DNA from: Flavobacteriaceae bacterium
Lineage (GTDB): Bacteria > Bacteroidota > Bacteroidia > Flavobacteriales > Flavobacteriaceae
DNA: 64,000 bases
NCBI GenBank assembly: GCA_021648265.1
Contig: JAKITD010000006.1
Location: 1 to 64,000, forward strand
Direction of reading: 5' to 3'
A model generated the notes under the pieces. That model was not told where the DNA came from. It saw nothing but the letters and a program-made list of their open reading frames with translations, and searched no databases. Shown piece after piece: positions 1 through 64,000 of the stretch (positions within the stretch are counted from its first letter, which is position 1; each line of letters starts with the position of its first letter). A program made the position numbers and the translations under genes.

Positions 1-2
1 CC

Positions 3-1979
3 GACTTCAACAAAGAAAGATTGGACACATTAAAAAAATTATATCCTGATTTGTTTGCCAACGAAGGAAAAGTAAACATTCGTGAAATAGCCAAATTAAT
101 GGATTATGCAAGTGTAAACGAAACCGAACGTTACGAGTTTAGATGGTTTGGAAAAAGCAATGCCAAAAGAGAAGCCTTTACCCCTACTGATGCTACGCTT
201 GTGTATGATGAAACAAGAAGTGTAAACCCTACCGAAAGCGAAAACCTGATTATTGAAGGTGAAAATTTAGCGGTATTGAAATTACTAAGCAATAGCTATC
301 GTGAGCAAGTAAAGTGTATTTACATTGACCCGCCTTACAACACAGGAAAAGACTTTGTGTATTCTGATAGCTGGAAACAAGATAAAGCCCAATATTGGGA
401 AGATGCAGGGATGACCGAAAATGGTTATAAAATAGACAGCAATGCTGAAACTGATGGACGATTTCATAGTAATTGGCTGAATATGATGTACAGCCGATTA
501 CTAATTGCAAGACAATTACTTAAAGAAGATGGGGTGATTTTTATCTCCATTGATGATAATGAAGTACACCATTTAAGAAAATTATGTGATGATGTTTTTG
601 GGGAGGAAAATTTTATGGCACAATTCTCATGGCGAACTGATGGCAATTTTGATAATCAAGCAAAATTCAAAAATGTTCATGAATATATTTTAGTGTATGC
701 AAAAATTTCAGAAATGTTCCCTGCACCTCCTGTTGTTGATCCAAGTACTCCAGAAGATAGTAAGTTATTTCTTGATGAAATTCGGAATACTATTGTTAAA
801 AATGGTCCAAAAAACCCAATTAGCGAAATAACATTACCAATTGGATTTCCTTCAGCAATAAGGGATGGTTCTATTCAGAAAAGAACTGAATCATGGCCAC
901 ATTATAATATTGATGCAATAATTAAGAGTGGCAAGCTCACCAATGAAGTTATCATAAAAAGTGGATGGAGTTCGAAAGAATTGTTAGAAAAATTCATTGA
1001 AAAAAATTGTATAGCAATATTAGATTCTAAAGGACAGGAAACAACCTTTGTTATATCAAATTCAGGAGCAATAGAAACCGTTAAAAATAGAACTTCTGAA
1101 CAAAGCCATGTAATTACTGTATTGAATGGATTAGGTGGTCCTCAAAAAGCTTCTGGCATATTGGAAAGTATGGGGATTGTTTTTGACGGATATCCTAAAC
1201 CCGTTGATCTTATAAAATATCTCGCTAAAATGAATACAATTAACGAGAATGATATTTTTCTCGATTTCTTCTCAGGATCTGGAACAACAGGACAAGCAAT
1301 TACGGAACTCAACCAAGAAGATGGTGGTAACAGGAAATACATTTTAGTACAATTACCAGAACAAACAGACGAAAAAAGTGAAGCCTACAAAGCAGGTTAC
1401 AAAAAAATAAGCGACATCACTATTGAGCGTAACAAACGAGTAATTGATAAAATACAAAAAGAGCTAAAAGAAAAAGAAGAAAAGAAGAAGGGCGAAATTC
1501 CTTTTGATATTGCGGCAGAAGAATCTGTGCAATACGGCAAGTCGAAAAAGACTGGTCTTGGATTTAAAGTATTCAAACTGCAAAAATCTAACTTCCCAAG
1601 AGTAGAATTTGCTCCAGACCCTGAAAAAACAGAAGAAGAAAATATTGAATTGCTCAAAAAGTACATCAAATATAAAGAAGCTCAATTGGTTTCTGCTTTT
1701 AATAAAGATGAGTTGATAACCGAAATACTAATCAAAAACGGTTTTAAGCTCAATTACACCTTAACCAAACAAGAGGAATTCAAGAAAAATGAAATTCTGT
1801 TTGCTACAGATGGAGACAAAGAAACGCTAATCTGTTTAGATGTAATTATTGCAGACGAAACAGTAGAGCATTTCAAAACAAATACAGACCAAAAATTAAT
1901 TGTGTTGGAACGTGCCTTAGACACCACCAAAAAATGGAATCTAAAACACGCTATGGGCGATAAGTTTAATGCTTTTTAG
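3..1979 (+). CDS. mod: Type III restriction-modification DNA methyltransferase (Mod), 5'-partial
   Basis: This is an adenine-N6 DNA methyltransferase of the type III (Mod) kind, which modifies a short asymmetric site. The catalytic motif IV DPPYNTG lies near residue 103 and the AdoMet-binding motif LDFFSGSGTTG near residue 414 (counted from the TTG at 21). This is the beta-class order, DPPY before FxGxG. The roughly 300 residues between them would be the target-recognition region. The frame stays open to the window edge (codons DFNKER precede the TTG at 21), so the gene almost certainly starts upstream. The C-terminal region after about residue 480 is Lys/Glu rich. No Res helicase-nuclease gene follows; the next genes are a GxxExxY protein and a SWIM protein. 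Res may lie upstream of the window, or the methyltransferase may be an orphan. Confidence 0.9.
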   Translation, partial: DFNKERLDTLKKLYPDLFANEGKVNIREIAKLMDYASVNETERYEFRWFGKSNAKREAFTPTDATLVYDETRSVNPTESENLIIEGENLAVLKLLSNSYREQVKCIYIDPPYNTGKDFVYSDSWKQDKAQYWEDAGMTENGYKIDSNAETDGRFHSNWLNMMYSRLLIARQLLKEDGVIFISIDDNEVHHLRKLCDDVFGEENFMAQFSWRTDGNFDNQAKFKNVHEYILVYAKISEMFPAPPVVDPSTPEDSKLFLDEIRNTIVKNGPKNPISEITLPIGFPSAIRDGSIQKRTESWPHYNIDAIIKSGKLTNEVIIKSGWSSKELLEKFIEKNCIAILDSKGQETTFVISNSGAIETVKNRTSEQSHVITVLNGLGGPQKASGILESMGIVFDGYPKPVDLIKYLAKMNTINENDIFLDFFSGSGTTGQAITELNQEDGGNRKYILVQLPEQTDEKSEAYKAGYKKISDITIERNKRVIDKIQKELKEKEEKKKGEIPFDIAAEESVQYGKSKKTGLGFKVFKLQKSNFPRVEFAPDPEKTEEENIELLKKYIKYKEAQLVSAFNKDELITEILIKNGFKLNYTLTKQEEFKKNEILFATDGDKETLICLDVIIADETVEHFKTNTDQKLIVLERALDTTKKWNLKHAMGDKFNAF

Positions 1980-1988
1980 AATGAGTTT

Positions 1989-2006
1989 CCCGCAGATTTC
2001 GCAGAT
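1989..2006. repeat. Left inverted repeat flanking the GxxExxY gene
   Basis: The 18-bp sequence cccgcagatttcgcagat lies 10 bp after the mod stop codon. Its reverse complement occurs with one mismatch at 2456-2473, just after the GxxExxY gene. Together the two copies bracket the gene like the ends of a small mobile cassette. Confidence 0.75.
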
Positions 2007-2065
2007 GAACGCAGAAAAAGAAAGAATAAAGCATCAGTGAACATCAGCGGGAGAAAAAAAACACA

Positions 2066-2443
2066 ATGACAGAAAACGATATATCATACAAAATAAGAGG
2101 AGCAATATTTAATATTTATAATGCGTTAGGTCCAGGTTTGTTAGAATCTGTCTATGTAGCTGCCTTTATGTTTGAACTAAAAAAAGAAGGGCTAAAAGTT
2201 AGAAAAGAAGTCCCTGTACCTGTTTATTATGAAGGAGAAAAGTTAGAGGTTGGTTTTAGACTGGATTTGTTGGTTGAAAATAAAGTGATAATTGAAGTGA
2301 AATCAGTAGAGAATTTAGCTGAAGTACATCATAAACAAGTATTAACTTATTTAAAACTCACGAAACTAAAATTAGCCATATTGGTGAACTTCAATGTGGA
2401 TGATATCAAATCTGGGATATTTAGAAAAGTAAACGGACTATAA
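2066..2443 (+). CDS. GxxExxY family protein (PD-(D/E)xK nuclease-like)
   Basis: A 125-residue protein of the GxxExxY family, named for the motif seen here as G24-LL-E27-SV-Y30. Further on, D67 followed by E77-V-K79 fits the D...ExK core of the PD-(D/E)xK nuclease fold, so a nuclease activity is plausible, though the biological role of the family is not established. The length is normal for the family and the frame is intact. The gene sits 86 bp after mod and 45 bp before the SWIM gene, in the same direction, and is bracketed by near-perfect 18-bp inverted repeats (1989-2006 and 2456-2473). A shared gcgggagaaaaa string precedes both its own start and that of the next gene. This suggests it arrived as a cassette. 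Confidence 0.85.
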   Translation: MTENDISYKIRGAIFNIYNALGPGLLESVYVAAFMFELKKEGLKVRKEVPVPVYYEGEKLEVGFRLDLLVENKVIIEVKSVENLAEVHHKQVLTYLKLTKLKLAILVNFNVDDIKSGIFRKVNGL

Positions 2444-2455
2444 AAATCAGCGAAT

Positions 2456-2473
2456 ATCTGCGTAATCTGCGGG
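2456..2473. repeat. Right inverted repeat flanking the GxxExxY gene
   Basis: atctgcgtaatctgcggg matches the reverse complement of 1989-2006 at 17 of 18 positions. It lies between the GxxExxY stop codon and the SWIM gene start. The adjoining gcgggagaaaaa also appears as a direct repeat at about 2047, just before the GxxExxY start. Confidence 0.75.
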
Positions 2474-2488
2474 AGAAAAAATGAAAGT

Positions 2489-4198
2489 ATGCAAATACCA
2501 TTAAACGAATTTGAGCAACTCATTGATGAAAAAATCCTAAAAAGAGGTTTATCCTATTTTAAAGGTGGAGCAATAGCAGATTTTTCGGAAATTTCAACTG
2601 GAGAACCCGCCTGCCGGACGGGCAGGTATGAAGCCATTGTTTCGGGTACGGAAGAATACACGGTTCAATTAGAAATCAGTAACAATACAATAACTGAGCA
2701 TAATTGCGATTGCCCTTACGATATGGGACCTGTTTGCAAACACGTAGTTGCAGTAATTTTTCATTTACAACAAGATGAATTAGAACTAAATCTGCCAAAT
2801 ATTTCTAAACCAAGAAAGAAAAAAACAAAATCCGTTTCTCAACAAGTAAAAGAATTACTAAATGCTATTTCACATAACGAATTGATAGACTTTGTACAGG
2901 AGAACAGCAAAAAAGACAAAAAATTTAGAAATTACTTTTTAGCATCCTTTGGGCATTTAAGTCAAAACCAATCGAAAGAATTTTATCAAAAACAAATTCA
3001 TTCCATTTTACAAACCGCGGCAGGAAGAGATGGTTGGATAGGTTGGTCGGATATGAAATATGTGGTAAACACCACAGAGCCATTTTTAGAAAATGCTGAA
3101 AAATATTTAGCCAATAACAATTTTGAAAATGTATTTTTCATAAGCACAGCCTTATTGGAAGAAATGACAGAAGCGTTTCAATATGGAGACGATAGCAATG
3201 GTGATTTAGGTTATTTTATTGAATCGGCTATGGAATTACTTTCAAAATTAGCTCAAGAAAAACTTCCTAAAATATTGAAAGAAGAGATATTTGAATATTG
3301 TATTTCCTCCTTTAATCAAAAATTATTTGAGGGTTGGGATTGGCATTTAGGGATGTTACATATTGCTTGTGAGTTAACTGAAAAAGAAAGTGATGCAGAT
3401 ATAATACTTAGTTGTTTGGACACCATTAACATTAACGGAGAGTATGAACGAGAACGAGCTCAATCCTTTAAATTAGATTTGTTGAGAAAATTTAAAAATG
3501 AAAAAGAAGTAGAAAAGTACATCAATAAACATATATCAAATTCATCTATCAGAAAACAAGAGATAGAAAAGGCATTTGCAAATGAAAACTTTGAAAGAGT
3601 AGTAAAACTCTCAAAAGACGGAATTAAATGTGATGAAAAAGACAAACCAGGATTAGTGAAAGTATGGTACAATTGGTTACTAAAAGTTGCTCAATCACAT
3701 AAAGACACTTCAAAAGTTATTGAATATTCAAGGTTTCTGTTTATTGATAACTTTCATCCCGAACAAGATTATTATCAAATTCTTAAAGAGAATATTGAAG
3801 ATGAAAATTGGCATCCATTTTTAGAGAAAATAATAAAAGAGGTAACACCGAAAAGCAGATGGACTTACACAGAGTTAATTCGAAAGATTTACATAAAAGA
3901 AGAATGGTGGGATAGGTTATTTCTTATGCTCAAACAAAACCTCTCTATGGAAAATATCGAACAAAATGAACCGTATTTATCAAAAGATTATTCTTCTGAA
4001 TTAATTGAATTGTATAGTGAAAGAATTATAAATTACGTTGAAAAATATATAGGGAGAAATCATTACCAAACTGCTTGCAGGTATTTACGTAGAATGAAAA
4101 AGTTGGGTGGGAATGAAAAAGTAAATGAGTTAATAGAAATATTTAAAAAGCAATACCCGCAACGTAAAGCTTTAATGGACGAGTTAAACCGTGTGTAA
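2489..4198 (+). CDS. SWIM zinc-finger family protein
   Basis: A 569-residue protein with a SWIM zinc-binding motif, C73-x-C75 ... C83-x-H85 (CDCPYDMGPVCKH), near its N-terminus. SWIM motifs are known in DNA-, protein- and recombinase-partner proteins. The remaining 480 residues are Lys/Glu rich and look helical throughout; I recognise no catalytic domain. Residues 40-46 (PACRTGR) are encoded by a GC-rich palindrome, cctgccggacgggcagg at 2610-2626, which stands out against the AT-rich gene and looks like an in-frame insertion upstream of the finger. The gene follows mod and the GxxExxY gene in the same direction, so a role linked to DNA modification is possible but unproven. Confidence 0.8.
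   Translation: MQIPLNEFEQLIDEKILKRGLSYFKGGAIADFSEISTGEPACRTGRYEAIVSGTEEYTVQLEISNNTITEHNCDCPYDMGPVCKHVVAVIFHLQQDELELNLPNISKPRKKKTKSVSQQVKELLNAISHNELIDFVQENSKKDKKFRNYFLASFGHLSQNQSKEFYQKQIHSILQTAAGRDGWIGWSDMKYVVNTTEPFLENAEKYLANNNFENVFFISTALLEEMTEAFQYGDDSNGDLGYFIESAMELLSKLAQEKLPKILKEEIFEYCISSFNQKLFEGWDWHLGMLHIACELTEKESDADIILSCLDTININGEYERERAQSFKLDLLRKFKNEKEVEKYINKHISNSSIRKQEIEKAFANENFERVVKLSKDGIKCDEKDKPGLVKVWYNWLLKVAQSHKDTSKVIEYSRFLFIDNFHPEQDYYQILKENIEDENWHPFLEKIIKEVTPKSRWTYTELIRKIYIKEEWWDRLFLMLKQNLSMENIEQNEPYLSKDYSSELIELYSERIINYVEKYIGRNHYQTACRYLRRMKKLGGNEKVNELIEIFKKQYPQRKALMDELNRV
2610..2626. repeat. GC-rich palindrome inserted inside the SWIM gene
   Basis: cctgcc-ggacg-ggcagg forms a perfect 6-bp stem with a 5-nt loop. 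The surrounding 21 bp (codons PACRTGR) are GC-rich in a gene that is otherwise strongly AT-rich. The insert length is a multiple of three, so the frame is kept. It resembles palindromic elements dispersed in Bacteroidota genomes, recalled from general knowledge. Confidence 0.7.
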
Positions 4199-4474
4199 TT
4201 GCCTTCGCTAAAAGTCATACATCCCGAGCTTTCGGGACTAAGTCGCTCGAAAAGCCAACCGCCCAAGCCAATCCCGAGCCTTCGGGAGTAAAAGAGTATG
4301 CCTTTGCCAACGCTATCAGCAGGACGAAAAATAAAGCCCAGACAGCTAACAAGGTATAAAAATCATTGGGCAATAAGTAGTTAATATGATATTTAGAGTA
4401 ATAAATAAAATTTACGGTAAACTGAAAATGAAGTGCTTTGAAATGCCCAACGCTTCATACACAAACCGTTGGCA
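4196..4474. repeat. Noncoding palindrome-rich element with attC-like end
   Basis: This stretch between the SWIM gene and the LysE remnant holds two small hairpins, tcccga-gctt-tcggga at 4222-4237 and tcccga-gcct-tcggga at 4272-4287. A pair of complementary segments follows, attgggca near 4363 and tgcccaac near 4444. It starts its last part with gctaacaa (about 4347) and ends with cgttggca (4467-4474), which is the look of an integron attC-like site (TAAC ... GTTG ends). Similar strings are dispersed in Flavobacteria genomes as far as I recall. No integrase is visible. The element ends exactly where homology to LysE begins. Confidence 0.45.
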
Positions 4475-4915
4475 TTTGGACTTTCGGCAATAATCACTAC
4501 TTCTGAAACTCTTTTTTATGGTATTAAAGTTTTGGGATCTCTCTATTTATCCTATTTAGCTTATAAAGTATTTTTAAGTGATAGTAAGATTTCGTTAAGC
4601 GAGAATGCTCCTAAAAAATCAAATATTCAACTTTTTAAACAAGGAGTTATTATGAATATTGTCAATCCGAAAGTGATGATTTTCTTTTTGGCATTTTTCT
4701 CAGGTTTTCTTTGGAATAAATCAGGCAATACAGTGGTTCAATTTTACATTTTAGGAATTACATTTATGATTGTTTCCTTTATTGTTTTTAGTTCTTTGGC
4801 ATTATTATCGGGTACAATTTCTTCTTATTTATTAAAACATAAATCTACAGGAGCTATTTTAAAATGGCTTCAAATAGTTGTATTTGTGGGGATTGCAATT
4901 TTTATATTAATTTAG
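4469..4915 (+). pseudogene. LysE/RhtB family amino-acid exporter, 5'-truncated remnant
   Basis: The open frame encodes about 148 residues of a LysE-type membrane exporter: SETLFYGIKVLGSLYLSYLA near the start is the conserved middle of the family, and three further hydrophobic segments follow to a natural stop. Family members are about 200-210 residues, so the first 55-60 residues, including the first helix and the conserved N-terminal signature, are missing. There is no ATG start; the frame begins at a TTG inside the attC-like end of the preceding element, after an in-frame TGA at 4439. The break coincides with the repeat border, which points to loss by recombination or insertion. A working protein is unlikely. 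Confidence 0.75.
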
Positions 4916-5168
4916 TAGTGTCCGATTAAAACTTTACGTTTTCTTGAAAACCTATTTATAGATTAAATTCAAGCTTTTAAAAAAAAGACACCTTACTTTT
5001 CTATTTTTTTATTAATACTTATTTATTAAATAAACACAATAGTTTAAGCTACAGTTTATGTGGTAGTTAAAATCAAGTCTTTTATCTTTTGTCTTTCAGC
5101 GGAGCGGTCTTTAATCTTTTTTGCAGTAATTCTTAATTATTCCACTTCAATAAAACAATAGGAATGAT

Positions 5169-5176
5169 TACCTTTG
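5169..5176 (+). promoter_or_regulatory. -7 element TACCTTTG for mvaB (leaderless)
   Basis: TACCTTTG fits the Bacteroidota TAnnTTTG -7 box. Its final G is 6 nt before the ATG at 5182, so transcription would begin within a few bases of the start codon. This favours 5182 over the upstream in-frame ATG at 5164. No clear -33 TTG was seen. Confidence 0.5.
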
Positions 5177-5181
5177 AAGGT

Positions 5182-6045
5182 ATGCAAAAAGTAAAAATAA
5201 TAGAGTGCCCTAGAGATGCTATGCAAGGAATTCGTGATTGGATTCCTACTGAAAAAAAAGCACAATACATTCAATCATTATTACGTTGTGGATTTGATAC
5301 CATTGACTTTGGAAGTTTTGTGTCGCCAAAAGCAATTCCTCAAATGAAGGATACAGCAGACTTGCTTTCGCAATTAGATTTATCTTCAACAGATAGCAAA
5401 CTATTAGCGATTATTGCGAATGTTAGAGGAGCACAAGATGCAGTTCAACATAATGAAATTCAATATTTGGGCTATCCCTTTTCAATTTCTGAAAACTTTC
5501 AGATGCGAAATACTCATAAAACCATTGAACAATCCTTAGAAACATTACAAGAAATATTAAACCTAGCAGATGCTTCAAACAAAGAAGTAGTGGCTTACCT
5601 TTCTATGGGTTTCGGAAATCCTTATGGAGACCCTTGGAATGTGGATATAGTAGGAGAGTGGACCGAAAAATTGTCCAATATGGGAGTTAAAATCTTATCA
5701 TTGAGCGATACGGTTGGAACTTCAACTCCAGAGATTATTAGTTATTTGTTTTCTGAATTAATTCCGAAATACACCAACATCGAATTTGGAGCACATTTAC
5801 ATACCACACCCACCAAATGGCACGAAAAACTGGATGCTGCTTACCAATCAGGCTGTCGAAGATTTGATGGTGCAATTCAAGGTTTTGGAGGTTGCCCAAT
5901 GGCAAAAGATAAACTCACAGGAAATATACCAACCGAGAAAATGTTAAGCTATTTTACGACTCATAAAGTGGATTCAAACATCAATCCAATGTCATTTGAA
6001 AGTGCCCATAACGAGGCCACAAAAATATTTACAAAATACCATTAA
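5182..6045 (+). CDS. mvaB: Hydroxymethylglutaryl-CoA lyase
   Basis: Cleaves HMG-CoA to acetoacetate and acetyl-CoA, the last step of leucine breakdown. ECPRDAMQG close to the N-terminus is the metal/substrate motif of the HMGL-like TIM barrel, AHLHTTP supplies metal-binding histidines, and GGCPMAKDKLTGN near the C-terminus contains the catalytic cysteine of the HMG-CoA lyase signature. The length of 287 residues is normal. An ATG at 5164 would add six residues, but a -7 promoter box lies between it and the ATG at 5182, so I place the start at 5182. The next gene follows on the same strand after 13 bp. Confidence 0.88.
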   Translation: MQKVKIIECPRDAMQGIRDWIPTEKKAQYIQSLLRCGFDTIDFGSFVSPKAIPQMKDTADLLSQLDLSSTDSKLLAIIANVRGAQDAVQHNEIQYLGYPFSISENFQMRNTHKTIEQSLETLQEILNLADASNKEVVAYLSMGFGNPYGDPWNVDIVGEWTEKLSNMGVKILSLSDTVGTSTPEIISYLFSELIPKYTNIEFGAHLHTTPTKWHEKLDAAYQSGCRRFDGAIQGFGGCPMAKDKLTGNIPTEKMLSYFTTHKVDSNINPMSFESAHNEATKIFTKYH

Positions 6046-6058
6046 TCTTATTTTTAAA

Positions 6059-7573
6059 ATGAAAAACATATTATTTCTATTAGTTTTAACAGCAAGTTTA
6101 TTTTTCAGTTGTAAAGAAAATCCAGAAAACGATATTATTACTTTCAAATTTCTTCAAGTAAACGATGTGTATGAAATCGAAGCTTTAAATGGCGGGAAAT
6201 TTGGAGGAATGGCAAGGGTAGCCTACGTTCGGGATTCTATAAAAAAGGAAAATCCGAATACTTTTCTATTTATGGCAGGCGATTTTTTAAATCCTTCGTT
6301 ATTAGGAACACTTAAAATTAATGGAGAACGCATCTACGGAAAGCATATGATTGAGGTGATGAATGCGATGGATTTTGATTTAGTAACTTTCGGAAACCAC
6401 GAATTTGATTTAAAAGACAAATACCTTCAGAAGCGATTAAACGAATCTAATTTTCAATGGATGTCTTCCAATGTGCTTCATAAAGTGGACGGGAAAAGCA
6501 TTCCGTTTACCATTCAGAAAGAAAATGATACGGTAGCAATTCCAACGAGTTTTACATTTCAAATTAAAAACAAAAACGGAAAAGAAGTAAAAGTTGGTTT
6601 TGTGGGAACCACCATCCCTTCCAACCCCGTACCTTATGTAGATTATGGTGATATTTATAAAGATGCAAAAACGGCTTATAACGAAATAAAAGATAAAGTA
6701 GATGTGGTGATGGGATTCACACATTTAGAAATTGATCAGGACAAGGAGTTGGTGCGTCAAATTCCAGAAATACCTTTTGTAATGGGAGGTCACGAGCATA
6801 ATTTTATGTTGGTAACCGAAGGAAATTCAGTAATTGCAAAAGCAGATGCAAATGCAAAAACGCTGTACATTCACACCTTCACCTATAATGTAAAAACAAA
6901 AGAGTTAACTCGTGATTCAGAACTTTTTTATCTGGATGAAAAAATTGCTTTCGATCCAAAAGTAGAAGTAATAGTTGATAAATGGGTGGAGATTCAGGAT
7001 TCGAAAATTACACAAGTTATCGATGATCCTTACGAATTAATTTATAAAAGCGAGCAACCATTAGATGGGACAGATAGTGCTAATAGAAGTATTCAAACCG
7101 ATTTGGGCGATATTATTACCGAAGCAATGGCTTGGGCTTACGACAATAAAGTAGATGCTGCGATAGTTAATGGAGGATCCATTCGTATTGACGATATGCT
7201 CCCGAAAGAAGTGGAAAGTATAGATATATTTAGAGTATTGCCTTTTGGCGGAAGTGTTCTAAAAGTAGATATTAATGGAAAACTATTAAAACAAGTATTG
7301 GACTTCGGAAAATCAAAACGAGGAAATGGCGCCTATTTGCAACGATACAATATTACGGAAGGACCAAAAGGAGAATGGTTGATTGGTGGGAAAAAGATAA
7401 GAGATCTTAAAAAATATACAGTTGCATTTAGTGATTTCTTGTTAAAAGGATATGACATTCCTTTTCTAAAACCAGACAATAAAGGAATAAAAAAAGTCTA
7501 TACACCTACCGAAGAAGAACATGCATACGATATTCGGAAAGCTATAATCATGTATTTAAAATCTAAGAAATAA
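6059..7573 (+). CDS. 5'-nucleotidase / metallophosphatase family lipoprotein
   Basis: A 504-residue protein of the UshA/5'-nucleotidase family, expected to hydrolyse nucleotides or related phosphoesters outside the cytoplasm. It begins with a lipoprotein signal (MKNILFLLV...SLFFSC). The metallophosphatase motifs run in order: QVNDVYEIE, AGDFLNPS, FGNHEFD and GGHEHN. The C-terminal substrate domain includes VNGGSIRIDD. The first motif has Tyr where many members have His (NDVY instead of NDxH), a variant I associate with one subfamily. The frame is open upstream to 5996, but only the ATG at 6059 gives a signal peptide. Four bases separate it from the next gene, so the two are probably cotranscribed. 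Confidence 0.87.
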   Translation: MKNILFLLVLTASLFFSCKENPENDIITFKFLQVNDVYEIEALNGGKFGGMARVAYVRDSIKKENPNTFLFMAGDFLNPSLLGTLKINGERIYGKHMIEVMNAMDFDLVTFGNHEFDLKDKYLQKRLNESNFQWMSSNVLHKVDGKSIPFTIQKENDTVAIPTSFTFQIKNKNGKEVKVGFVGTTIPSNPVPYVDYGDIYKDAKTAYNEIKDKVDVVMGFTHLEIDQDKELVRQIPEIPFVMGGHEHNFMLVTEGNSVIAKADANAKTLYIHTFTYNVKTKELTRDSELFYLDEKIAFDPKVEVIVDKWVEIQDSKITQVIDDPYELIYKSEQPLDGTDSANRSIQTDLGDIITEAMAWAYDNKVDAAIVNGGSIRIDDMLPKEVESIDIFRVLPFGGSVLKVDINGKLLKQVLDFGKSKRGNGAYLQRYNITEGPKGEWLIGGKKIRDLKKYTVAFSDFLLKGYDIPFLKPDNKGIKKVYTPTEEEHAYDIRKAIIMYLKSKK

Positions 7574-7577
7574 AATT

Positions 7578-8054
7578 ATGAAAAAAATCATCAAGTACAT
7601 ATTAATTATTTTGATAATTGCATTGGTAGTTATGCAATTTATTAGACCTGATAAAAATGAAGGCGGATATGAAAGTTTAGCAGCTTTTAAAACAGAAACC
7701 AATGTCCCAGAAGAAGTTTTTGAAATCTTAAAAACAAACTGTTTTGATTGTCATAGCAACCAGACGGTTTATCCTTGGTATGCCGAAATTTCTCCTCTTT
7801 CATATTGGTTTAAGGATCATATAGATGAAGGAAAAGATGAGCTAAATTTTTCTGAATGGAAAAGCTATTCTGTTAAAAAGAAAGATCATAAATTAGAAGA
7901 ACTTGTTGAAGAGGTTGAGGAAGGTGAAATGCCTTTAGATTCTTATACTTGGATTCACGCAAAACTTTCCAAAAAAGATCGGAAAACACTTATTGTTTGG
8001 GCAAATTTAGCACGGTTACCTTATCAATTGGAGCTGGAAAAACTTCGAAAGTAG
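7578..8054 (+). CDS. Haem-binding domain protein (c-type CxxCH)
   Basis: A 158-residue protein with one N-terminal membrane anchor (residues 4-21) and a CFDCH motif near residue 54, the covalent haem site of a c-type cytochrome. The pattern CFDCHSN...YPWYAEISPLSYW and the later GEMPL segment match the Haem_bd family found in Bacteroidota, which is periplasmic. Its electron partner is unknown. It starts 4 bp after the nucleotidase gene in the same direction. No frameshift or truncation is seen. Confidence 0.85.
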   Translation: MKKIIKYILIILIIALVVMQFIRPDKNEGGYESLAAFKTETNVPEEVFEILKTNCFDCHSNQTVYPWYAEISPLSYWFKDHIDEGKDELNFSEWKSYSVKKKDHKLEELVEEVEEGEMPLDSYTWIHAKLSKKDRKTLIVWANLARLPYQLELEKLRK

Positions 8055-8187
8055 CCTACGATAATCAAATAAGTGAGTGCGTATTTTATATGTGATTTGA
8101 TGTATGATTATAAAGGGGAGTGATAATTACTTCCTTTGTAGCGATTTTATTTCAATTAATAATAAAAAAATAATCAACAAAATGTAG

Positions 8188-8195
8188 TAACTTTG
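8188..8195 (+). promoter_or_regulatory. -7 element TAACTTTG for guaB
   Basis: TAACTTTG fits the TAnnTTTG consensus and is followed by gcac. It would give a leader of about 50 nt before guaB. Confidence 0.6.
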
Positions 8196-8248
8196 CACGC
8201 AATTAAATACGAATCAATTTCTCCCTTCGGAATATAATTTTAATTGCT

Positions 8249-9721
8249 ATGACTGCACACAACGACAAGATTTTAGGAACAGGATTAACCTACGACGACG
8301 TACTTTTAGTACCTGCTTATTCAGACGTTTTACCTCGCGATGTTTCTATAAAAACAAAATTCACACGTAATATTACTTTAAATGTCCCAGTGCTTTCTGC
8401 AGCAATGGATACCGTTACCGAAAGTGCTATGGCAATGGCTATGGCTCGTGAAGGAGGAATAGGAGTTTTACATAAAAATATGTCTATCGAGGCTCAAGCC
8501 GCTGAAGTTAGAAAAGTAAAACGATCGGAAAGTGGTATGATTATAGATCCAGTAACGCTTCTTAAAACAGCAACTGTTGGCGATGCACAAAACACCATGC
8601 GTGAATATGGTATTGGAGGAATTCCAATAATTGATTCTGAAGGAAAGTTAATAGGAATCGTTACTAATCGTGATTTGCGTTTCGAAAAAGATTTTACCCG
8701 TCCTTTAGTTGAAGTGATGACAACTGAAAATCTAGTTACCGTAAGTAAAGGAACTTCATTAGGGGAAGCAGAGCTAATCCTTCAGAAAAATAAAATTGAA
8801 AAATTACCAGTCGTAAGTGACGACTATACACTTTTAGGTTTAATCACTTTTAGAGATATTACCAAAGTTACTCAAAAACCAATTGCTAATAAAGATGAAT
8901 TCGGAAGACTTAGAGTAGCTGCAGCTGTTGGTGTTACAGCTGATGCCGTAGAACGTGCCGAAGCTTTGGTCAACGCACAAGTAGATGCTATAGTTATTGA
9001 TACTGCTCACGGACATACCAAAGGAGTAGTTTCAGTATTAAAAGATATAAAAAAGAAATTCCCAAAATTAGATATTGTTGTAGGAAACATTGCAACAGCA
9101 GAAGCAGCTTTGTATTTGGTAAAAGCTGGAGCCGATGCTGTAAAAGTAGGAATTGGTCCAGGCTCTATTTGTACCACCCGTATTATTGCAGGAGTCGGGT
9201 TTCCGCAGTTTTCCGCGGTACTAGAAGTGGCAGCTGCTTTAAAAGGAACGGGAGTTCCAGTAATTGCAGATGGTGGCGTTCGTTATACGGGTGATATTGT
9301 AAAAGCATTAGCTGCGGGTGCCGATTGTGTAATGTTAGGATCTTTATTAGCAGGAACCAAAGAATCTCCAGGTGAAACCATTATTTACGAAGGAAGAAAA
9401 TTCAAATCTTATCGTGGAATGGGCTCAGTGGAAGCAATGAAACAAGGTTCAAAAGATCGTTATTTTCAAGATGTTGAAGATGATATTAAAAAACTAGTCC
9501 CAGAAGGAATTGTTGGTCGTGTACCTTATAAAGGTGAGTTATTGGAAAGTATGACTCAGTTTATCGGCGGGCTTAGAGCTGGAATGGGTTATTGTGGAGC
9601 AAAAGATGTGGAAGCATTAAAAACGGAAGCGAAATTTATACAAATCACGGCTTCGGGGATAAAAGAAAGCCACCCACATAATGTTACCATTACAAAGGAG
9701 GCTCCTAATTATTCTAGATAA
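8249..9721 (+). CDS. guaB: IMP dehydrogenase
   Basis: Oxidises IMP to XMP with NAD+, the committed step of GMP synthesis in the cytoplasm. The 490-residue chain has the expected TIM barrel split by a CBS pair (about residues 95-210; [20 protein letters not shown] and [19 protein letters not shown]). The active-site loop GPGSICTTR carries the catalytic cysteine near residue 308, and [10 protein letters not shown] and YRGMGS follow as phosphate-binding and flap motifs. It has its own promoter at 8188 and ends tail-to-tail, 6 bp from the convergent OmpH gene. Confidence 0.97.
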
Positions 9722-9727
9722 ATTATT

Positions 9728-10243
9728 TTATTTTTCTTGTTTAGGTGGCGGTAATCCCATTTTTGTCATTACTGCAAATGTTATATCAAATTTAGGGTCT
9801 ATATACGCTAATGTTTCGTTTATAGTGATTATTTGTGTAAAATTTCCTTGGGTTGCTATTTCTTGTAACACAACGTTAATCTTAGCATACAGAGGCTGTA
9901 GGAGTTCATTTTGACGAACTTGAACTAATGAGTTTGAGTTTTGTTGAAATTTCTGAAGGTCTTGTTCAAGCGTTTGAAGTTCTTGTATTTTAGAACTTTT
10001 TTCGGCTTCATTATAAGAAACTTCATTCTCTTTAAATACTTTAACCAAATCTTGGTACTTATTAATTTTTAGTTGTAATTGTGCATTTAAATCTTCGCTA
10101 TAAATTCGTGCTTGATTACCAGCTTCCTTTAAATCGGGCATTTGACTCAAAATGTATTCTACATCAATAGTTCCTACCTTAGATTGTGCGTTTATTTGTA
10201 TGCTTGTAATTAATACAAATAATAATATACTTATTTTTTTCAT
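9728..10243 (-). CDS. OmpH/Skp family periplasmic chaperone
   Basis: A 171-residue Skp-like chaperone that would bind unfolded outer-membrane proteins in the periplasm. It has a signal peptide (MKKISILLFVLI...NAQ), then KVGTIDVEYILSQMP, the typical OmpH beginning, and a long charged helical stretch (about residues 40-120) expected to form coiled-coil arms. The frame extends upstream to a TTG at 10264, but that codon overlaps the -7 box at 10262-10269, so the ATG at 10243 is the better start. It lies divergently next to the SurA-like cluster, which has a related job in outer-membrane protein maturation. Confidence 0.85.
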   Translation of the reverse strand: MKKISILLFVLITSIQINAQSKVGTIDVEYILSQMPDLKEAGNQARIYSEDLNAQLQLKINKYQDLVKVFKENEVSYNEAEKSSKIQELQTLEQDLQKFQQNSNSLVQVRQNELLQPLYAKINVVLQEIATQGNFTQIITINETLAYIDPKFDITFAVMTKMGLPPPKQEK

Positions 10244-10261
10244 TTTTTTAAAAATTTTAAG

Positions 10262-10269
10262 CAAAGATA
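10262..10269 (-). promoter_or_regulatory. -7 element TATCTTTG for the OmpH gene
   Basis: On the minus strand TATCTTTG matches TAnnTTTG and lies about 19 nt before the ATG at 10243. It overlaps the TTG that would otherwise extend the reading frame, which rules out that longer start. Confidence 0.6.
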
Positions 10270-10355
10270 CATGTAATAAAAAACAAATTAAAAATTTTAT
10301 AAATATCTTATGTAAAGCTTAACAGATTCAGACTTGTAGAATAGCCGCTTTTTGT

Positions 10356-10363
10356 TACTTTTG
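10356..10363 (+). promoter_or_regulatory. -7 element TACTTTTG for the SurA-like operon
   Basis: TACTTTTG followed by catc lies 31 nt before the ATG at 10394. It probably drives the whole 10394-15587 gene run. Confidence 0.6.
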
Positions 10364-10393
10364 CATCGCTTTAATAATAATTAATAATTTAAT

Positions 10394-12355
10394 ATGAATA
10401 CGAAAAGAAATTTAATTTTAATACTTACTGTGTTTTTTGCAATAAATGCATTTTCTCAAAAGAATAAAGATGTATTATTAACAATTAACGACCAACCAGT
10501 TTATGCTTCGGAATTTAAAACTGTTTTTAACAAAAATCTTGACCTAGTTATAGATGAAGAACAAAAAAATGTAGATGGTTATATGGATTTGTTTATTGAT
10601 TATAAATTAAAAATAACAGAAGCCTATGCTCAAGGATTAGATGAGAATCCTAGTTATATAAAAGAGTTTTCCAAATATCAAGATCAGTTATCAAGATCTT
10701 ATATTTATGATAACAGAATTTCTTCAGAATTAATGCAAGAAGCCTATGATAGGGGGTTAGAAGAAGTTAATGCAAATCATTTGCTAATTAAAATTAGTTT
10801 AAATGCAAGACCTGAAGACACCTTAATAGCCTATAATAAAATAAAAACCCTAAGAAATAAAGTTGTTAACGGAGAAGATTTTGAAGAATTAATAAAAAAA
10901 TATTCAGAAGAGCCTGGGGCAAAAACCAAAGCTGGAAAGTTGGGGTATTTTTCAGTATTCCAAATGGTTTATTCTTTTGAAAATGCTGCATACACAACTA
11001 AAATTGGCGATATTTCAGAAATAATTAGAACTCAATTTGGGTATCATATTCTTAAAGTGACTGATAGAAGAATAAAACAACCAAAAATTAAGGTTGCTCA
11101 TATAATGATTTTCGATAATGAAAAAAAGAAAAATGAACAAGCTGAAGAAAAAATAAATGAAATTTATGCTTTGTTAATGCAAGGAGGATCTTTTGAAAGT
11201 TTAGCAAAACAATTTTCTGATGATAAAAATTCAGCAATAAGAGGAGGAAATTTAACGCCATTTGGACATGGAGACCTAAGAGCACCAGAATTTGAAAAAG
11301 TAGCATTTAGTTTAACTGAAAAGGATCAAATATCTGCCCCTGTAAAAAGTTCTTTTGGCTGGCATATTATAAAGTTTGAAGAAATAATTAAAGTGCCGTC
11401 TTTTGAAGAAATTAAAAGCGATTTAGATAAAAAAGTTAAAAGCGGAGATAGAGCAAAAGTGGTAACCCAAGCTATAAATAGTAAGATTAAAGATAAATAT
11501 GGTTATAAAGAAGGAGTTAGCTATTCATCTTTTTTTGAGGAATTTGTAACGGATAGTGTTTTTAAAAGAAAATGGGAATTTGAAAAAATTCCTTCTAACG
11601 AAGATTTAATATTATTTACAATTGGGAATTCAGAAGTTAAATTTAATGACTTTGCAGGTTTTATAAAAGAAAAACAACAAACACCAAAACGTTATACAGA
11701 CAAAAATGTCTTGTTATTTGATTTTTATAACGAATTTTTTGATAAAAAATTAATGGATTTTTATAAGAAAAAACTAGAAGGAGATAATGACGAATATGCT
11801 AATACATTAAATGAATATAGATATGGACTATTAATATTTGATGCAATGGATAAAAATATTTGGACAGCCGCAAAACTAGATTCAATAGGACTTAAAAATT
11901 ATTACACGCAAACTAAAAGCAACTATCAATGGAAAAAAAGAATAGATGCTGTTATATTGTCATCAACTAAAGAGTCAACAGCAAAACAAGTAAAAGAGTT
12001 GCTAGCTAAAGGAATTGAGATTGAGGAAATTAAAAAACAACTCAATACAGATGGAATAGTGAGCGTTATAATAACAAACAACGTTTACGAAATTGACAAT
12101 AGTCATTTGCCAACGCCTTTAGATATTAAATTGGGTGTTTCAAAAATAATTAAAAGAGAAGATTCTTTTGTTGTGGTTAAAATTAATGAAATAATTGAAC
12201 CAACCACAAAAGAATTTGATGAAGTAAGAGGAGTGGTTTTAAGTGATTATCAAAAAAGGATTGAGGAAAATTGGATGAAAGAACTTCGAGAAAAATATGA
12301 AGTGAAAATAAATAAAAAAGTATTAAAAAGAATAAAAAAAGATCTGATTAAATAA
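10394..12355 (+). CDS. Periplasmic peptidylprolyl isomerase with two parvulin domains
   Basis: A 653-residue secreted protein (signal MNTKRNLILILTVFF...FSQ) of the SurA/PpiC kind, expected to help fold outer-membrane and secreted proteins. Two parvulin-type rotamase domains lie at about residues 127-230 and 231-335, each ending in the typical FGYHILKV or FGWHIIKF. The N-terminal 100 residues are helical like a SurA chaperone domain, and the C-terminal 300 residues are a long helical region without a recognised fold. It is the first gene of a four-gene run; its TAA shares one base with the ATG of the next gene. Confidence 0.88.
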   Translation: MNTKRNLILILTVFFAINAFSQKNKDVLLTINDQPVYASEFKTVFNKNLDLVIDEEQKNVDGYMDLFIDYKLKITEAYAQGLDENPSYIKEFSKYQDQLSRSYIYDNRISSELMQEAYDRGLEEVNANHLLIKISLNARPEDTLIAYNKIKTLRNKVVNGEDFEELIKKYSEEPGAKTKAGKLGYFSVFQMVYSFENAAYTTKIGDISEIIRTQFGYHILKVTDRRIKQPKIKVAHIMIFDNEKKKNEQAEEKINEIYALLMQGGSFESLAKQFSDDKNSAIRGGNLTPFGHGDLRAPEFEKVAFSLTEKDQISAPVKSSFGWHIIKFEEIIKVPSFEEIKSDLDKKVKSGDRAKVVTQAINSKIKDKYGYKEGVSYSSFFEEFVTDSVFKRKWEFEKIPSNEDLILFTIGNSEVKFNDFAGFIKEKQQTPKRYTDKNVLLFDFYNEFFDKKLMDFYKKKLEGDNDEYANTLNEYRYGLLIFDAMDKNIWTAAKLDSIGLKNYYTQTKSNYQWKKRIDAVILSSTKESTAKQVKELLAKGIEIEEIKKQLNTDGIVSVIITNNVYEIDNSHLPTPLDIKLGVSKIIKREDSFVVVKINEIIEPTTKEFDEVRGVVLSDYQKRIEENWMKELREKYEVKINKKVLKRIKKDLIK

Positions 12356-13203
12356 TGCTTAAATACCTAATTTTTTTTTTATTAATAGCAGTTACTTTTT
12401 CTTGTGATTATTTTAAACAAGAAGATATAGGAAGGCCAATTGCTAGAGTTAATGATAGTTATTTGTATAAAGATGATTTAAAAAAATTAATTTTTGAAAC
12501 AACATCAAAAGAAGACAGTATTATTATTGTAAATAATTTTATTAAAAGATGGGCAACTCAACAACTTTTAATAGATCGGTCAAATGTTAATCTACCCCAA
12601 AAACAACAAGAAATATTTAACAAATTAGTTGAAGAATATAAAATAGATTTATACACCGAAGCATATAAAAGTTATATAGTTAGTAGTCAGCTAGACAGTG
12701 TGGTTTCAGATATTGAATTAGAAAAATATTATTTAGAAAACAATGTTAATTTTAGATTAAACGATGAGTTGTTAAAAGTTAGGTATATCCATATAGGTAA
12801 TAATTATTCTAATATCACTAGCTTAAAAAATAAATTTACACGCTTTAATAATACTGATAAGGAAGATTTAAATAATTTAAGTATAAAATTTAAAGCCTAT
12901 AATTTAAACGATTCAATTTGGATTAAAAATGATGTATTGCAGGATGCATTGCCAACTTTAAAGTCTTCGAATGTTCAAATGTTAAAAAAATCTAATTTTG
13001 TTCAACTACAAGATTCATTAGGAGTATATTTGGTGAAAATTGTTGATGTACTTAAAACCAATGACATTGCTCCCCTTTCTTATGTGAAACCAACAATTAA
13101 GCAAATAATTTTGAATAAAAGAAAAAGAGAGTTGATTAAAAAACTAGAAAAAGATATAACTGTAGACGCAATTAAAAATAAAAATTTTGAAATATATAAT
13201 TAA
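12355..13203 (+). CDS. SurA-like lipoprotein without visible parvulin domain
   Basis: A 282-residue lipoprotein (lipobox ending at C17, VTFSC). The start IGRPIARVNDSYLYKDDLKK resembles the beginning of SurA/PrsA chaperone domains ('AxVNDxxI...L'). The rest is mostly charged helix, and I see no rotamase signature such as FGxHxxxV. It overlaps the upstream isomerase gene by one base and the downstream one by 17 bases, so the three proteins are surely made together. I infer a non-catalytic chaperone partner for the two flanking isomerases. Confidence 0.7.
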   Translation: MLKYLIFFLLIAVTFSCDYFKQEDIGRPIARVNDSYLYKDDLKKLIFETTSKEDSIIIVNNFIKRWATQQLLIDRSNVNLPQKQQEIFNKLVEEYKIDLYTEAYKSYIVSSQLDSVVSDIELEKYYLENNVNFRLNDELLKVRYIHIGNNYSNITSLKNKFTRFNNTDKEDLNNLSIKFKAYNLNDSIWIKNDVLQDALPTLKSSNVQMLKKSNFVQLQDSLGVYLVKIVDVLKTNDIAPLSYVKPTIKQIILNKRKRELIKKLEKDITVDAIKNKNFEIYN

Positions 13204-14632
13204 AACCGCCCTACTTAGTATGTTTTTTGCTTTTCAGGCAACCATATTTGCTCAAGAAGTAATTACTGTGGACAGTACGGGTGTAGCACAAAATAAAGAA
13301 GATCTAGAGCCAGTTCAAAAAGATTCTGTTATTACATTTAAAAGATTCAAAGCAGAAGGAGTTAGTGCTGTCGTGGGAGATTTTGTAATTTTAGAGTTTG
13401 ATATCGATAAAAGTTATTTAGAATTTGAACAAAACGGAGTCGATATTTCTACCATAGATCGTTGCCAAATGATTGGTAAACTAATGGAAGATAAATTATA
13501 TGTTCATCACGCAATTCAAGATAGTATTGTCATTGCAGATGCTGAAATTCAACCCGAAGTAGATCAGTTGTTAGCCTACATGATAGAACAAGTTGGAAGT
13601 GAAGAAAAGGTTGTAAAATACTACCGAAAAAAAAATGTAATAGAACTTAAAGAAGATCTTTTTAAAGCTAGAAAAGAAATAAGATTGACTGAAAGGATGC
13701 AAGAAAAAATTGTTTCAGAGATTACTGTTACTCCAGAAGAAGTAAGAACATTTTTCTTTTCAATACCTGAGGATGAACGCCCAATTTTTGGGGCAGAATT
13801 AGAAGTAGCTCAATTAGTTATGGAACCTTTAATTACCGAAAAAGCAAAACAAGCTGCAATAAATAGGTTAAAAGTTATCAGGACAGACATTGTAGAAAAT
13901 GGGTCTTCATTTGCAACAAAAGCAGTTCTGTATTCCAAAGACGGAACACGGTCTAAAGGAGGACTTATTGAAGGAGTTCGAAGAGATTCTCCAATGGCAA
14001 AAGAGTTTAAGGATATGGCTTTTTCATTATTAGAAGGAGAAGTTAGTGAACCTTTTGAAACCGAATTTGGATTCCATATTCTTAAGGTTGATAAAATTAG
14101 AGGACAACAAGTAGATGTTAGACATATTATTATTTTTCCCGAAATAGCTCAAAAATATATTGATGCTGCAAAATCAAGACTTGATACTATAAGAACGAGT
14201 ATTGTCGATAAAAAAATATTATTTTCAGATGCAGCAAAAGCGTATTCAACAGATTTTGAAACAAGAAATAATGGAGGTCAATTAGTAAATCCACAGTCAT
14301 TAGATACCCGTTTTGATTTAACAAAAATGGATCCAACATTAAGTGCACAAGTGTATAATATGAAAAAAGGTGACGTAACCAAAATATATACGGATTTTGA
14401 TCGAACAGGTAAAAGTATCTTTAAAATATTAACTATTACTGAAAGATATGATGAACACGTTGCCGATTATGCAAAAGATTACGAGAAAATCCATGAACTA
14501 GCTTTAAAAGAAAAACAACTTAGAACAATTGAAGCTTGGCAAGAAGAAAAAATTAAAGAAACCTATATAAAAGTAAATGAAGATTACCAAGATTGTGATT
14601 TTACTAATAATTGGGTAAATAAAGATAATTAG
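13187..14632 (+). CDS. SurA-like periplasmic peptidylprolyl isomerase
   Basis: A 481-residue SurA homologue. A helical chaperone domain (about residues 50-200) is followed by a parvulin domain (about 203-305, with SKGGLIEG and EFGFHILKVDKI) and a second, weaker rotamase-like unit (307-420, with NNGGQLVNP). The start is a TTG at 13187, inside the end of the upstream gene: it gives a proper signal peptide (KYIIKTALLSMFFAFQ...FAQ), whereas the ATG at 13220 would remove the positive n-region. Only one base separates it from the MoxR gene. Confidence 0.87.
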   Translation: MKYIIKTALLSMFFAFQATIFAQEVITVDSTGVAQNKEDLEPVQKDSVITFKRFKAEGVSAVVGDFVILEFDIDKSYLEFEQNGVDISTIDRCQMIGKLMEDKLYVHHAIQDSIVIADAEIQPEVDQLLAYMIEQVGSEEKVVKYYRKKNVIELKEDLFKARKEIRLTERMQEKIVSEITVTPEEVRTFFFSIPEDERPIFGAELEVAQLVMEPLITEKAKQAAINRLKVIRTDIVENGSSFATKAVLYSKDGTRSKGGLIEGVRRDSPMAKEFKDMAFSLLEGEVSEPFETEFGFHILKVDKIRGQQVDVRHIIIFPEIAQKYIDAAKSRLDTIRTSIVDKKILFSDAAKAYSTDFETRNNGGQLVNPQSLDTRFDLTKMDPTLSAQVYNMKKGDVTKIYTDFDRTGKSIFKILTITERYDEHVADYAKDYEKIHELALKEKQLRTIEAWQEEKIKETYIKVNEDYQDCDFTNNWVNKDN

Positions 14633-14633
14633 T

Positions 14634-15587
14634 ATGTCAGACGTCGCAGCAATCAATCAATTAGTTTCCAAATACAACGATTTACGACAAGAAATAAAAA
14701 AGATTATTGTTGGTCAAGATGAAGTGGTAGAACAAGTGCTACTTTCCATTTTTTCTGGAGGACACGCTTTATTAATAGGCGTTCCAGGACTAGCAAAAAC
14801 ATTATTAGTGCACACAGTTGCTGAAGCATTGGGTTTGAATTTTAAACGAATTCAATTTACACCAGATTTAATGCCGAGTGATATTTTAGGTTCTGAAATA
14901 TTAGATGAAAACAGACAGTTTAAATTCATCAAAGGACCTATATTTTCTAATATTATTTTGGCAGATGAAATTAATAGAACACCACCAAAAACACAAGCTG
15001 CATTATTAGAAGCAATGCAAGAACGTTCAGTAACAATTGCAGGGCATACCTACAAACTGGACAAGCCATATTTTGTATTAGCAACTCAAAACCCAATAGA
15101 GCAAGAAGGAACCTACCCATTACCTGAAGCACAATTAGACCGTTTTATGTTTGCGATAAATTTAGATTACCCTTCATTTACTGAAGAAGTAGATATCGTA
15201 AAAACGACAACCATTGGCGCAAATCCAACTATAAATGCTTTGTTTTCTGCTGAAGAAATAATTAAATATCAACAATTAATTCAGAAGATTCCGGTAGCCG
15301 AAAATGTTATTGAATATGCAGTTACTTTAGTTGGAAAAACAAGACCAAAAAGTGCTGCTGCACCAGAAATGGTAAAAAAATACATAGATTGGGGAGCAGG
15401 ACCAAGAGCTTCGCAAAATCTAATTTTAAGTGCAAAAACCTATGCTGTTTTAAGAGGAAAATTTTCTCCAGATATTGAAGATGTTCAAAAAGTGGCTATT
15501 GGTATTCTACGCCACCGATTAATTAAAAACTACAAAGCCGAAGCAGAAGGTTTAAGTATCGAAGATATTATTAGAAGTTTGTTCTAA
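14634..15587 (+). CDS. MoxR family AAA+ ATPase
   Basis: A 317-residue MoxR-type AAA+ ATPase, a chaperone-like ATPase thought to mature partner proteins at the inner membrane. Walker A is GVPGLAKT near residue 46, Walker B is ILADEINR, and ATQNPIEQEGTYPLPEAQLDRF is the strongly conserved sensor region. MoxR genes usually precede DUF58/VWA genes, but none follows here; 239 bp of noncoding DNA and then aconitase come next. Its tight link to the SurA-like run is an arrangement I recall from other Flavobacteria. Confidence 0.92.
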   Translation: MSDVAAINQLVSKYNDLRQEIKKIIVGQDEVVEQVLLSIFSGGHALLIGVPGLAKTLLVHTVAEALGLNFKRIQFTPDLMPSDILGSEILDENRQFKFIKGPIFSNIILADEINRTPPKTQAALLEAMQERSVTIAGHTYKLDKPYFVLATQNPIEQEGTYPLPEAQLDRFMFAINLDYPSFTEEVDIVKTTTIGANPTINALFSAEEIIKYQQLIQKIPVAENVIEYAVTLVGKTRPKSAAAPEMVKKYIDWGAGPRASQNLILSAKTYAVLRGKFSPDIEDVQKVAIGILRHRLIKNYKAEAEGLSIEDIIRSLF

Positions 15588-15757
15588 AACTACTAATTCC
15601 TACTCTTTATTAATTTTGTTAAATTAAATTATTTGCAATTATCTTATAAGTATTCTTAATTTTTACGAATAAAAATTAATGATATCAAATATTTAGTGCG
15701 TTATTTTCAGTAATATTTCAATTTCATTCAATATTTGCTAAATATATTTGAGTTTTG

Positions 15758-15765
15758 TACTTTCG
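15758..15765 (+). promoter_or_regulatory. -7 element TACTTTCG for aconitase
   Basis: TACTTTCG differs from TAnnTTTG only by C for T at the seventh base. It lies about 62 nt before the ATG at 15827, in a 239-bp AT-rich gap with no other feature seen. Confidence 0.5.
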
Positions 15766-15826
15766 CATCACAATAAATCAATCCTTTTAGAAAGATTTAT
15801 GTTCTTCAATTTTAAAACAATTATTT

Positions 15827-18088
15827 ATGGCATTCGATATTAAAATGATTCAAAAAGTCTATTCACAACTAGTTGAAAGAGTAGATAAAGCACGAGAAAT
15901 TACAGGAAAACCTTTAACCCTTTCAGAAAAAATATTATACGCTCATTTATGGGATGGTAATGCAACTAAGGTATTTACTAGAGGAAAAGATTATGTAGAT
16001 TTCGCGCCAGATAGAATCGCTTGCCAAGATGCAACCGCACAAATGGCTTTGCTTCAGTTTATGCAAGCAGGTAAGAACAGAGTAGCAGTCCCAACTACAG
16101 TGCATTGTGATCACTTAATTCAAGCGAAAGTTGGAGCGGATAAAGATTTACAATCAGCTTTAAATAATAGTAACGAGGTTTTTAATTTCTTAGAATCGGT
16201 TTCAAATAAATACGGAATTGGATTCTGGAAACCAGGCGCAGGAATTATCCATCAAGTAGTATTAGAAAATTATGCATTCCCTGGAGGAATGATGATTGGT
16301 ACCGATTCACATACCGTTAATGCTGGCGGTTTAGGAATGGTCGCCATTGGAGTAGGAGGAGCAGATGCCGTTGATGTAATGGCAGGAATGGCTTGGGAAT
16401 TAAAATTTCCGAAGCTTATTGGAGTGAAATTAACAGGAAATGTTTCCGGTTGGACAGCACCAAAAGATGTAATTTTAAAAGTAGCAGGAATTGTAACTGC
16501 TAAAGGAGGGACAGGGGCTATCGTTGAATATTTTGGAGATGGAGCCATCGCTTTATCGTGTACAGGAAAAGGAACCATTTGCAATATGGGTGCCGAAATT
16601 GGTGCTACGACTTCTACATTTGGATATGATGAATCAATGGAACGATACCTACGTGCAACAGATAGAAACGACGTGGCAGATGCAGCAAACCAAGTAAAAG
16701 ATTATCTAACGGGTGATCCAGAAGTATATGCAAATCCGGAGCAATATTTTGATCAAGTAATCGAGATTAATTTAGATGAATTAATACCACATTTAAACGG
16801 ACCATTCTCTCCAGATATCGCTACGAAAGTTGGTGAAATGAATGCAAAAGCAACCAAAAATGGTTGGCCTTTAGATGTAGAATGGGGATTGATTGGTTCT
16901 TGTACCAACTCTTCGTATGAAGATTTATCGAGAGCAGCATCTATTGCGCAACAAGCTCTTGATAAAGGTATTAAAATGAAAGCAGAATTAGGTATCAATC
17001 CAGGTTCTGAGCAAGTTCGTTTTACAGCAGACCGTGACGGAATTATAGAGGTTTTCGAAAATCTAGATGCTAAAATATTTACCAATGCTTGTGGACCTTG
17101 TATCGGACAATGGGCAAGACAAGGAGCTGATAAAGAAGAAAAAAACACCATCATTCATTCTTTTAATAGAAACTTTGCAAAACGTGCCGATGGAAACCCA
17201 AATACCCACGCATTTGTAGCCTCTCCAGAAATGGTTATGGCAATTACATTGTCTGGTAGATTGGATTTTAATCCGTTGACCGATACACTAACTAATAATA
17301 AAGGAGAAGAAATTTTACTAGACGAACCAACAGGTTGGGAATTACCTCCAAAAGGATTCGCAGTAGATGATAACGGTTATATAGAACCTATTGAAGATGG
17401 AAGTGGTATAAATGTGGAGGTAAGTCCAGATTCAGAAAGATTGCAATTATTAATACCTTTTACTCCATTAGGAAATAAAATTGAAGGTGCTAAATTACTG
17501 ATTAAAGCCTTCGGTAAATGTACTACCGATCATATTTCTATGGCAGGACCTTGGTTACGTTACAGAGGTCATTTAGATAATATTTCGAACAATATGTTGA
17601 TTGGTGCAGTAAATGATTTCAATAAGAAAACTAATTTCATTAAAAATCAAATGGATGGTGAATATGATGCAGTACCAAAAGTGGCTCGTGCCTACAAAGC
17701 AGCTGGTGTTTTAACAATGGTAGTTGGTGATCATAATTATGGTGAAGGATCGTCTAGAGAACACGCCGCTATGGAACCTCGTCATTTAGGAGTTGCTGCA
17801 GTGTTGGTGAAATCGTTTGCAAGAATCCACGAAACAAACTTGAAAAAACAAGGGATGTTAGGATTGACATTTGCCAATGAAAGTGATTACGATTTAATAC
17901 AAGAAGACGACACCTTTAATTTTACAGATTTAAATAAATTTGCACCTGGAAAACCATTAACTATCGAAGTTGTTCACACAGATGGAAGTAAAGATGTTGT
18001 GATGGCAAACCATACCTACAACCAATCTCAAATTGAATGGTACGATAAAGGTTCGGCTTTAAATTTAATTAAGGAACAGAATGCATAA
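15827..18088 (+). CDS. acnA: Aconitate hydratase
   Basis: Interconverts citrate and isocitrate in the TCA cycle through a [4Fe-4S] cluster. The 753-residue chain is of the mitochondrial-type aconitase group: [11 protein letters not shown] (substrate Ser/His), [13 protein letters not shown] (first cluster cysteine near residue 357) and [10 protein letters not shown] (the other two near 422-425). The C-terminal swivel domain contains [11 protein letters not shown]. Length and motif spacing are complete. It is a single-gene unit with a promoter at 15758 and a terminator at 18110. The symbol is by analogy; 'acn' would be equally valid. Confidence 0.95.
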
Positions 18089-18109
18089 ATTCTGAAAATA
18101 AATTTTTAT

Positions 18110-18138
18110 AATGCTCCAATAAATTTGGGGCATTTTTT
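18110..18138 (+). terminator. Rho-independent terminator after aconitase
   Basis: aatgctcc and ggggcatt pair (one G-T) around a 9-nt loop, followed by a T run, about 20 bp after the aconitase stop codon. Confidence 0.7.
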
Positions 18139-18211
18139 ATAATTATTACTCGGAATAAAATGTTTGATATAGATTTAGAACGATTTTGATAAGGAGTTTT
18201 GTATTCTTTAA

Positions 18212-18219
18212 TAATTTTG
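18212..18219 (+). promoter_or_regulatory. -7 element TAATTTTG for the thioredoxin-like gene
   Basis: TAATTTTG fits TAnnTTTG and lies 19 nt before the ATG at 18238. Confidence 0.55.
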
Positions 18220-18237
18220 CAGCATTAATTAAAAATT

Positions 18238-18798
18238 ATGAGTTTTATTAAAAAACAGTGGAGCAATATCCTTTTCGGAGCTTTTATCGTGTTGATGATT
18301 GTGCCACAAACAAGAATGCCAATACAAATTTTTATTCAACGGTTTATTTCGTTTAGTCCTTCGGAAATAAGCCAAGAAGACAGAGCAACTTTAAATGATT
18401 ATAATTGGAATTTAGTTACATTAAACTCTGAAAGAGTCAACCTTTCTCAATCGGAAGGCAAAGTTATACTCATTAACTTTTGGGCTACTTGGTGTCCACC
18501 TTGTATTGCTGAAATGCCAGAATTGCAAGAGCTTTATAATAAATATGGAGACAAAGTAGATTTCTATTTTATTACCAATGAAGATCCAGAAAAAGTAAAA
18601 TTATTTTTTGATAAAAAGGGATATGATATGCCAGTGTTTCTTCAAATCGAAAAAGCTCCCAAAGTATTAGAATCTTCTTCCTTACCAACGACCTATTTAA
18701 TTTCAAAATCAGGGGAAATCGTAATGCGAAAAACGGGAGCTGCAAGTTGGAATAGCGATAGCGTTCATGAAGTTTTGGAGAATTTATTGAATAATTAG
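18238..18798 (+). CDS. TlpA-like thiol-disulfide oxidoreductase
   Basis: A 186-residue envelope thioredoxin-fold protein. One N-terminal membrane segment (about residues 10-25) places the rest in the periplasm. The redox motif is WCPPC in NFWATWCPPCIAEMP, near residue 86, and PTTYLI supplies the cis-proline. It would reduce or shuffle disulfides, for instance in cytochrome c maturation. It has its own promoter at 18212 and stands convergent to pheT. Confidence 0.88.
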   Translation: MSFIKKQWSNILFGAFIVLMIVPQTRMPIQIFIQRFISFSPSEISQEDRATLNDYNWNLVTLNSERVNLSQSEGKVILINFWATWCPPCIAEMPELQELYNKYGDKVDFYFITNEDPEKVKLFFDKKGYDMPVFLQIEKAPKVLESSSLPTTYLISKSGEIVMRKTGAASWNSDSVHEVLENLLNN

Positions 18799-18858
18799 TT
18801 TTTACAAATACTCAATGGATTTAGCTTTTCGGAAATTTAAATCTATTGAGTATAATTA

Positions 18859-21285
18859 TTACCTTAAAACTGCACCAAAATCTCTTTCAAAGTTTTGTTG
18901 TAGTTTCTTCATGATTTTATCAATCTGTTTGTCTGTAAGTGTCTTACGTTCGTCTTGAATGGTAAAGCTTAAAGCATACGATTTTTTTCCTTTTGGTAAT
19001 GTATCGCCTGTATAAACATCAAATAAGGTTACCTTTTTAAGTAAAGTTTTCTCTGTGTTATTAGCAGTTTCTTTTAAAGAATCAAAACTTACTGCTTCAT
19101 CAATTAATAAAGCAAGGTCACGTTTTACTTTTGGAAACTTAGGAATTGGTTTTAGTTTAAAATTTTCAATAGTGATTTCTTTTAAAATATTATCCCAATT
19201 AAAATCAGCGTATAAAGATTCTGAATCTATCCCAAATGATGAGGTAATATTCTTTTTAATGATTCCAAATTCAATTAAAATATTTCCATTTTTTGAAAAA
19301 GATAATGCTTCAGAAAACACATCATTTTTTGCTCCTTTTTCAGAATAAGAATCAATTCCTAAACGGTTTAAAATAGTAGTTATAATTCCTTTAAAGTAAA
19401 AGAAATTGCTTTTTTGAGTTTTTAAAGCCCAATTTTCTTCCGTTTTTAAACCAGAAACAATCATTGATAAATGTTTGTGTTCTTCCCGACCATTAGGGTA
19501 ATTATGGTAGGTTTTTCCGAATTCAAAAAGTTTAATATTACTTGCTTTACGGTTGCTGTTATACGCCAAAGCTTCTAAGGAGTTAAACAACATGGATTGT
19601 CGCATTACCGACAAATCGTTGCTTAACGGATTTAGCATTTCTACATTGTGTTCCGACTTTAAATAGTCAGTAAGTTCAATGTATTTAGGCGAGGTAAGTG
19701 GATTACCCATCATTTCGTGAAAACCTAAAGCTGTAAGTTGAGCTGCGGTCTTATTTTGAACTTGGTAATCTTCAATTACTTCAGTAGTAGAAATTGATGC
19801 GTTTAATTTTTCAGTAAACTTGATGTTGTTGTATCCATAAACTCGAAGAATTTCCTCAATAACATCAGCTTCACGAGTAACATCGTTTCGATAGGCGGGA
19901 ATGGTCATTCCTAAACCTGTTTCAGTAATATTATTGATTTTTATTTCTAATGATGTTAAAATTTCTTTGATGATTTCTCTCGGAATTTCTTCGCCAATAA
20001 GTTTTGTGACACTTTCAAAGTTTATGAAAACTTGATGGTCTTCGATCTTTTTTGGGTAAATATCTGTGACGTCACTAGTAATTTCGCCACCAGCAACTAC
20101 TTGAATTAAAAGTGCTGTGCGCATTAAAGCATACTCGGTTATATTTGGGTCGATTCCTCTTTCAAAACGGAAAGAAGCATCTGTATTTAAGGCGTGACGT
20201 TTCGCTGTTTTACGAATACTTACTGGGTTGAAATAGGCACTTTCAAGAAATATTTCGGTGGTAGTTTTAGAAACACCACTATCTATTCCTCCAAAAACTC
20301 CCGCAATACACATTGGTTTTTCAGCATCGCAAATCATTAAGTCATCTTCGTGTAACTCACGTTCTACACCATCTAAGGTTGTGAATTTGGTTCCCTTAGC
20401 AACGGTTTTTACATTAATTTTTTTACCTAATATTTTATTACTATCAAATGCGTGAAGTGGTTGCCCTAATTCGTGTAAAACGTAGTTTGTAGCATCAACT
20501 ACATTATTTATAGGTGCAATGCCAATTGCTTTTAACCTGTTTTGAAGCCATTGTGGAGAATCAGAAATTTTTAAGCCACTTATGGTTAAGCCACAATATC
20601 TTGGAGCTAACTCATTATTTATAACTTCTACATCAATTTTATTAAGTCTGTTTTCAACTCTAAAACTACTATTTGAAGGGGTGATTAATTCTAATAAAAT
20701 TTCTTGACGTAATAATCCTGCTTTTAAATCGCGGGCAACTCCCCAATGACTCATTGCATCTGCTCTGTTGGGAGTAAGTCCAATTTCAAAAATTTGATCG
20801 TTTTCAATTTCAAATACTTCAGAAAGGAGTGTTCCTGGAATTAAATCTTCATAAAGAACCATAATTCCATCATGACTTTTACCTAAACCTAGTTCGTCTT
20901 CGGCACAGATCATTCCGAAGCTTTCTTCACCACGGATTTTACCTTTTTTAATTTTCCAAGCTTCCCCTTTTTCATCGTATAAAGTTGTGCCAATGGTTGC
21001 AACAGGTACTTTTTGTCCTGCTGCCACATTAGGAGCTCCACAAACTATTTGCACAGTTTCATTATTTCCAATATCAACTTTAGTGACTTTTAATCGGTCT
21101 GCATTTGGGTGTTGTTTACATTCTAAAACGTGCCCTACAACAATGCCTTCTAATCCACCTTTTATGGATTCAAAGGTTTCAATGCCTTCAATTTCAAGCC
21201 CTAAATCTGTTAGTAATTCTCCTGTTTTTTCGGCATCCCAATCAATTTTAATAAATTGTTTTAACCAGTTGTATGAAATCTTCAC
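18859..21285 (-). CDS. pheT: Phenylalanine-tRNA ligase beta subunit
   Basis: The beta subunit of the (alphabeta)2 phenylalanyl-tRNA synthetase, 808 residues. It begins KISYNWLKQFI, then an EMAP-like tRNA-binding domain (about 40-150, GHVLECKQHPNADRL), the B3/B4 editing domain, the B5 domain and a C-terminal anticodon-binding FDX-ACB domain ending FERDFGAVLR. The frame is open to an ATG at 21321, but a -7 box (21310-21317) lies downstream of that ATG, and homologues start at MKISYNWL. I therefore use the GTG at 21285. The alpha-subunit gene pheS is not in the window. Confidence 0.95.
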   Translation of the reverse strand: MKISYNWLKQFIKIDWDAEKTGELLTDLGLEIEGIETFESIKGGLEGIVVGHVLECKQHPNADRLKVTKVDIGNNETVQIVCGAPNVAAGQKVPVATIGTTLYDEKGEAWKIKKGKIRGEESFGMICAEDELGLGKSHDGIMVLYEDLIPGTLLSEVFEIENDQIFEIGLTPNRADAMSHWGVARDLKAGLLRQEILLELITPSNSSFRVENRLNKIDVEVINNELAPRYCGLTISGLKISDSPQWLQNRLKAIGIAPINNVVDATNYVLHELGQPLHAFDSNKILGKKINVKTVAKGTKFTTLDGVERELHEDDLMICDAEKPMCIAGVFGGIDSGVSKTTTEIFLESAYFNPVSIRKTAKRHALNTDASFRFERGIDPNITEYALMRTALLIQVVAGGEITSDVTDIYPKKIEDHQVFINFESVTKLIGEEIPREIIKEILTSLEIKINNITETGLGMTIPAYRNDVTREADVIEEILRVYGYNNIKFTEKLNASISTTEVIEDYQVQNKTAAQLTALGFHEMMGNPLTSPKYIELTDYLKSEHNVEMLNPLSNDLSVMRQSMLFNSLEALAYNSNRKASNIKLFEFGKTYHNYPNGREEHKHLSMIVSGLKTEENWALKTQKSNFFYFKGIITTILNRLGIDSYSEKGAKNDVFSEALSFSKNGNILIEFGIIKKNITSSFGIDSESLYADFNWDNILKEITIENFKLKPIPKFPKVKRDLALLIDEAVSFDSLKETANNTEKTLLKKVTLFDVYTGDTLPKGKKSYALSFTIQDERKTLTDKQIDKIMKKLQQNFERDFGAVLR

Positions 21286-21309
21286 TTGCTTACATTTTGT
21301 TACAATCTG

Positions 21310-21317
21310 CAAAGATA
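21310..21317 (-). promoter_or_regulatory. -7 element TATCTTTG for pheT
   Basis: On the minus strand TATCTTTG lies about 25 nt before the GTG at 21285 and just downstream of the ATG at 21321, so the latter would not be in the transcript. Confidence 0.6.
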
Positions 21318-21452
21318 ACATTTAACATCTTTTATAGGAAGGATTTTTTTATTTTAAGCTGAAAGATTTTTCTAAATTTATTCGTAACTAAATTATACTG
21401 AAATAATAAAGTTAGACTAGCTTTTCGTTAGGTTTATTATTGGCTTCGTTGT

Positions 21453-21705
21453 TCACTTGAAAGATTTTAAAACTGCTTGAATATTGAGTCTATTTGGCTT
21501 TTGAAGCGCAATGATTAGTAATAAAATTCTAGCTATAATTAAAAAATAGATATTCCCCTCTTGACCAAAAGCTACAAAGCCAAGTAGTGCAGGACCTTCT
21601 AATAATACAAATTTTTAATGTAAATCCAGTCTGAAAATTGGATAGCTGTTCTAATAAGCTGTCTTTGTTTTTAAGAATTGCTTTGGACTTGTAATTTGTT
21701 GGCTT
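21453..21705 (-). pseudogene. Frameshifted remnant of a small membrane protein
   Basis: In the 450-bp gap between pheT and the PepC-like gene, the minus strand reads NKDSLLEQLSNFQTG (frame 1, from 21705). Then, after a frame change near 21606, it reads LLEGPALLGFVAF, a hydrophobic helix (IYFLIIARILLLIIAL) and LQKPNRLNIQ up to a TGA at 21453-21455. The two pieces join into the C-terminal part of a Flavobacteria membrane protein that I recall with the pattern 'YQTALIIK.ALLEGPALF...'. There is no start codon, the upstream frame is closed by a stop at about 21706, and the N-terminal half is missing. The identity is from memory only. Confidence 0.55.
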
Positions 21706-21772
21706 TTATTATTATATTAATTGTTTTCGGATATTAATAAAAGTAGTTTTTGTTGAATAAATATAAAAAAAA

Positions 21773-22894
21773 TCACATCCCCATTTTACCAGAAACATTC
21801 TTAGTCAGTCCATCTTTATGCAACGTAATGCTAATGGTTTTTAAGCGAACATAAGCCTCGCTAAAATAAACATAACCACCAAACTTGGTTCTTTTTTCAT
21901 CGGTTCCCCAACTATTTTTTACCATATAATACTTATTGCCTTTTTGGTCTTTTACAGTACCGGTAATATGCATTAAATGATCGTCGGTAGTTTTAAAGTT
22001 TTCAAATTCTTGCTGTCGAAATTCTTGAGTAACTTCCATTTCAGGGTAAATACTATGTAATGCTTTTAAATTGTTTAGTGAATTTGAAGGAATCACAGCA
22101 ACACCATCCTTGGAAGAAAATGTTTTTTCAGAAACATCACAATCAATTTCTACTGTAAATCCGTTTTCTAAAGCGTGATCTATAACTTCAACCAATTCAT
22201 CTATTGGTACATTATAAAAACTACCATTACTAAAGTTATCTGGAATATTTAAAATAAATTTACTGTAAAAAGGAGCTTGTGTAAACGAAGTAATATTTAC
22301 ATAATCATCGACATCAATTTTTACCATTTCAGCAAATTGAAGTGGGGTGTATTTTTTTCCTTCAAAAGTAAATTCAGATATATTATCACCCATATATACA
22401 TCTAAAACCGACCCAAAAGCTTCACGCCATTTTGGATCTAATTTTCTGCCAGGATTTTTAATATAAGTATCTAACATTGAAGTTAAAATAGCAACCATTT
22501 CGGCATGATTGTGGTTCGTGTTATTTCCAAATAAACCACTGTAAGCATCTACAGGAACCAATCCAAAATCACGAACACTGTTAAAAACATCGTGTGCGAG
22601 TCCACCTTCGCTAAATTGTGCTTTTCCCTGTCGCATCACATAATTTTCTGCTTTTACAGGATAGGTATTTCGTACATTATACATTTCAGAAATATCAATA
22701 CGCTTTCCAGTTAATCGTATTATTTCAGATTCAATAAAAGAAGAAGTAGAAAAACTCCAACAAGTACCTGTGTTTCCTTGGCTAATTACCGGAGTAGTAT
22801 CAATATCTATCATTTTGGTAAATTGATATTGCTCTTGTGCGTTTAAAAATAAACTACTGAATGCAATAACGAATAAGAAAAGTATTTTTTTCAT
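21773..22894 (-). CDS. C1 (papain-like) peptidase, PepC/bleomycin-hydrolase type
   Basis: A 373-residue secreted cysteine peptidase with a signal peptide (MKKILFLFVIAFSSLFLNAQ). The catalytic Cys is C45 in GNTGTCWSFST, the His is in DDHLMHITG (about 308) and the Asn in VKNSWGT (about 328), the same triad order as PepC and bleomycin hydrolase. Those enzymes are usually cytoplasmic and about 450 residues; this one is shorter and exported, so its substrates are likely envelope or external peptides. It is transcribed away from menB across a 117-bp gap. Confidence 0.87.
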   Translation of the reverse strand: MKKILFLFVIAFSSLFLNAQEQYQFTKMIDIDTTPVISQGNTGTCWSFSTSSFIESEIIRLTGKRIDISEMYNVRNTYPVKAENYVMRQGKAQFSEGGLAHDVFNSVRDFGLVPVDAYSGLFGNNTNHNHAEMVAILTSMLDTYIKNPGRKLDPKWREAFGSVLDVYMGDNISEFTFEGKKYTPLQFAEMVKIDVDDYVNITSFTQAPFYSKFILNIPDNFSNGSFYNVPIDELVEVIDHALENGFTVEIDCDVSEKTFSSKDGVAVIPSNSLNNLKALHSIYPEMEVTQEFRQQEFENFKTTDDHLMHITGTVKDQKGNKYYMVKNSWGTDEKRTKFGGYVYFSEAYVRLKTISITLHKDGLTKNVSGKMGM

Positions 22895-23011
22895 AATGTA
22901 TTAGGGATTAAAAGGAAAAAATTAGATCAATAGTATTAAAATAAAACTATTTAAGTTTATAAGTTTCCTTCCTTCGACGGAATTATTATATTTACGCTAA
23001 AATACAAAATA

Positions 23012-23851
23012 ATGAAACCTCCCAATTGGAAAACCGCAAAAATTTACACCGATATTACGTATAAAAAATGTGACGGAGTTGCACGTGTTGCTTTTAATAG
23101 ACCCGATGTTCGAAATGCCTTTCGGCCAAAAACTACTAGCGAGTTATTAGATGCATTTCACGATGCACAAGAGGACACGTCCATTGGCGTGATATTACTG
23201 TCTGCCGAAGGTCCTTCGTCTAAAGATGGTGTATATAGCTTTTGTAGTGGTGGCGATCAAAAAGCTCGTGGTCACCAAGGTTATGTAGGTGAAGATGGAT
23301 ATCACAGGCTTAATATTTTAGACCTTCAACGTATGATTCGGTTTATGCCAAAAGCTGTAATTTGTGTAGTCCCTGGCTGGGCTGTAGGAGGAGGTCACAG
23401 TCTTCACGTGGTTTGTGATCTAACCTTGGCAAGTAAAGAACATGCTATTTTTAAACAAACAGATGCCGATGTTACCAGTTTTGATGGTGGCTACGGAAGT
23501 GCCTATTTAGCCAAAATGGTGGGACAGAAAAAAGCGCGTGAAATATTTTTCCTCGGAAGAAATTACAACGCACAAGAAGCCTACGAAATGGGAATGGTCA
23601 ATGCTGTAATTCCTCATGCAGATCTTGAAAACACTGCTTTTGAATGGGCTCAAGAAATTCTTGCAAAATCACCAACTTCCATCAAAATGTTAAAATTTGC
23701 TATGAATCTAACTGACGACGGAATGGTAGGACAACAAGTTTTTGCAGGTGAAGCTACCAGATTAGCATACATGACAGATGAAGCAAAAGAAGGTCGTGAT
23801 GCATTTTTAGAAAAAAGAAAACCTAATTTCGAGAAGAAATGGCTTCCGTAA
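23012..23851 (+). CDS. menB: 1,4-dihydroxy-2-naphthoyl-CoA synthase
   Basis: Dieckmann-type cyclase of menaquinone synthesis that turns o-succinylbenzoyl-CoA into DHNA-CoA. The 279-residue crotonase-fold protein has FNRPDVRNAFRPKT, FCSGGDQKARG, the oxyanion loop GWAVGGGHSLHVVCDLTLAS and DVTSFDGGYGS, all diagnostic of MenB rather than general enoyl-CoA hydratases. It stands alone here, about 14 kb from menF/menD. It ends 15 bp from the convergent pseudouridine synthase gene. Confidence 0.95.
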   Translation: MKPPNWKTAKIYTDITYKKCDGVARVAFNRPDVRNAFRPKTTSELLDAFHDAQEDTSIGVILLSAEGPSSKDGVYSFCSGGDQKARGHQGYVGEDGYHRLNILDLQRMIRFMPKAVICVVPGWAVGGGHSLHVVCDLTLASKEHAIFKQTDADVTSFDGGYGSAYLAKMVGQKKAREIFFLGRNYNAQEAYEMGMVNAVIPHADLENTAFEWAQEILAKSPTSIKMLKFAMNLTDDGMVGQQVFAGEATRLAYMTDEAKEGRDAFLEKRKPNFEKKWLP

Positions 23852-23866
23852 TAATTAGATTATATA

Positions 23867-24565
23867 TTACAAACAAGCATCCCAAACAGCATCCTTTGGA
23901 GTTTTAGCTACAAAAACAATTTCCTCCTTTTTAACAGGATGAACAAAAGCGAGCCTTCGAGAATGTAAATGAATTCCGCCGTCTTTATTGCTTCGGTCAA
24001 AACCATACTTTAAATCTCCTTTTATAGAGCAACCAATTGCAGAAAGTTGCGAACGAATTTGATGGTGTCTTCCTGTTTTTAAATCGATTTCCAATAAAAA
24101 ATAACGATCCAGTTTTTTTAAAACACGATAGTCTAAAACTGCTTTTTTACTTTCGGGAACTTCATTTTTATGAGCGTATGATTTATTTTGCTTTGGATTC
24201 CTTTTTAAAAAATGAATCAACGTATCTGATGATTTAGGAGGGTTATTTTTAACTACTGCCCAATAAGTTTTTTCGGTTTTACGTTCCGAAAATAATTTGT
24301 TTAAACGCGATAATGCTTTGGTAGTACGAGCAAAAATTACAATTCCGCTAGTGGGTCTATCCAAGCGATGTACCACACCTAAAAACACCGCTCCGGGTTT
24401 GTTGTGTTTTTCAGAAATATATTGTTTTACTACTTCCGAAAGAGGAGTGTCACCTGTTTTGTCACCTTGCACAATATCACCCACACGCTTGTTGATAGCG
24501 ATGATATGATTGTCCTCATAGATTACTTGAAGATTATCTTTATTTGATATTATTTTTGAGGACAA
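23867..24565 (-). CDS. RluA-family RNA pseudouridine synthase
   Basis: A 232-residue pseudouridine synthase. The catalytic Asp is D69 in [12 protein letters not shown], and [18 protein letters not shown] is the other RluA hallmark. There is no S4 domain, so it is of the short RluC/RluD-catalytic type, and the target (rRNA or tRNA uridine) cannot be assigned. There is no ATG in the N-terminal part; the TTG at 24565 is the only reasonable start that keeps the first strand. It lies downstream of panB on the same strand, separated by a 15-copy heptamer repeat, which may affect its expression. Confidence 0.88.
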
Positions 24566-24600
24566 ATTTTGTTTATTTCTGTCGATTTTTTTTAATTTTG

Positions 24601-24708
24601 CCTACAGCCTACAGCCTACAGCCTACAGCCTACAGCCTACAGCCTACAGCCTACAGCCTACAGCCTACAGCCTACAGCCTACAGCCTACAGCCTACAGCC
24701 TACAGCCT
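24601..24708. repeat. Tandem heptamer repeat (CCTACAG, 15 copies)
   Basis: Fifteen exact copies of cctacag (24601-24705) plus a partial cct fill the gap between the panB stop (24710-24712) and the RluA-family start (24565). All copies are identical, which suggests recent expansion. Copy-number changes would alter the panB-rluA spacing without touching either frame. Confidence 0.97.
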
Positions 24709-24709
24709 C

Positions 24710-25528
24710 TTAATATTGTTCCTTCTCATTAGGAAAACCCCCACTCTTTACATCGTTGATATAATCTTGAAAAGCATTGGTCATTTCAGAATATAAATCA
24801 AGATAACGTCTTAAAAAACGAGGGTTGAACTCGTGTGTCATTCCTAACATATCGTGAGTAACCAACACTTGTCCGTCAACACCGCCGCCAGCACCAATAC
24901 CTATAATAGGAACGTGAAGGCTTTTGGCAACTTCTTCGGCTAATTTTGCAGGAACTTTTTCCAAAACAATTGCAAAACAACCTGCTTTTTCAAGCATTAA
25001 AGCATCTTTTTTAAGTTGTTCAGCTTCTTCTTCCTCTTTTGCTCTTACGGTATAAGTTCCGAATTTATAGATAGATTGTGGCGTAAGACCCAAATGCCCC
25101 ATTACAGGGATTCCTGCTTGTAGAATACGTTTTACAGATTCTTTTACTTCTTTTCCGCCTTCTAGCTTTACAGCATGACCACCACTTTCTTTCATAATCC
25201 GAATGGCAGAACGCAAGGCTTCTTTTGGATCACTTTGATAGGTTCCGAAGGGAAGATCTACTACAATTAAACTTCTTTCAATTCCTCGTACAACTGAGGA
25301 TGCGTGATAAATCATTTCATCTAAAGTAATAGGAAGTGTCGTTTCGTGTCCCGCCATTACGTTGGAAGCCGAATCGCCCACCAAAATCACATCGATTCCG
25401 GCATTATCTACTATTTTTGCCATGGTAAAATCGTAGGCAGTTAGCATCGATATTTTTTCGCCTCTACTTTTCATATCTACCAACGATTTGGTAGTGATAC
25501 GTTTATATTCTTTTTTAGCTGTGCTCAT
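24710..25528 (-). CDS. panB: 3-methyl-2-oxobutanoate hydroxymethyltransferase
   Basis: First committed enzyme of pantothenate synthesis: adds a hydroxymethyl group from methylene-tetrahydrofolate to 2-oxoisovalerate. The 272-residue TIM barrel shows [15 protein letters not shown], the Mg-binding [25 protein letters not shown] and HLGLTPQSI, plus [14 protein letters not shown] near the end. Complete and typical in length. Its stop codon is 2 bp from the heptamer repeat. No other pan genes are in the window. Confidence 0.95.
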
Positions 25529-25601
25529 ACTTGTAACAAATTGGATGGTAAATGTACTAATTTTTAAAACGCAATCCTTTAACTATTTTATATCTGCATT
25601 T

Positions 25602-27026
25602 CTAACAATCACTTAAGTTCACTTTTACAGCCAAACCACCTTCACTGGTTTCTTTGTATTTGTGATTCATATCTTTTGCGGTTTCCCACATCGTTTCAAT
25701 CACTTTGTCTAAAGGAACTTTTGCTTTTTCAGGGTCACAATCCAAAGCCATTTCACAAGCATTTATCGCCTTAATCGCCCCCATTGCGTTTCGTTCAATA
25801 CAAGGAATCTGAACCAATCCTCCAATAGGATCGCAGGTAAGTCCTAGATGATGTTCCATCGCAATTTCGCTAGCAATAAGCACTTGGTTGGGAGTTCCTC
25901 CCATTAATTCGGTTAAAGCACCAGCAGCCATTGCTGAGGAAACACCGATTTCTGCTTGACATCCTCCCATCGCTGCTGAGATTGTTGCCCCTTTTTTGAA
26001 TAGGCTACCAATTTCGCCAGCAACTAATAAAAATTGCTGAATTTTTTCAGCTCCAGCTTTATGGTTTTCAATCACCAGATAATACATTAAAACAGCAGGA
26101 ATTACTCCCGCACTTCCATTGGTTGGAGCCGTTACCACACGACCTAAAGAAGCGTTTACTTCGTTTACAGACAATGCAAAACAGGAAACCCATTTTAAGA
26201 TTTGCCGAAATTTCACTTCTGTATTTCTAATGGCTTGTGTCCATTCGTTTGTGTTGCTATATTTGGTGTCGCCAATTAAACGATTGTGCATATCAAAAGC
26301 ACGTCTGTGTACGTTTAACCCTCCTGGTAAAGTTCCTTCGGTGTGGCAACCATCGTACATCGAGGTGAGCATAACCTTCCAAATACTTTCAAACTTTTCG
26401 TTAATTTCAGTTTTAGAACGCAATGCCAATTCGTTTTGCATTACAATTTCTGAAATGCTTTTACCTTCAGTTTTACAATAGTAAAGTAACTCGGTTCCTT
26501 TTTCGATAGGAAACGGAAAATGGAAAAAAACCTCCTGTTTCTTTTTTGCGCGCACTCGTTCTTTTTTTACTACAAATCCGCCACCAATAGAATAAAAGGT
26601 TTCGGAATGTTGTGAACCGTCTTTTAGAAACGCATTAAAAGTCATTCCGTTGGGATGGAACTCTAAAAACTTTCTATGAAAGGTAATATCGTTTTCTGGC
26701 TGAAATGAGATTTCCAATTCATCGTTTAACTTTAAGGTTTGTTTGTTTTTAATTTTTGAAATTATAGTTTCAATTTTTTCAGTAGGAAAAGTAACTGCAT
26801 CAAAACCCGAAAGTCCTAATAAAAGAGCAATGTCGGTTGCGTGCCCTTTTCCTGTTAAGGAAAGCGAACCGTATAAATCTACCGAGACTTGCATTACTTG
26901 ATTAAAAATATTTTTGGTTTTCAACTCTTCAATCCAGCGTCCAGCAGCGCGCCACGGACCTAAAGTGTGGGAACTCGAAGGGCCAACACCAATCTTTAAC
27001 ATGTCGAAAACACTAATACTTTCCAT
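25602..27026 (-). CDS. sdaA: L-serine ammonia-lyase (single-chain, iron-sulfur)
   Basis: Deaminates L-serine to pyruvate using an oxygen-sensitive [4Fe-4S] cluster. The 474-residue single chain carries the beta-type domain first (VGPSSSHTLGPWRAAGRW) and the alpha-type catalytic domain after about residue 170 (GGCQAEIGVSSAMAAGAL, GLTCDPIGGLVQIPC), with the cluster cysteines in those loops. The order and length match SdaA of proteobacterial type. Transcribed from a TACATTTG box at 27045-27052. Confidence 0.95.
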   Translation of the reverse strand: MESISVFDMLKIGVGPSSSHTLGPWRAAGRWIEELKTKNIFNQVMQVSVDLYGSLSLTGKGHATDIALLLGLSGFDAVTFPTEKIETIISKIKNKQTLKLNDELEISFQPENDITFHRKFLEFHPNGMTFNAFLKDGSQHSETFYSIGGGFVVKKERVRAKKKQEVFFHFPFPIEKGTELLYYCKTEGKSISEIVMQNELALRSKTEINEKFESIWKVMLTSMYDGCHTEGTLPGGLNVHRRAFDMHNRLIGDTKYSNTNEWTQAIRNTEVKFRQILKWVSCFALSVNEVNASLGRVVTAPTNGSAGVIPAVLMYYLVIENHKAGAEKIQQFLLVAGEIGSLFKKGATISAAMGGCQAEIGVSSAMAAGALTELMGGTPNQVLIASEIAMEHHLGLTCDPIGGLVQIPCIERNAMGAIKAINACEMALDCDPEKAKVPLDKVIETMWETAKDMNHKYKETSEGGLAVKVNLSDC

Positions 27027-27044
27027 GATCTTTTTACAAGGTCA

Positions 27045-27052
27045 CAAATGTA
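27045..27052 (-). promoter_or_regulatory. -7 element TACATTTG for sdaA
   Basis: On the minus strand TACATTTG fits TAnnTTTG and lies 19 nt before the sdaA ATG. Confidence 0.55.
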
Positions 27053-27149
27053 GAATTATTCTGTGATATCGAGATTTTATTTTATTGAAAAGAAATGGGT
27101 GATGAGTATAAAAAACTTATCAACAAAACAGAAATAATCCAAAATAAAA

Positions 27150-27186
27150 TGGAAATATTCCATATTTTTGAACTGTGGAAATATTC
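27150..27186 (+). promoter_or_regulatory. Repeated TGGAAATATTC, candidate operator of umuDC
   Basis: tggaaatattc occurs at 27150-27160 and again at 27176-27186, 26 bp apart. The first copy extends to ggaa-ata-ttcc, a small inverted repeat; the second overlaps the GTG start of the UmuD-like gene. Paired copies at this spot suggest a regulator site. The regulator is unknown. Confidence 0.4.
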
Positions 27187-27543
27187 AATTCAGGAAAACT
27201 CAATAAGGTGAAAAACAGGCACGCTCCCGAAGTGTCCAAACAAACAGGCTTTCCAAGTCCTGCCACGCATTACGCAGAACCGAGTATCGATTTACACAAG
27301 GAGTTAATCAACAATAGGGATGCGACTTTTTTTGTTCGGATTGATGGCGACGAACTTTCAGAATTTAATATTTTAGATAAGGATGTTTTATTGATAGACC
27401 GTTCCTTAAAACCTAAAAAAAATGACTTGGTATTGGTGGTGATGGAAGGAGAGTTTCGAGTTATTAAATTCCCAGAATCACCTTTAGAAACCGAATTTTT
27501 CCTTTGGGGATTAATCAGTTATATAATCCATTACGCCCGATGA
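27175..27543 (+). CDS. umuD: UmuD-like S24 protein lacking the catalytic dyad
   Basis: A 122-residue homologue of UmuD, the DNA polymerase V accessory subunit; [20 protein letters not shown] matches the UmuD/LexA pattern after the cleavage site. Compared by eye with E. coli UmuD, the numbering falls in register: the cleavage-site Cys24 is Thr (TG), catalytic Ser60 is Glu (GDEL instead of GDSM), and catalytic Lys97 is Ile (RVIKF). The segment between the Lys region and the last strand is also about 15-20 residues shorter. Self-cleavage is therefore not expected. It starts at a GTG and its TGA overlaps the umuC ATG by 4 bases (ATGA), so the two proteins are translated together. Confidence 0.78.
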
Positions 27544-28835
27544 TAGCTTTGGTAGATTGCAATAGTTTTTATGCCACTTGTGAGCAGGTTTTTCGTCCCG
27601 ATTTATGGGGAACACCTGTGGTGGTGCTTAGTAATAATGATGGTTGTGTGATTGCTGCGAATAAGGAAGCAAAAGCAATTTCAGAAATCCCGATGTTTGA
27701 GCCTGTTTTTAAAATAAAGAAACAATTAATAAAAAATAAGGTGACATTTTTCTCCTCTAATTATACCTTGTATGGTGAAATGTCACAACGAGTCATGAAT
27801 ATTTTGGGCGCCTTTTCTCCGCAGGTAGAAATTTATAGTATCGATGAAGCTTTTGTAGATGTTTCAGGAATGAAATACCGTTCGTTAAACAATTTAGGAC
27901 ATCAAATGAAAGATAGAATTTATCAATACACAGGACTTCCTGTAGGTGTAGGAATCGCACCAACAAAGGTCTTGGCAAAACTGGCAAATAAGATTTCTAA
28001 AAAGAAAATTTCAGAAAATAAGGGTGTTTTTGTGATAGATTCCGAAGAAAAAAGAATCGAAGCTTTAAAATGGGCAGACGTAAAAACGGTTTGGGGAATT
28101 GGTAGTAAACACGCAAAACGATTAAAAAACATCGGAATTTTTACGGCGTATGAATTCACCCAACTTCCGGAAGAATGGATTCGGAAAAATATGTCGGTGG
28201 TTGGTGTTCGTATTTGGAATGAGTTAAAAGGGATTCCGAGTATTGAATTCAAAACAATGCCCAAGCCAAAACAGGGAATAGGTACCGCAAAATCATTTGG
28301 TAAAAAGTTGGAAGATTTGGGGATGATTCAAGAGGCTTGTTCGTATTATATAAGTGAAGTGAGTGAGGTACTTCGGAGTCAGAATTCCTGTGCAACCTAT
28401 CTTCAAGTATTTTTGCATACCAATTATTTTAGCGATCGAGATAAGCAATATTCCAATAGTATTACGGTAACTTTAAGTATTCCTACGAGCGATACATTCA
28501 CGTTAATTTCGGAAGCCAAAAAAGCATTGAATACCATTTACAAACCCGGTTATCGATTTAAAAAAGTGGGGGTTTGTTTAAGTGGAATAATTCCGAGGGA
28601 ATACGTACAAGGAAACTTATTTGCACCACCACATTATAATAATAGCAAGCTAATGAGTGTCTTTGATACTATTAATCAGAAATACGGAAAATCCACGTTA
28701 TTTTCAGGATTGGTAGGCACTCGAGTAAAGGAATGGGAATTGATAAAAGAGGGTCGGAGTCCGCGATATACTACGCAGTGGGGAGAGTTGTTGGAGGTTC
28801 CTTCGGTACGTTCCGATTCTCCTATAAGGTTTTGA
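27540..28835 (+). CDS. umuC: Y-family DNA polymerase, UmuC
   Basis: Translesion DNA polymerase of the UmuC (pol V) group, 431 residues. Catalytic acidic residues are in [15 protein letters not shown] (D6) and [11 protein letters not shown] (D101, E102); the UmuC-typical [15 protein letters not shown] and helix-hairpin-helix [12 protein letters not shown] follow. The frame opens earlier (27504), but the ATG at 27540, overlapping the UmuD stop, matches the family start. The final codons SPIRF and stop lie inside a 27-bp palindrome, so the extreme C-terminus is repeat-derived. With its UmuD partner it would form an error-prone bypass polymerase. Confidence 0.93.
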
Positions 28836-28847
28836 AAACCTTGTAGG
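28821..28847. repeat. 27-bp palindrome supplying the umuC stop codon
   Basis: cctataaggtttt, a single g, then aaaaccttgtagg are complementary but for one position. The umuC stop TGA lies at the centre. Similar palindromes are scattered in Bacteroidota genomes as I recall. Confidence 0.75.
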
Positions 28848-28928
28848 TATAAAATGTCATTGTACTCTTCGATACCATTCTTTAAATAAAAAATTACTCA
28901 GAGTGCTTTAGGAGTTAAGAGTAAAGGT

Positions 28929-28948
28929 CACTGAGCGAAGTCGAAGTG
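28929..28948. repeat. Dispersed repeat containing CTGAGCGAAGTCGAAG
   Basis: cactgagcgaagtcgaagtg in the umuC-dnaK gap belongs to the same family as the core of the 67-bp repeats after dnaK and of the inverted repeat at 51345-51358. It is a short palindromic element. Confidence 0.65.
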
Positions 28949-29060
28949 TCTGCCACCCTGTCATACGATTTCTGCTGGCATAAAGATTGCCATATACCAA
29001 CTGTCTCGAATAATTTTTGAGATGTTAGAAAATTTGATAATTAAAAAATAATTTATAGTT

Positions 29061-30965
29061 ATGAGTAAAATAATAGGAATCGATTTAGGAACAACCAACT
29101 CTTGTGTGGCTGTAATGGAAGGTAGTGAGCCAACCGTAATTCCTAATGCTGAAGGAAAAAGAACAACACCTTCAGTTATCGCATTTGTAGAAGATGGTGA
29201 AATTAAGGTAGGTGACCCTGCAAAACGTCAGGCAGTAACCAATCCAACAAAAACCATTTCTTCTATTAAAAGATTTATGGGTAATACCTATTCTGAATCT
29301 AAAAAAGAAGCAGAACGTGCTGCTTTTAAAGTAGTAAAAGGAGATAATGATACTGCACGTGTTGATATCGACGGAAGAATGTACACTCCTCAAGAATTGT
29401 CAGCAATGATTCTTCAGAAAATGAAGAAAACAGCTGAAGATTATTTAGGACACGATGTAACCGAAGCAGTTATTACAGTACCAGCGTACTTTAATGATAG
29501 TCAACGTCACGCAACTAAAGAGGCAGGTGAAATCGCAGGATTAAAAGTTAGACGTATCATCAATGAGCCAACAGCAGCAGCTTTAGCTTATGGAATGGAT
29601 AAAAAAGGAACCGATCAAAAAATAGTAGTATTTGATTTTGGTGGAGGAACGCACGATGTATCTATCCTTGAATTAGGAGATGGTGTATTTGAAGTATTAT
29701 CTACCGATGGAGATACGCATTTAGGTGGTGATGATGTAGATCAAAAAATCATCAACTGGTTAGCAGATGAGTTTAAAAAAGATGAAGACATCGATTTACG
29801 TAAAGACCCAATGGCTTTACAACGTTTAAAAGAAGCTGCTGAAAAAGCAAAGATTGAATTATCTGCTTCTACACAAACTGAAATCAATTTACCTTATGTA
29901 ACGGCTACCGCTAGCGGACCAAAACACTTGGTAAGAAGTTTATCACGTTCTAAGTTTGAACAATTGATTGACGATTTAGTAAAACGCACTATCGCGCCTT
30001 GTGAGAAAGCATTAAAAGATGCTGGACTTTCAAAAAGCGATATTGATGAAGTGATTTTAGTAGGTGGGTCAACTCGTATTCCTGCAGTGCAAGAGGCGGT
30101 TGAAAAATTCTTCGGAAAGAAACCAAACAAAGGAGTAAATCCAGATGAGGTAGTAGCTTTAGGAGCTGCAATCCAAGGTGGTGTATTATCTGGAGATGTA
30201 AAAGATGTATTGTTATTAGATGTAACACCACTTTCATTAGGTATTGAAACTATGGGAGGTGTAATGACTCATTTAATTGAATCTAATACAACTATTCCAA
30301 CTAAAAAATCACAAGTATTTTCAACTGCGGCAGACAATCAGCCAACAGTAGAAATTCACGTGATGCAAGGGGAACGTCCTATGGCGACAGATAATAAAAC
30401 AATTGGTCGTTTTCATTTAGATAGTATTCCACCAGCACGTAGAGGAACTCCACAAATTGAAGTAACCTTTGATATTGATGCTAACGGAATTATTAAAGTA
30501 AGTGCTACCGATAAAGCAACTGGAAAATCTCAAGATATTCGTATTGAAGCATCTTCAGGATTAACAGATGAAGAAATTCAAAAAATGAAAGCAGATGCGG
30601 AAGCAAATGCCGATGCAGATAAATTGGCAAAAGAAAAAGCTGATAAGTTAAATGAAGCGGATGCAATGATTTTCCAAACGGAAAAACAATTGGAAGAATT
30701 TGGAGATAAGATTTCTGAAGACAATAAAAAACCAGTTGAAGAAGCGTTAGAAGAATTGAAAACTGCTTTTGAAACTAAGGAAGTTGAAACCATTCAACCC
30801 GCTTTAGATAAAATCAATGAAGCTTGGAAAGCTGCTTCAGAAGAGATGTACAAAGCACAAGCCGAAGCACAACAAGGAGCTCCAACAGGAGATACAGGTG
30901 CAGAAGATGAACCAACAGAAGAAAACAGTGATGTTGAAGATGTTGATTTCGAAGAAGTAAAGTAA
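29061..30965 (+). CDS. dnaK: Chaperone DnaK (Hsp70)
   Basis: ATP-dependent cytoplasmic chaperone, 634 residues. The nucleotide-binding domain (about 1-380) shows [34 protein letters not shown] and [16 protein letters not shown]; the linker [15 protein letters not shown] leads to the peptide-binding domain (about 390-500) and a helical lid. The acidic tail ends in [10 protein letters not shown], normal for bacterial DnaK. dnaJ and grpE are not adjacent. Three 67-bp repeats lie between the stop codon and the terminator at 31252, so they would be in the 3' untranslated region. Confidence 0.98.
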
Positions 30966-31176
30966 GCAGAGAACCAATTTTGCTTTTCAAAATTGTGCGA
31001 ATCGCTTATACTGAGCGTAGTCGAAGTATCTTGCAGAGAACCAATTTTGCTTTTCAAAATTGTGCGAATCGCTTATACTGAGCGTAGTCGAAGTATCTTG
31101 CAGAGAACCAATTTTGCTTTTCAAAATTGTGTGAATCGCTTATACTGAGCGTAGTCGAAGTATCTTGCAGAGAGCC
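30966..31176. repeat. Three tandem 67-bp repeats after dnaK
   Basis: Units begin at gcagagaacc at 30966, 31033 and 31100 (exact period 67), with a partial fourth at 31167. Copies 1 and 2 look identical; copy 3 differs by gtgtgaa for gtgcgaa. Each unit contains an 8-bp hairpin (caattttg-ctttt-caaaattg) and the dispersed string ctgagcgtagtcgaag. There are no spacers of unique sequence, so this is not a CRISPR array. Confidence 0.95.
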
Positions 31177-31177
31177 T

Positions 31178-31229
31178 ATTCCTGCGTCCATGTGCCACTG
31201 AAGCTTTAGCGGAGGAGCAAGGCAGGAAT
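31178..31229. repeat. Inverted repeat attcctgc / gcaggaat
   Basis: attcctgc (31178-31185) and gcaggaat (31222-31229) pair across 36 bases that include gtgccactgaag and gcggaggagcaagg. It resembles another dispersed palindromic element placed directly after the 67-bp units. Confidence 0.55.
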
Positions 31230-31251
31230 CTATTAAATAATAAATAAATTA

Positions 31252-31290
31252 AAGATGTCGTCTAAATATAATTTTAGGCGACATCTTATT
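31252..31290 (+). terminator. Terminator-like hairpin downstream of dnaK
   Basis: aagatgtcg and cgacatctt form a 9-bp stem, extended by weaker pairs, with an AT-rich loop; a short T-rich tract follows. Because the arms start and end with A/T runs, it could work in both directions. Confidence 0.65.
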
Positions 31291-31356
31291 ATTTATAATA
31301 TATCGTGAGCCTATTAGTGGCAGATAAAGTTCCGTAGAAGTGTTAAATAGAAATAT

Positions 31357-31385
31357 AAAAGCGACCTAATTGGGTCGCTTTTTTT
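31357..31385 (+). terminator. Second hairpin with T run
   Basis: aaaagcgacc and ggtcgctttt pair around taattg, followed by seven or more T. It separates the dnaK region from the metal-binding lipoprotein gene. What lies between the two hairpins (31291-31356) is not recognisable. Confidence 0.75.
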
Positions 31386-31458
31386 GTTTAAAACACTTAA
31401 TAATAAAAATTTAGGCATTATATTGCCACTTTATAATTAACACTAAAAACAAATCGAA

Positions 31459-31788
31459 ATGAAAAAATTAATTCTATCAATTGCTGTAGTTGCTTTAGTA
31501 GCATTTACAGTAACGTCTTGTAAGTCTGATGCAAAAAAAGAAGCAGAAGAAGTAACTACTGAAGTTAAAAAAGAGATTGAAAAAGAAGTTAAAGAAGTGA
31601 AAGAGGAAGTAGAAAAAACCATGCACGAAGGTGAAATGGCAATGGCTATGTACCAATGTCCTATGAAATGTGAAGAGGATAAAATGTATGACAAAGAAGG
31701 AAAGTGTCCTAAATGTAATATGGATTTAAAGAAAATGGAAAAACCTACAGAAGGTGAACATTCAGAAGGAGAAGAGCACAAGCATTAA
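31459..31788 (+). CDS. Lipoprotein with heavy-metal-binding domain
   Basis: A 109-residue lipoprotein (VTSC lipobox, Cys near residue 21). A Glu/Lys heptad-like stretch (about residues 25-55, KEVKEVKEEVEK) is probably a coiled coil or spacer helix. It is followed by YQCPMKCEEDKMYDKEGKCP and CNMDLKK, the HMBD pattern (CPM...GKCPKCxM) that binds Cu or Zn and is usually seen on P-type ATPases and CusB-like efflux proteins. The C-terminus GEHSEGEEHKH adds His residues. Likely a periplasmic metal-binding protein; no efflux genes are next to it. It has its own terminator. Confidence 0.82.
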   Translation: MKKLILSIAVVALVAFTVTSCKSDAKKEAEEVTTEVKKEIEKEVKEVKEEVEKTMHEGEMAMAMYQCPMKCEEDKMYDKEGKCPKCNMDLKKMEKPTEGEHSEGEEHKH

Positions 31789-31827
31789 TCTTCTATAGAA
31801 ATCGCATTTGTATTGTGATAAAAATTT

Positions 31828-31868
31828 AAAAAAGCTATATTGTCATAAAACAGTGTAGCTTTTTTTTA
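31828..31868 (+). terminator. Terminator after the metal-binding lipoprotein gene
   Basis: aaaaaagcta and tagctttttt pair perfectly (10 bp) around an 18-nt loop, followed by more T. The A-rich left side could also stop transcription of the convergent 33953-31998 gene. Confidence 0.8.
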
Positions 31869-31997
31869 TTCTATTTACTAGGGAAGTATATAATGAAAAC
31901 GATTTTTGATGATAGAAATATTATTAAAATCGATTAATAGGCAGTAAAATACAAATTAACAAGTGTTACATTTGACTCATAAATAGTTAATAAAGGG

Positions 31998-33953
31998 CTA
32001 CTCAACAATAATTTTTTTGACAACTTGTTTATCTTCAGTGGTAATTATTAACAAATACATACCACTTTCTACTTGTAAATTTATTTCAGAATTATTGTTT
32101 ATTTTTTTTGCGGTTATTTTTCGTCCATCAATAGAGAATACTTCAACAATAGCTTCTTCTAAAAGCCCTTTTATAAATATTTTATTGGTTGTTGGGTTTG
32201 GATATACTTGTATGTTTGTAATGGCTTCATCTTCTATTCCTAAAGGTAAAGACCAAGGGCTTCCAACCTCTGTTCCCCAAATATATTCTACTAAATCTGG
32301 ATGATCTATAAAAGGGTTTCTGTTAAATTGCCAATTATAAATAGTGTTGTTTCTGTTCATTTCAAAATCATCTGGCGGATCGTTTCTATGCCAATCTAAA
32401 ATAGTAGCTAAATCCCCCATTTGTCCCGTTATACTAGGAAAATCATTAACAATCTGTAAGCCATTATAACGTATTTGCATATATAAAACGCCACGTGCAA
32501 CATCACCTTTAAAGCTACCTAAATTTCCAGAAGGTCCATTATATTGTCCATAATGTTGGTTTCCTCTAGCACTATTTTCTGGTCCGTCTGCAGCTCTTAA
32601 AGCGTGAGCATCTGAGTTTCCGTGTCGTAATGAATCTGCTGTGGTATTCCAATAAACATTAATTCCGTCTGGAAAATCATCATCATCTATGCTGTAATAG
32701 CCTGCCAAAGATCTTGGAAAGGTATGTTCTCTATTCCATTTTCCGATATTGCTAGATGTGGTTTGAAAGTCTAATTTTGGTCTGCCTTGCTCTGTGTAAA
32801 CTAACCAAACTTGGTTACTATTTGCTGGATTTTGGTCGGCTTCTTTTAAGATATCTATAACATCTGCATAGGTTTGTGCTCTTACAACACCTTCTTCTGC
32901 AATAATATCTTGAATTGCTTGCTCTAAATCTGTCTCGGATAAACCATCTAAACTGTCATAGTAATTGGTAGGTTGTGTACCTTCTACAATTCCGTAGGTA
33001 GGATTGGTTGGCGTGCCAAAAAGTGCTACCACAAAATCGTTATCAACTACTCTAATAGTTATAAAGTTATTAAACGGTATGTAGGGTGAAGATAAATTTG
33101 AGAATTGAATAATCATTTCTTCATCTCCTTCATCTATTACATCGTCAATTATTGTTATGGTTGTAATGACGCTATTTTCTCCGTTTGGGATAGTCACTGT
33201 AGTATTTCCTGAAAAATCTGAATTATCAAAATTTCCATTGTTTAATGTAAAACTAAATGTATAATCTGAAGTTACATTGGTTTCTGCTGTAAATGTAATG
33301 TCAAAACTTTCGCCTTCATCATACATAGTTTGTGGAGTAGAAATACTAATAGGGTTAAATGTAATTCCTCCTCCAAAATTTAACGCTCTTGGTGTTGGTT
33401 CCTTTACTGTATAGTTAACTCCGTCGTTATTTAATTGAATAGATTCTGTAGTTTTATTACCATTTTCATCTTCGTTTATTTGTTGTGTAATGCCTAAGAG
33501 GTTCATTAGGTTTACATCATCGGGATCGCTGGTGTCATAAACCAATGCATCAACAAGATTAGTTGTAGTCGCTAATGTTTCACCTGGAAAATCGGTATCG
33601 TCGCCTAAATATACAGCAACAGCATCAGCTCCTTGCTGTATTAAATTAGCAGGGATAATTGCCTGAGGAAAAGGAGTAACAGTGATGCTTCCAATTAAGA
33701 GTAATCCATTTTCGTCGGTGGTGTAAGGATCTAAATCTAAGGAGTAATAGCTTGAATCGCCACCACTTGTTGATCCATTAAAAAGCACCAACACATATCC
33801 ATTTAAAGAAAAACTAGGAATGTCGGATTTAAGTTCAATAAATTCTCGGTCATCAATTCCTGGAGTATCACAATCTAATTCGTTAATGACAATTTGAGCT
33901 GTTGTTATTTGACTTGTTAATATGAGAATTAGAATAAAAAGTGTTTTTTTCAT
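31998..33953 (-). CDS. Secreted endonuclease I family protein with T9SS sorting domain
   Basis: A 651-residue exported nuclease. The order is: signal peptide (MKKTLFILILILTSQITTAQ); a lamin-tail-like domain (about 20-140, IVINELDCDTPGIDDREFIEL); a Calx-beta-like domain (about 205-305); then the endonuclease I catalytic region (about 320-565) with NREHTFPRS, SDAHALRAADG, GDVARGVLYMQIRY and NRNPFIDHPDLVEYIW. The C-terminal domain from about 575 (IQVYPNPTTNKIFIKG) is the type IX secretion type A sorting domain. It is predicted to be released or surface-attached and to digest external DNA for phosphate or nucleosides. Promoter at 33971. Confidence 0.9.
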   Translation of the reverse strand: MKKTLFILILILTSQITTAQIVINELDCDTPGIDDREFIELKSDIPSFSLNGYVLVLFNGSTSGGDSSYYSLDLDPYTTDENGLLLIGSITVTPFPQAIIPANLIQQGADAVAVYLGDDTDFPGETLATTTNLVDALVYDTSDPDDVNLMNLLGITQQINEDENGNKTTESIQLNNDGVNYTVKEPTPRALNFGGGITFNPISISTPQTMYDEGESFDITFTAETNVTSDYTFSFTLNNGNFDNSDFSGNTTVTIPNGENSVITTITIIDDVIDEGDEEMIIQFSNLSSPYIPFNNFITIRVVDNDFVVALFGTPTNPTYGIVEGTQPTNYYDSLDGLSETDLEQAIQDIIAEEGVVRAQTYADVIDILKEADQNPANSNQVWLVYTEQGRPKLDFQTTSSNIGKWNREHTFPRSLAGYYSIDDDDFPDGINVYWNTTADSLRHGNSDAHALRAADGPENSARGNQHYGQYNGPSGNLGSFKGDVARGVLYMQIRYNGLQIVNDFPSITGQMGDLATILDWHRNDPPDDFEMNRNNTIYNWQFNRNPFIDHPDLVEYIWGTEVGSPWSLPLGIEDEAITNIQVYPNPTTNKIFIKGLLEEAIVEVFSIDGRKITAKKINNNSEINLQVESGMYLLIITTEDKQVVKKIIVE

Positions 33954-33970
33954 TTAAATACGTTTTACCG

Positions 33971-33978
33971 CAAATTTA
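33971..33978 (-). promoter_or_regulatory. -7 element TAAATTTG for the endonuclease gene
   Basis: On the minus strand TAAATTTG fits TAnnTTTG and lies 18 nt before the ATG at 33953. Confidence 0.55.
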
Positions 33979-34085
33979 CATATATAAAACTCATAGGAAC
34001 TGTTGTAACGTTATAAAATAAAAAAAAGTAAGAGGGCAACTTGCGATAAGATTTTGATACGAATGAATTAACAGAAGTGCTCTTA

Positions 34086-34790
34086 TTAATTTTCTTCTTC
34101 AGATTCTATAGCGATTACCTCCTTGGTTTCAGGGATAATAAATTGTTGTTCTAAATCTAAAGATGCTCCGTGGGATAGTAATTCGATTGAGAAGTCATTT
34201 GTTACTTTTAAATTATTTTCAGCAACAATTAATTGTTTTAAATTTTTAGAATGAGCTAAATCACTAGGGATTTCACCAGATAGATCATTATCAAAAACAT
34301 TTAATATTTCTAGGTATTCTAATTTTGTAACCGATTGAGGGATTGTTCCTGTAAGTTGATTACTACTTAAATGCAACTGATTTAAACTGGAAAGATTTCC
34401 GATTGTAGTTGGAATAGAACCAAATAAATTATTACCATTAAAGGCTAAGACTTTCAGGCTTTTAAGATTTCCTATTTCTGAAGGAATGGTACCTTCTAAC
34501 TTATTAAAGGATAATTCTAAATTTTCTAGATTGGTTAATTGTCCAATAGAATTTGGAATTGTTCCTTCTAAATTATTAAATAAAAGACTGATAATTATTA
34601 CTTTATCATCTTTAATGGTTACACCATGCCAATCACTAACTGGTTGGTTTAAATCCCAGGTGGTATTCCAAGAATTACCATTTGTTGAGGTGTATAAATC
34701 TTGTAGTGCTTGCTTTTCAGAAGTACTAATCTGAGCAAATAGACTAAAACTTAAAAATGTAAATACTATGGTTAGTTGTATGTTTTTCAC
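34086..34790 (-). CDS. Secreted leucine-rich-repeat protein
   Basis: A 234-residue exported protein (signal to about residue 19, LFAQ). After an N-terminal cap (ALQDLYTSTNGNSWNTTWDL), which is typical of bacterial plant-type LRR proteins, come five to six 24-residue repeats of the form GTIPxxIGNLxxLxxLxLxxN (about residues 70-190). The short C-terminal tail is acidic (IESEEEN) and lacks a T9SS sorting domain. LRRs mediate protein binding; the partner is unknown. Nothing in the neighbourhood suggests a role. Confidence 0.85.
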   Translation of the reverse strand: MKNIQLTIVFTFLSFSLFAQISTSEKQALQDLYTSTNGNSWNTTWDLNQPVSDWHGVTIKDDKVIIISLLFNNLEGTIPNSIGQLTNLENLELSFNKLEGTIPSEIGNLKSLKVLAFNGNNLFGSIPTTIGNLSSLNQLHLSSNQLTGTIPQSVTKLEYLEILNVFDNDLSGEIPSDLAHSKNLKQLIVAENNLKVTNDFSIELLSHGASLDLEQQFIIPETKEVIAIESEEEN

Positions 34791-34869
34791 GATATGAGGT
34801 TAAGAATAATCTTACATTATTATGTAAAGAAACAATATGTTGGGTTTAAAAACAAAAATATTCGACGAA

Positions 34870-35523
34870 CTACATTATTTTTGTTTTTGATAAAAGCCTG
34901 ATATAATCTGTATTAACCTCGTGTATGCCATTAAATACTTTGATATTAAGGTGATTACCAAATAATTTATTGCCTTTTATCTCTTCTTCCGTTTTACGTG
35001 CTTCGTTGATGTATTGGTCTTTATTTCCGTAGAGATACGTAACTTTTGCATTTTTATTTAAAAACGAAAAATCATCTTGTTTTAACTCATTTGGAATTCC
35101 ACCAGAATGAAGCACCAAATATTGAAAGTCAATTTTTCTACTTGCAACCCAACGAGTAGCAATAGATACTCCTTGAGAATACCCTAAAACAATCAAGTTT
35201 TTTGGAGTGTTTTTCACTTCAGTTTTATAAACTTCATCAACATAAGCCAATACATTTTTTGTTTCTTCGGCGGTGTTTTCTTTTGTTAACCAAGAAGCTC
35301 CCACGTGTTTAAACTTTTTATCTTGATAATATTTTGAAGGTGCCTGAGGAGCTATAATAAAATTTTCTTCGGTATCTATTTCAGAAAAATACTTAATAAA
35401 ATATTTGCTTAAATAACCCAAACCGTGAAATACTATCCACACGTTTTTAGTTTTTTCAGTATAACTATTTAATACTGAGTAGGTATTAGTAGTTGTATAG
35501 ATTACTTTTTTTTCGCAAGTCAT
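34870..35523 (-). CDS. Alpha/beta hydrolase (carboxylesterase/phospholipase type)
   Basis: A 217-residue serine hydrolase. The nucleophile elbow is VLGYSQGVSIATRW (GxSxG), the oxyanion region is IVFHGLGYLSKYF, and the likely catalytic His is in FNGIHEVN near the C-terminus. The pattern resembles the small carboxylesterase/lysophospholipase family; the substrate is unknown. It is divergent from the menaquinone cluster, with its own -7 box in the 42-bp gap, so the two units share regulatory DNA. Confidence 0.82.
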   Translation of the reverse strand: MTCEKKVIYTTTNTYSVLNSYTEKTKNVWIVFHGLGYLSKYFIKYFSEIDTEENFIIAPQAPSKYYQDKKFKHVGASWLTKENTAEETKNVLAYVDEVYKTEVKNTPKNLIVLGYSQGVSIATRWVASRKIDFQYLVLHSGGIPNELKQDDFSFLNKNAKVTYLYGNKDQYINEARKTEEEIKGNKLFGNHLNIKVFNGIHEVNTDYIRLLSKTKIM

Positions 35524-35547
35524 TTTGAAAATCGTTTTGTATTTTTA

Positions 35548-35555
35548 CAAAAGTA
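35548..35555 (-). promoter_or_regulatory. -7 element TACTTTTG for the alpha/beta hydrolase
   Basis: On the minus strand TACTTTTG lies about 25 nt before the ATG at 35523. The overlapping plus-strand TATTTTTA (35540-35547) is a weaker candidate for the thioesterase gene; the centre of the gap is a small palindrome. Confidence 0.5.
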
Positions 35556-35565
35556 AATTAATAAT

Positions 35566-35985
35566 ATGAACAAAAGCAAAAAGGAGGTTTTAGAAATGTG
35601 TAATTCGATTACTCCAAACACATTGATGGAAACTTTAGAGATAGAATTTATTGACCTTACCGAAGATACTTTAATTGCAAGAATGCCTGTTACACCTAAA
35701 GTACATCAGCCAGACGGCGTGTTACACGGTGGTGCTTCGGTAGCCTTAGCCGAAAGTATTGGTAGTGCAGCGGCTTTTGTTTTTTTAGATTTTAAAGAAA
35801 TTACCATTCGTGGATTGGAAATTTCTGCCAACCATGTGAAAAGCATAAAAGACGGGTATGTTTATGCCAAAGCAAAAGCATTACATAAAGGTAGAACCAC
35901 TCAACTTTGGCAAATTAGAATTGAAAATGAAGCAAACGAATTAATATCATTAGTTAAACTAACCACTATCTCGTTTCATAAATAA
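35566..35985 (+). CDS. Hotdog-fold thioesterase (probable DHNA-CoA thioesterase)
   Basis: A 139-residue PaaI/YdiI-type hotdog protein. HQPDGVLHGGASVALAES is the conserved helix with the catalytic Glu (near residue 63), and LWQIRIENEANELIS follows. Proteins of this family cleave 1,4-dihydroxy-2-naphthoyl-CoA in menaquinone synthesis. Its stop codon is directly next to the menF ATG (no spacer), which supports that role (MenI function). It could also act on other CoA esters. Confidence 0.82.
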   Translation: MNKSKKEVLEMCNSITPNTLMETLEIEFIDLTEDTLIARMPVTPKVHQPDGVLHGGASVALAESIGSAAAFVFLDFKEITIRGLEISANHVKSIKDGYVYAKAKALHKGRTTQLWQIRIENEANELISLVKLTTISFHK

Positions 35986-37059
35986 ATGTCAGAATTTTTA
36001 AACATCCTCTACAAAGTTTCTAAGCATTATAACAATAAGGTTCCTTTTGTGATTTTTTCACTTCCAGAAAGTAAAAGTGTTAATGTCTATTTACAAAATA
36101 ATGTTGAATTGTATGATACCTCAGCGTTTGGAGAAGATTGTTTTGTATTTGCTCCATTTGATTATCAAAAAAAATCCTGTTGTATTCCTTTAGAAAAGAG
36201 TGATGTTTTTGAAACGGATTTTGTTTATGAATCTATCAAAAAAAAGGAGATAGAAATTATAGAAGAGGATTCTGAAAAAGAAGCTTATTGCGATCAAATT
36301 AAAAAAGCAATTAGAGTTATTAAGTCTCGTCATGCGACTAAAATTGTGCTTTCTAGGAAAAGAAAATTGCCCTTGGCTGATTTTGATTTAGAACTATTAA
36401 TCCATAGAATATTAAATTTATACCCTTCCGCTTTTCGTTATGTTTGGTATCACCCACATACAGGGTTATGGTGTGGAGCATCCCCAGAAGTTTTGGTACA
36501 AACTGAAGGAGTTTCATTTAAAACAATGGCTTTGGCGGGAACTAGAAAATATATTGAAAATGTTGAACCAAAATGGACTATTAAAGAAATTATAGAACAA
36601 AAAATTGTAGTTGACGCCATTTCAACAAGTCTGCAGAAGGTAACTTCTGTAGTTAAAATATCAAAAACATATAATCATCAAGCTGCGTCTTTAGTACATT
36701 TACGTACCGACATTAATGGGATTCTTAAAAAAGGAAAAGCAACATTATCAACCATTACTTCGGCATTGCATCCAACTCCAGCAGTTTGTGGAACTCCTCA
36801 AGATTATGCGAAAAAGTACATTTTAGAAAATGAAAATTACCAGCGAGAATATTACACGGGTTTTTTAGGACCTATTTGTGCTAAAGATTCTTGTTCAAAT
36901 TTATTTGTAAACCTACGATGTATGAAAATTAAAAATAATAAGGCTCATTTGTTTGTGGGAGGAGGAATTACCATTGATTCTATTCCTATTAAAGAATGGG
37001 AAGAAACACAGCATAAACTACAAACCATGTTGCAAGTTTTAACCCCTATGATCTACTAA
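35986..37059 (+). CDS. menF: Isochorismate synthase
   Basis: Converts chorismate to isochorismate, the entry to menaquinone synthesis. The 357-residue chorismate-binding enzyme has KIVLSRKRKLPL, SPEVLVQTEG, KTMALAGTRKY, the LHPTPAVCGTPQ signature and LRCMKI...LFVGGGIT. The N-terminal part is shorter than in anthranilate synthases, as usual for MenF/EntC. It lies between the hotdog gene (no gap) and menD (31 bp), so assignment as MenF rather than another chorismate enzyme is strong. Confidence 0.93.
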   Translation: MSEFLNILYKVSKHYNNKVPFVIFSLPESKSVNVYLQNNVELYDTSAFGEDCFVFAPFDYQKKSCCIPLEKSDVFETDFVYESIKKKEIEIIEEDSEKEAYCDQIKKAIRVIKSRHATKIVLSRKRKLPLADFDLELLIHRILNLYPSAFRYVWYHPHTGLWCGASPEVLVQTEGVSFKTMALAGTRKYIENVEPKWTIKEIIEQKIVVDAISTSLQKVTSVVKISKTYNHQAASLVHLRTDINGILKKGKATLSTITSALHPTPAVCGTPQDYAKKYILENENYQREYYTGFLGPICAKDSCSNLFVNLRCMKIKNNKAHLFVGGGITIDSIPIKEWEETQHKLQTMLQVLTPMIY

Positions 37060-37077
37060 GTATCGCATTACAATTTG

Positions 37078-37085
37078 TATTTTTG
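37078..37085 (+). promoter_or_regulatory. -7 element TATTTTTG for menD (leaderless)
   Basis: TATTTTTG ends 6 nt before the menD ATG at 37091, in the 31-bp menF-menD gap. It would give menD its own nearly leaderless transcript in addition to read-through from menF. Confidence 0.5.
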
Positions 37086-37090
37086 TCTCG

Positions 37091-38755
37091 ATGAAATATT
37101 CTAATAAAGATTTATCCCAAACTATAACTCAGTTATGTCTAGCTAAAGAAATTACAAGCATCGTAATATCTCCAGGTTCGCGTAATGCTCCTTTAACTAT
37201 TGGCTTTACTGAAAATAATAATTTTACTTGTTATAGTATTGTTGACGAACGAAGTGCTGCTTTTTTTGCCTTAGGTTTGGCACAACAGTTACAAAAACCT
37301 ATTGCTTTGGTATGCTCGTCTGGATCTGCTTTATTGAATTATTATCCTGCAATTGCCGAAGCTTTTTATAGTGATATTCCTTTGGTGGTTTTATCGGCAG
37401 ATCGACCCGATTATCTGATTAATATTGGCGACGGACAAACCATCATGCAAGAAAATGTTTTTGAAAATCATATTTTAGATTCCGCCAACTGTATGGAAGG
37501 AGCGGTTTTTCAAGATTTTAATGAAGAAATCATCAATGTTGCATTAAACAAATCGATTGAAATTCAAGGTCCGGTTCATATTAATATTCCTTTTAAAGAA
37601 CCTTTATATGAAGTAGTTTCGGAAGCCACAATTCATCCAAAAAACAATCCGCCGAAAATACTTAAGACTGTAATTTCTGAAGACTTATCAGAATTCTTGA
37701 AATATTGGAACTCAGCTAAAAAGAAAATGATTCTAATAGGAGTAATGCAACCTAACAGGATTGAACAACAATTATTAGATTATTTAGCTGAAGATAAAAG
37801 TGTAATTGTTTTAACCGAAACGACTTCCAATTTACATCACGAAAACTTTTTTCCTTCCATCGATCAATTGATTGCTCCTTTAACTGAAAAGGAATTTGAA
37901 GATTTACAACCAGATATTTTACTAACTTTTGGAGGAATGATTGTTTCAAAAAAAGTAAAAGCATTTCTTCGGAAGCATTCGCCAAAGCGACATTGGCACG
38001 TAGATTCTAAAAAAGCATTCGACACTTATTTTTGTTTGAGTCATCATTTTAAAACTTCAGCCAATCAATTTTTAAAAGAATTTCTTTCAAAAACGGAAAC
38101 TATTAAAAGTAATTTTCAGAAGGAATGGTTGAAAGTAAAAGAACATCGTTTAGTGCAACATTCAGAATACGTAACGAAAATTCCGTATTCAGATTTTAAC
38201 GTGTTTTCTGAAATTGTGAATGCTCTTCCAACTCACATTCAGTTGCAATTAAGTAATAGTGCGACGATACGTTATGCACAACTTTTTGAAATTGATAAAA
38301 GCATCGAAATGTTCTGTAATCGAGGAACCAGCGGGATTGACGGCTGTACCAGTACCGCTATTGGAGCTTCGGTAGCTTCAGACAAACCAACGGTATTAAT
38401 AACAGGTGATCTTAGTTTTTTATACGATAGTAATGCACTCTGGAATAATTATATTCCTAAAAATTTCAAAATTATTATCATTAATAATGGTGGTGGTGGA
38501 ATTTTCAGGATTCTACCAGGAGAAAAAGATTCAGATAATTTTAGTACTTATTTTGAAACCAAACATCAGTTAACAGCAACTCATTTAGCAACAATGTATG
38601 GTTTCGAATATAATTCGGTAGTTGAAGAAATTGAGTTGAAAGACAAATTAATTTCATTTTTTACAACTTCAGAAAAACCAAGTATTCTTGAAATTTTTAC
38701 GCCTTCAAAAGTGAACGATCAAGTGTTGTTAGAATATTTTAAATTTATTTCTTAA
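37091..38755 (+). CDS. menD: SEPHCHC synthase (MenD)
   Basis: Thiamine-diphosphate enzyme joining 2-oxoglutarate and isochorismate in menaquinone synthesis; 554 residues. IVISPGSRNAPLTIGF and SIVDERSAAFFALGLAQ form the N-terminal ThDP-binding half, with the key Glu in DER. GTSGIDGCTSTAIGASVAS and TGDLSFLYDSNALWN provide the C-terminal metal/diphosphate motif (GDxxFxxDxN type). Its 3' end overlaps the convergent 39137-38745 gene by 11 bp. menC, menE and menA are not in the window. Confidence 0.95.
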   Translation: MKYSNKDLSQTITQLCLAKEITSIVISPGSRNAPLTIGFTENNNFTCYSIVDERSAAFFALGLAQQLQKPIALVCSSGSALLNYYPAIAEAFYSDIPLVVLSADRPDYLINIGDGQTIMQENVFENHILDSANCMEGAVFQDFNEEIINVALNKSIEIQGPVHINIPFKEPLYEVVSEATIHPKNNPPKILKTVISEDLSEFLKYWNSAKKKMILIGVMQPNRIEQQLLDYLAEDKSVIVLTETTSNLHHENFFPSIDQLIAPLTEKEFEDLQPDILLTFGGMIVSKKVKAFLRKHSPKRHWHVDSKKAFDTYFCLSHHFKTSANQFLKEFLSKTETIKSNFQKEWLKVKEHRLVQHSEYVTKIPYSDFNVFSEIVNALPTHIQLQLSNSATIRYAQLFEIDKSIEMFCNRGTSGIDGCTSTAIGASVASDKPTVLITGDLSFLYDSNALWNNYIPKNFKIIIINNGGGGIFRILPGEKDSDNFSTYFETKHQLTATHLATMYGFEYNSVVEEIELKDKLISFFTTSEKPSILEIFTPSKVNDQVLLEYFKFIS

Positions 38756-39137
38756 GTAATTCTACCCCCCAATATATAGCACTATCTAAGTCATCAAAAG
38801 TTTGTAATGGTTTTTTAATGAACATTTTTTCTATTTCTATAACAACAGTGCTTTCACGTTCTTTATATTGCACGACTCCAATACCTTTTAAAGTAGGTAT
38901 CATATTTAAGTATTTATAATCATTAGGGTCTAAGGAATATGAGTTTACCCTATTTGAAATATATATCCAAGGTTTGTCACCAATTATACTTAATAGCCGA
39001 ATAAGTGTTTTGTATCCTGTTTTAAAGTTTACTGTTTTACCTTCAGAAATTTCTACAATAGCAATCCTTTCGTAGATGCTTATACAAACTTCTTTAGTCT
39101 TAATAATAACAGTTATCTTAGATTTATATTTTAACAT
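38745..39137 (-). CDS. Small STAS/SpoIIAA-like hypothetical protein
   Basis: A 130-residue protein with no firm family. Alternating strands and helices (IYERIAIVEISEGKTVNFKT, KPWIYISNRVNSYSLDPNDY, STVVIEIEKMFIKKPLQTFD) resemble the STAS-like sequences common in Flavobacteria. There is no signal peptide or membrane segment. The C-terminus overlaps menD tail-to-tail by 11 bp. Function unknown; the STAS idea rests on the general pattern only. Confidence 0.7.
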   Translation of the reverse strand: MLKYKSKITVIIKTKEVCISIYERIAIVEISEGKTVNFKTGYKTLIRLLSIIGDKPWIYISNRVNSYSLDPNDYKYLNMIPTLKGIGVVQYKERESTVVIEIEKMFIKKPLQTFDDLDSAIYWGVELLKK

Positions 39138-39212
39138 TTAGTATTTAGTATAAAAATGTGGCGTGCGAATATAAATAAAAAAATGTAACAATCTAAAGAA
39201 TATAAAACCGTG

Positions 39213-39220
39213 TATCTTTG
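39213..39220 (+). promoter_or_regulatory. -7 element TATCTTTG for cvfB (leaderless)
   Basis: TATCTTTG ends 5 nt before the ATG at 39225. The TTG at 39210, which would extend the frame, lies upstream of or inside this box and so cannot be the start. Confidence 0.6.
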
Positions 39221-39224
39221 CAAC

Positions 39225-40061
39225 ATGTTTGAAATAGGAAAATACACCACACTTACCATATTAAGAGATACCGATCCCGGGTTATATTTAGGAAAGGATG
39301 CAGATGCAGAAGACGTTATTTTATTGCCACATAAATACAAACCAGAAACGTTTGAAATTGGTGATGAAATCAAGGTTTTTGTTTATTTAGATTATGACGA
39401 ACGTCCTATTGCAACAACTCTAGAACCTTTTGTAGAAATCAATGGCTTTGGTTATTTGCGTTGTGCAGATGTGACCAAACATGGTGCGTTTATGGATTGG
39501 GGATTGGAGAAACATTTGTTTGTTTCGTTTAAGGAACAAGCACGTCCAATGAAAGTTGATAACTGGTATATTGTGTATTTGTATTTGGATGAACAAACCA
39601 CGCGATTGGCGGGTTCTAGTAAAACCAATCAGTTTTTGCAAAATGAAAAACTTACGGTTGAAGCCTATGATGAAGTTTCTATTTTAGTAACTCATTTAAC
39701 CGATAAAGGTGCTAATGTCATTATTAATGGAGTACATAAAGGACTTATTTATTTAGAAGATATTTTTGAAGACATTAGAACGGGAGACCGTTTAAAAGCT
39801 TTTATAAAAAAGATTAGAGAGGATAATAAAATTGATATTGTACTTCAAAAACAAGGCTACAGAAGTATTGAACCCAATGCCAATTATATTTTAGATGAAT
39901 TAAAAGCCTCAGGAGGATTTTTACCAATTCACGATAAATCATCCCCCGAAGTGATCAAAGAAACCTTGGGATTAAGTAAAAAAAGTTTTAAAAAAGCAAT
40001 CGGAAGCCTTTATAAAGACAAGCAAATTATAATTAAAGAAGACGGAATAGAGCTTTGTTAA
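39225..40061 (+). CDS. cvfB: S1 RNA-binding domain protein, CvfB family
   Basis: A 278-residue cytoplasmic protein with S1-like beta-barrel domains (GLYLGKDADAEDVILLPHKY; GFGYLRCADVTKHGAFMDWG; GANVIINGVHKGLIYLEDIF) and a C-terminal winged-helix segment (LGLSKKSFKKAIGSLYKDKQ), the CvfB arrangement. The family binds RNA and affects virulence-factor expression in Staphylococcus; its job in Bacteroidota is not clear. The promoter box places the start at 39225, with practically no 5' leader. Confidence 0.88.
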   Translation: MFEIGKYTTLTILRDTDPGLYLGKDADAEDVILLPHKYKPETFEIGDEIKVFVYLDYDERPIATTLEPFVEINGFGYLRCADVTKHGAFMDWGLEKHLFVSFKEQARPMKVDNWYIVYLYLDEQTTRLAGSSKTNQFLQNEKLTVEAYDEVSILVTHLTDKGANVIINGVHKGLIYLEDIFEDIRTGDRLKAFIKKIREDNKIDIVLQKQGYRSIEPNANYILDELKASGGFLPIHDKSSPEVIKETLGLSKKSFKKAIGSLYKDKQIIIKEDGIELC

Positions 40062-40194
40062 TTATGAATTCTAAATTATGATTTCGGAGTTACCTTTGAG
40101 TTAAAAATGAAGCAATATCATAAACTTCAAAATCCGATATTCAATTAGTAAATTATTTGTCTGAGTTTAACTATATTTTCAACTTTAGACGCTT

Positions 40195-40656
40195 TTAAAT
40201 ACCTTCATATTTATCAAGAAGACCATTCGTTTGAAAATGTAATTTTCTTCTGAAAAAACTTGTTCCACCAATTAAATAGCCTTTAAAACCCAAAGCTTGT
40301 TTAGCCCAATTATGAAGGCTGAAATGGTCAGTATGTTTGATTATTTCACCATCTTTAATAATAAATTGAGCATCGATTTTATTATGGATTTTTCTTCCGG
40401 TTTTACTGAAAGTATAAAACGCTTCCCAATGAACAGAACCTGTTTTAGAGTTGCAAGTAATGTTTGTTGCTACGATTTTAAAGTTTTTCCCTTTCTGACT
40501 TTCACATAACATTCGCCACATATTTCCAGCCCGATTTCCTTTTAAAACTCCAAATGCAGGATCTTCAAAAACAATATCTTTATGGTAGCAACTCACCATG
40601 GTTTCTGCATCTAAATCGTTAAAAGCTTTGTAAAATATTTCAATTACGTTTTTCAT
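40195..40656 (-). CDS. NTF2-like / SnoaL-like domain protein
   Basis: A 153-residue protein with the NTF2-like fold pattern: IEIFYKAFNDLDAETMVSCY at the start, then DIVFEDPAFGVLKG and HWEAFYTFSKTGRKIHNKID, as in the SnoaL-like nuclear transport factor 2 family. It has no signal peptide. Such proteins bind small ligands or act as isomerases; no substrate can be named. The first 17 bp overlap the end of the upstream permease gene on the same strand, so the two are probably cotranscribed. Confidence 0.85.
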   Translation of the reverse strand: MKNVIEIFYKAFNDLDAETMVSCYHKDIVFEDPAFGVLKGNRAGNMWRMLCESQKGKNFKIVATNITCNSKTGSVHWEAFYTFSKTGRKIHNKIDAQFIIKDGEIIKHTDHFSLHNWAKQALGFKGYLIGGTSFFRRKLHFQTNGLLDKYEGI

Positions 40657-41962
40657 TTCTTGATTTATATTTTAAATATAGTTTTTTGTAAAATTTTGAT
40701 CTTCTATAAATATATTCCATTAAAAAAGAAAAAAGTATAATGGAAACAGCAATAATAACACTGTCTTTGCTAGTTGAGTATTGTTGAATAATCAAAGTAA
40801 TTAAAGCGATACTGCATAAAATAAAGCCTAATAATGGTATTATTTTATTACTATTTGTTTTATTGGAAAGCTTAAATCCAATAAAATTTACGATAGCAAA
40901 AATTAATAAAAATCCTATACTTCCGGCAGTCGAAATACTTTCCAATTGTAAGGTATTGGTCAAAATCAATGTTGCAATTGAAGTTATTAATAACCCGATA
41001 GGCTGGTTCCAAAATAATTTGGTTAATGAATGCGGCAGTTCATCGTCTTCTGCAATTTCAAAGCTAACTTTACTTCCACCATAAAGGGAGGCATTTATAG
41101 CTGAAAAAGTTGAAATTAGCGCAGCAATAGTAATAACAGTAAAACCAACTTTACCTAACATGGGTTTGGCAGCTTCGGCTAATACATAATCTTGAGCGGT
41201 TGCAATTTCATTAAAAGGAAGTGAGCCTACAGTAACAATAGCAATAATTACATAAAGAATAATCACAAATATCACTGAATAAAAATATGCTTTCGGAATG
41301 TTTACTTTCGGGTTTTCAATATCTGGAACTGCATTTGCGATGAGTTCAAACCCTTCATAAGCAACAAAAATCACCATACCACCAGTTATTAATTGAATGG
41401 GGCTCTCCCAGTTCTTAATTGCTAATTGACTAATGTTTTCATTTCCGAAGAGCCCATACAAGCCAATAAAAACAAAAGAAATTAAAATTATCAGTTTAAT
41501 CACAACTGCATAAGATTCAATTTTTCCTACAATTTTAATACTATAATAATTAATGGCGGTGGCAAATAGAATAATTCCACTTGCATAAATATGAAAGTTC
41601 ATTGCCTTGTCTGAAGTGATTTCGTATAAATTAGGTGCATACGATCCAAAAGCCGAAGCATATAACGAGAGCATAATAATATAACTAATCCAAAGTAAAT
41701 TGTTAATTCCACCACTAAAATAGGAAATCCCAAAACCTTCATTTATAAATTTAACAGTTCCTCCACGATTCGGAAAAGTGAGTGATAATTTTACATAACT
41801 ATAGGAAGTTAATAGTGCAATAATTCCAGCTATTAAAAATGCGATGGGAGTTCCACCTTTTGCCAATGAAACAGCTAAACCAAGTACAGCAAAAATTCCG
41901 CCACCAACCATTCCGCCGATTCCAATAGAGATAGCTTCTTTTAAACTTATTTTTTTATTCAT
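40640..41962 (-). CDS. APC-family amino acid permease
   Basis: A 440-residue inner-membrane transporter of the amino acid-polyamine-cation superfamily with about 12 hydrophobic segments. The first helix ISIGIGGMVGGGIFAVLG is the conserved unwound substrate site, and FVAYEGFELIANAVPDIENP is the helix 6/7 region. It lacks a C-terminal soluble domain. The substrate is unknown. It ends inside the start of the NTF2-like gene. Confidence 0.88.
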   Translation of the reverse strand: MNKKISLKEAISIGIGGMVGGGIFAVLGLAVSLAKGGTPIAFLIAGIIALLTSYSYVKLSLTFPNRGGTVKFINEGFGISYFSGGINNLLWISYIIMLSLYASAFGSYAPNLYEITSDKAMNFHIYASGIILFATAINYYSIKIVGKIESYAVVIKLIILISFVFIGLYGLFGNENISQLAIKNWESPIQLITGGMVIFVAYEGFELIANAVPDIENPKVNIPKAYFYSVIFVIILYVIIAIVTVGSLPFNEIATAQDYVLAEAAKPMLGKVGFTVITIAALISTFSAINASLYGGSKVSFEIAEDDELPHSLTKLFWNQPIGLLITSIATLILTNTLQLESISTAGSIGFLLIFAIVNFIGFKLSNKTNSNKIIPLLGFILCSIALITLIIQQYSTSKDSVIIAVSIILFSFLMEYIYRRSKFYKKLYLKYKSRNEKRN

Positions 41963-42086
41963 TTATTTTTAAAATTGATAAATGGTATAGATCCCTATTA
42001 ATTTTGAGAAGTTGAAAATACAATATATTTATAATAATAATCAGTAACTCTTACCTAAATTCTTTTTAAAACTTTAAATTTACTAG

Positions 42087-42094
42087 TATCTTCG
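42087..42094 (+). promoter_or_regulatory. -7-like element TATCTTCG for the SDR gene
   Basis: TATCTTCG differs from TAnnTTTG at one base and lies 24 nt before the ATG at 42118. Confidence 0.4.
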
Positions 42095-42117
42095 TGCCTT
42101 TCTGAAAAGAGACACAA

Positions 42118-42912
42118 ATGAATTTTAAAGGAAAAACAGTGTGGATTACAGGAGCTTCTTCAGGAATTGGAAAAGCGGTTGCTATTGAATTATCCAATAA
42201 AAAACTTCATCTTATATTATCTGGAAGAAAAGAAAATGCACTTAATGAAGTAGCAGAAATTTGTCAAAATAACGGAAGTACAACCAGCGTTATTCCTTTT
42301 GATTTAGGAGATGAAGACACGATAAAAGAGGCTGCAAAATTTGTTTTAGAAAAAGAAACGAGGATTGATGGTTTGTATCATTTTGGAGGAATTAGCCAGC
42401 GATCTTTTGTTAGTGAAACCCCCCTTTCTGTAGATCGTAAAATATTTGAAGTCAATTTCTTCGGAACCATTGCACTTACCAAGTTAGTATTACCAGCAAT
42501 GATTAAAAACGGAGTAGGTCAAATTGGTGTAACTACCAGTATTGTTGGAAAATTTGGGTTTCCTTATCGTTCCTCATATTCAGCAACAAAACAAGCATTA
42601 CACGGTTTTTTTGAAAGCCTAAGAGCAGAAAATGTTCCTAATAACATTTTGGTTTCTATGATTATTCCGGGTCGGATTAAAACAAATATTTCGGTCAATG
42701 CTATTGGTAAAGATGGAAATGCACATAACAAAATGGATGAAGGACAAGATTCGGGAATGGAAGTTGAAAAAGCTGCAAGAATTATTGTTAGTAAGCTTCA
42801 GCGAGATAGAAAAGAGATTTTAGTTGGAGGAAAAGAATTAATTATGGTTCATATTCGTAGGTTTTTTCCTAGATTATACTATTATTTGTCGTCTAGAGTT
42901 CAACCATTATAA
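42118..42912 (+). CDS. Short-chain dehydrogenase/reductase
   Basis: A 264-residue NAD(P)-dependent oxidoreductase. The nucleotide-binding motif is TGASSGIGKAVA (residues about 11-22), the catalytic Ser is in TTSIVGKFG, and Tyr/Lys are in YSATKQAL (YxxxK). The C-terminal end RRFFPRLYYYLSSRV is basic and hydrophobic, as in membrane-associated DHRS7-like members. The substrate is unknown. It precedes a VOC protein gene by 26 bp on the same strand, which suggests cotranscription. Confidence 0.88.
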   Translation: MNFKGKTVWITGASSGIGKAVAIELSNKKLHLILSGRKENALNEVAEICQNNGSTTSVIPFDLGDEDTIKEAAKFVLEKETRIDGLYHFGGISQRSFVSETPLSVDRKIFEVNFFGTIALTKLVLPAMIKNGVGQIGVTTSIVGKFGFPYRSSYSATKQALHGFFESLRAENVPNNILVSMIIPGRIKTNISVNAIGKDGNAHNKMDEGQDSGMEVEKAARIIVSKLQRDRKEILVGGKELIMVHIRRFFPRLYYYLSSRVQPL

Positions 42913-42938
42913 TTATTTTTGAAAATTGAAAAGTAAGT

Positions 42939-43994
42939 ATGAAAATTAACGGAATTCAACAATTAGGAGTAGGAGTAGAGAACGTTGACGAAGCATTTAA
43001 ATGGTATCGTAAACATTTTTCGACGGATATTTTAATGTTCGATTCTGAAGAAACCGCCGAGTTAATGTTAACGCATACCGACGGAAAACCCAGAGAAAGA
43101 CGTGCCATTTTAGCTTTAAGTTTAGAAGGTGGCGGCGGATTCGAAATCTGGCAACATACTGGTAAAAAACCTGCTACCATAAATTTTGAAATTCAATTAG
43201 GAGATTTAGGAATCAATATAGGAGTTTTAAAATCAGACAACGTAGAAGCTGCTTTTAACAAATACAAAACTTCTGGTTTAAATTTATTAGGTGAAGTATC
43301 AAAAGACCCTTCCGGAAACAAGCATTTTTATTTAAAAGACATCTATAATAATCTTTGGGAGGTAAAAGAATTTCCAGAAGTATTTAAAAAAGAAAAAGCA
43401 GTTAATGGTGGTGTTTTTGGAACTTTAATTGGAGTAAATAACATTGAAGATTCTCTAAAAGTATATCGTGATATTTTAGGTTACGATATCGTGGTATATG
43501 ATGAAAAAGGAACTTTTGAAGATTTTTCTGAATTACCTGGAGGAACCAATGAATTTAGAAGAGTTTTACTAAGGCATTCCGATGTGAAGAATGGAGCATT
43601 TTCAGCATTATTTGGTAAATCTGAAATAGAACTAATACAAGTTTTAAACAGAGAAGCAAAAGATATTTATAAAGATAGAATTTGGGGAGATCCAGGATTT
43701 ATACATTTGTGTTTCGATATCAACGAAATGGACAGTTTGCGAGAAAAAGTAAAAGAAGTAGGATTTCCATTTACCGTAGATAGTGCCAAAGCAATGGATA
43801 CTTTTGATATGGGAGAAGCCGCCGGGAATTTTGCTTACATTCAAGCACCCGAAGGAACTTTAATCGAGTTTGTTGAAACTCATAAAATACCTTTAGTAAA
43901 AAAGATTGGTTGGTATATAGATTTAAGAAAACGAGGAACGCACCCTTTATCCAAATGGATTTTAAGAATGTTCCGATTTATGCGAGTGAAGTAA
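42939..43994 (+). CDS. VOC (glyoxalase-like) two-domain protein
   Basis: A 351-residue protein with two vicinal-oxygen-chelate modules, about residues 1-150 (INGIQQLGVGVENVDEAFKW ... LKDIYNNLWEVKEF) and 160-315 (FGTLIGVNNIEDSLKVYRDI ... YIQAPEGTLIEFVET). VOC proteins are metal-dependent lyases, dioxygenases or isomerases. The metal ligands cannot be assigned with confidence here, so the activity is open. The last 35 residues are a basic amphipathic tail. It converges on the LOG gene with a 2-bp gap. Confidence 0.85.
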   Translation: MKINGIQQLGVGVENVDEAFKWYRKHFSTDILMFDSEETAELMLTHTDGKPRERRAILALSLEGGGGFEIWQHTGKKPATINFEIQLGDLGINIGVLKSDNVEAAFNKYKTSGLNLLGEVSKDPSGNKHFYLKDIYNNLWEVKEFPEVFKKEKAVNGGVFGTLIGVNNIEDSLKVYRDILGYDIVVYDEKGTFEDFSELPGGTNEFRRVLLRHSDVKNGAFSALFGKSEIELIQVLNREAKDIYKDRIWGDPGFIHLCFDINEMDSLREKVKEVGFPFTVDSAKAMDTFDMGEAAGNFAYIQAPEGTLIEFVETHKIPLVKKIGWYIDLRKRGTHPLSKWILRMFRFMRVK

Positions 43995-43996
43995 TA

Positions 43997-44686
43997 TTAA
44001 AAATTAGGACTATGGTTGTATTTATTATAAAATTTATCTAGTATATCTAAAACTTCATCTTCGGTATCAACCAAATCCACCAAATGTAAATCGTCAGGAC
44101 TTATATTTCCGTAGTCTTTTAATAAGGTCCCTTTAATCCAATCTACCAATCCGCTCCAAAAATCAGTTCCGACTAATATAATTGGGAATTTTCCGATTTT
44201 ATGAGTTTGTATAAGTGTAAGTGCTTCAAAAAACTCATCTAAAGTTCCAAAACCTCCAGGCATTACTACGAACCCTTGCGAGTATTTTACAAACATTACT
44301 TTCCGAACAAAAAAGTAATCAAAATCAATACTTTTATCTCTGTCAATATAAGGGTTGTCATGTTGTTCAAAAGGTAGTACAATATTTAATCCTACCGAAG
44401 TTCCGCCAGCATTATGAGCTCCTTTATTTCCAGCTTCCATAATTCCAGGACCACCACCGGTAATTACTCCGTAGCCGTGTTCTGCTAATGTTTTTGCAAT
44501 ATTTTCTGCCAATTGGTAGTACTTATCATTTGGTTTCGTTCTAGCCGAACCAAATATAGACACACAAGGACCTATTTTACTTAGTTTTTCATATCCACTT
44601 ACAAATTCTCCCATGATTTTAAAAATACCCCAAGAGTCGTTTGTTTTTACTTCATTCCAATTTTTTGGATTTCTTTCTTTTTTCAT
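43997..44686 (-). CDS. LOG family protein (TIGR00730)
   Basis: A 229-residue Rossmann-like protein of the LONELY GUY family. GGGPGIMEAGNKGA and MPGGFGTLDEFFEALTLIQT contain the hallmark PGGxGTxxE motif that binds nucleotide monophosphate. Family members hydrolyse cytokinin riboside 5'-monophosphates or, more generally, nucleoside 5'-monophosphates at the N-glycosidic bond. In this bacterium nucleotide turnover is the safer guess. The N-terminal 30 residues are an extension relative to the core fold. Confidence 0.88.
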   Translation of the reverse strand: MKKERNPKNWNEVKTNDSWGIFKIMGEFVSGYEKLSKIGPCVSIFGSARTKPNDKYYQLAENIAKTLAEHGYGVITGGGPGIMEAGNKGAHNAGGTSVGLNIVLPFEQHDNPYIDRDKSIDFDYFFVRKVMFVKYSQGFVVMPGGFGTLDEFFEALTLIQTHKIGKFPIILVGTDFWSGLVDWIKGTLLKDYGNISPDDLHLVDLVDTEDEVLDILDKFYNKYNHSPNF

Positions 44687-44789
44687 ATGTATTTTCCGAG
44701 AAAGCGGAATACTTATTTTGTATTTTAGTTAATCAATGATTGTTTATAATTACTGCCTACTGAAGGTTGTTTGCTGAAAATAGAGCAAG

Positions 44790-47621
44790 CTAATGTAATT
44801 CTTTTTTAAGAAATTTTGCAGTGTGACTATTCTTGATTTTAATAATTTCTTCAGGAGTTCCTTTGGCTAAAATTTTTCCACCACCTTTTCCTCCTTCTGG
44901 ACCAATATCAATGATGTAATCTACCGTTTTTATAACATCAAGATTATGTTCAATAATTACAACCGTATTTCCTTTTTCAACCAATTTATTAAGCACTCCT
45001 AATAACACTCTAATATCTTCAAAATGGAGTCCCGTAGTAGGTTCATCTAATATATAAAATGTGTTTCCAGTATCTATTTTTGAAAGTTCTGTCGCTAGTT
45101 TAATACGTTGTGCTTCTCCTCCAGAAAGTGTGGTGGATTGTTGCCCCAACGTAATATAACCCAATCCAACATCTTGTATGGTTTTTAGTTTTCGGTAAAT
45201 TTTCGGAATGTGTTCAAACAGAATACAAGCATCTTCAATGGTCATTGCTAAGACATCGTAAATGGATTTTCCTTTGTATTTTATTTCTAAGGTTTCCCGA
45301 TTGAAACGTTTTCCTAGACAAGTTTCACATTCTACATAAACGTCGGGAAGAAAATTCATTTCAATAACCCGTAAACCTCCACCTTTGCAGGTTTCACAAC
45401 GACCTCCCGTGACATTAAAACTGAAACGTCCTGGTTTATAGCCACGAATTAAAGCTTCAGGAACTTTGGCAAATAAGCTTCGTATTTCTGAAAAAACACC
45501 CGTATAAGTAGCTGGGTTGGAGCGAGGTGTTCTTCCAATAGGTGATTGATTGATGTCTATTACTTTATCAATATTCTTTAAACCTTCAATCTTTTTATAA
45601 GGCATTGGCTTTTTAACCCCATTAAAGAAAAAAGCATTAAGTATTGGATATAAAGTTTCGTTGATCAAAGTAGATTTCCCACTTCCTGAAACTCCCGTCA
45701 CTCCAATCATTTTTCCCAATGGAATTTCAATAGAAACATTTTTTAAATTATGTCCCGTTGCTCCCGTAAGTTTTAGGGTTTTTCCATTTCCTTTTCTTCT
45801 TTTCTTCGGAATTGCAATTTCTTTTTTTCCGTTGAGGTAATCCGCAGTTAGTGTGTTGTGTTTTAAAATTTCTTTTGGAGTACCAATCGAATCTATTTCG
45901 CCACCGTGCTTTCCAGCTGCAGGACCAATGTCAATTACATAATCGGCAGCTTCTATCATTTCTTTATCGTGTTCTACTACGATAATAGAATTTCCAATAT
46001 CTCTAAGTTTAATTAAAGAATGGATTAGTTTTTCATTGTCACGTTGATGAAGACCAATACTTGGTTCATCCAAAATATAAAGTACGCCAACCAATTGCGA
46101 ACCAATTTGTGTTGCCAATCTAATTCGTTGTGCTTCACCTCCTGAAAGTGATTTAGAACTTCGGTCTAATGCCAAATATGTAAGACCCACATCTATCAAA
46201 AATTGCAAACGGTTTTTTACTTCTTTTATAATCTCTTCAGCAATTTTTAATTGGTTTTTTGAAAGCCTTTTGTGTAAATTATTAAACCAATCTGCCAATT
46301 CAAGAATATCCATATGGGCTAAATCGGCAATGCTTTTGTCGTTTACTTTAAAGTATAAGGATTCTTTTCTAAGTCTTGCTCCGTTGCATTCTGAACAATC
46401 TACGTGATCCATATAATCTTTTGCCCAACGCTTTAATGATTTTGATTCGTTGTCGTTAAAAGTGTTTTGAAGGAAAGTCACGATACCTTCAAATTCTATT
46501 TTATAGGTACGAGTGATTCCGAGGGTTTTTGATTCAACATCAAATTTATCATTGGTTCCGTAAAAAATAACTTCTATGGCTTCCTTCGGAATTTTATTAA
46601 AAGAATCACTTAACTTGAAATCGTATTTTTGAGCGATTAACTCCAACTGTTTAAAAATCCAATTTTGTTTCTGTGAACCTTGTGGTGCCAATGCTCCTTG
46701 ATTGATAGAGAGGCTTTTATTAGGAACTATTTTATCAAGGTTTACTTCGTATAATTTACCAAGTCCTTTGCATTTAGGACACATTCCTTTTGGGGAGTTA
46801 AAAGAGAAATTATTGGGTTCCGGATTGGGATATGAAACACCACTTGAAGGACACATTAGCGAACGACTAAAGAATCTTGTTTTATCGGTTTCATTATCCA
46901 ATACCATTAACACGTCTTCACCGTGGTACATTGCTGTGATGATAGTTTCGGAAAGACGTTTGTTGTTGTTTATTTCTGAAGTGATTTTAAGTCGATCAAT
47001 AACAATCTCAATATCATGTGTTTTGTAACGGTCAAGTTTCATTCCAGCAACAATATCTCTCACTTCACCATCTACTCTTACTTTTAAAAAACCTTGTTTG
47101 GCAATTTGCTGAAATAATTCTCTGTAATGTCCTTTTCTAGAACGAATAACAGGAGCTAAAATGGAAACTTTTTTAGTGTCGAAATCTTTCAGAATTAATT
47201 CTTGGATTTTATCATCGCTATAGCTTACCATTTTTTCTCCAGTGTTGTAACTGTAGGCATCACTGGCTCTGGCGTAAAGAAGTCGTAAAAAATCGTAGAT
47301 TTCAGTAATTGTTCCCACGGTAGATCGTGGACTTTTACTAGTGGTTTTTTGTTCAATGGCAATTACGGGAGAAAGCCCTTCAATTTTATCTACATCGGGA
47401 CGTTCCAGTCCTCCTAAAAACTGACGAGCGTAAGCTGAAAAAGTTTCAATATACCGACGTTGCCCTTCCGCATAAATCGTATCGAAAGCTAATGATGATT
47501 TTCCACTTCCAGAAAGTCCCGTAATGACGACTAATTTCTCCCTTGGAATTGTGACGTCAATGTTCTTTAAATTATGAACTCTCGCACCATAAACTTCAAT
47601 AAAACCTTCATTTTTTGCCAT
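44790..47621 (-). CDS. uvrA: Excinuclease ABC subunit A
   Basis: DNA damage sensor of nucleotide excision repair, 943 residues, with two ABC ATPase halves: Walker [13 protein letters not shown] and [12 protein letters not shown], signatures [14 protein letters not shown] and [14 protein letters not shown]. The C-terminal zinc module has CETCKGGGL and CETCLGKRF intact. In the first zinc module the usual CxxC reads CPSSG, with CPKCKGLG after it, so one ligand is replaced by Ser, a variant I believe is common in Bacteroidota. A longer ATG at 47630 overlaps the -7 box; the ATG at 47621 is preferred. Confidence 0.96.
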
Positions 47622-47627
47622 AGCTTG

Positions 47628-47635
47628 CAAAGGTA
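47628..47635 (-). promoter_or_regulatory. -7 element TACCTTTG for uvrA (leaderless)
   Basis: On the minus strand TACCTTTG ends 7 nt before the uvrA ATG at 47621. Transcription would start about 3 nt before the ATG. Confidence 0.6.
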
Positions 47636-47675
47636 ATTAAATTCATCTTTAAATTATTTTTAGATTTAATTAATT

Positions 47676-47707
47676 GTCTTTACGAACGAAGTGAAGTAAT
47701 CTCATGA
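47676..47707. repeat. Decayed copy of the cys-operon repeat (left arm)
   Basis: gtctttacgaacgaagtg followed by aagtaatctcatga resembles the left arm of the elements at 62557 and 63688 (tgtctttgcgag ... caatctcatga), with several substitutions. The right arm is not visible. Confidence 0.45.
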
Positions 47708-47809
47708 TTTAATGATCATTTACTTATTTTTTTAAAAAGAAATTAACTAACATCAAAAGATAGCCACAGTACTCGTACCTCACACTTCGCTTAGATATTT
47801 TGAATGTAA

Positions 47810-48823
47810 TTATGAATTAATCTCTTTTGAAAGAAACTGATAAAAAGTGGTCGCCAAATAGAAAATAATGCTCACGATGGTAGCATAACTGATAATTAAA
47901 AGTAGAATAGGTAAATTAAATAATAAAAACGCTAGAGGAATAAGAACACCAAAAAGTACTAAGAATAAAAATATTCCGTACATATATTGTAGTAATTTTG
48001 GCATTTCTGTAGTTGCATCTTCTTGAAGTTGGTATAGTTTTGGAATAATATCATTCGACATATAATCACCAAGTTTTGAAAGAAAAACTTCATTAAATGA
48101 TGAGTCTTCAAAAACTTCTGAATCAATAGAATTTGCCAAAGCAATAATTTTTTCTTGATGTCTTTCAAAAACCGACTCTATATCTAATGTTTCTTTATAA
48201 ACCCCGAATTTATACCCAAAATAATATAATAATCCAGTACCACATTTATGTTCCAACCATTTTTCGATGATAGCTTTGTCATATATTTTTGGAAACTGCA
48301 TATTCTTAGGTAATTTGCGTTCCTTGGGTTTGGTCATTAATAATGACTTCAACTCAAGGTATAAATTTTCAGTATCTCCATAATGATGACTTTCTTGAAG
48401 AAACTCTATAGCTAACTTAGACTTTCCTTTGTAAAATTCTTTTACTTCAAAGAAATTTAAACCTTCATATTCATCATCAATATAATCTTTTAAACCAGGA
48501 AGCCACATTTTTGATTGCAATAATAAACCTACAATCTCCCTGAAATTATGTACTTTTTGAGTAATCTTACTTAAATTGTCAATTACAAGTACCCGATTAT
48601 TTTTTAATCCCAAAGCTGAAAATGCCAAATAAACCATAATTATTGCAGCTAAAAATCCGCTAATGCTAATAAATATGGTTGAAGCATTTCCAAGTACTTC
48701 TATAAAATCAGGAATTGCAAGGGTTTTTTGCCAAAGAAGAAAAATAAGTGTAATACAAATAAGACCACTAAATACAAGCGGTATCAAGGTAAATATATCC
48801 CTAAAGAATGATTTTTTCTTCAT
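47810..48823 (-). CDS. Hypothetical inner-membrane protein
   Basis: Not recognised. A 337-residue protein with two N-terminal membrane segments (about 12-32 and 46-70), a 210-residue charged soluble part and two C-terminal membrane segments (about 283-303 and 305-330). The soluble part is rich in aromatic and charged residues (YIDDEYEGLNFFEVKEFYKG; CGTGLLYYFGYKFGVY) and shows no known motif. Codon use and AT content match the neighbours. It stands alone between uvrA and ggt. The 2+2 helix layout with one cytoplasmic or periplasmic domain resembles sensor-like or phage-exclusion proteins only superficially. Confidence 0.75.
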   Translation of the reverse strand: MKKKSFFRDIFTLIPLVFSGLICITLIFLLWQKTLAIPDFIEVLGNASTIFISISGFLAAIIMVYLAFSALGLKNNRVLVIDNLSKITQKVHNFREIVGLLLQSKMWLPGLKDYIDDEYEGLNFFEVKEFYKGKSKLAIEFLQESHHYGDTENLYLELKSLLMTKPKERKLPKNMQFPKIYDKAIIEKWLEHKCGTGLLYYFGYKFGVYKETLDIESVFERHQEKIIALANSIDSEVFEDSSFNEVFLSKLGDYMSNDIIPKLYQLQEDATTEMPKLLQYMYGIFLFLVLFGVLIPLAFLLFNLPILLLIISYATIVSIIFYLATTFYQFLSKEINS

Positions 48824-48989
48824 AAGTATTACTCAAAATTAAAGTTGAGGATGTTTGTTTTTGAACTTTAATTTCTTGTTTTGAAATTTAGTTTGGGATA
48901 CCAAAAATAAGTCTTTTTCAATTATTTTGTAGTAAAAAGACTACAATTCGTTGAAACGCAAGGATATTCGATGAAGCGTTGTATGAAAA

Positions 48990-50717
48990 TTAGTAGCCAA
49001 CTGCAGTATCATCACCACGACGATCTGCTCCACCTTCCAATTTTCCGTTGGGTAAGATTCTAATTCCATCTACTTTCCCAATGATGGTAGAATTTTTTTC
49101 TTCTACATAATAGCCTTTACTAACAAGGTATTGTAGTGAGTCTTTAGGAAATGAATTTGGTTCAAAACGAATTACATCTGGCAACCATTGATGATGAAAT
49201 CTTGGTGCATCAACTGCTTGTTGCATATCCATTTCAAATTCATATACATTTAAAATGGTTTGTAAAACGGAAGTAATGATTGTAGAACCTCCCGGGGAAC
49301 CAACAGTCATCCAAAATTCACCGTCTTTTTCAATAAGAGTTGGAGTCATAGAACTTAACATTCTTTTCTGTGGTGCGATAGAATTTGCTTCGCCGCCAAC
49401 AAGCCCGTAAATATTAGGTTCACCGGGTTTTGCACTAAAATCGTCCATTTCATTATTCAAGAAAAATCCAAGTTCATTGGAATATAATTTTGAGCCATAA
49501 GCTCCGTTAAGTGTTGTTGTTACTGCTATTGCGTTTCCAAATTGATCTACAATAGAATAATGTGTGGTTTCTGAACTTTCAAAACCAGGAATACTTCCAT
49601 AGCTCAAACTATCTGATGAAGTCGCTTTGTCAAACGAAAAATCCTTCATTCGATCTTGTAAATAAGCATCACTAATTAAGGTTTCTGAAGGAATATCAAT
49701 AAAATCGGGATCGCCTAAATAATAACTTCTATCTGCATAAGCTCTTCGCTCTGCTTCTGTAATAACTTGAATGGTCTTGGTACTGTTATGACCATATTCT
49801 TTTATAGGATAGGGTTCAATAAATTTTAATATTTGCGCCAAACAGATCCCACCACTTGATGGTGGAGACATTGAAATAATTTTAAGGTTTTTATAGTTAA
49901 ATACAATTGGTTCACGCCATTCTGCTTCATAAGCATTCATATCTTCCATCGTGATTATTCCATTTTTTGATTGAATAAAATCCACTAGCATTTTAGCGGT
50001 TTTACCATTGTAAAATTCTGATCTTCCATTGTCTGAAATACGTTGTAACGTTTTTGCTAATGCTAAATTTTTAATGGTATCTCCCTCTTTGTAAGTTTCA
50101 GTATATAGAGAGTTTTCGTCATTTGTTTTTAGAAAAATAGGTTTAAAATGAGCGATTCTACTCGCTTGATATTTGGTAACGATGTATCCTTTTTCAGCAA
50201 GCTCGATTACGGGTTTTAAAATTACTTCTATAGGAAGTGAACCTAATTTTTCGTGAACGGCAAACATTCCAGCAATGGTTCCAGGAACACCAACTGCCAA
50301 GGATCCTGTCTTACTTTTTTCTGAAATAAAATCACCGTTTTCATCTAAATACATATCTCTATGAGCGGCAATGGGTGCTTTTTCTCGATAGTCCAAAGCC
50401 CCAATTTCTCCGTATTGAGTGCGATACACCATAAATCCTCCTCCAGCAAGATTGCCAGCAACTGGAAAAGAAACTGCTAAAGATAACTCTGTCGCAATCA
50501 TAGCATCAAAAGCATTTCCTCCTTTTTTAAGAATTTGAATACCAATCTTTGAAGCTTCTTCTCTTGCCGAAACCACCATAGCTTTATCAACAATAATACT
50601 TTTTTTGACTTCAACTTTTGTCTCTGTTTTTAAAGTTTCAGTGTTAAGTTCATTTTTTACTTTTTCTTTACAAGAAATGATTAAAAGCGTAATAAGTATG
50701 AAAAGTATTTTCTTCAT
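48990..50717 (-). CDS. ggt: Gamma-glutamyltransferase lipoprotein
   Basis: A 575-residue periplasmic gamma-glutamyl hydrolase/transferase acting on glutathione and related peptides. It has a lipoprotein signal ([16 protein letters not shown]). The autocleavage site and new N-terminal nucleophile are the Thr of [20 protein letters not shown] near residue 385. [28 protein letters not shown] and [16 protein letters not shown] (oxyanion and binding loops) are intact. Its first 4 bases overlap the upstream AcpH-like gene (ATGA), so the two are coupled. Confidence 0.94.
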
Positions 50718-51298
50718 AATTCGAGGAGTTTATTTTTTGAGAAGTCTTGCAGTTCAGTAAAAAAGGAAGTGAATTCTTCTTCAAATTCAGTATAGAATTC
50801 TTCCAATTCAATAACAGCAAAATTCATTTTTGAGATGTTTTTTGTTCTGTAATTCATTTGTACTAAAATCCGACTAATTCCCGGAATGGTTGCATAGCTT
50901 AACAGCCAATTATCTGAAATCATATAAGGCATCATTCTTCTGATTCGTGAAGGCAATACTTCAAAATTTGTACGAAGTAATTTATAAAATTCTTGAATGT
51001 ATTCCTCCAAAGGTTGTTGGTGGTATTTTGACCAATTTTTCGCTAAAAAATGATCGTATAAAATATCGACAATTACGCCACTGTAATGTCCGTAATTTTC
51101 GTGCAAACGTTTGGTGCTTTTTCTAACAGTTGGGTGTTGGTCGGTAAAGCTGTCAATGCCTCTGTGTAAAAGAATTCCTTTTTGAATTTCAAGTGGATAT
51201 TTTTGATATTTCTTTCCTTTAATTCCGTCAGCAATAAAGTTACCAATTATCACGCCTTCGCTATCACCAGAAAGATAAATATGTGCTAGATAATTCAT
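50714..51298 (-). CDS. Acyl-carrier-protein phosphodiesterase-like protein (DUF479)
   Basis: A 194-residue member of the AcpH family, which in E. coli removes 4'-phosphopantetheine from ACP and belongs to the HD-like phosphohydrolases. [37 protein letters not shown] and [13 protein letters not shown] carry the conserved His/Asp residues. The family is broad in Bacteroidota and the exact substrate is uncertain. Its gene overlaps ggt by 4 bp. Confidence 0.85.
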
Positions 51299-51312
51299 TT
51301 ATATATGTTCAT

Positions 51313-51358
51313 TTCGGCTCCGCTCAATGACCGATTCCGTACCCTGAGCGGAGTCGAA
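51313..51358. repeat. Inverted repeat of the CTGAGCG-AGTCGAA family
   Basis: ttcggctccgctca (51313-51326) and tgagcggagtcgaa (51345-51358) are inverted copies with one mismatch, separated by 18 bp. The right arm carries the same core as the repeats at 28929 and 30966. Confidence 0.8.
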
Positions 51359-51443
51359 GGGGACATAGTATTCATTAAATAATTATATAATATATACTCG
51401 GACAATTTACAAAAAGCTTAAGAAGTTTTTGTGATTTTAAAAG

Positions 51444-51451
51444 TATCTTTG
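51444..51451 (+). promoter_or_regulatory. -7 element TATCTTTG for the phosphohexomutase gene
   Basis: TATCTTTG fits TAnnTTTG. It gives a long leader of about 115 nt before 51569, which contains the hairpin at 51510. Confidence 0.6.
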
Positions 51452-51509
51452 CTAATGTTTATTTTTTTAGTCTTTAAAACATAGAACATAATAAATAACA
51501 CTTCGATAC

Positions 51510-51532
51510 ATTCCGATAAAAAAAATCGGAAT
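51510..51532 (+). promoter_or_regulatory. Perfect hairpin in the leader of the phosphohexomutase gene
   Basis: attccgat-aaaaaaa-atcggaat, an 8-bp perfect stem with an all-A loop, lies 36 nt before the ATG. No T run follows, so it is not an obvious terminator. It could be a dispersed repeat or an RNA regulatory or stability element. Confidence 0.45.
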
Positions 51533-51568
51533 ACTTAGTGTCCTAAATAAAAATAAATTTTAATAAAT

Positions 51569-52957
51569 ATGACATTAATAAAGTCCATTTCAGGAATTCG
51601 AGGAACCATAGGAGGCACTCAAGGCGATAATTTAACACCTATAGATGCAGTAAAATATGCAGCTGCTTATGGTGCTTGGGTAAAATTGCAACGTGAAAAA
51701 GACAACTACAAAGTGGTGGTGGGACGTGATGCAAGAATTTCGGGAAATATGATACAACAATTGGTGATGAATACTTTGGTTGGAATGGGTATTCATGTGG
51801 TAGATTTGGATTTGTCAACCACTCCAACTGTCGAAATGGCGGTTACAATGGAGCGAGCTGACGGTGGGATTATTCTAACGGCAAGTCACAACCCAAAACA
51901 ATGGAATGCCTTAAAATTATTAAATAAAGATGGCGAATTCTTAAATGCAGTTGAGGGTCAAAAAATATTAGACCTAGCTGAAAGTGGAGATATAAATTTT
52001 TCTGAAGTAGATGATTTAGGAAGAATAACTAGAAATCAAGCCTATATTGATTTGCATATTGATGAAATTTTAAATTTATCATTAGTAAATGTTGAAGCTA
52101 TAAAAGAAGCGAAATTTAAAGTAGTGGTTGATGCAGTAAATTCAACCGGAGGAATTGCTGTTCCAGAATTATTGGAACGTTTGGGTGTTCATCCAGTAAA
52201 ATTATATTGTGACCCAACTGGTGAATTTCCTCATAATCCAGAGCCTTTAAAAGAGCATTTAGGTGATTTAATGAAAATGGTAGTCGATGAACATGCCGAC
52301 TTCGGAATTGTAGTAGATCCCGATGTAGATCGATTGGCTTTTGTAGATGAAAATGGGGAGATGTTTGGCGAAGAATATACCTTAGTTGCCGTTGCAGATT
52401 ATGTGTTACAAAACACCAAAGGGAATACGGTTTCAAATATGTCGTCTTCTCGTGCATTACGTGATATCACTCAAAAACATGGAGGAACTTACACCGCAAG
52501 TGCCGTTGGTGAAGTAAATGTGGTGGTAAAAATGAAAGAAACCAATGCGGTTATTGGAGGTGAAGGAAATGGCGGAATTATTTATCCAGAATTGCACTAC
52601 GGAAGAGATAGTTTGGTGGGAATTGCTTTGTTTTTAAGTTATTTATCGGATATAAGAATGTCGGTGAGTGTACTTCGGAAAACATATACTTCCTATTTTA
52701 TGAGTAAGAAGAAAATTCAGTTAACACCACAATTGGATGTGGATGCGCTTCTGAAAGCAATGGAAGAGAAGTACGCTTCTGAACAAATTAACACCATTGA
52801 TGGAGTGAAAATTGATTTTGCTGAAAATTGGGTTCATCTTAGAAAATCCAATACAGAACCAATTATTAGAATTTACACAGAAGCTAAAACCCAAACAGAA
52901 GCAGACCAATTAGCTGATAGAATTATTGGAGAAATAAAAATCATTGCGAATATTTAA
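51569..52957 (+). CDS. glmM: Phosphoglucosamine mutase-like phosphohexomutase
   Basis: A 462-residue alpha-D-phosphohexomutase. ISGIRGTIGG begins domain 1, GGIILTASHNPKQWNALKLL holds the phosphoserine (ASHNP), VVDPDVDRLAFVDENG is the Mg-binding loop, GEGNGGIIYPELHYGRDSL the sugar-specificity loop, and RKSNTEPIIRIYTEA the phosphate-binding tail. GEGNGG rather than GEMSGH leaves the substrate open between glucosamine- and other hexose-phosphates; homologues in Flavobacteria are usually called GlmM. It is followed after 11 bp by the aminotransferase gene. Confidence 0.87.
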   Translation: MTLIKSISGIRGTIGGTQGDNLTPIDAVKYAAAYGAWVKLQREKDNYKVVVGRDARISGNMIQQLVMNTLVGMGIHVVDLDLSTTPTVEMAVTMERADGGIILTASHNPKQWNALKLLNKDGEFLNAVEGQKILDLAESGDINFSEVDDLGRITRNQAYIDLHIDEILNLSLVNVEAIKEAKFKVVVDAVNSTGGIAVPELLERLGVHPVKLYCDPTGEFPHNPEPLKEHLGDLMKMVVDEHADFGIVVDPDVDRLAFVDENGEMFGEEYTLVAVADYVLQNTKGNTVSNMSSSRALRDITQKHGGTYTASAVGEVNVVVKMKETNAVIGGEGNGGIIYPELHYGRDSLVGIALFLSYLSDIRMSVSVLRKTYTSYFMSKKKIQLTPQLDVDALLKAMEEKYASEQINTIDGVKIDFAENWVHLRKSNTEPIIRIYTEAKTQTEADQLADRIIGEIKIIANI

Positions 52958-52968
52958 ATAATAAAAGG

Positions 52969-54447
52969 ATGTCCAAGGGAGTACAGAATTCGGTTTTAGA
53001 GAACTATTTTAATCAGTTTAGAAAAAATATTGTTGGAATAGATCAAACTTTTGAATCGCCTTATGGTACTAAAAAAATTGTTTATGTAGATTGGACAGCC
53101 AGTGGAAGATTGTACGGACCAATTGAAGAAAAAATGTCTCAACAATTCGGTCCTTTTGTTGCCAATACCCACACTGAAACCACAGTAAGCGGAACGGTTA
53201 TGACCTTGGCATATCATGAAGCTAGAAAAATTATTAAGCAACACGTTAATGCAGATTTAGAAGAAGACGTTTTTTTGCCAGCAGGTACAGGAATGACGGG
53301 AGCTGTAAATAAATTTCAACGCATATTAGGTTTAAAAATTCCAGAGAATTTAAAAGAGAATATTCAGATTCCTGAAAAAGACAGACCAATTGTTTTTATT
53401 TCACATATGGAACATCATAGCAATCAAACCTCTTGGCTAGAAACCATAGCAAGAGTTGAGGTGGTGCCAAGTGATGAAAACGGACTGTTTAGCCTTGCAA
53501 ACCTAAAAGTGTTAGTTGAGAAATATAGGGACACGCCAATTAAAATTGCTTCAATAACTGCTTGTTCTAATGTAACAGGTATAACTACTCCTTATCACGA
53601 AGTTGCCAAATTAATGCATCAAAATGATGGCTTGTGTTTTGTAGATTTTGCCTGTTCTGCACCTTATGTTTCAATTGATATGCATCCTGAAGATCAAGAA
53701 GCATATTTAGATGCTATTTTCTTTTCTCCGCATAAATTTTTAGGAGGACCAGGAACCAACGGAGTTTTAATTTTTAACAAAAAAATGTACCATAATTTAG
53801 TACCTGATTGCCCAGGAGGAGGTACGGTAAGTTGGACAACCCCTTGGGGAGATCATAAATTTTTAGATAATATTGAAGACAGAGAAGACGGAGGAACACC
53901 GGGATTTTTACAAGTAATAAAAACCTCTTTAGTAGTTAAATTAAAAGAAAAAATGGGCGTTCATAAAATGATGGAACGTGAAGAAGAATTGGTTTCATAT
54001 ATATTTAGAAGGTTGAAGTTACATCCTGAAATTAAAATATTATCGGCTCATAATGAACACCGTTTGGGAGTAATTTCCATTTTAATAGGAAACCTACATC
54101 ACGAATTAGCCGTTAAAATATTAAACGATCGTTTTGGGGTTCAAACTCGTGGTGGTTGTAGTTGTGCAGGTACTTACGGTCATTATTTGTTAAAAATAGA
54201 TCATCAGAAATCGGATGCTATTATTGGAAAATTAGAAGATGGAACCTGTGAGTTTAAACCTGGATGGGTTCGGTTTTCAATTCATCCAACTACCACCAAT
54301 GATGAAATTAAATATGTGTGTGATAGTATTATTTTACTTTCAGAAAACTACGAAGCATGGGTAAAAGATTATCAAGCAAAAGAAGGGGGATATGTTCATA
54401 AAAATGAAGTAGCTACCCCTTTAAACAAATCTTGGTTTGAGTTTTAA
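52969..54447 (+). CDS. Class V aminotransferase (SufS/CsdA-like)
   Basis: A 492-residue PLP enzyme. YVDWTASGRLYGPIEEKM opens the fold, SHMEHHSNQTSW and CFVDFACSAPYVSIDMHPED bind PLP, and FSPHKFLGGPGTNGVLIF supplies the Schiff-base Lys. A Cys pair in TRGGCSCAGTYGH lies where cysteine desulfurases have their active-site loop, but the chain is longer than SufS (about 405) and belongs to a separate group. Cysteine desulfurization or another PLP reaction is possible. It ends 4 bp inside the convergent acyltransferase gene. Confidence 0.85.
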   Translation: MSKGVQNSVLENYFNQFRKNIVGIDQTFESPYGTKKIVYVDWTASGRLYGPIEEKMSQQFGPFVANTHTETTVSGTVMTLAYHEARKIIKQHVNADLEEDVFLPAGTGMTGAVNKFQRILGLKIPENLKENIQIPEKDRPIVFISHMEHHSNQTSWLETIARVEVVPSDENGLFSLANLKVLVEKYRDTPIKIASITACSNVTGITTPYHEVAKLMHQNDGLCFVDFACSAPYVSIDMHPEDQEAYLDAIFFSPHKFLGGPGTNGVLIFNKKMYHNLVPDCPGGGTVSWTTPWGDHKFLDNIEDREDGGTPGFLQVIKTSLVVKLKEKMGVHKMMEREEELVSYIFRRLKLHPEIKILSAHNEHRLGVISILIGNLHHELAVKILNDRFGVQTRGGCSCAGTYGHYLLKIDHQKSDAIIGKLEDGTCEFKPGWVRFSIHPTTTNDEIKYVCDSIILLSENYEAWVKDYQAKEGGYVHKNEVATPLNKSWFEF

Positions 54448-55343
54448 TTTACTTTAAATTTTTCAGGTACTTTATCACGATGTTTCCAACGTTTGTGTGT
54501 CCATAAATAATATTCTGGATTTTCATAGATTAGCTCTTCCAAAAATTTAATAAACATATCGGTGATTTCGTAATCTTTATATTTATTTGCATCAAGAGTA
54601 ACAGTTTTAAAGGTAGTTTCGTAATAACCACGTTTTATTTTTTTGGTTTTAAAAAACATCACAGACATATCCAATTCTTTTGCTAAAACTTCAGCACCAG
54701 TATGAACAGGAACTTTTATTTCCATAAAATCGGTCCAATGAAATGCTTTTACAGCTTTTGGAGATTGATCTGATAAGAAACCAAAAGTAGCCATTTTGCC
54801 CTTGTTTTTTAATTTTTTTAAAGTACTAACAGTCTCTTTTGTTGTGATTAGGGAGGTGTTATACTTGGCTCTAATTTTCTGTACCAATCGATCAAAATAC
54901 TTGTTATCTAATTTTTTATAAATAGCATAACCATCAAAACTTACATAGCTTTGAAGAATAAAAATCCATTCCCAACTTGCGTAATGTGCGCACATTAACA
55001 TAATACTCTTGTTGTTTTTTTCCACTTCAAGAATCTCTTCAATATTGGTAAATTTGAATCTTCGTTTTATTTCCGCTTCTGAAATGGTAAGGGTTTTGAT
55101 AGATTCAAAAATCATATCACAAAAATGTTGATAGAATTTTTTGGCAATGTTTCTAATTTCTTTATCAGATTTTTCTGGAAAACAAAGTTTAAGATTTTCT
55201 CGAACCACTTTTCTTCTGTAACCTAAAATGTAAAATACAAAAACATACAAAACAGTAGAAAATATATATAGGACTCTTGTTGGTAAAATGGAAAGCAACC
55301 AAATTATTGGGTAAATTAATATATAGGCTAATAAATGCATCAT
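54444..55343 (-). CDS. Lipid A biosynthesis acyltransferase (LpxL/HtrB type)
   Basis: A 299-residue inner-membrane acyltransferase adding a secondary acyl chain to lipid A. It has an N-terminal hydrophobic segment (LLAYILIYPIIWLLSILPT) and the catalytic motif HYASWEW in LMCAHYASWEWIFILQ (HX4E). Homologues show HX4D/E. The C-terminal YLWTHKRWKHRDKVPEKF is a typical family ending. It is convergent with the aminotransferase (4-bp overlap) and divergent from the rhomboid gene. Confidence 0.9.
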   Translation of the reverse strand: MMHLLAYILIYPIIWLLSILPTRVLYIFSTVLYVFVFYILGYRRKVVRENLKLCFPEKSDKEIRNIAKKFYQHFCDMIFESIKTLTISEAEIKRRFKFTNIEEILEVEKNNKSIMLMCAHYASWEWIFILQSYVSFDGYAIYKKLDNKYFDRLVQKIRAKYNTSLITTKETVSTLKKLKNKGKMATFGFLSDQSPKAVKAFHWTDFMEIKVPVHTGAEVLAKELDMSVMFFKTKKIKRGYYETTFKTVTLDANKYKDYEITDMFIKFLEELIYENPEYYLWTHKRWKHRDKVPEKFKVN

Positions 55344-55417
55344 ATAGAAAAAGGAATAAACTTTTTTTGTTAGCGCAAAACTAACTAATTTTACTTCATA
55401 AATAAAGAAGATGTTTT

Positions 55418-56068
55418 ATGAATAATATGCCACATTTTGCTGCCTTAGGAATTATCATTGCCAATGTGTTGTTTTCAATGAAAGGATTTGATGATTTTTC
55501 GTTTTTTGAAAAATATAAATTCAATATTGGAGGCATAAAAAAAGGAGAGCAAATACGAATGATAAGTTCAGGTTTTCTACATGCGGATATGTCGCATTTA
55601 ATTTTTAATATGTTGACGCTTTACTTTTTTGCAGATATTGTAATTATTACTGTGGGCTTTGTAAGTTTTTTAATTATCTATTTTACAAGTTTGATAGTAG
55701 GAAATTTACTTTCGTTTTATTTTCATAAAGATGAATATCATTACAGTGCCATTGGTGCGAGTGGAGCGGTTATGGGGATTTTATATGCTGCGATTTTGTT
55801 TTATCCAGATATGAATTTGTATTTATTCTTTGCATTACCGATTAAAGCTTGGTTGTTTGGGATTTTATATTTGTTTTATTCTATCTACGGAATGAAAAAA
55901 CAATTAGGAAACATTGGTCACGATGCTCATTTTGGAGGAGCAATTGCAGGATATGTACTAGCAATTTTATTTGCTCCATCAATTCTTCAAACACAATTAT
56001 GGATTGTTGGTGTTTTGGCAATACCTATTATTGTATTGTTTATTTTAATGAAACTTAAAAAAATTTAA
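55418..56068 (+). CDS. Rhomboid family intramembrane serine protease
   Basis: A 216-residue protein with about six membrane segments. The catalytic Ser is in IGASGAVMGILYAAI (GxSG), the catalytic His in DAHFGGAIAGYVLAI, and HADMSHLIFNMLTLYFF carries the conserved loop-1/helix-2 HxxxN motif. The core is compact, with no extra domain. The substrate is unknown. The SIMPL gene follows after 11 bp on the same strand. Confidence 0.92.
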   Translation: MNNMPHFAALGIIIANVLFSMKGFDDFSFFEKYKFNIGGIKKGEQIRMISSGFLHADMSHLIFNMLTLYFFADIVIITVGFVSFLIIYFTSLIVGNLLSFYFHKDEYHYSAIGASGAVMGILYAAILFYPDMNLYLFFALPIKAWLFGILYLFYSIYGMKKQLGNIGHDAHFGGAIAGYVLAILFAPSILQTQLWIVGVLAIPIIVLFILMKLKKI

Positions 56069-56079
56069 AATTTATTATT

Positions 56080-56769
56080 ATGAAAAATTTCACAACAATT
56101 ATCCTATGTTTATTTATTAACACAATTTTGTTTTCACAAAGCACTATTCAACCTACAGTATCAGTTATGGGAGAAGGTATTGTTAGTGTTGTTCCAGATG
56201 AAGTAGTTATAAATGTTCAGATTGAAAACAAAGGAGACCAGCCTAAAGAATTAAAAACAAGAAACAATCGTATTGTTAACGAGGTTTTACAAAGTATTAA
56301 AAAATTAGGTATAGAAGATAAAAATGTAAAAACTCAGTATGTTCGACTTCAAAAAAATTACGATTATCAAACAAAGGCATATAGTTATTATGCCAGTCAA
56401 TCTATCTCGATAAAACTAACAGACTTGTCTAAATATGAATTATTAATGAGTACAATATTAGATAAGGGAATTAATAGAATTGATGGCATATTGTTTTCTT
56501 CATCAAATGAAAAAGACTTGCAATCGGAAGTAAGAAAAAAAGCAATAGAAAACGCCAAATTAAAAGCAGAGGAATATGCAAGTGTTCTAAATCAGGAGGT
56601 TGGAAAAGCAATAACTATTAGTGAGTTTTCAATAAACCCAAATCCTACACCACTATATGAAACAGCTTCGAGGGTTGCATCAGATGGAGTAAATATTTCT
56701 CAACAAACACTTTCTGTGGGTGTTATTGAGATACGTTCTTCAATTAATGTAACTTTTCTATTAAATTAA
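56080..56769 (+). CDS. SIMPL domain periplasmic protein
   Basis: A 229-residue exported protein (signal MKNFTTIILCLFINTILFSQ) with the SIMPL (DUF541) domain: VSVMGEGIVSVVPDEVVINV, VKTQYVRLQKNYDYQTKAYS and ENAKLKAEEYASVL. The family includes outer-membrane-linked oligomers (BP26) and the oxidative-stress protein YggE of E. coli. The role here is unknown. A terminator follows at 56842. Confidence 0.9.
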   Translation: MKNFTTIILCLFINTILFSQSTIQPTVSVMGEGIVSVVPDEVVINVQIENKGDQPKELKTRNNRIVNEVLQSIKKLGIEDKNVKTQYVRLQKNYDYQTKAYSYYASQSISIKLTDLSKYELLMSTILDKGINRIDGILFSSSNEKDLQSEVRKKAIENAKLKAEEYASVLNQEVGKAITISEFSINPNPTPLYETASRVASDGVNISQQTLSVGVIEIRSSINVTFLLN

Positions 56770-56841
56770 TTGAGGATAAATTTATACTTTTTACTTTGTA
56801 AATAAAAAACAATTCCTTTTCCAGTAAGTTCTAATATATTT

Positions 56842-56875
56842 AAAGCCCGACATAATGAAATGACGGGCTTTTTTG
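56842..56875 (+). terminator. Terminator after the SIMPL gene
   Basis: aaagcccg and cgggcttt pair around a 14-nt loop and are followed by T6, about 70 bp after the SIMPL stop codon. It also separates the gene from the convergent T9SS gene. Confidence 0.85.
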
Positions 56876-56895
56876 TATAAATAAAAGAGGATTAA

Positions 56896-58902
56896 TTATC
56901 TCTTTATTACCTGTTTTACAGTGCTATAGTTTTGAGTATTAATATGTACAAAATAAATGCCAGAGGCATAGTTTTCCATAGAAACCTGAATGTTATTTAA
57001 GTTATCTTGTAAATCAATATTCTTAATAACACGTCCATTTATATCAAATATCTGTATTTGTTTAAGTACTTCATTGCTGCTATTGTTAATAGTTACAATA
57101 TTACTTGTAGGGTTTGGATATATAGTAGTGTTATTGTCAAGTTCATTGTCATTAACACTTAGCAATTCTCTAGTAATTTCAAAAGTAAAATCTCCAGTTT
57201 CGTAAAAAAACCCGTGTATTAAAATTGAAAATTCTGTAGCCCCATCGCTTTCGAAAACCACCTCAGATTGTTCTCCTCCACAAGCATCGTCATTTCCAGC
57301 CACACATTCGAGAGGTGCTACCGAACAATCTCCTGTATAAATAGATATTTTGGTATCGTAATCTGCTGTACCGCTACCAGAACAGGTAGTAACAGTTATA
57401 TCTGAAGGCATCCCGCTATCATCATTTAAATAATACCAAACTCCTGCAGCTGTAATATCTACATCACAAAACTCAGCAGAACTAGTATCTATAGTAGCGT
57501 CTATTGTTGTTCCAGGTATAATATCTCCAACAAATACTTCTATTGCATTTTCACAATTATCATTAGCTACAGATGATGTAAATAACTCTAAACAAAAAGA
57601 GGTGTTAACAGGGTAAATGGAAAAGTTAAATACTTGTATTAGTAATTCGTCTCCTATTTCCCATCCATTTATAATTATACCATCTGTGCCAGATAATGTT
57701 GCACAAACTATCTCATTATAAGGGGCTACAGCTTCTCTTATCGAAATTCCAGGAACACCATCACCACTATACCATATTAAATTTTCTGTTGTTGCTGTCC
57801 AACTATAAAATCTATCTAAATATGGATCGGGACCTGTACAGGCACTATCTAAGCCACTAAGTGTTGTGCCGTCATTTGATGTAGTGTTTGTAAATGTATA
57901 GGTGTCACATCCAGTTCCTTGTGGAGATGGTATGATAGGTGTTGCTCCTGCTGCAGTATCGTTAGGTGGTGGAGGTAATGGTGTGTAAAGTTCTAAACAG
58001 AACGATATATCAACATCCTGGGTGCTAAAACCATATACCTGTATGATTAGCTCGTTTCCTATAGACCAGCCAAATAAAACTTGATCTTCAATAGGAGAAC
58101 CCCCGTTTATACAATATATTTCTGTTTCAGGATATGCGGCATCTCTAATTGAAATTCCTGGGTTGTTTTCGTTTCCGTTCCATACCAATCCAATTGTTGT
58201 AGCAGTCCAAGTGTAAAAGCGGTCTAGGCCTGTATATTCTGTATCACAAGTAGAATCTAGTCCGCTGTCTGTTGTGCCATCACCAGCAGTGTAAGCAGTA
58301 AATGTAAAAGTATCACAGCCTGTTCCTTGTGGAGACGGTGTTATAGGTGTTGCTCCTACTGGGTTATCATTAGCTGGTGCTGGTGGTAGATAAAAAGTTT
58401 CAAGTTCAAAATTGCCTGTTTGGTTGCTATATCCATGTACCAAAATATAAAACTGTGTGGCACCGTCACTTGGGAATACTACTTTAGATCTAGTCGCTAT
58501 ACCGCATCCATCGTCATCACCAGCCACACAAGTAAGAGGTGGCGATCCACAATCTCCCGTGTAAACAGATATTTTAGTGTCGTAATTTGATATATTAGAG
58601 CAAGTGTTAACATTTATATTTCCAGCTACTCCACTAGTATCGTTTAAGATGTACCAAACTCCTGGAGCATCAACTTCTGTATCACAAAACCCAGCGATAG
58701 AAGTATCCATAGTTGCGTATATTGTTGTTCCTGAAATAGTGTCGCCAACAGATATTGCTATAGCGTCTGCACATTCGTCGTTTGCTGGTGGAGTTTGAGC
58801 ATTTGCTTGAAAGCTAAAAAGAACAAAGCAAGCGGTGATTTTTAAATAATTAATAATTTTTTTGTAATAATTAGGTTCAGTTTTTTTTAATGTTTTTTTC
58901 AT
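56896..58902 (-). CDS. Secreted repeat protein with T9SS type A sorting domain
   Basis: A 668-residue surface or secreted protein of unknown function. After a signal region (to about residue 36, FQANAQ) come four beta-rich modules. Module A (about 38-172) has NDECADAIAISVGDTISGTT, YDTKISVYTGDC and CVAGDDDGCG. Module B appears twice (about 175-310 and 312-440): GATPITPSPQGTGCDTFTF and LDRFYTWTAT recur. A second A module follows (about 442-590, NDNCENAIEVFVGDIIPGTT). The C-terminal domain from about 600 (TIYPNPTSNIVTINNSSNEV) is the sorting domain. Many cysteines suggest disulfides. Modules A resemble CUB/PPC-like binding domains. Confidence 0.87.
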   Translation of the reverse strand: MKKTLKKTEPNYYKKIINYLKITACFVLFSFQANAQTPPANDECADAIAISVGDTISGTTIYATMDTSIAGFCDTEVDAPGVWYILNDTSGVAGNINVNTCSNISNYDTKISVYTGDCGSPPLTCVAGDDDGCGIATRSKVVFPSDGATQFYILVHGYSNQTGNFELETFYLPPAPANDNPVGATPITPSPQGTGCDTFTFTAYTAGDGTTDSGLDSTCDTEYTGLDRFYTWTATTIGLVWNGNENNPGISIRDAAYPETEIYCINGGSPIEDQVLFGWSIGNELIIQVYGFSTQDVDISFCLELYTPLPPPPNDTAAGATPIIPSPQGTGCDTYTFTNTTSNDGTTLSGLDSACTGPDPYLDRFYSWTATTENLIWYSGDGVPGISIREAVAPYNEIVCATLSGTDGIIINGWEIGDELLIQVFNFSIYPVNTSFCLELFTSSVANDNCENAIEVFVGDIIPGTTIDATIDTSSAEFCDVDITAAGVWYYLNDDSGMPSDITVTTCSGSGTADYDTKISIYTGDCSVAPLECVAGNDDACGGEQSEVVFESDGATEFSILIHGFFYETGDFTFEITRELLSVNDNELDNNTTIYPNPTSNIVTINNSSNEVLKQIQIFDINGRVIKNIDLQDNLNNIQVSMENYASGIYFVHINTQNYSTVKQVIKR

Positions 58903-59418
58903 AGGTGTTAATTTAAAATAAATTAGTTCGATACTAAAACAAGCATATACTTTAATACCCTACCTAAAATAAATAAATAAAACCACTAGTGGTAAAAGCC
59001 TGTAAACGAATAACATAAAACTTCAAAAAAAAATATAATTATCAAACAGAAACATATCATTTTATCGCCAACTATTCTGTTGTTATTAAGCTGAAAGATT
59101 TAAGTAAATATAAAACCTTAACGAATGACTTATTGGAAAGAGGAACCAACTAGATTGTTGGTATTTCTTTTCCGCATCAAATGAAGATGAATTAAATTTA
59201 TAGGAAATGAGGTAATAGAAAAGGAAAAAATGACCTTGTAAATAAAAAAATAATTGACTAAATCTTTCTGAAGGTTGTTTTTAAATATTATTTGCCTTTG
59301 AGAATCCTCTAGGCGAAACAATTTCATAAGGTTTATTACGAAAAAAATTAAGCATCGTAAGGTTGACTTGTAGTGCATGAAGACAATAACTCACAAAAAA
59401 TAGTATTGTCGAAAATCA
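58903..59418. other. 516-bp intergenic region without a recognisable gene
   Basis: AT-rich DNA between two minus-strand genes. A minus-strand open frame (59378-59130) would encode 82 residues of mixed hydrophobic character but has no family resemblance, promoter box or codon signature. It could be decayed coding DNA. No hairpin or repeat was seen. Confidence 0.5.
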
Positions 59419-60537
59419 TTACTCTCCCAACAAAGAAGCAATTTTAGCATCCAAGGCGTTTCCTCGTAAGTTCTTTGCGATTATTATTCCGTTTTCATCC
59501 AATAAAAAAGTAGCTGGAATAGAACGAACACTATATTGCTTCGCAATTGGATCGCTCCAACCTTTTAAGTTAGAAACGTGATGCCAATTCATTTTATCAT
59601 CTTTAATAGCTTTTATCCAACGGTCTTTTTGACCCGCCTTGTCTAAGGAAACACTAATAATATTTAGACCTTTTTCGTGGTACTGATTGTAAACTCGAAC
59701 CACATTTGGGTTTTCTCTACGACAAGGTTTGCACCAAGAAGCCCAAAAATCGATGATAGTATATTTTCCTAAAACATCTTTTAATGCTAATTGTTTTCCG
59801 TCAGGAGTAAGTGCCGAAAATGCTGGAGCTTCACCACCAACAGCTGCTTTTTTAGCAGAATTGATTAAAGTTTCTAAGTTTTTAGCACTTGATGTTAGTT
59901 TTACTTTTGGACTGAATTTATTGGTAAGGGTTTTAGCATCGACAGCCGTAATTTCTTTTTTGCTTAACATTTCAGTAAGTAATAAAACCGAAAATAACGA
60001 GTTGGTGTTTTCTGAAACATAAACCATTTTATATCCTCTTTCAAGGTCAGCAATATCATTGTTTTCTTCTTGAATTTTATAAGCTAATTCGGTGTCTTTA
60101 TTTATTCTTGCTTGTTTAAAAAGCTCATAATTTGCTTTTCTTTGTTTGCTATAAGCACCCATTTTCGAATAATATACTTTATACGAATCGTTTTGTTTGC
60201 TTCCAGTAACGTACGAAGATGTAATACTATCTTTAAACATAGTTACTTTTAAATCTTCATTTTCAGGAAAAAAAAGAACATTTCCTTTTACATTTTGAAC
60301 TTGTAAGAAATTTATTTTAAGCTTATCATCTTTAGGATATGCAGCGCTAAATTTTTCGTTAGTAACTGTCAGTGTATCGAAAGTTTTAGTTTGATTTCCT
60401 TGAGTAACTGTATTTACAAATATTTTTGTTCCGTCTGCAAATCCAATAGCATCTCCATTTAATTGGTAAGTATTACTGTCTGTAGTAGTACAAGAAATAA
60501 TGGTTAAGCTTATTAGAATAAATAAAATACGTTTCAT
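59419..60537 (-). CDS. DUF4369-TlpA family disulfide reductase lipoprotein
   Basis: A 372-residue lipoprotein (lipobox ISC at about residue 16). Residues 22-120 form the DUF4369 beta domain (YQLNGDAIGFADGTKIFVNT), a helical linker follows, and residues about 235-372 are a thioredoxin fold with the redox motif in FWASWCKPCRRENP (WCKPC) and cis-Pro in SIPATFLL. This architecture is common in Bacteroidota, often near polysaccharide or metal-uptake genes, but no such genes are here. Expected to reduce periplasmic disulfides. Its -7 box is at 60558. Confidence 0.92.
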   Translation of the reverse strand: MKRILFILISLTIISCTTTDSNTYQLNGDAIGFADGTKIFVNTVTQGNQTKTFDTLTVTNEKFSAAYPKDDKLKINFLQVQNVKGNVLFFPENEDLKVTMFKDSITSSYVTGSKQNDSYKVYYSKMGAYSKQRKANYELFKQARINKDTELAYKIQEENNDIADLERGYKMVYVSENTNSLFSVLLLTEMLSKKEITAVDAKTLTNKFSPKVKLTSSAKNLETLINSAKKAAVGGEAPAFSALTPDGKQLALKDVLGKYTIIDFWASWCKPCRRENPNVVRVYNQYHEKGLNIISVSLDKAGQKDRWIKAIKDDKMNWHHVSNLKGWSDPIAKQYSVRSIPATFLLDENGIIIAKNLRGNALDAKIASLLGE

Positions 60538-60557
60538 AATGGTATATTTTTGAAATG

Positions 60558-60565
60558 CAAAAATA
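60558..60565 (-). promoter_or_regulatory. -7 element TATTTTTG for the DUF4369-TlpA gene
   Basis: On the minus strand TATTTTTG lies 21 nt before the ATG at 60537. Confidence 0.55.
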
Positions 60566-60682
60566 ACAGTAATTAACTGTCTTAAAAAATGCTTTGTGAA
60601 TTTTTTATGAATCCCTTACATCTAGGTTATTTAAAATCACTTTAGTAATTTAAAAACATACTTGTTTGAAATCAATTTAGCT

Positions 60683-60690
60683 TATATTTG
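60683..60690 (+). promoter_or_regulatory. -7 element TATATTTG for the cys operon
   Basis: TATATTTG fits TAnnTTTG and lies 23 nt before the cysQ ATG. It is the only clear promoter found for the cysQ-to-cysN run. Confidence 0.55.
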
Positions 60691-60712
60691 AAAGCTAAAT
60701 ACAGAGCCTTAA

Positions 60713-61504
60713 ATGAAACAAAATTTATCTATAGCAATTCAGGCTTCAATTAAAGCAGGGATTGAGATTATAAAAGTATATTCAAAGCCTATTGAGGTTG
60801 AAATAAAAGGAGATGATTCTCCATTGACTCAAGCCGATAAGAATGCAAATGATGTTATAATTGGTTATTTGAAGAATACTTCGATTCCTATAATTAGTGA
60901 AGAAAACAAACAGTTATCGTACTCAGAACGAAAGGATTGGAAACAGTGCTGGATTGTAGATCCGCTTGACGGTACCAAAGAATTTATAAAACGAAATGGG
61001 GAATTTACCGTAAATATCGCTTTGGTTGAAAATGGAAATCCAATTTTAGGAGTAATTTATGTCCCAGTTACTAAGGACTTGTATTTTACTTCGGATGACG
61101 CTTCAAAAGCATTTAAAATCACATTGAAAAATGAAAAGGTGTCTGTTTCTGAAATATTAGAAAATGCTTCCGAAATTTCACCTGAAACTACAACTCCTTC
61201 CGTCGTCAAAATTGTTGGAAGTCGTTCGCATTTAAATGAGGATACGAAGAATTTTATTTCAGAAATAGAGAAAGAAAATTCCGTAGATATTGTTTCAAAA
61301 GGGAGCTCTTTAAAGTTTTGTTTGGTTGCCGAAGGAAAAGCAAATTTATACCCAAGATATGCACCAACAATGGAATGGGATACTGCTGCAGGTCAGGCGA
61401 TTTGTCAAGCAGCAGGAGTAAAGGTGATTAATAATGAGACCCAAAAACCACTTCGGTACAACAAAGAAAATTTGTTAAACCCTTATTTTTTAGTGACAGT
61501 TTAA
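60713..61504 (+). CDS. cysQ: 3'(2'),5'-bisphosphate nucleotidase
   Basis: Removes the 3'-phosphate from PAP, the by-product of PAPS use in sulfate assimilation. The 263-residue IMPase-fold protein has ISEENKQLSY (metal-binding EE), WIVDPLDGTKEFIKRNGEFT (DPLDGT motif plus the CysQ-type KEFIKR) and MEWDTAAGQAICQAAG. First gene of the sulfate-assimilation run; the next start codon is 1 bp after its stop. Confidence 0.95.
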   Translation: MKQNLSIAIQASIKAGIEIIKVYSKPIEVEIKGDDSPLTQADKNANDVIIGYLKNTSIPIISEENKQLSYSERKDWKQCWIVDPLDGTKEFIKRNGEFTVNIALVENGNPILGVIYVPVTKDLYFTSDDASKAFKITLKNEKVSVSEILENASEISPETTTPSVVKIVGSRSHLNEDTKNFISEIEKENSVDIVSKGSSLKFCLVAEGKANLYPRYAPTMEWDTAAGQAICQAAGVKVINNETQKPLRYNKENLLNPYFLVTV

Positions 61505-61505
61505 G

Positions 61506-61952
61506 GTGGAATACAAAGAAGAATCTCATATACGTAGCCTGTTAAAAGGCATTTCTTGGAGGGTTGTAGCAACTGCAGATACTATATTAATTGTATTATT
61601 TATTACATGTATATCTGGAGAATGCAGCATAGAATCTGCAATTGAGATAGGCTTAATAGAGTTTGTTGTTAAGTTGGCAATTTATTATGTTCATGAGCGA
61701 ATTTGGCAAAAGATATTAAGAAATAAACAAGTTTCAAAAAAACTAACACTTTTTAAAACAATCTCTTGGAGGACGATTGCGACTACTGCTACTCTAATAA
61801 TTTCGGGAGCAGTTTTAGATGATTTTGAAGGAGCTGTTTATATTTCATTAATAGAGTTATTTACTAAATTTGCATTGTATTATTTTCACGAACGAATGTG
61901 GTTGAAGATGCCTTTGGGAAAAATAAGAAGACTGTTTTTTAATAAAAAATAA
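61506..61952 (+). CDS. Membrane protein with two DUF2061 repeats
   Basis: A 148-residue membrane protein made of two copies of the DUF2061 unit: SLLKGISWRVVATADTILIV ... KLAIYYVHERIWQKI and LFKTISWRTIATTATLIISG ... KFALYYFHERMWLKM. Each copy has two hydrophobic segments, so about four in total. It starts at a GTG 1 bp after cysQ and precedes cysC by 5 bp. DUF2061 proteins often sit with sulfate-assimilation genes and may help sulfate uptake or signalling, but the function is not established. Confidence 0.88.
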   Translation: MEYKEESHIRSLLKGISWRVVATADTILIVLFITCISGECSIESAIEIGLIEFVVKLAIYYVHERIWQKILRNKQVSKKLTLFKTISWRTIATTATLIISGAVLDDFEGAVYISLIELFTKFALYYFHERMWLKMPLGKIRRLFFNKK

Positions 61953-61957
61953 ATTAA

Positions 61958-62548
61958 ATGCAAGAAAATATCATTCCACATAATTTTAATCTTAGACAAG
62001 AAGAGCGAAGTAATTTAAAAAAGCATCGGCCTTTGTTGCTTTGGTTTACAGGCTTGTCAGGTTCTGGTAAATCTACTATTGCAAATCTTGTTGAAGTTGA
62101 ATTACACAAAAAAGGCATTCATACTTATTTATTAGATGGTGATAATGTACGAAAAGGTTTGAATAATAATTTAACTTTTTCACCAGAAGATAGAACCGAA
62201 AACATTCGTCGTATTGCTGAAGTTTCAAATTTAATGATAGATGCAGGTTTAGTGGTTTTAGCAGCCTTTGTTTCTCCATATAAAAAGGACAGAGAAATGA
62301 TTAAAAATACTGTTAAAAGTATTAATTTTGTCGAAATTTTCGTGGATACTTCTGTGGAAGAATGTGAACGTAGAGATACTAAAGGATTGTACGCAAAAGC
62401 CCGAAAAGGATTAATAAAAGATTTTACAGGAATTAATGCTCCTTATGAAGCCCCTGAAAACCCTGATGTGTTAATTGAAACAGAAAACACTTCGGTGGAA
62501 GAGGCTGTGAATAAAGTGACGGAGTATGTAGAACGAAGGTTGAAGTAA
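61958..62548 (+). CDS. cysC: Adenylylsulfate kinase
   Basis: Phosphorylates APS to PAPS. The 196-residue P-loop kinase has [18 protein letters not shown] (Walker A), LLDGDNVRKGLNNNLTFS (DGDNxR), FSPEDRTENIRRIAEVSNLM and FVSPYKKDREM, all CysC hallmarks. It is a stand-alone form, with no CysN fusion. It is separated from cysD by a 178-bp gap filled with palindromic repeats. Confidence 0.95.
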   Translation: MQENIIPHNFNLRQEERSNLKKHRPLLLWFTGLSGSGKSTIANLVEVELHKKGIHTYLLDGDNVRKGLNNNLTFSPEDRTENIRRIAEVSNLMIDAGLVVLAAFVSPYKKDREMIKNTVKSINFVEIFVDTSVEECERRDTKGLYAKARKGLIKDFTGINAPYEAPENPDVLIETENTSVEEAVNKVTEYVERRLK

Positions 62549-62556
62549 AGTTAATA

Positions 62557-62711
62557 TGTCTTTGCGAGGAGGCACTCCCGAAGCTTCGGGAGAAGCAATC
62601 TCATGAGATTAACATTAAGATTGCCACGCCTAATCCCGAAGTTTCGGGAGGCTCGCAATGACAGAGTAAAATTATAAAATTGCCACGCCCAAAAAAGGGT
62701 TCGCAATGACA
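62557..62711. repeat. Compound palindromic element between cysC and cysD
   Basis: A full copy (62557-62663) has outer arms tgtctttgcgag and ctcgcaatgaca, which are complementary but for one base. Inside it lie a perfect 18-bp palindrome, ctcccgaagcttcgggag (62575-62592), and tcccgaag-tttcggga (62634-62649). A shorter right-half copy follows (62679-62711: attgccacgccc ... ttcgcaatgaca). The half copy supplies the upstream ATG at 62706, so that ATG is repeat DNA. Confidence 0.85.
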
Positions 62712-62726
62712 AATAACAACCAAATA

Positions 62727-63632
62727 ATGGGTAAATATTATTTAAATTATTTAGACGAATTAGAATCGGAAGCTATTTACATTCTTCGTGAAGTATGGGC
62801 GCAATTTCAGAATCCTGTAATTTTATTTTCAGGAGGGAAGGATTCCATTTTAGTTGCACATTTAGCTAGAAAAGCTTTTTATCCTTCAAAAATCCCTTTT
62901 CCATTTATGCACGTAGATACGGGACATAACTTCCCAGAAACCATTCAGTTTCGTGATAAATTGGTAGCAGAACTTGGCGTTCAGTTAATTGTAGGTTCTG
63001 TACAAGAATCTATCGATCAAGGGCGTGTTGCGGAAGAAAAAGGAAAAAATGCGACTCGTAATGCTCTTCAAATTACAACCTTATTAGATGCGATTGAAAC
63101 TAATAAAGTAGATTGTGCAATTGGAGGAGGAAGACGAGACGAAGAAAAGGCAAGAGCTAAAGAGCGTTTCTTTTCACATCGTGATGATTTTGGACAATGG
63201 GATCCAAAAAATCAGCGTCCAGAATTATGGAATATCCTAAACGGAAAGCATTTTGAAGGGGAACATTTTAGAGCATTTCCAATAAGTAACTGGACAGAAA
63301 TGGACGTTTGGAATTACATACAAAGAGAAAACATTAGTATTCCTTCTTTGTATTATGCACACCAACGCGATGTAGTTTGGCGTAGTGGGTCTTGGATTCC
63401 AGTTTCAGAACATTTAAAATTGGAAGAAGGCGAAGAAGTACACAATAAGAAAATTAGATTCAGAACTTTAGGTGATATTACAATTACAGGAGGTATAGAA
63501 TCGGAAGCCGATACTTTAGCAAAAATTACTTTAGAAGTTTCGGCAATGCGAAAAACCGAACGTGGGGATCGTAGTGATGATAAACGTTCTGAAAGTGCGA
63601 TGGAGGATAGGAAAAGACAAGGGTATTTTTAA
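62727..63632 (+). CDS. cysD: Sulfate adenylyltransferase subunit 2
   Basis: Small subunit of ATP sulfurylase, making APS from sulfate and ATP. The 301-residue PP-loop protein has FSGGKDSILVAHLARKAF (PP-motif SGGKDS), MHVDTGHNFPETIQFRD, CAIGGGRRDEEKARAKERFF and the ending SAMEDRKRQGYF. The frame opens at an ATG at 62706, but that codon belongs to the repeat element; homologues begin near KYYLNYLDELESEAI, so the ATG at 62727 is preferred. It pairs with cysN downstream across another repeat-filled gap of 239 bp. Confidence 0.95.
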   Translation: MGKYYLNYLDELESEAIYILREVWAQFQNPVILFSGGKDSILVAHLARKAFYPSKIPFPFMHVDTGHNFPETIQFRDKLVAELGVQLIVGSVQESIDQGRVAEEKGKNATRNALQITTLLDAIETNKVDCAIGGGRRDEEKARAKERFFSHRDDFGQWDPKNQRPELWNILNGKHFEGEHFRAFPISNWTEMDVWNYIQRENISIPSLYYAHQRDVVWRSGSWIPVSEHLKLEEGEEVHNKKIRFRTLGDITITGGIESEADTLAKITLEVSAMRKTERGDRSDDKRSESAMEDRKRQGYF

Positions 63633-63636
63633 TGCT

Positions 63637-63687
63637 GAACTTGAAGTTGAAGTCGAAATTGAATTCGAAGCCGAACTTGAAACCGAA
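63637..63687. repeat. Degenerate hexamer repeat after the cysD stop codon
   Basis: Nine gaa triplets at 6-bp spacing (gaacttgaagttgaagtcg and so on) run for 51 bp, starting 4 bp after the cysD stop. The triplets between them vary (ctt, gtt, gtc, att, ttc, gcc, ctt, acc). If read in the gaa phase it would encode alternating Glu and a varying residue. Confidence 0.8.
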
Positions 63688-63841
63688 TGTCTTTGCGAGG
63701 AGGCACGACGTGGCAAACTCATGAAATGAACATTAAGGTTTCTTCATAAGATTGCCACGCCCAAAGGAGGGCTCGCAATGACAAGTAATTTAATAAGATT
63801 GCCACGCCTAATCCCGAAGTTTCGGGAGGCTCGAAATGACA
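63688..63841. repeat. Compound palindromic element between cysD and cysN
   Basis: A second full copy of the cys-operon element (63688-63783: tgtctttgcgag ... ctcgcaatgaca) is followed by a right-half copy (63796-63841: gattgccacgcc, tcccgaagtttcggga, ctcgaaatgaca). The full-then-half order is the same as in the cysC-cysD gap. Confidence 0.85.
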
Positions 63842-63871
63842 GGAATAAAATCTAAAACCAGAAACAAAAAA

Positions 63872-64000
63872 ATGCAACTAGATACCAACCAACTACTAAG
63901 ATTCACCACAGCAGGAAGTGTAGATGATGGAAAAAGTACTTTAATAGGAAGACTTTTATACGATTCAAAATCTATTTTTGAAGATCAATTAGAAGCTATT
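63872..64000 (+). CDS. cysN: Sulfate adenylyltransferase subunit 1 (3'-partial)
   Basis: The first 43 codons of the GTPase subunit of ATP sulfurylase, which couples GTP hydrolysis to APS formation. [20 protein letters not shown] leads into the P-loop ([19 protein letters not shown]), exactly the CysN/NodQ start, and [13 protein letters not shown] continues until the window ends. It is the partner of cysD and the last visible gene of the operon. Confidence 0.93.

Follow-up and report, generated by a model that had tools for sequence, protein, structure and literature searches.

A flavobacterial clade of UmuD-like proteins that lacks the Ser-Lys dyad and lies beside umuC under putative SOS operators

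Cleavage of UmuD constitutes a second lock on pol V. Several forms of the E. coli protein bear on what happens once this lock is altered. UmuD 3A, an engineered variant changed at positions 14, 17 and 18 (T14A L17A F18A), is described as a mimic of UmuD′; the non-cleavable UmuD8 S60A is reported to reduce mutagenesis greatly and to make E. coli UV-sensitive via a copy-number effect; and UmuD18, likewise non-cleavable, whose arm is shorter and moves more freely, shows low but detectable mutagenesis (PMC5342242). Natural departures from the E. coli arrangement exist as well. HumD of phage P1 is a UmuD′-like protein that needs no cleavage, and a LexA site is annotated upstream of its gene. UmuDAb of Acinetobacter, found in a lineage without LexA, is a UmuD that departs from the usual role (PMC8565304). 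In Bacteroidetes, a group of non-canonical LexA proteins is associated with the operator GGA-N5-TCC: the repressor purified from S. agarivorans uses this motif to bind the umuD promoter, the genes of type IV and type V polymerases are those most strongly induced by mitomycin C, and the umuDC operon is listed in the network of this LexA group (PMC8565304). The accessible part of that account makes no mention of a UmuD without catalytic residues (PMC8565304). While the SOS repressor is thus already known, a UmuD form without the dyad was not found in the literature searched, which consisted of open-licence papers.

Such a form is encoded in the window, i.e. the whole stretch of 64,000 nt of flavobacterial DNA that was analysed. 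The umuD-like gene (27175..27543, forward strand) starts with GTG and encodes a protein of 122 aa with a predicted S24/UmuD′ fold, in which the catalytic residues are absent and the N-terminal arm of 24 residues, encoded by codons 1–24 (27175..27246, forward strand) and ending at T24, is retained in a remade form. Its stop codon overlaps by 4 nt the ATG of umuC (27540..28835, forward strand), the 431-aa product of which contains the IMS, IMS_C and DUF4113 domains, the DCNSFY signature and a SIDE motif. Residues 23–103 of the window protein align with residues 23–103 of E. coli UmuD without a gap (phmmer, E 2.4e-15, PDB 8gmt chain), and one residue numbering can therefore be used for both proteins. 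This alignment confirms the reading of the first-pass annotation that T24-G25, E60 and I97 take the places of C24-G25, S60 and K97 of E. coli UmuD (the 8gmt chain has A at 97, and the UmuD′ chains 1umu and 1i4v have K there). The C-terminal part is indeed shorter, as had also been noticed: the protein has 122 aa against 139 aa in E. coli UmuD, i.e. 17 residues fewer, and the alignment gap locates a missing segment of about 20 residues between approximately residue 102 and the last strand. The idea of a ‘pre-shortened’ UmuC partner is not supported, however, since this segment is near the C-terminus, whereas the N-terminus is not shortened and has kept an arm of conserved length.

Family models assign the protein to S24 at large, PF00717 (Peptidase_S24) being matched at 40.4 bits over a curated cut-off of 23.3 and being the only Pfam match at E up to 1. 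The nearest NCBI family is that of autoproteolytic UmuD (NF007621), for which the score of 86.7 bits remains under the cut-off of 110 and of which neither the Ser60-Lys97 dyad nor the C/A-G scissile bond is found. The HumD model NF051876 gives 57.1 bits against a cut-off of 120. An AlphaFold2 monomer model built from a 31-row alignment reaches a mean pLDDT of 75 and a pTM of 0.58, with blocks of residues 51–120 at 83–93 and the arm at about 50, where it carries little information. UmuD′ is the best PDB match of this model (Foldseek E 2e-4; VIA Z 9.8), the superposition on 1ay9 giving a Z of 9.8 and an rmsd of 2.7 over 76 residues.

The locus thereby shares with E. coli UmuD/UmuD′ the predicted fold, the numbering to residue 103, the overlapping umuC and an SOS-type operator. 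It differs, as do its relatives described below, in that the scissile C/A-G, the Ser60-Lys97 dyad and a stretch of roughly 20 residues preceding the last strand are missing and the residues that dock the arm are replaced. HumD, by comparison, starts at the cleavage product (MGFPSPA), has no arm and by eye keeps the Lys, whereas the clade has an arm of 24 residues. UmuDAb has an N-terminal DNA-binding domain and self-cleaves (PMC8565304), while the window protein carries the arm in place of such a domain and probably does not self-cleave.

A family search across 299 Flavobacteriaceae genomes returned matches in 173, and 32 of them carry a full-length relative of the window type, the sequences of which were read. 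Another 11 came from the 16 loci found by scanning the contigs of named genomes, where one duplicate and four ordinary, dyad-bearing Chryseobacterium proteins were set aside. The clade set comprises 43 relatives (32 + 11), nine of which are close to the window; their start codons were assigned by script, and all 43 come from Flavobacteriaceae or Flavobacteriales genomes. Rows L039 (the same sequence as L004), L095 (the same as L053) and L048 (missed by the motif, with GDSL and K seen) were dropped. Ordinary UmuD proteins for comparison were 38 family members and 26 from the order sample (64 together), as well as three from Chryseobacterium. At E 1e-30, one of 247 genomes in a class sample was matched, namely the window's own. 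In the order sample, 92 of 296 genomes were matched; G000, G042 and G125 exceed 160 bits, all other listed matches reach at most 105 bits, and among these weaker matches 26 were counted as sequences.

With columns 24, 60 and 97 excluded, the 43 relatives form one side of a branch with an SH-aLRT of 99, in a quickly built tree from 145 columns, many forks of which are unresolved and the long-branch warning of which falls partly within the dyad-less group. All 43 have T24-G25. Position 60 carries E in 14 members, G in eight, A and S in seven each, another residue in six and a gap in one, while position 97 carries I in 19, K and L in five each and another residue in 14; Ser60 and Lys97 thus occur in 7/43 and 5/43, respectively, and together in 0/43. 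Among ordinary proteins, both Ser and Lys are kept in 38/38 family members, in 26/26 from the order sample and in 3/3 from Chryseobacterium. Because these losses recur in 43 relatives of one clade, they are more than chance. The check suggested earlier, whether the E60/I97 form is a conserved clade, hence comes out positive as regards the clade and its loss of the dyad, but E60 (14/43) and I97 (19/43) themselves vary. A dyad relocated to Ser62 and Lys98, which the first-pass annotation had set beforehand against its own reading, was looked for in the clade alignment and is absent: no Lys column is invariant (the best is K8, at 81%), position 62 drifts, and position 98, which is R in 63/64 ordinary relatives, is R, K, E or Q in the clade. 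Since the clade has neither a Ser-Lys dyad nor an A/C-G bond, RecA-stimulated self-cleavage is very unlikely for these proteins, in line with what had been proposed for the window protein; sequence alone could hardly make this loss more certain.

Two other residue combinations were seen. In a subclade of seven (L028–L032, L051, L052), most members keep Ser60 and have lost Lys97. The Chryseobacterium UmuDs L047, L048, L049 and L050 keep both Ser60 and Lys97, and G-A, G-S or Q-A replaces the scissile C/A-G, so that the Gly after the scissile bond is lost and the dyad retained.

Clade proteins measure 119–126 aa, compared with a mean of 146 aa in 34 ordinary family members. Among the nine close relatives, the whole gene has a median dN/dS of 0.11, its arm one of 0.20 and its core one of 0.09 (16, 31 and 17 of 36 pairs, respectively, having a dS below 1.5), and 21 columns are invariant in 31 aligned clade sequences. 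Drift at positions 60 and 97 is what a relic would display, that is, a gene drifting after the loss of its role while UmuC acts alone or with another subunit; yet dN/dS is around 0.1, the 21 columns do not vary and umuD overlaps umuC by 4 nt in 34/43 loci, which leaves a relic barely credible. A pseudogene is ruled out by dN/dS and conservation. Judged by its sequence, the dead UmuD is not decaying and has kept its predicted fold, its UmuC neighbour and purifying selection.

The coupling to umuC, as would befit an accessory subunit of pol V, extends from the window to the whole clade, in which umuC follows umuD in 43/43 loci. Clade UmuCs form a group of their own (SH-aLRT 100, 42 of 43 used, with L007, of 147 aa and cut by the locus end, left out), and 43/43 of them contain DCNSFY, the ordinary ones having mostly DCNNFY. 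It had been suggested that the window protein could be a pseudo-protease regulator. Its target would then be something else, with RecA or the repressor as proteins for which it might be a decoy, and partners of live S24 domains might in principle be bound by a dead one too, but the invariable umuC neighbour and the separate clade of partner UmuCs speak against this, and nothing beyond the dead site itself speaks for it, making such a role highly improbable. In ordinary family members, umuC comes after umuD in 7/38. Where ordinary loci were extended upstream, umuC was found before umuD in 16/19 (L151–L163, L166, L168, L169), an order that is the reverse of that in E. coli and the window; in L156, another ORF sits between the two genes.

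The arm is changed as well; its positions were numbered backwards from G25. Hydrophobic residues at both 17 and 18 occur in 0/43 clade members versus 30/38 ordinary family members and 23/26 proteins from the order sample (53/64 together), and in 31/43 clade members neither position is hydrophobic. At position 22, I, V or L is found in 64/64 ordinary relatives but a hydrophobic residue in only about 2% of the clade, and the mean net charge of the arm is +2.9 in the clade as opposed to −0.7 in the ordinary family members and +0.1 in the order sample. The window protein has N14, A17 and P18. It is in this respect similar to UmuD 3A, which likewise combines a full-length arm with removed docking residues and has Ala at 17 (PMC5342242); UmuD 3A is a laboratory mutant, however, whereas the clade is natural and has lost its active site too. 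Mainly because the docking residues are gone, a constitutively active form is preferred over a locked inactive form. In the latter case, full-length UmuD would persist uncleaved and with its arms down, would restrain UmuC or act on the replicative polymerase and the clamp, and would never become UmuD′-like. Non-cleavable E. coli forms are less mutagenic, above all UmuD8 S60A (PMC5342242), so that UmuD at full length might act as a brake instead, and the arm is not only full length but also under selection (dN/dS of about 0.2). Yet the arm has nothing left at 17 and 18 with which to dock as in ordinary relatives, the dyad and its adjoining segment are gone, and a brake co-made with its polymerase from a damage-type operon would make little sense. 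We consider a locked UmuD unlikely.

Within the stretch Q23-T24-G25-F26, T, G and F are found in 43/43 clade members and Q in 41/43. Position 24 is T throughout the clade, compared with A in 62/64 and C in 2/64 ordinary relatives, and H32 is present in 43/43 clade members and 0/64 ordinary relatives; S28, A30, L40, T51, F94, W111 and G112 are fully or almost fully shared. By these counts, few stretches of the protein are as constrained as the former cleavage site, although it appears unable to serve as one. The invariant T24-G25 would be the target if the S24 repressor or a housekeeping protease cut the protein in trans at or near this bond, such that activation by cleavage survived, and cleavage in trans within a heterodimer is possible for UmuD of E. 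coli (PMC5342242). Nevertheless, Thr before the bond would be unusual because ordinary relatives have A or C there and the repressors have A-G in 25/25 cases, H32 points to a new structural role of the stretch, and no second UmuD was seen in the window genome (92% complete). Processing in trans is thus quite unlikely.

Upstream of the gene, the window contains the palindromic operator GGAAATATTCC (27151..27161, no strand assigned), an instance of the published GGA-N5-TCC motif (PMC8565304). A further site, AGAAATAATCC (27130..27140, no strand assigned), with the first G changed, is probably an imperfect upstream operator, the operators of relatives being 18–22 nt apart. Downstream of the palindrome, TATTTTTG (27163..27170, forward strand) conforms to TAnnTTTG and ends 4 nt before the start codon, as would suit a probable leaderless transcript. 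We take TAnnTTTG to be the Bacteroidetes −7 element. GGA-N5-TCC occurs within 130 nt upstream of the start in 36/43 clade umuD genes, and two or more copies in 26/43, versus 2/34 ordinary family UmuDs (34 of the 38, four having been added afterwards) and 0/30 others; the shuffle expectation, from moving single bases in a way that preserves base make-up only, is 0.135 against the observed 36/43. Both of the ordinary genes preceded by an operator (L065, L070) come from genomes in which the dead form is present as well. Neighbouring clade operators are usually spaced by 19 or 22 nt, the one nearest the gene begins 23–25 nt before the start codon in 30/36, and TAnnTTTG ends 3–5 nt before the start in 35/43 clade, 3/34 ordinary and 0/30 other umuD genes. 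Because this element is so close to the start codon and the operator is placed just upstream, the umuDC mRNA is probably leaderless and starts at the edge of the repressor's site. The spacing between TAnnTTTG and the start codon is exactly 4 nt in 32/43 clade genes.

A single GGA-N5-TCC site is weak evidence because [AT]GGA-N5-TCC[AT] occurs 10 times in the window; the weight lies in placement and recurrence. In the window's own genome, the combined operator-promoter pattern has one match, as does its reversed control, and a 13-base regulon pattern has 17 forward and 18 reverse matches versus 8 and 9 for the reversed control. As the sites examined are mostly inside genes, we do not extend the regulon past umuDC and the gene of the repressor. 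In the 16 umuC-first ordinary loci, neither GGA-N5-TCC nor CTAA-N5-TTAG was found within 300 nt of the umuC start (0/16).

Only two S24 proteins were found in the window genome, the umuD-like protein and a repressor of 254 aa (G000:C48), which is encoded elsewhere, combines HTH_3 with Peptidase_S24, contains AAAGYP, GDSM and LVKKL, and has its own GGA-N5-TCC site before the start of its gene. With its CI-type HTH, S24 domain, A-G bond, Ser, Lys and operator, it has the sequence features of the Bacteroidetes non-canonical LexA of the GGA-N5-TCC group, so that repressor type and operators are as in that account (PMC8565304). In sequence, the sites at umuDC match that of the published SOS repressor. 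Strong repressor orthologues occur in 25/32 clade genomes, with weak matches only in three and none in four, and 25/25 have A-G, Ser (GDSM in 24, GESM in one), Lys and, in the 130 nt upstream, one or more operators. Within the clade, 23/25 genomes that have the repressor also have the umuD operator, as do 2/7 that lack it (Fisher p 0.002, uncorrected for relatedness, three of the seven repressor-less genomes being only 64–76% complete). It is absent in 7/43 clade genes, and two of those seven genomes carry the repressor. In the above-mentioned subclade of seven (L028–L032, L051, L052), the operator is absent in 6/7 and a strong repressor orthologue in 4/7 genomes. A Salegentibacter genome (L046) also carries dead UmuD.

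Across the family sample, the repressor is found in 25/32 genomes with dead UmuD, in 15/141 with any other UmuD-type match only (taken by match rather than all read) and in 74/126 without a match. The first two fractions differ with a Fisher p of 7e-14, where, for at least four of the 15 (G111, G243, G256, G280), no match is stronger than 1e-5 and the repressor itself may be what was matched. On a DnaK tree of 90 genomes, the association is mostly one split in the family, and an independent-pairs test of repressor versus dead UmuD gave no support (four pairs, median p 1). No co-evolution is claimed because the association follows family phylogeny and the independent pairs are unsupportive. Together, operators in 36/43 clade genes and an intact S24 repressor strongly suggest that damage control of umuDC acts at transcription; that pol V is controlled at transcription only, as the first-pass annotation had it, would be a further step.

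The best reading of these data, to which we give a probability of roughly 0.6, is that dead UmuD is a constitutively UmuD′-like partner of UmuC and that damage control has moved to transcription. An arm without docking residues would stay off the protein body and would leave the dimer always arms-up—the state produced by cleavage in E. coli—whereby UmuC would be active once made. Damage would be sensed once, upstream: RecA filaments would trigger self-cleavage of the XRE-S24 repressor, which would free the leaderless umuDC promoter, meaning that the self-cleaving switch would have been transferred from a polymerase subunit to its repressor. More tentatively, and with somewhat less than an even chance of being right, a regulatory swap may have taken place across the lineage, in which the self-cleaving SOS repressor took umuDC, UmuD became permanently activated, arms-up and without self-cleavage, and the arm and former cleavage site (K8, H16, QTGF, THY) were rebuilt as a new contact surface for UmuC, the clamp or DNA. 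As an evolutionary rule, such a swap is suggestive only. A natural clade that lacks UmuD cleavage but has the arm offers a test of whether cleavage does more than remove a docked arm, and it also lets one ask if transcriptional control alone restrains a mutagenic polymerase.

As to the origin of the gene, coordinates of both umuD and dnaK were listed for 25 clade genomes, and in 14 of these (counted by eye) the two lie within 10 kb of each other on one contig; vertical descent is favoured for this reason. A mobile or phage origin was considered and rejected: tblastn of the window protein against plasmids and phages gave, among the matches listed, identities that are all below 60%. Each of the 20 listed plasmid rows carries the annotation umuD, and the 20 phage rows are mostly UmuD-like, HumD or unannotated. 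Scanning viral contigs for the pattern of the clade alignment returned 15 loci with identities of at most 38%.

Finally, the window contains two tandem repeats. One is a perfect 7-bp repeat of GCCTACA with 15.6 copies (24600–24708), flanked by what, judging from the translations, are a pseudouridine-synthase-like gene and a panB-like gene. The other, a 67-bp unit present 3.2 times with 97% matches (30966–31180), lies directly after the dnaK-like gene.
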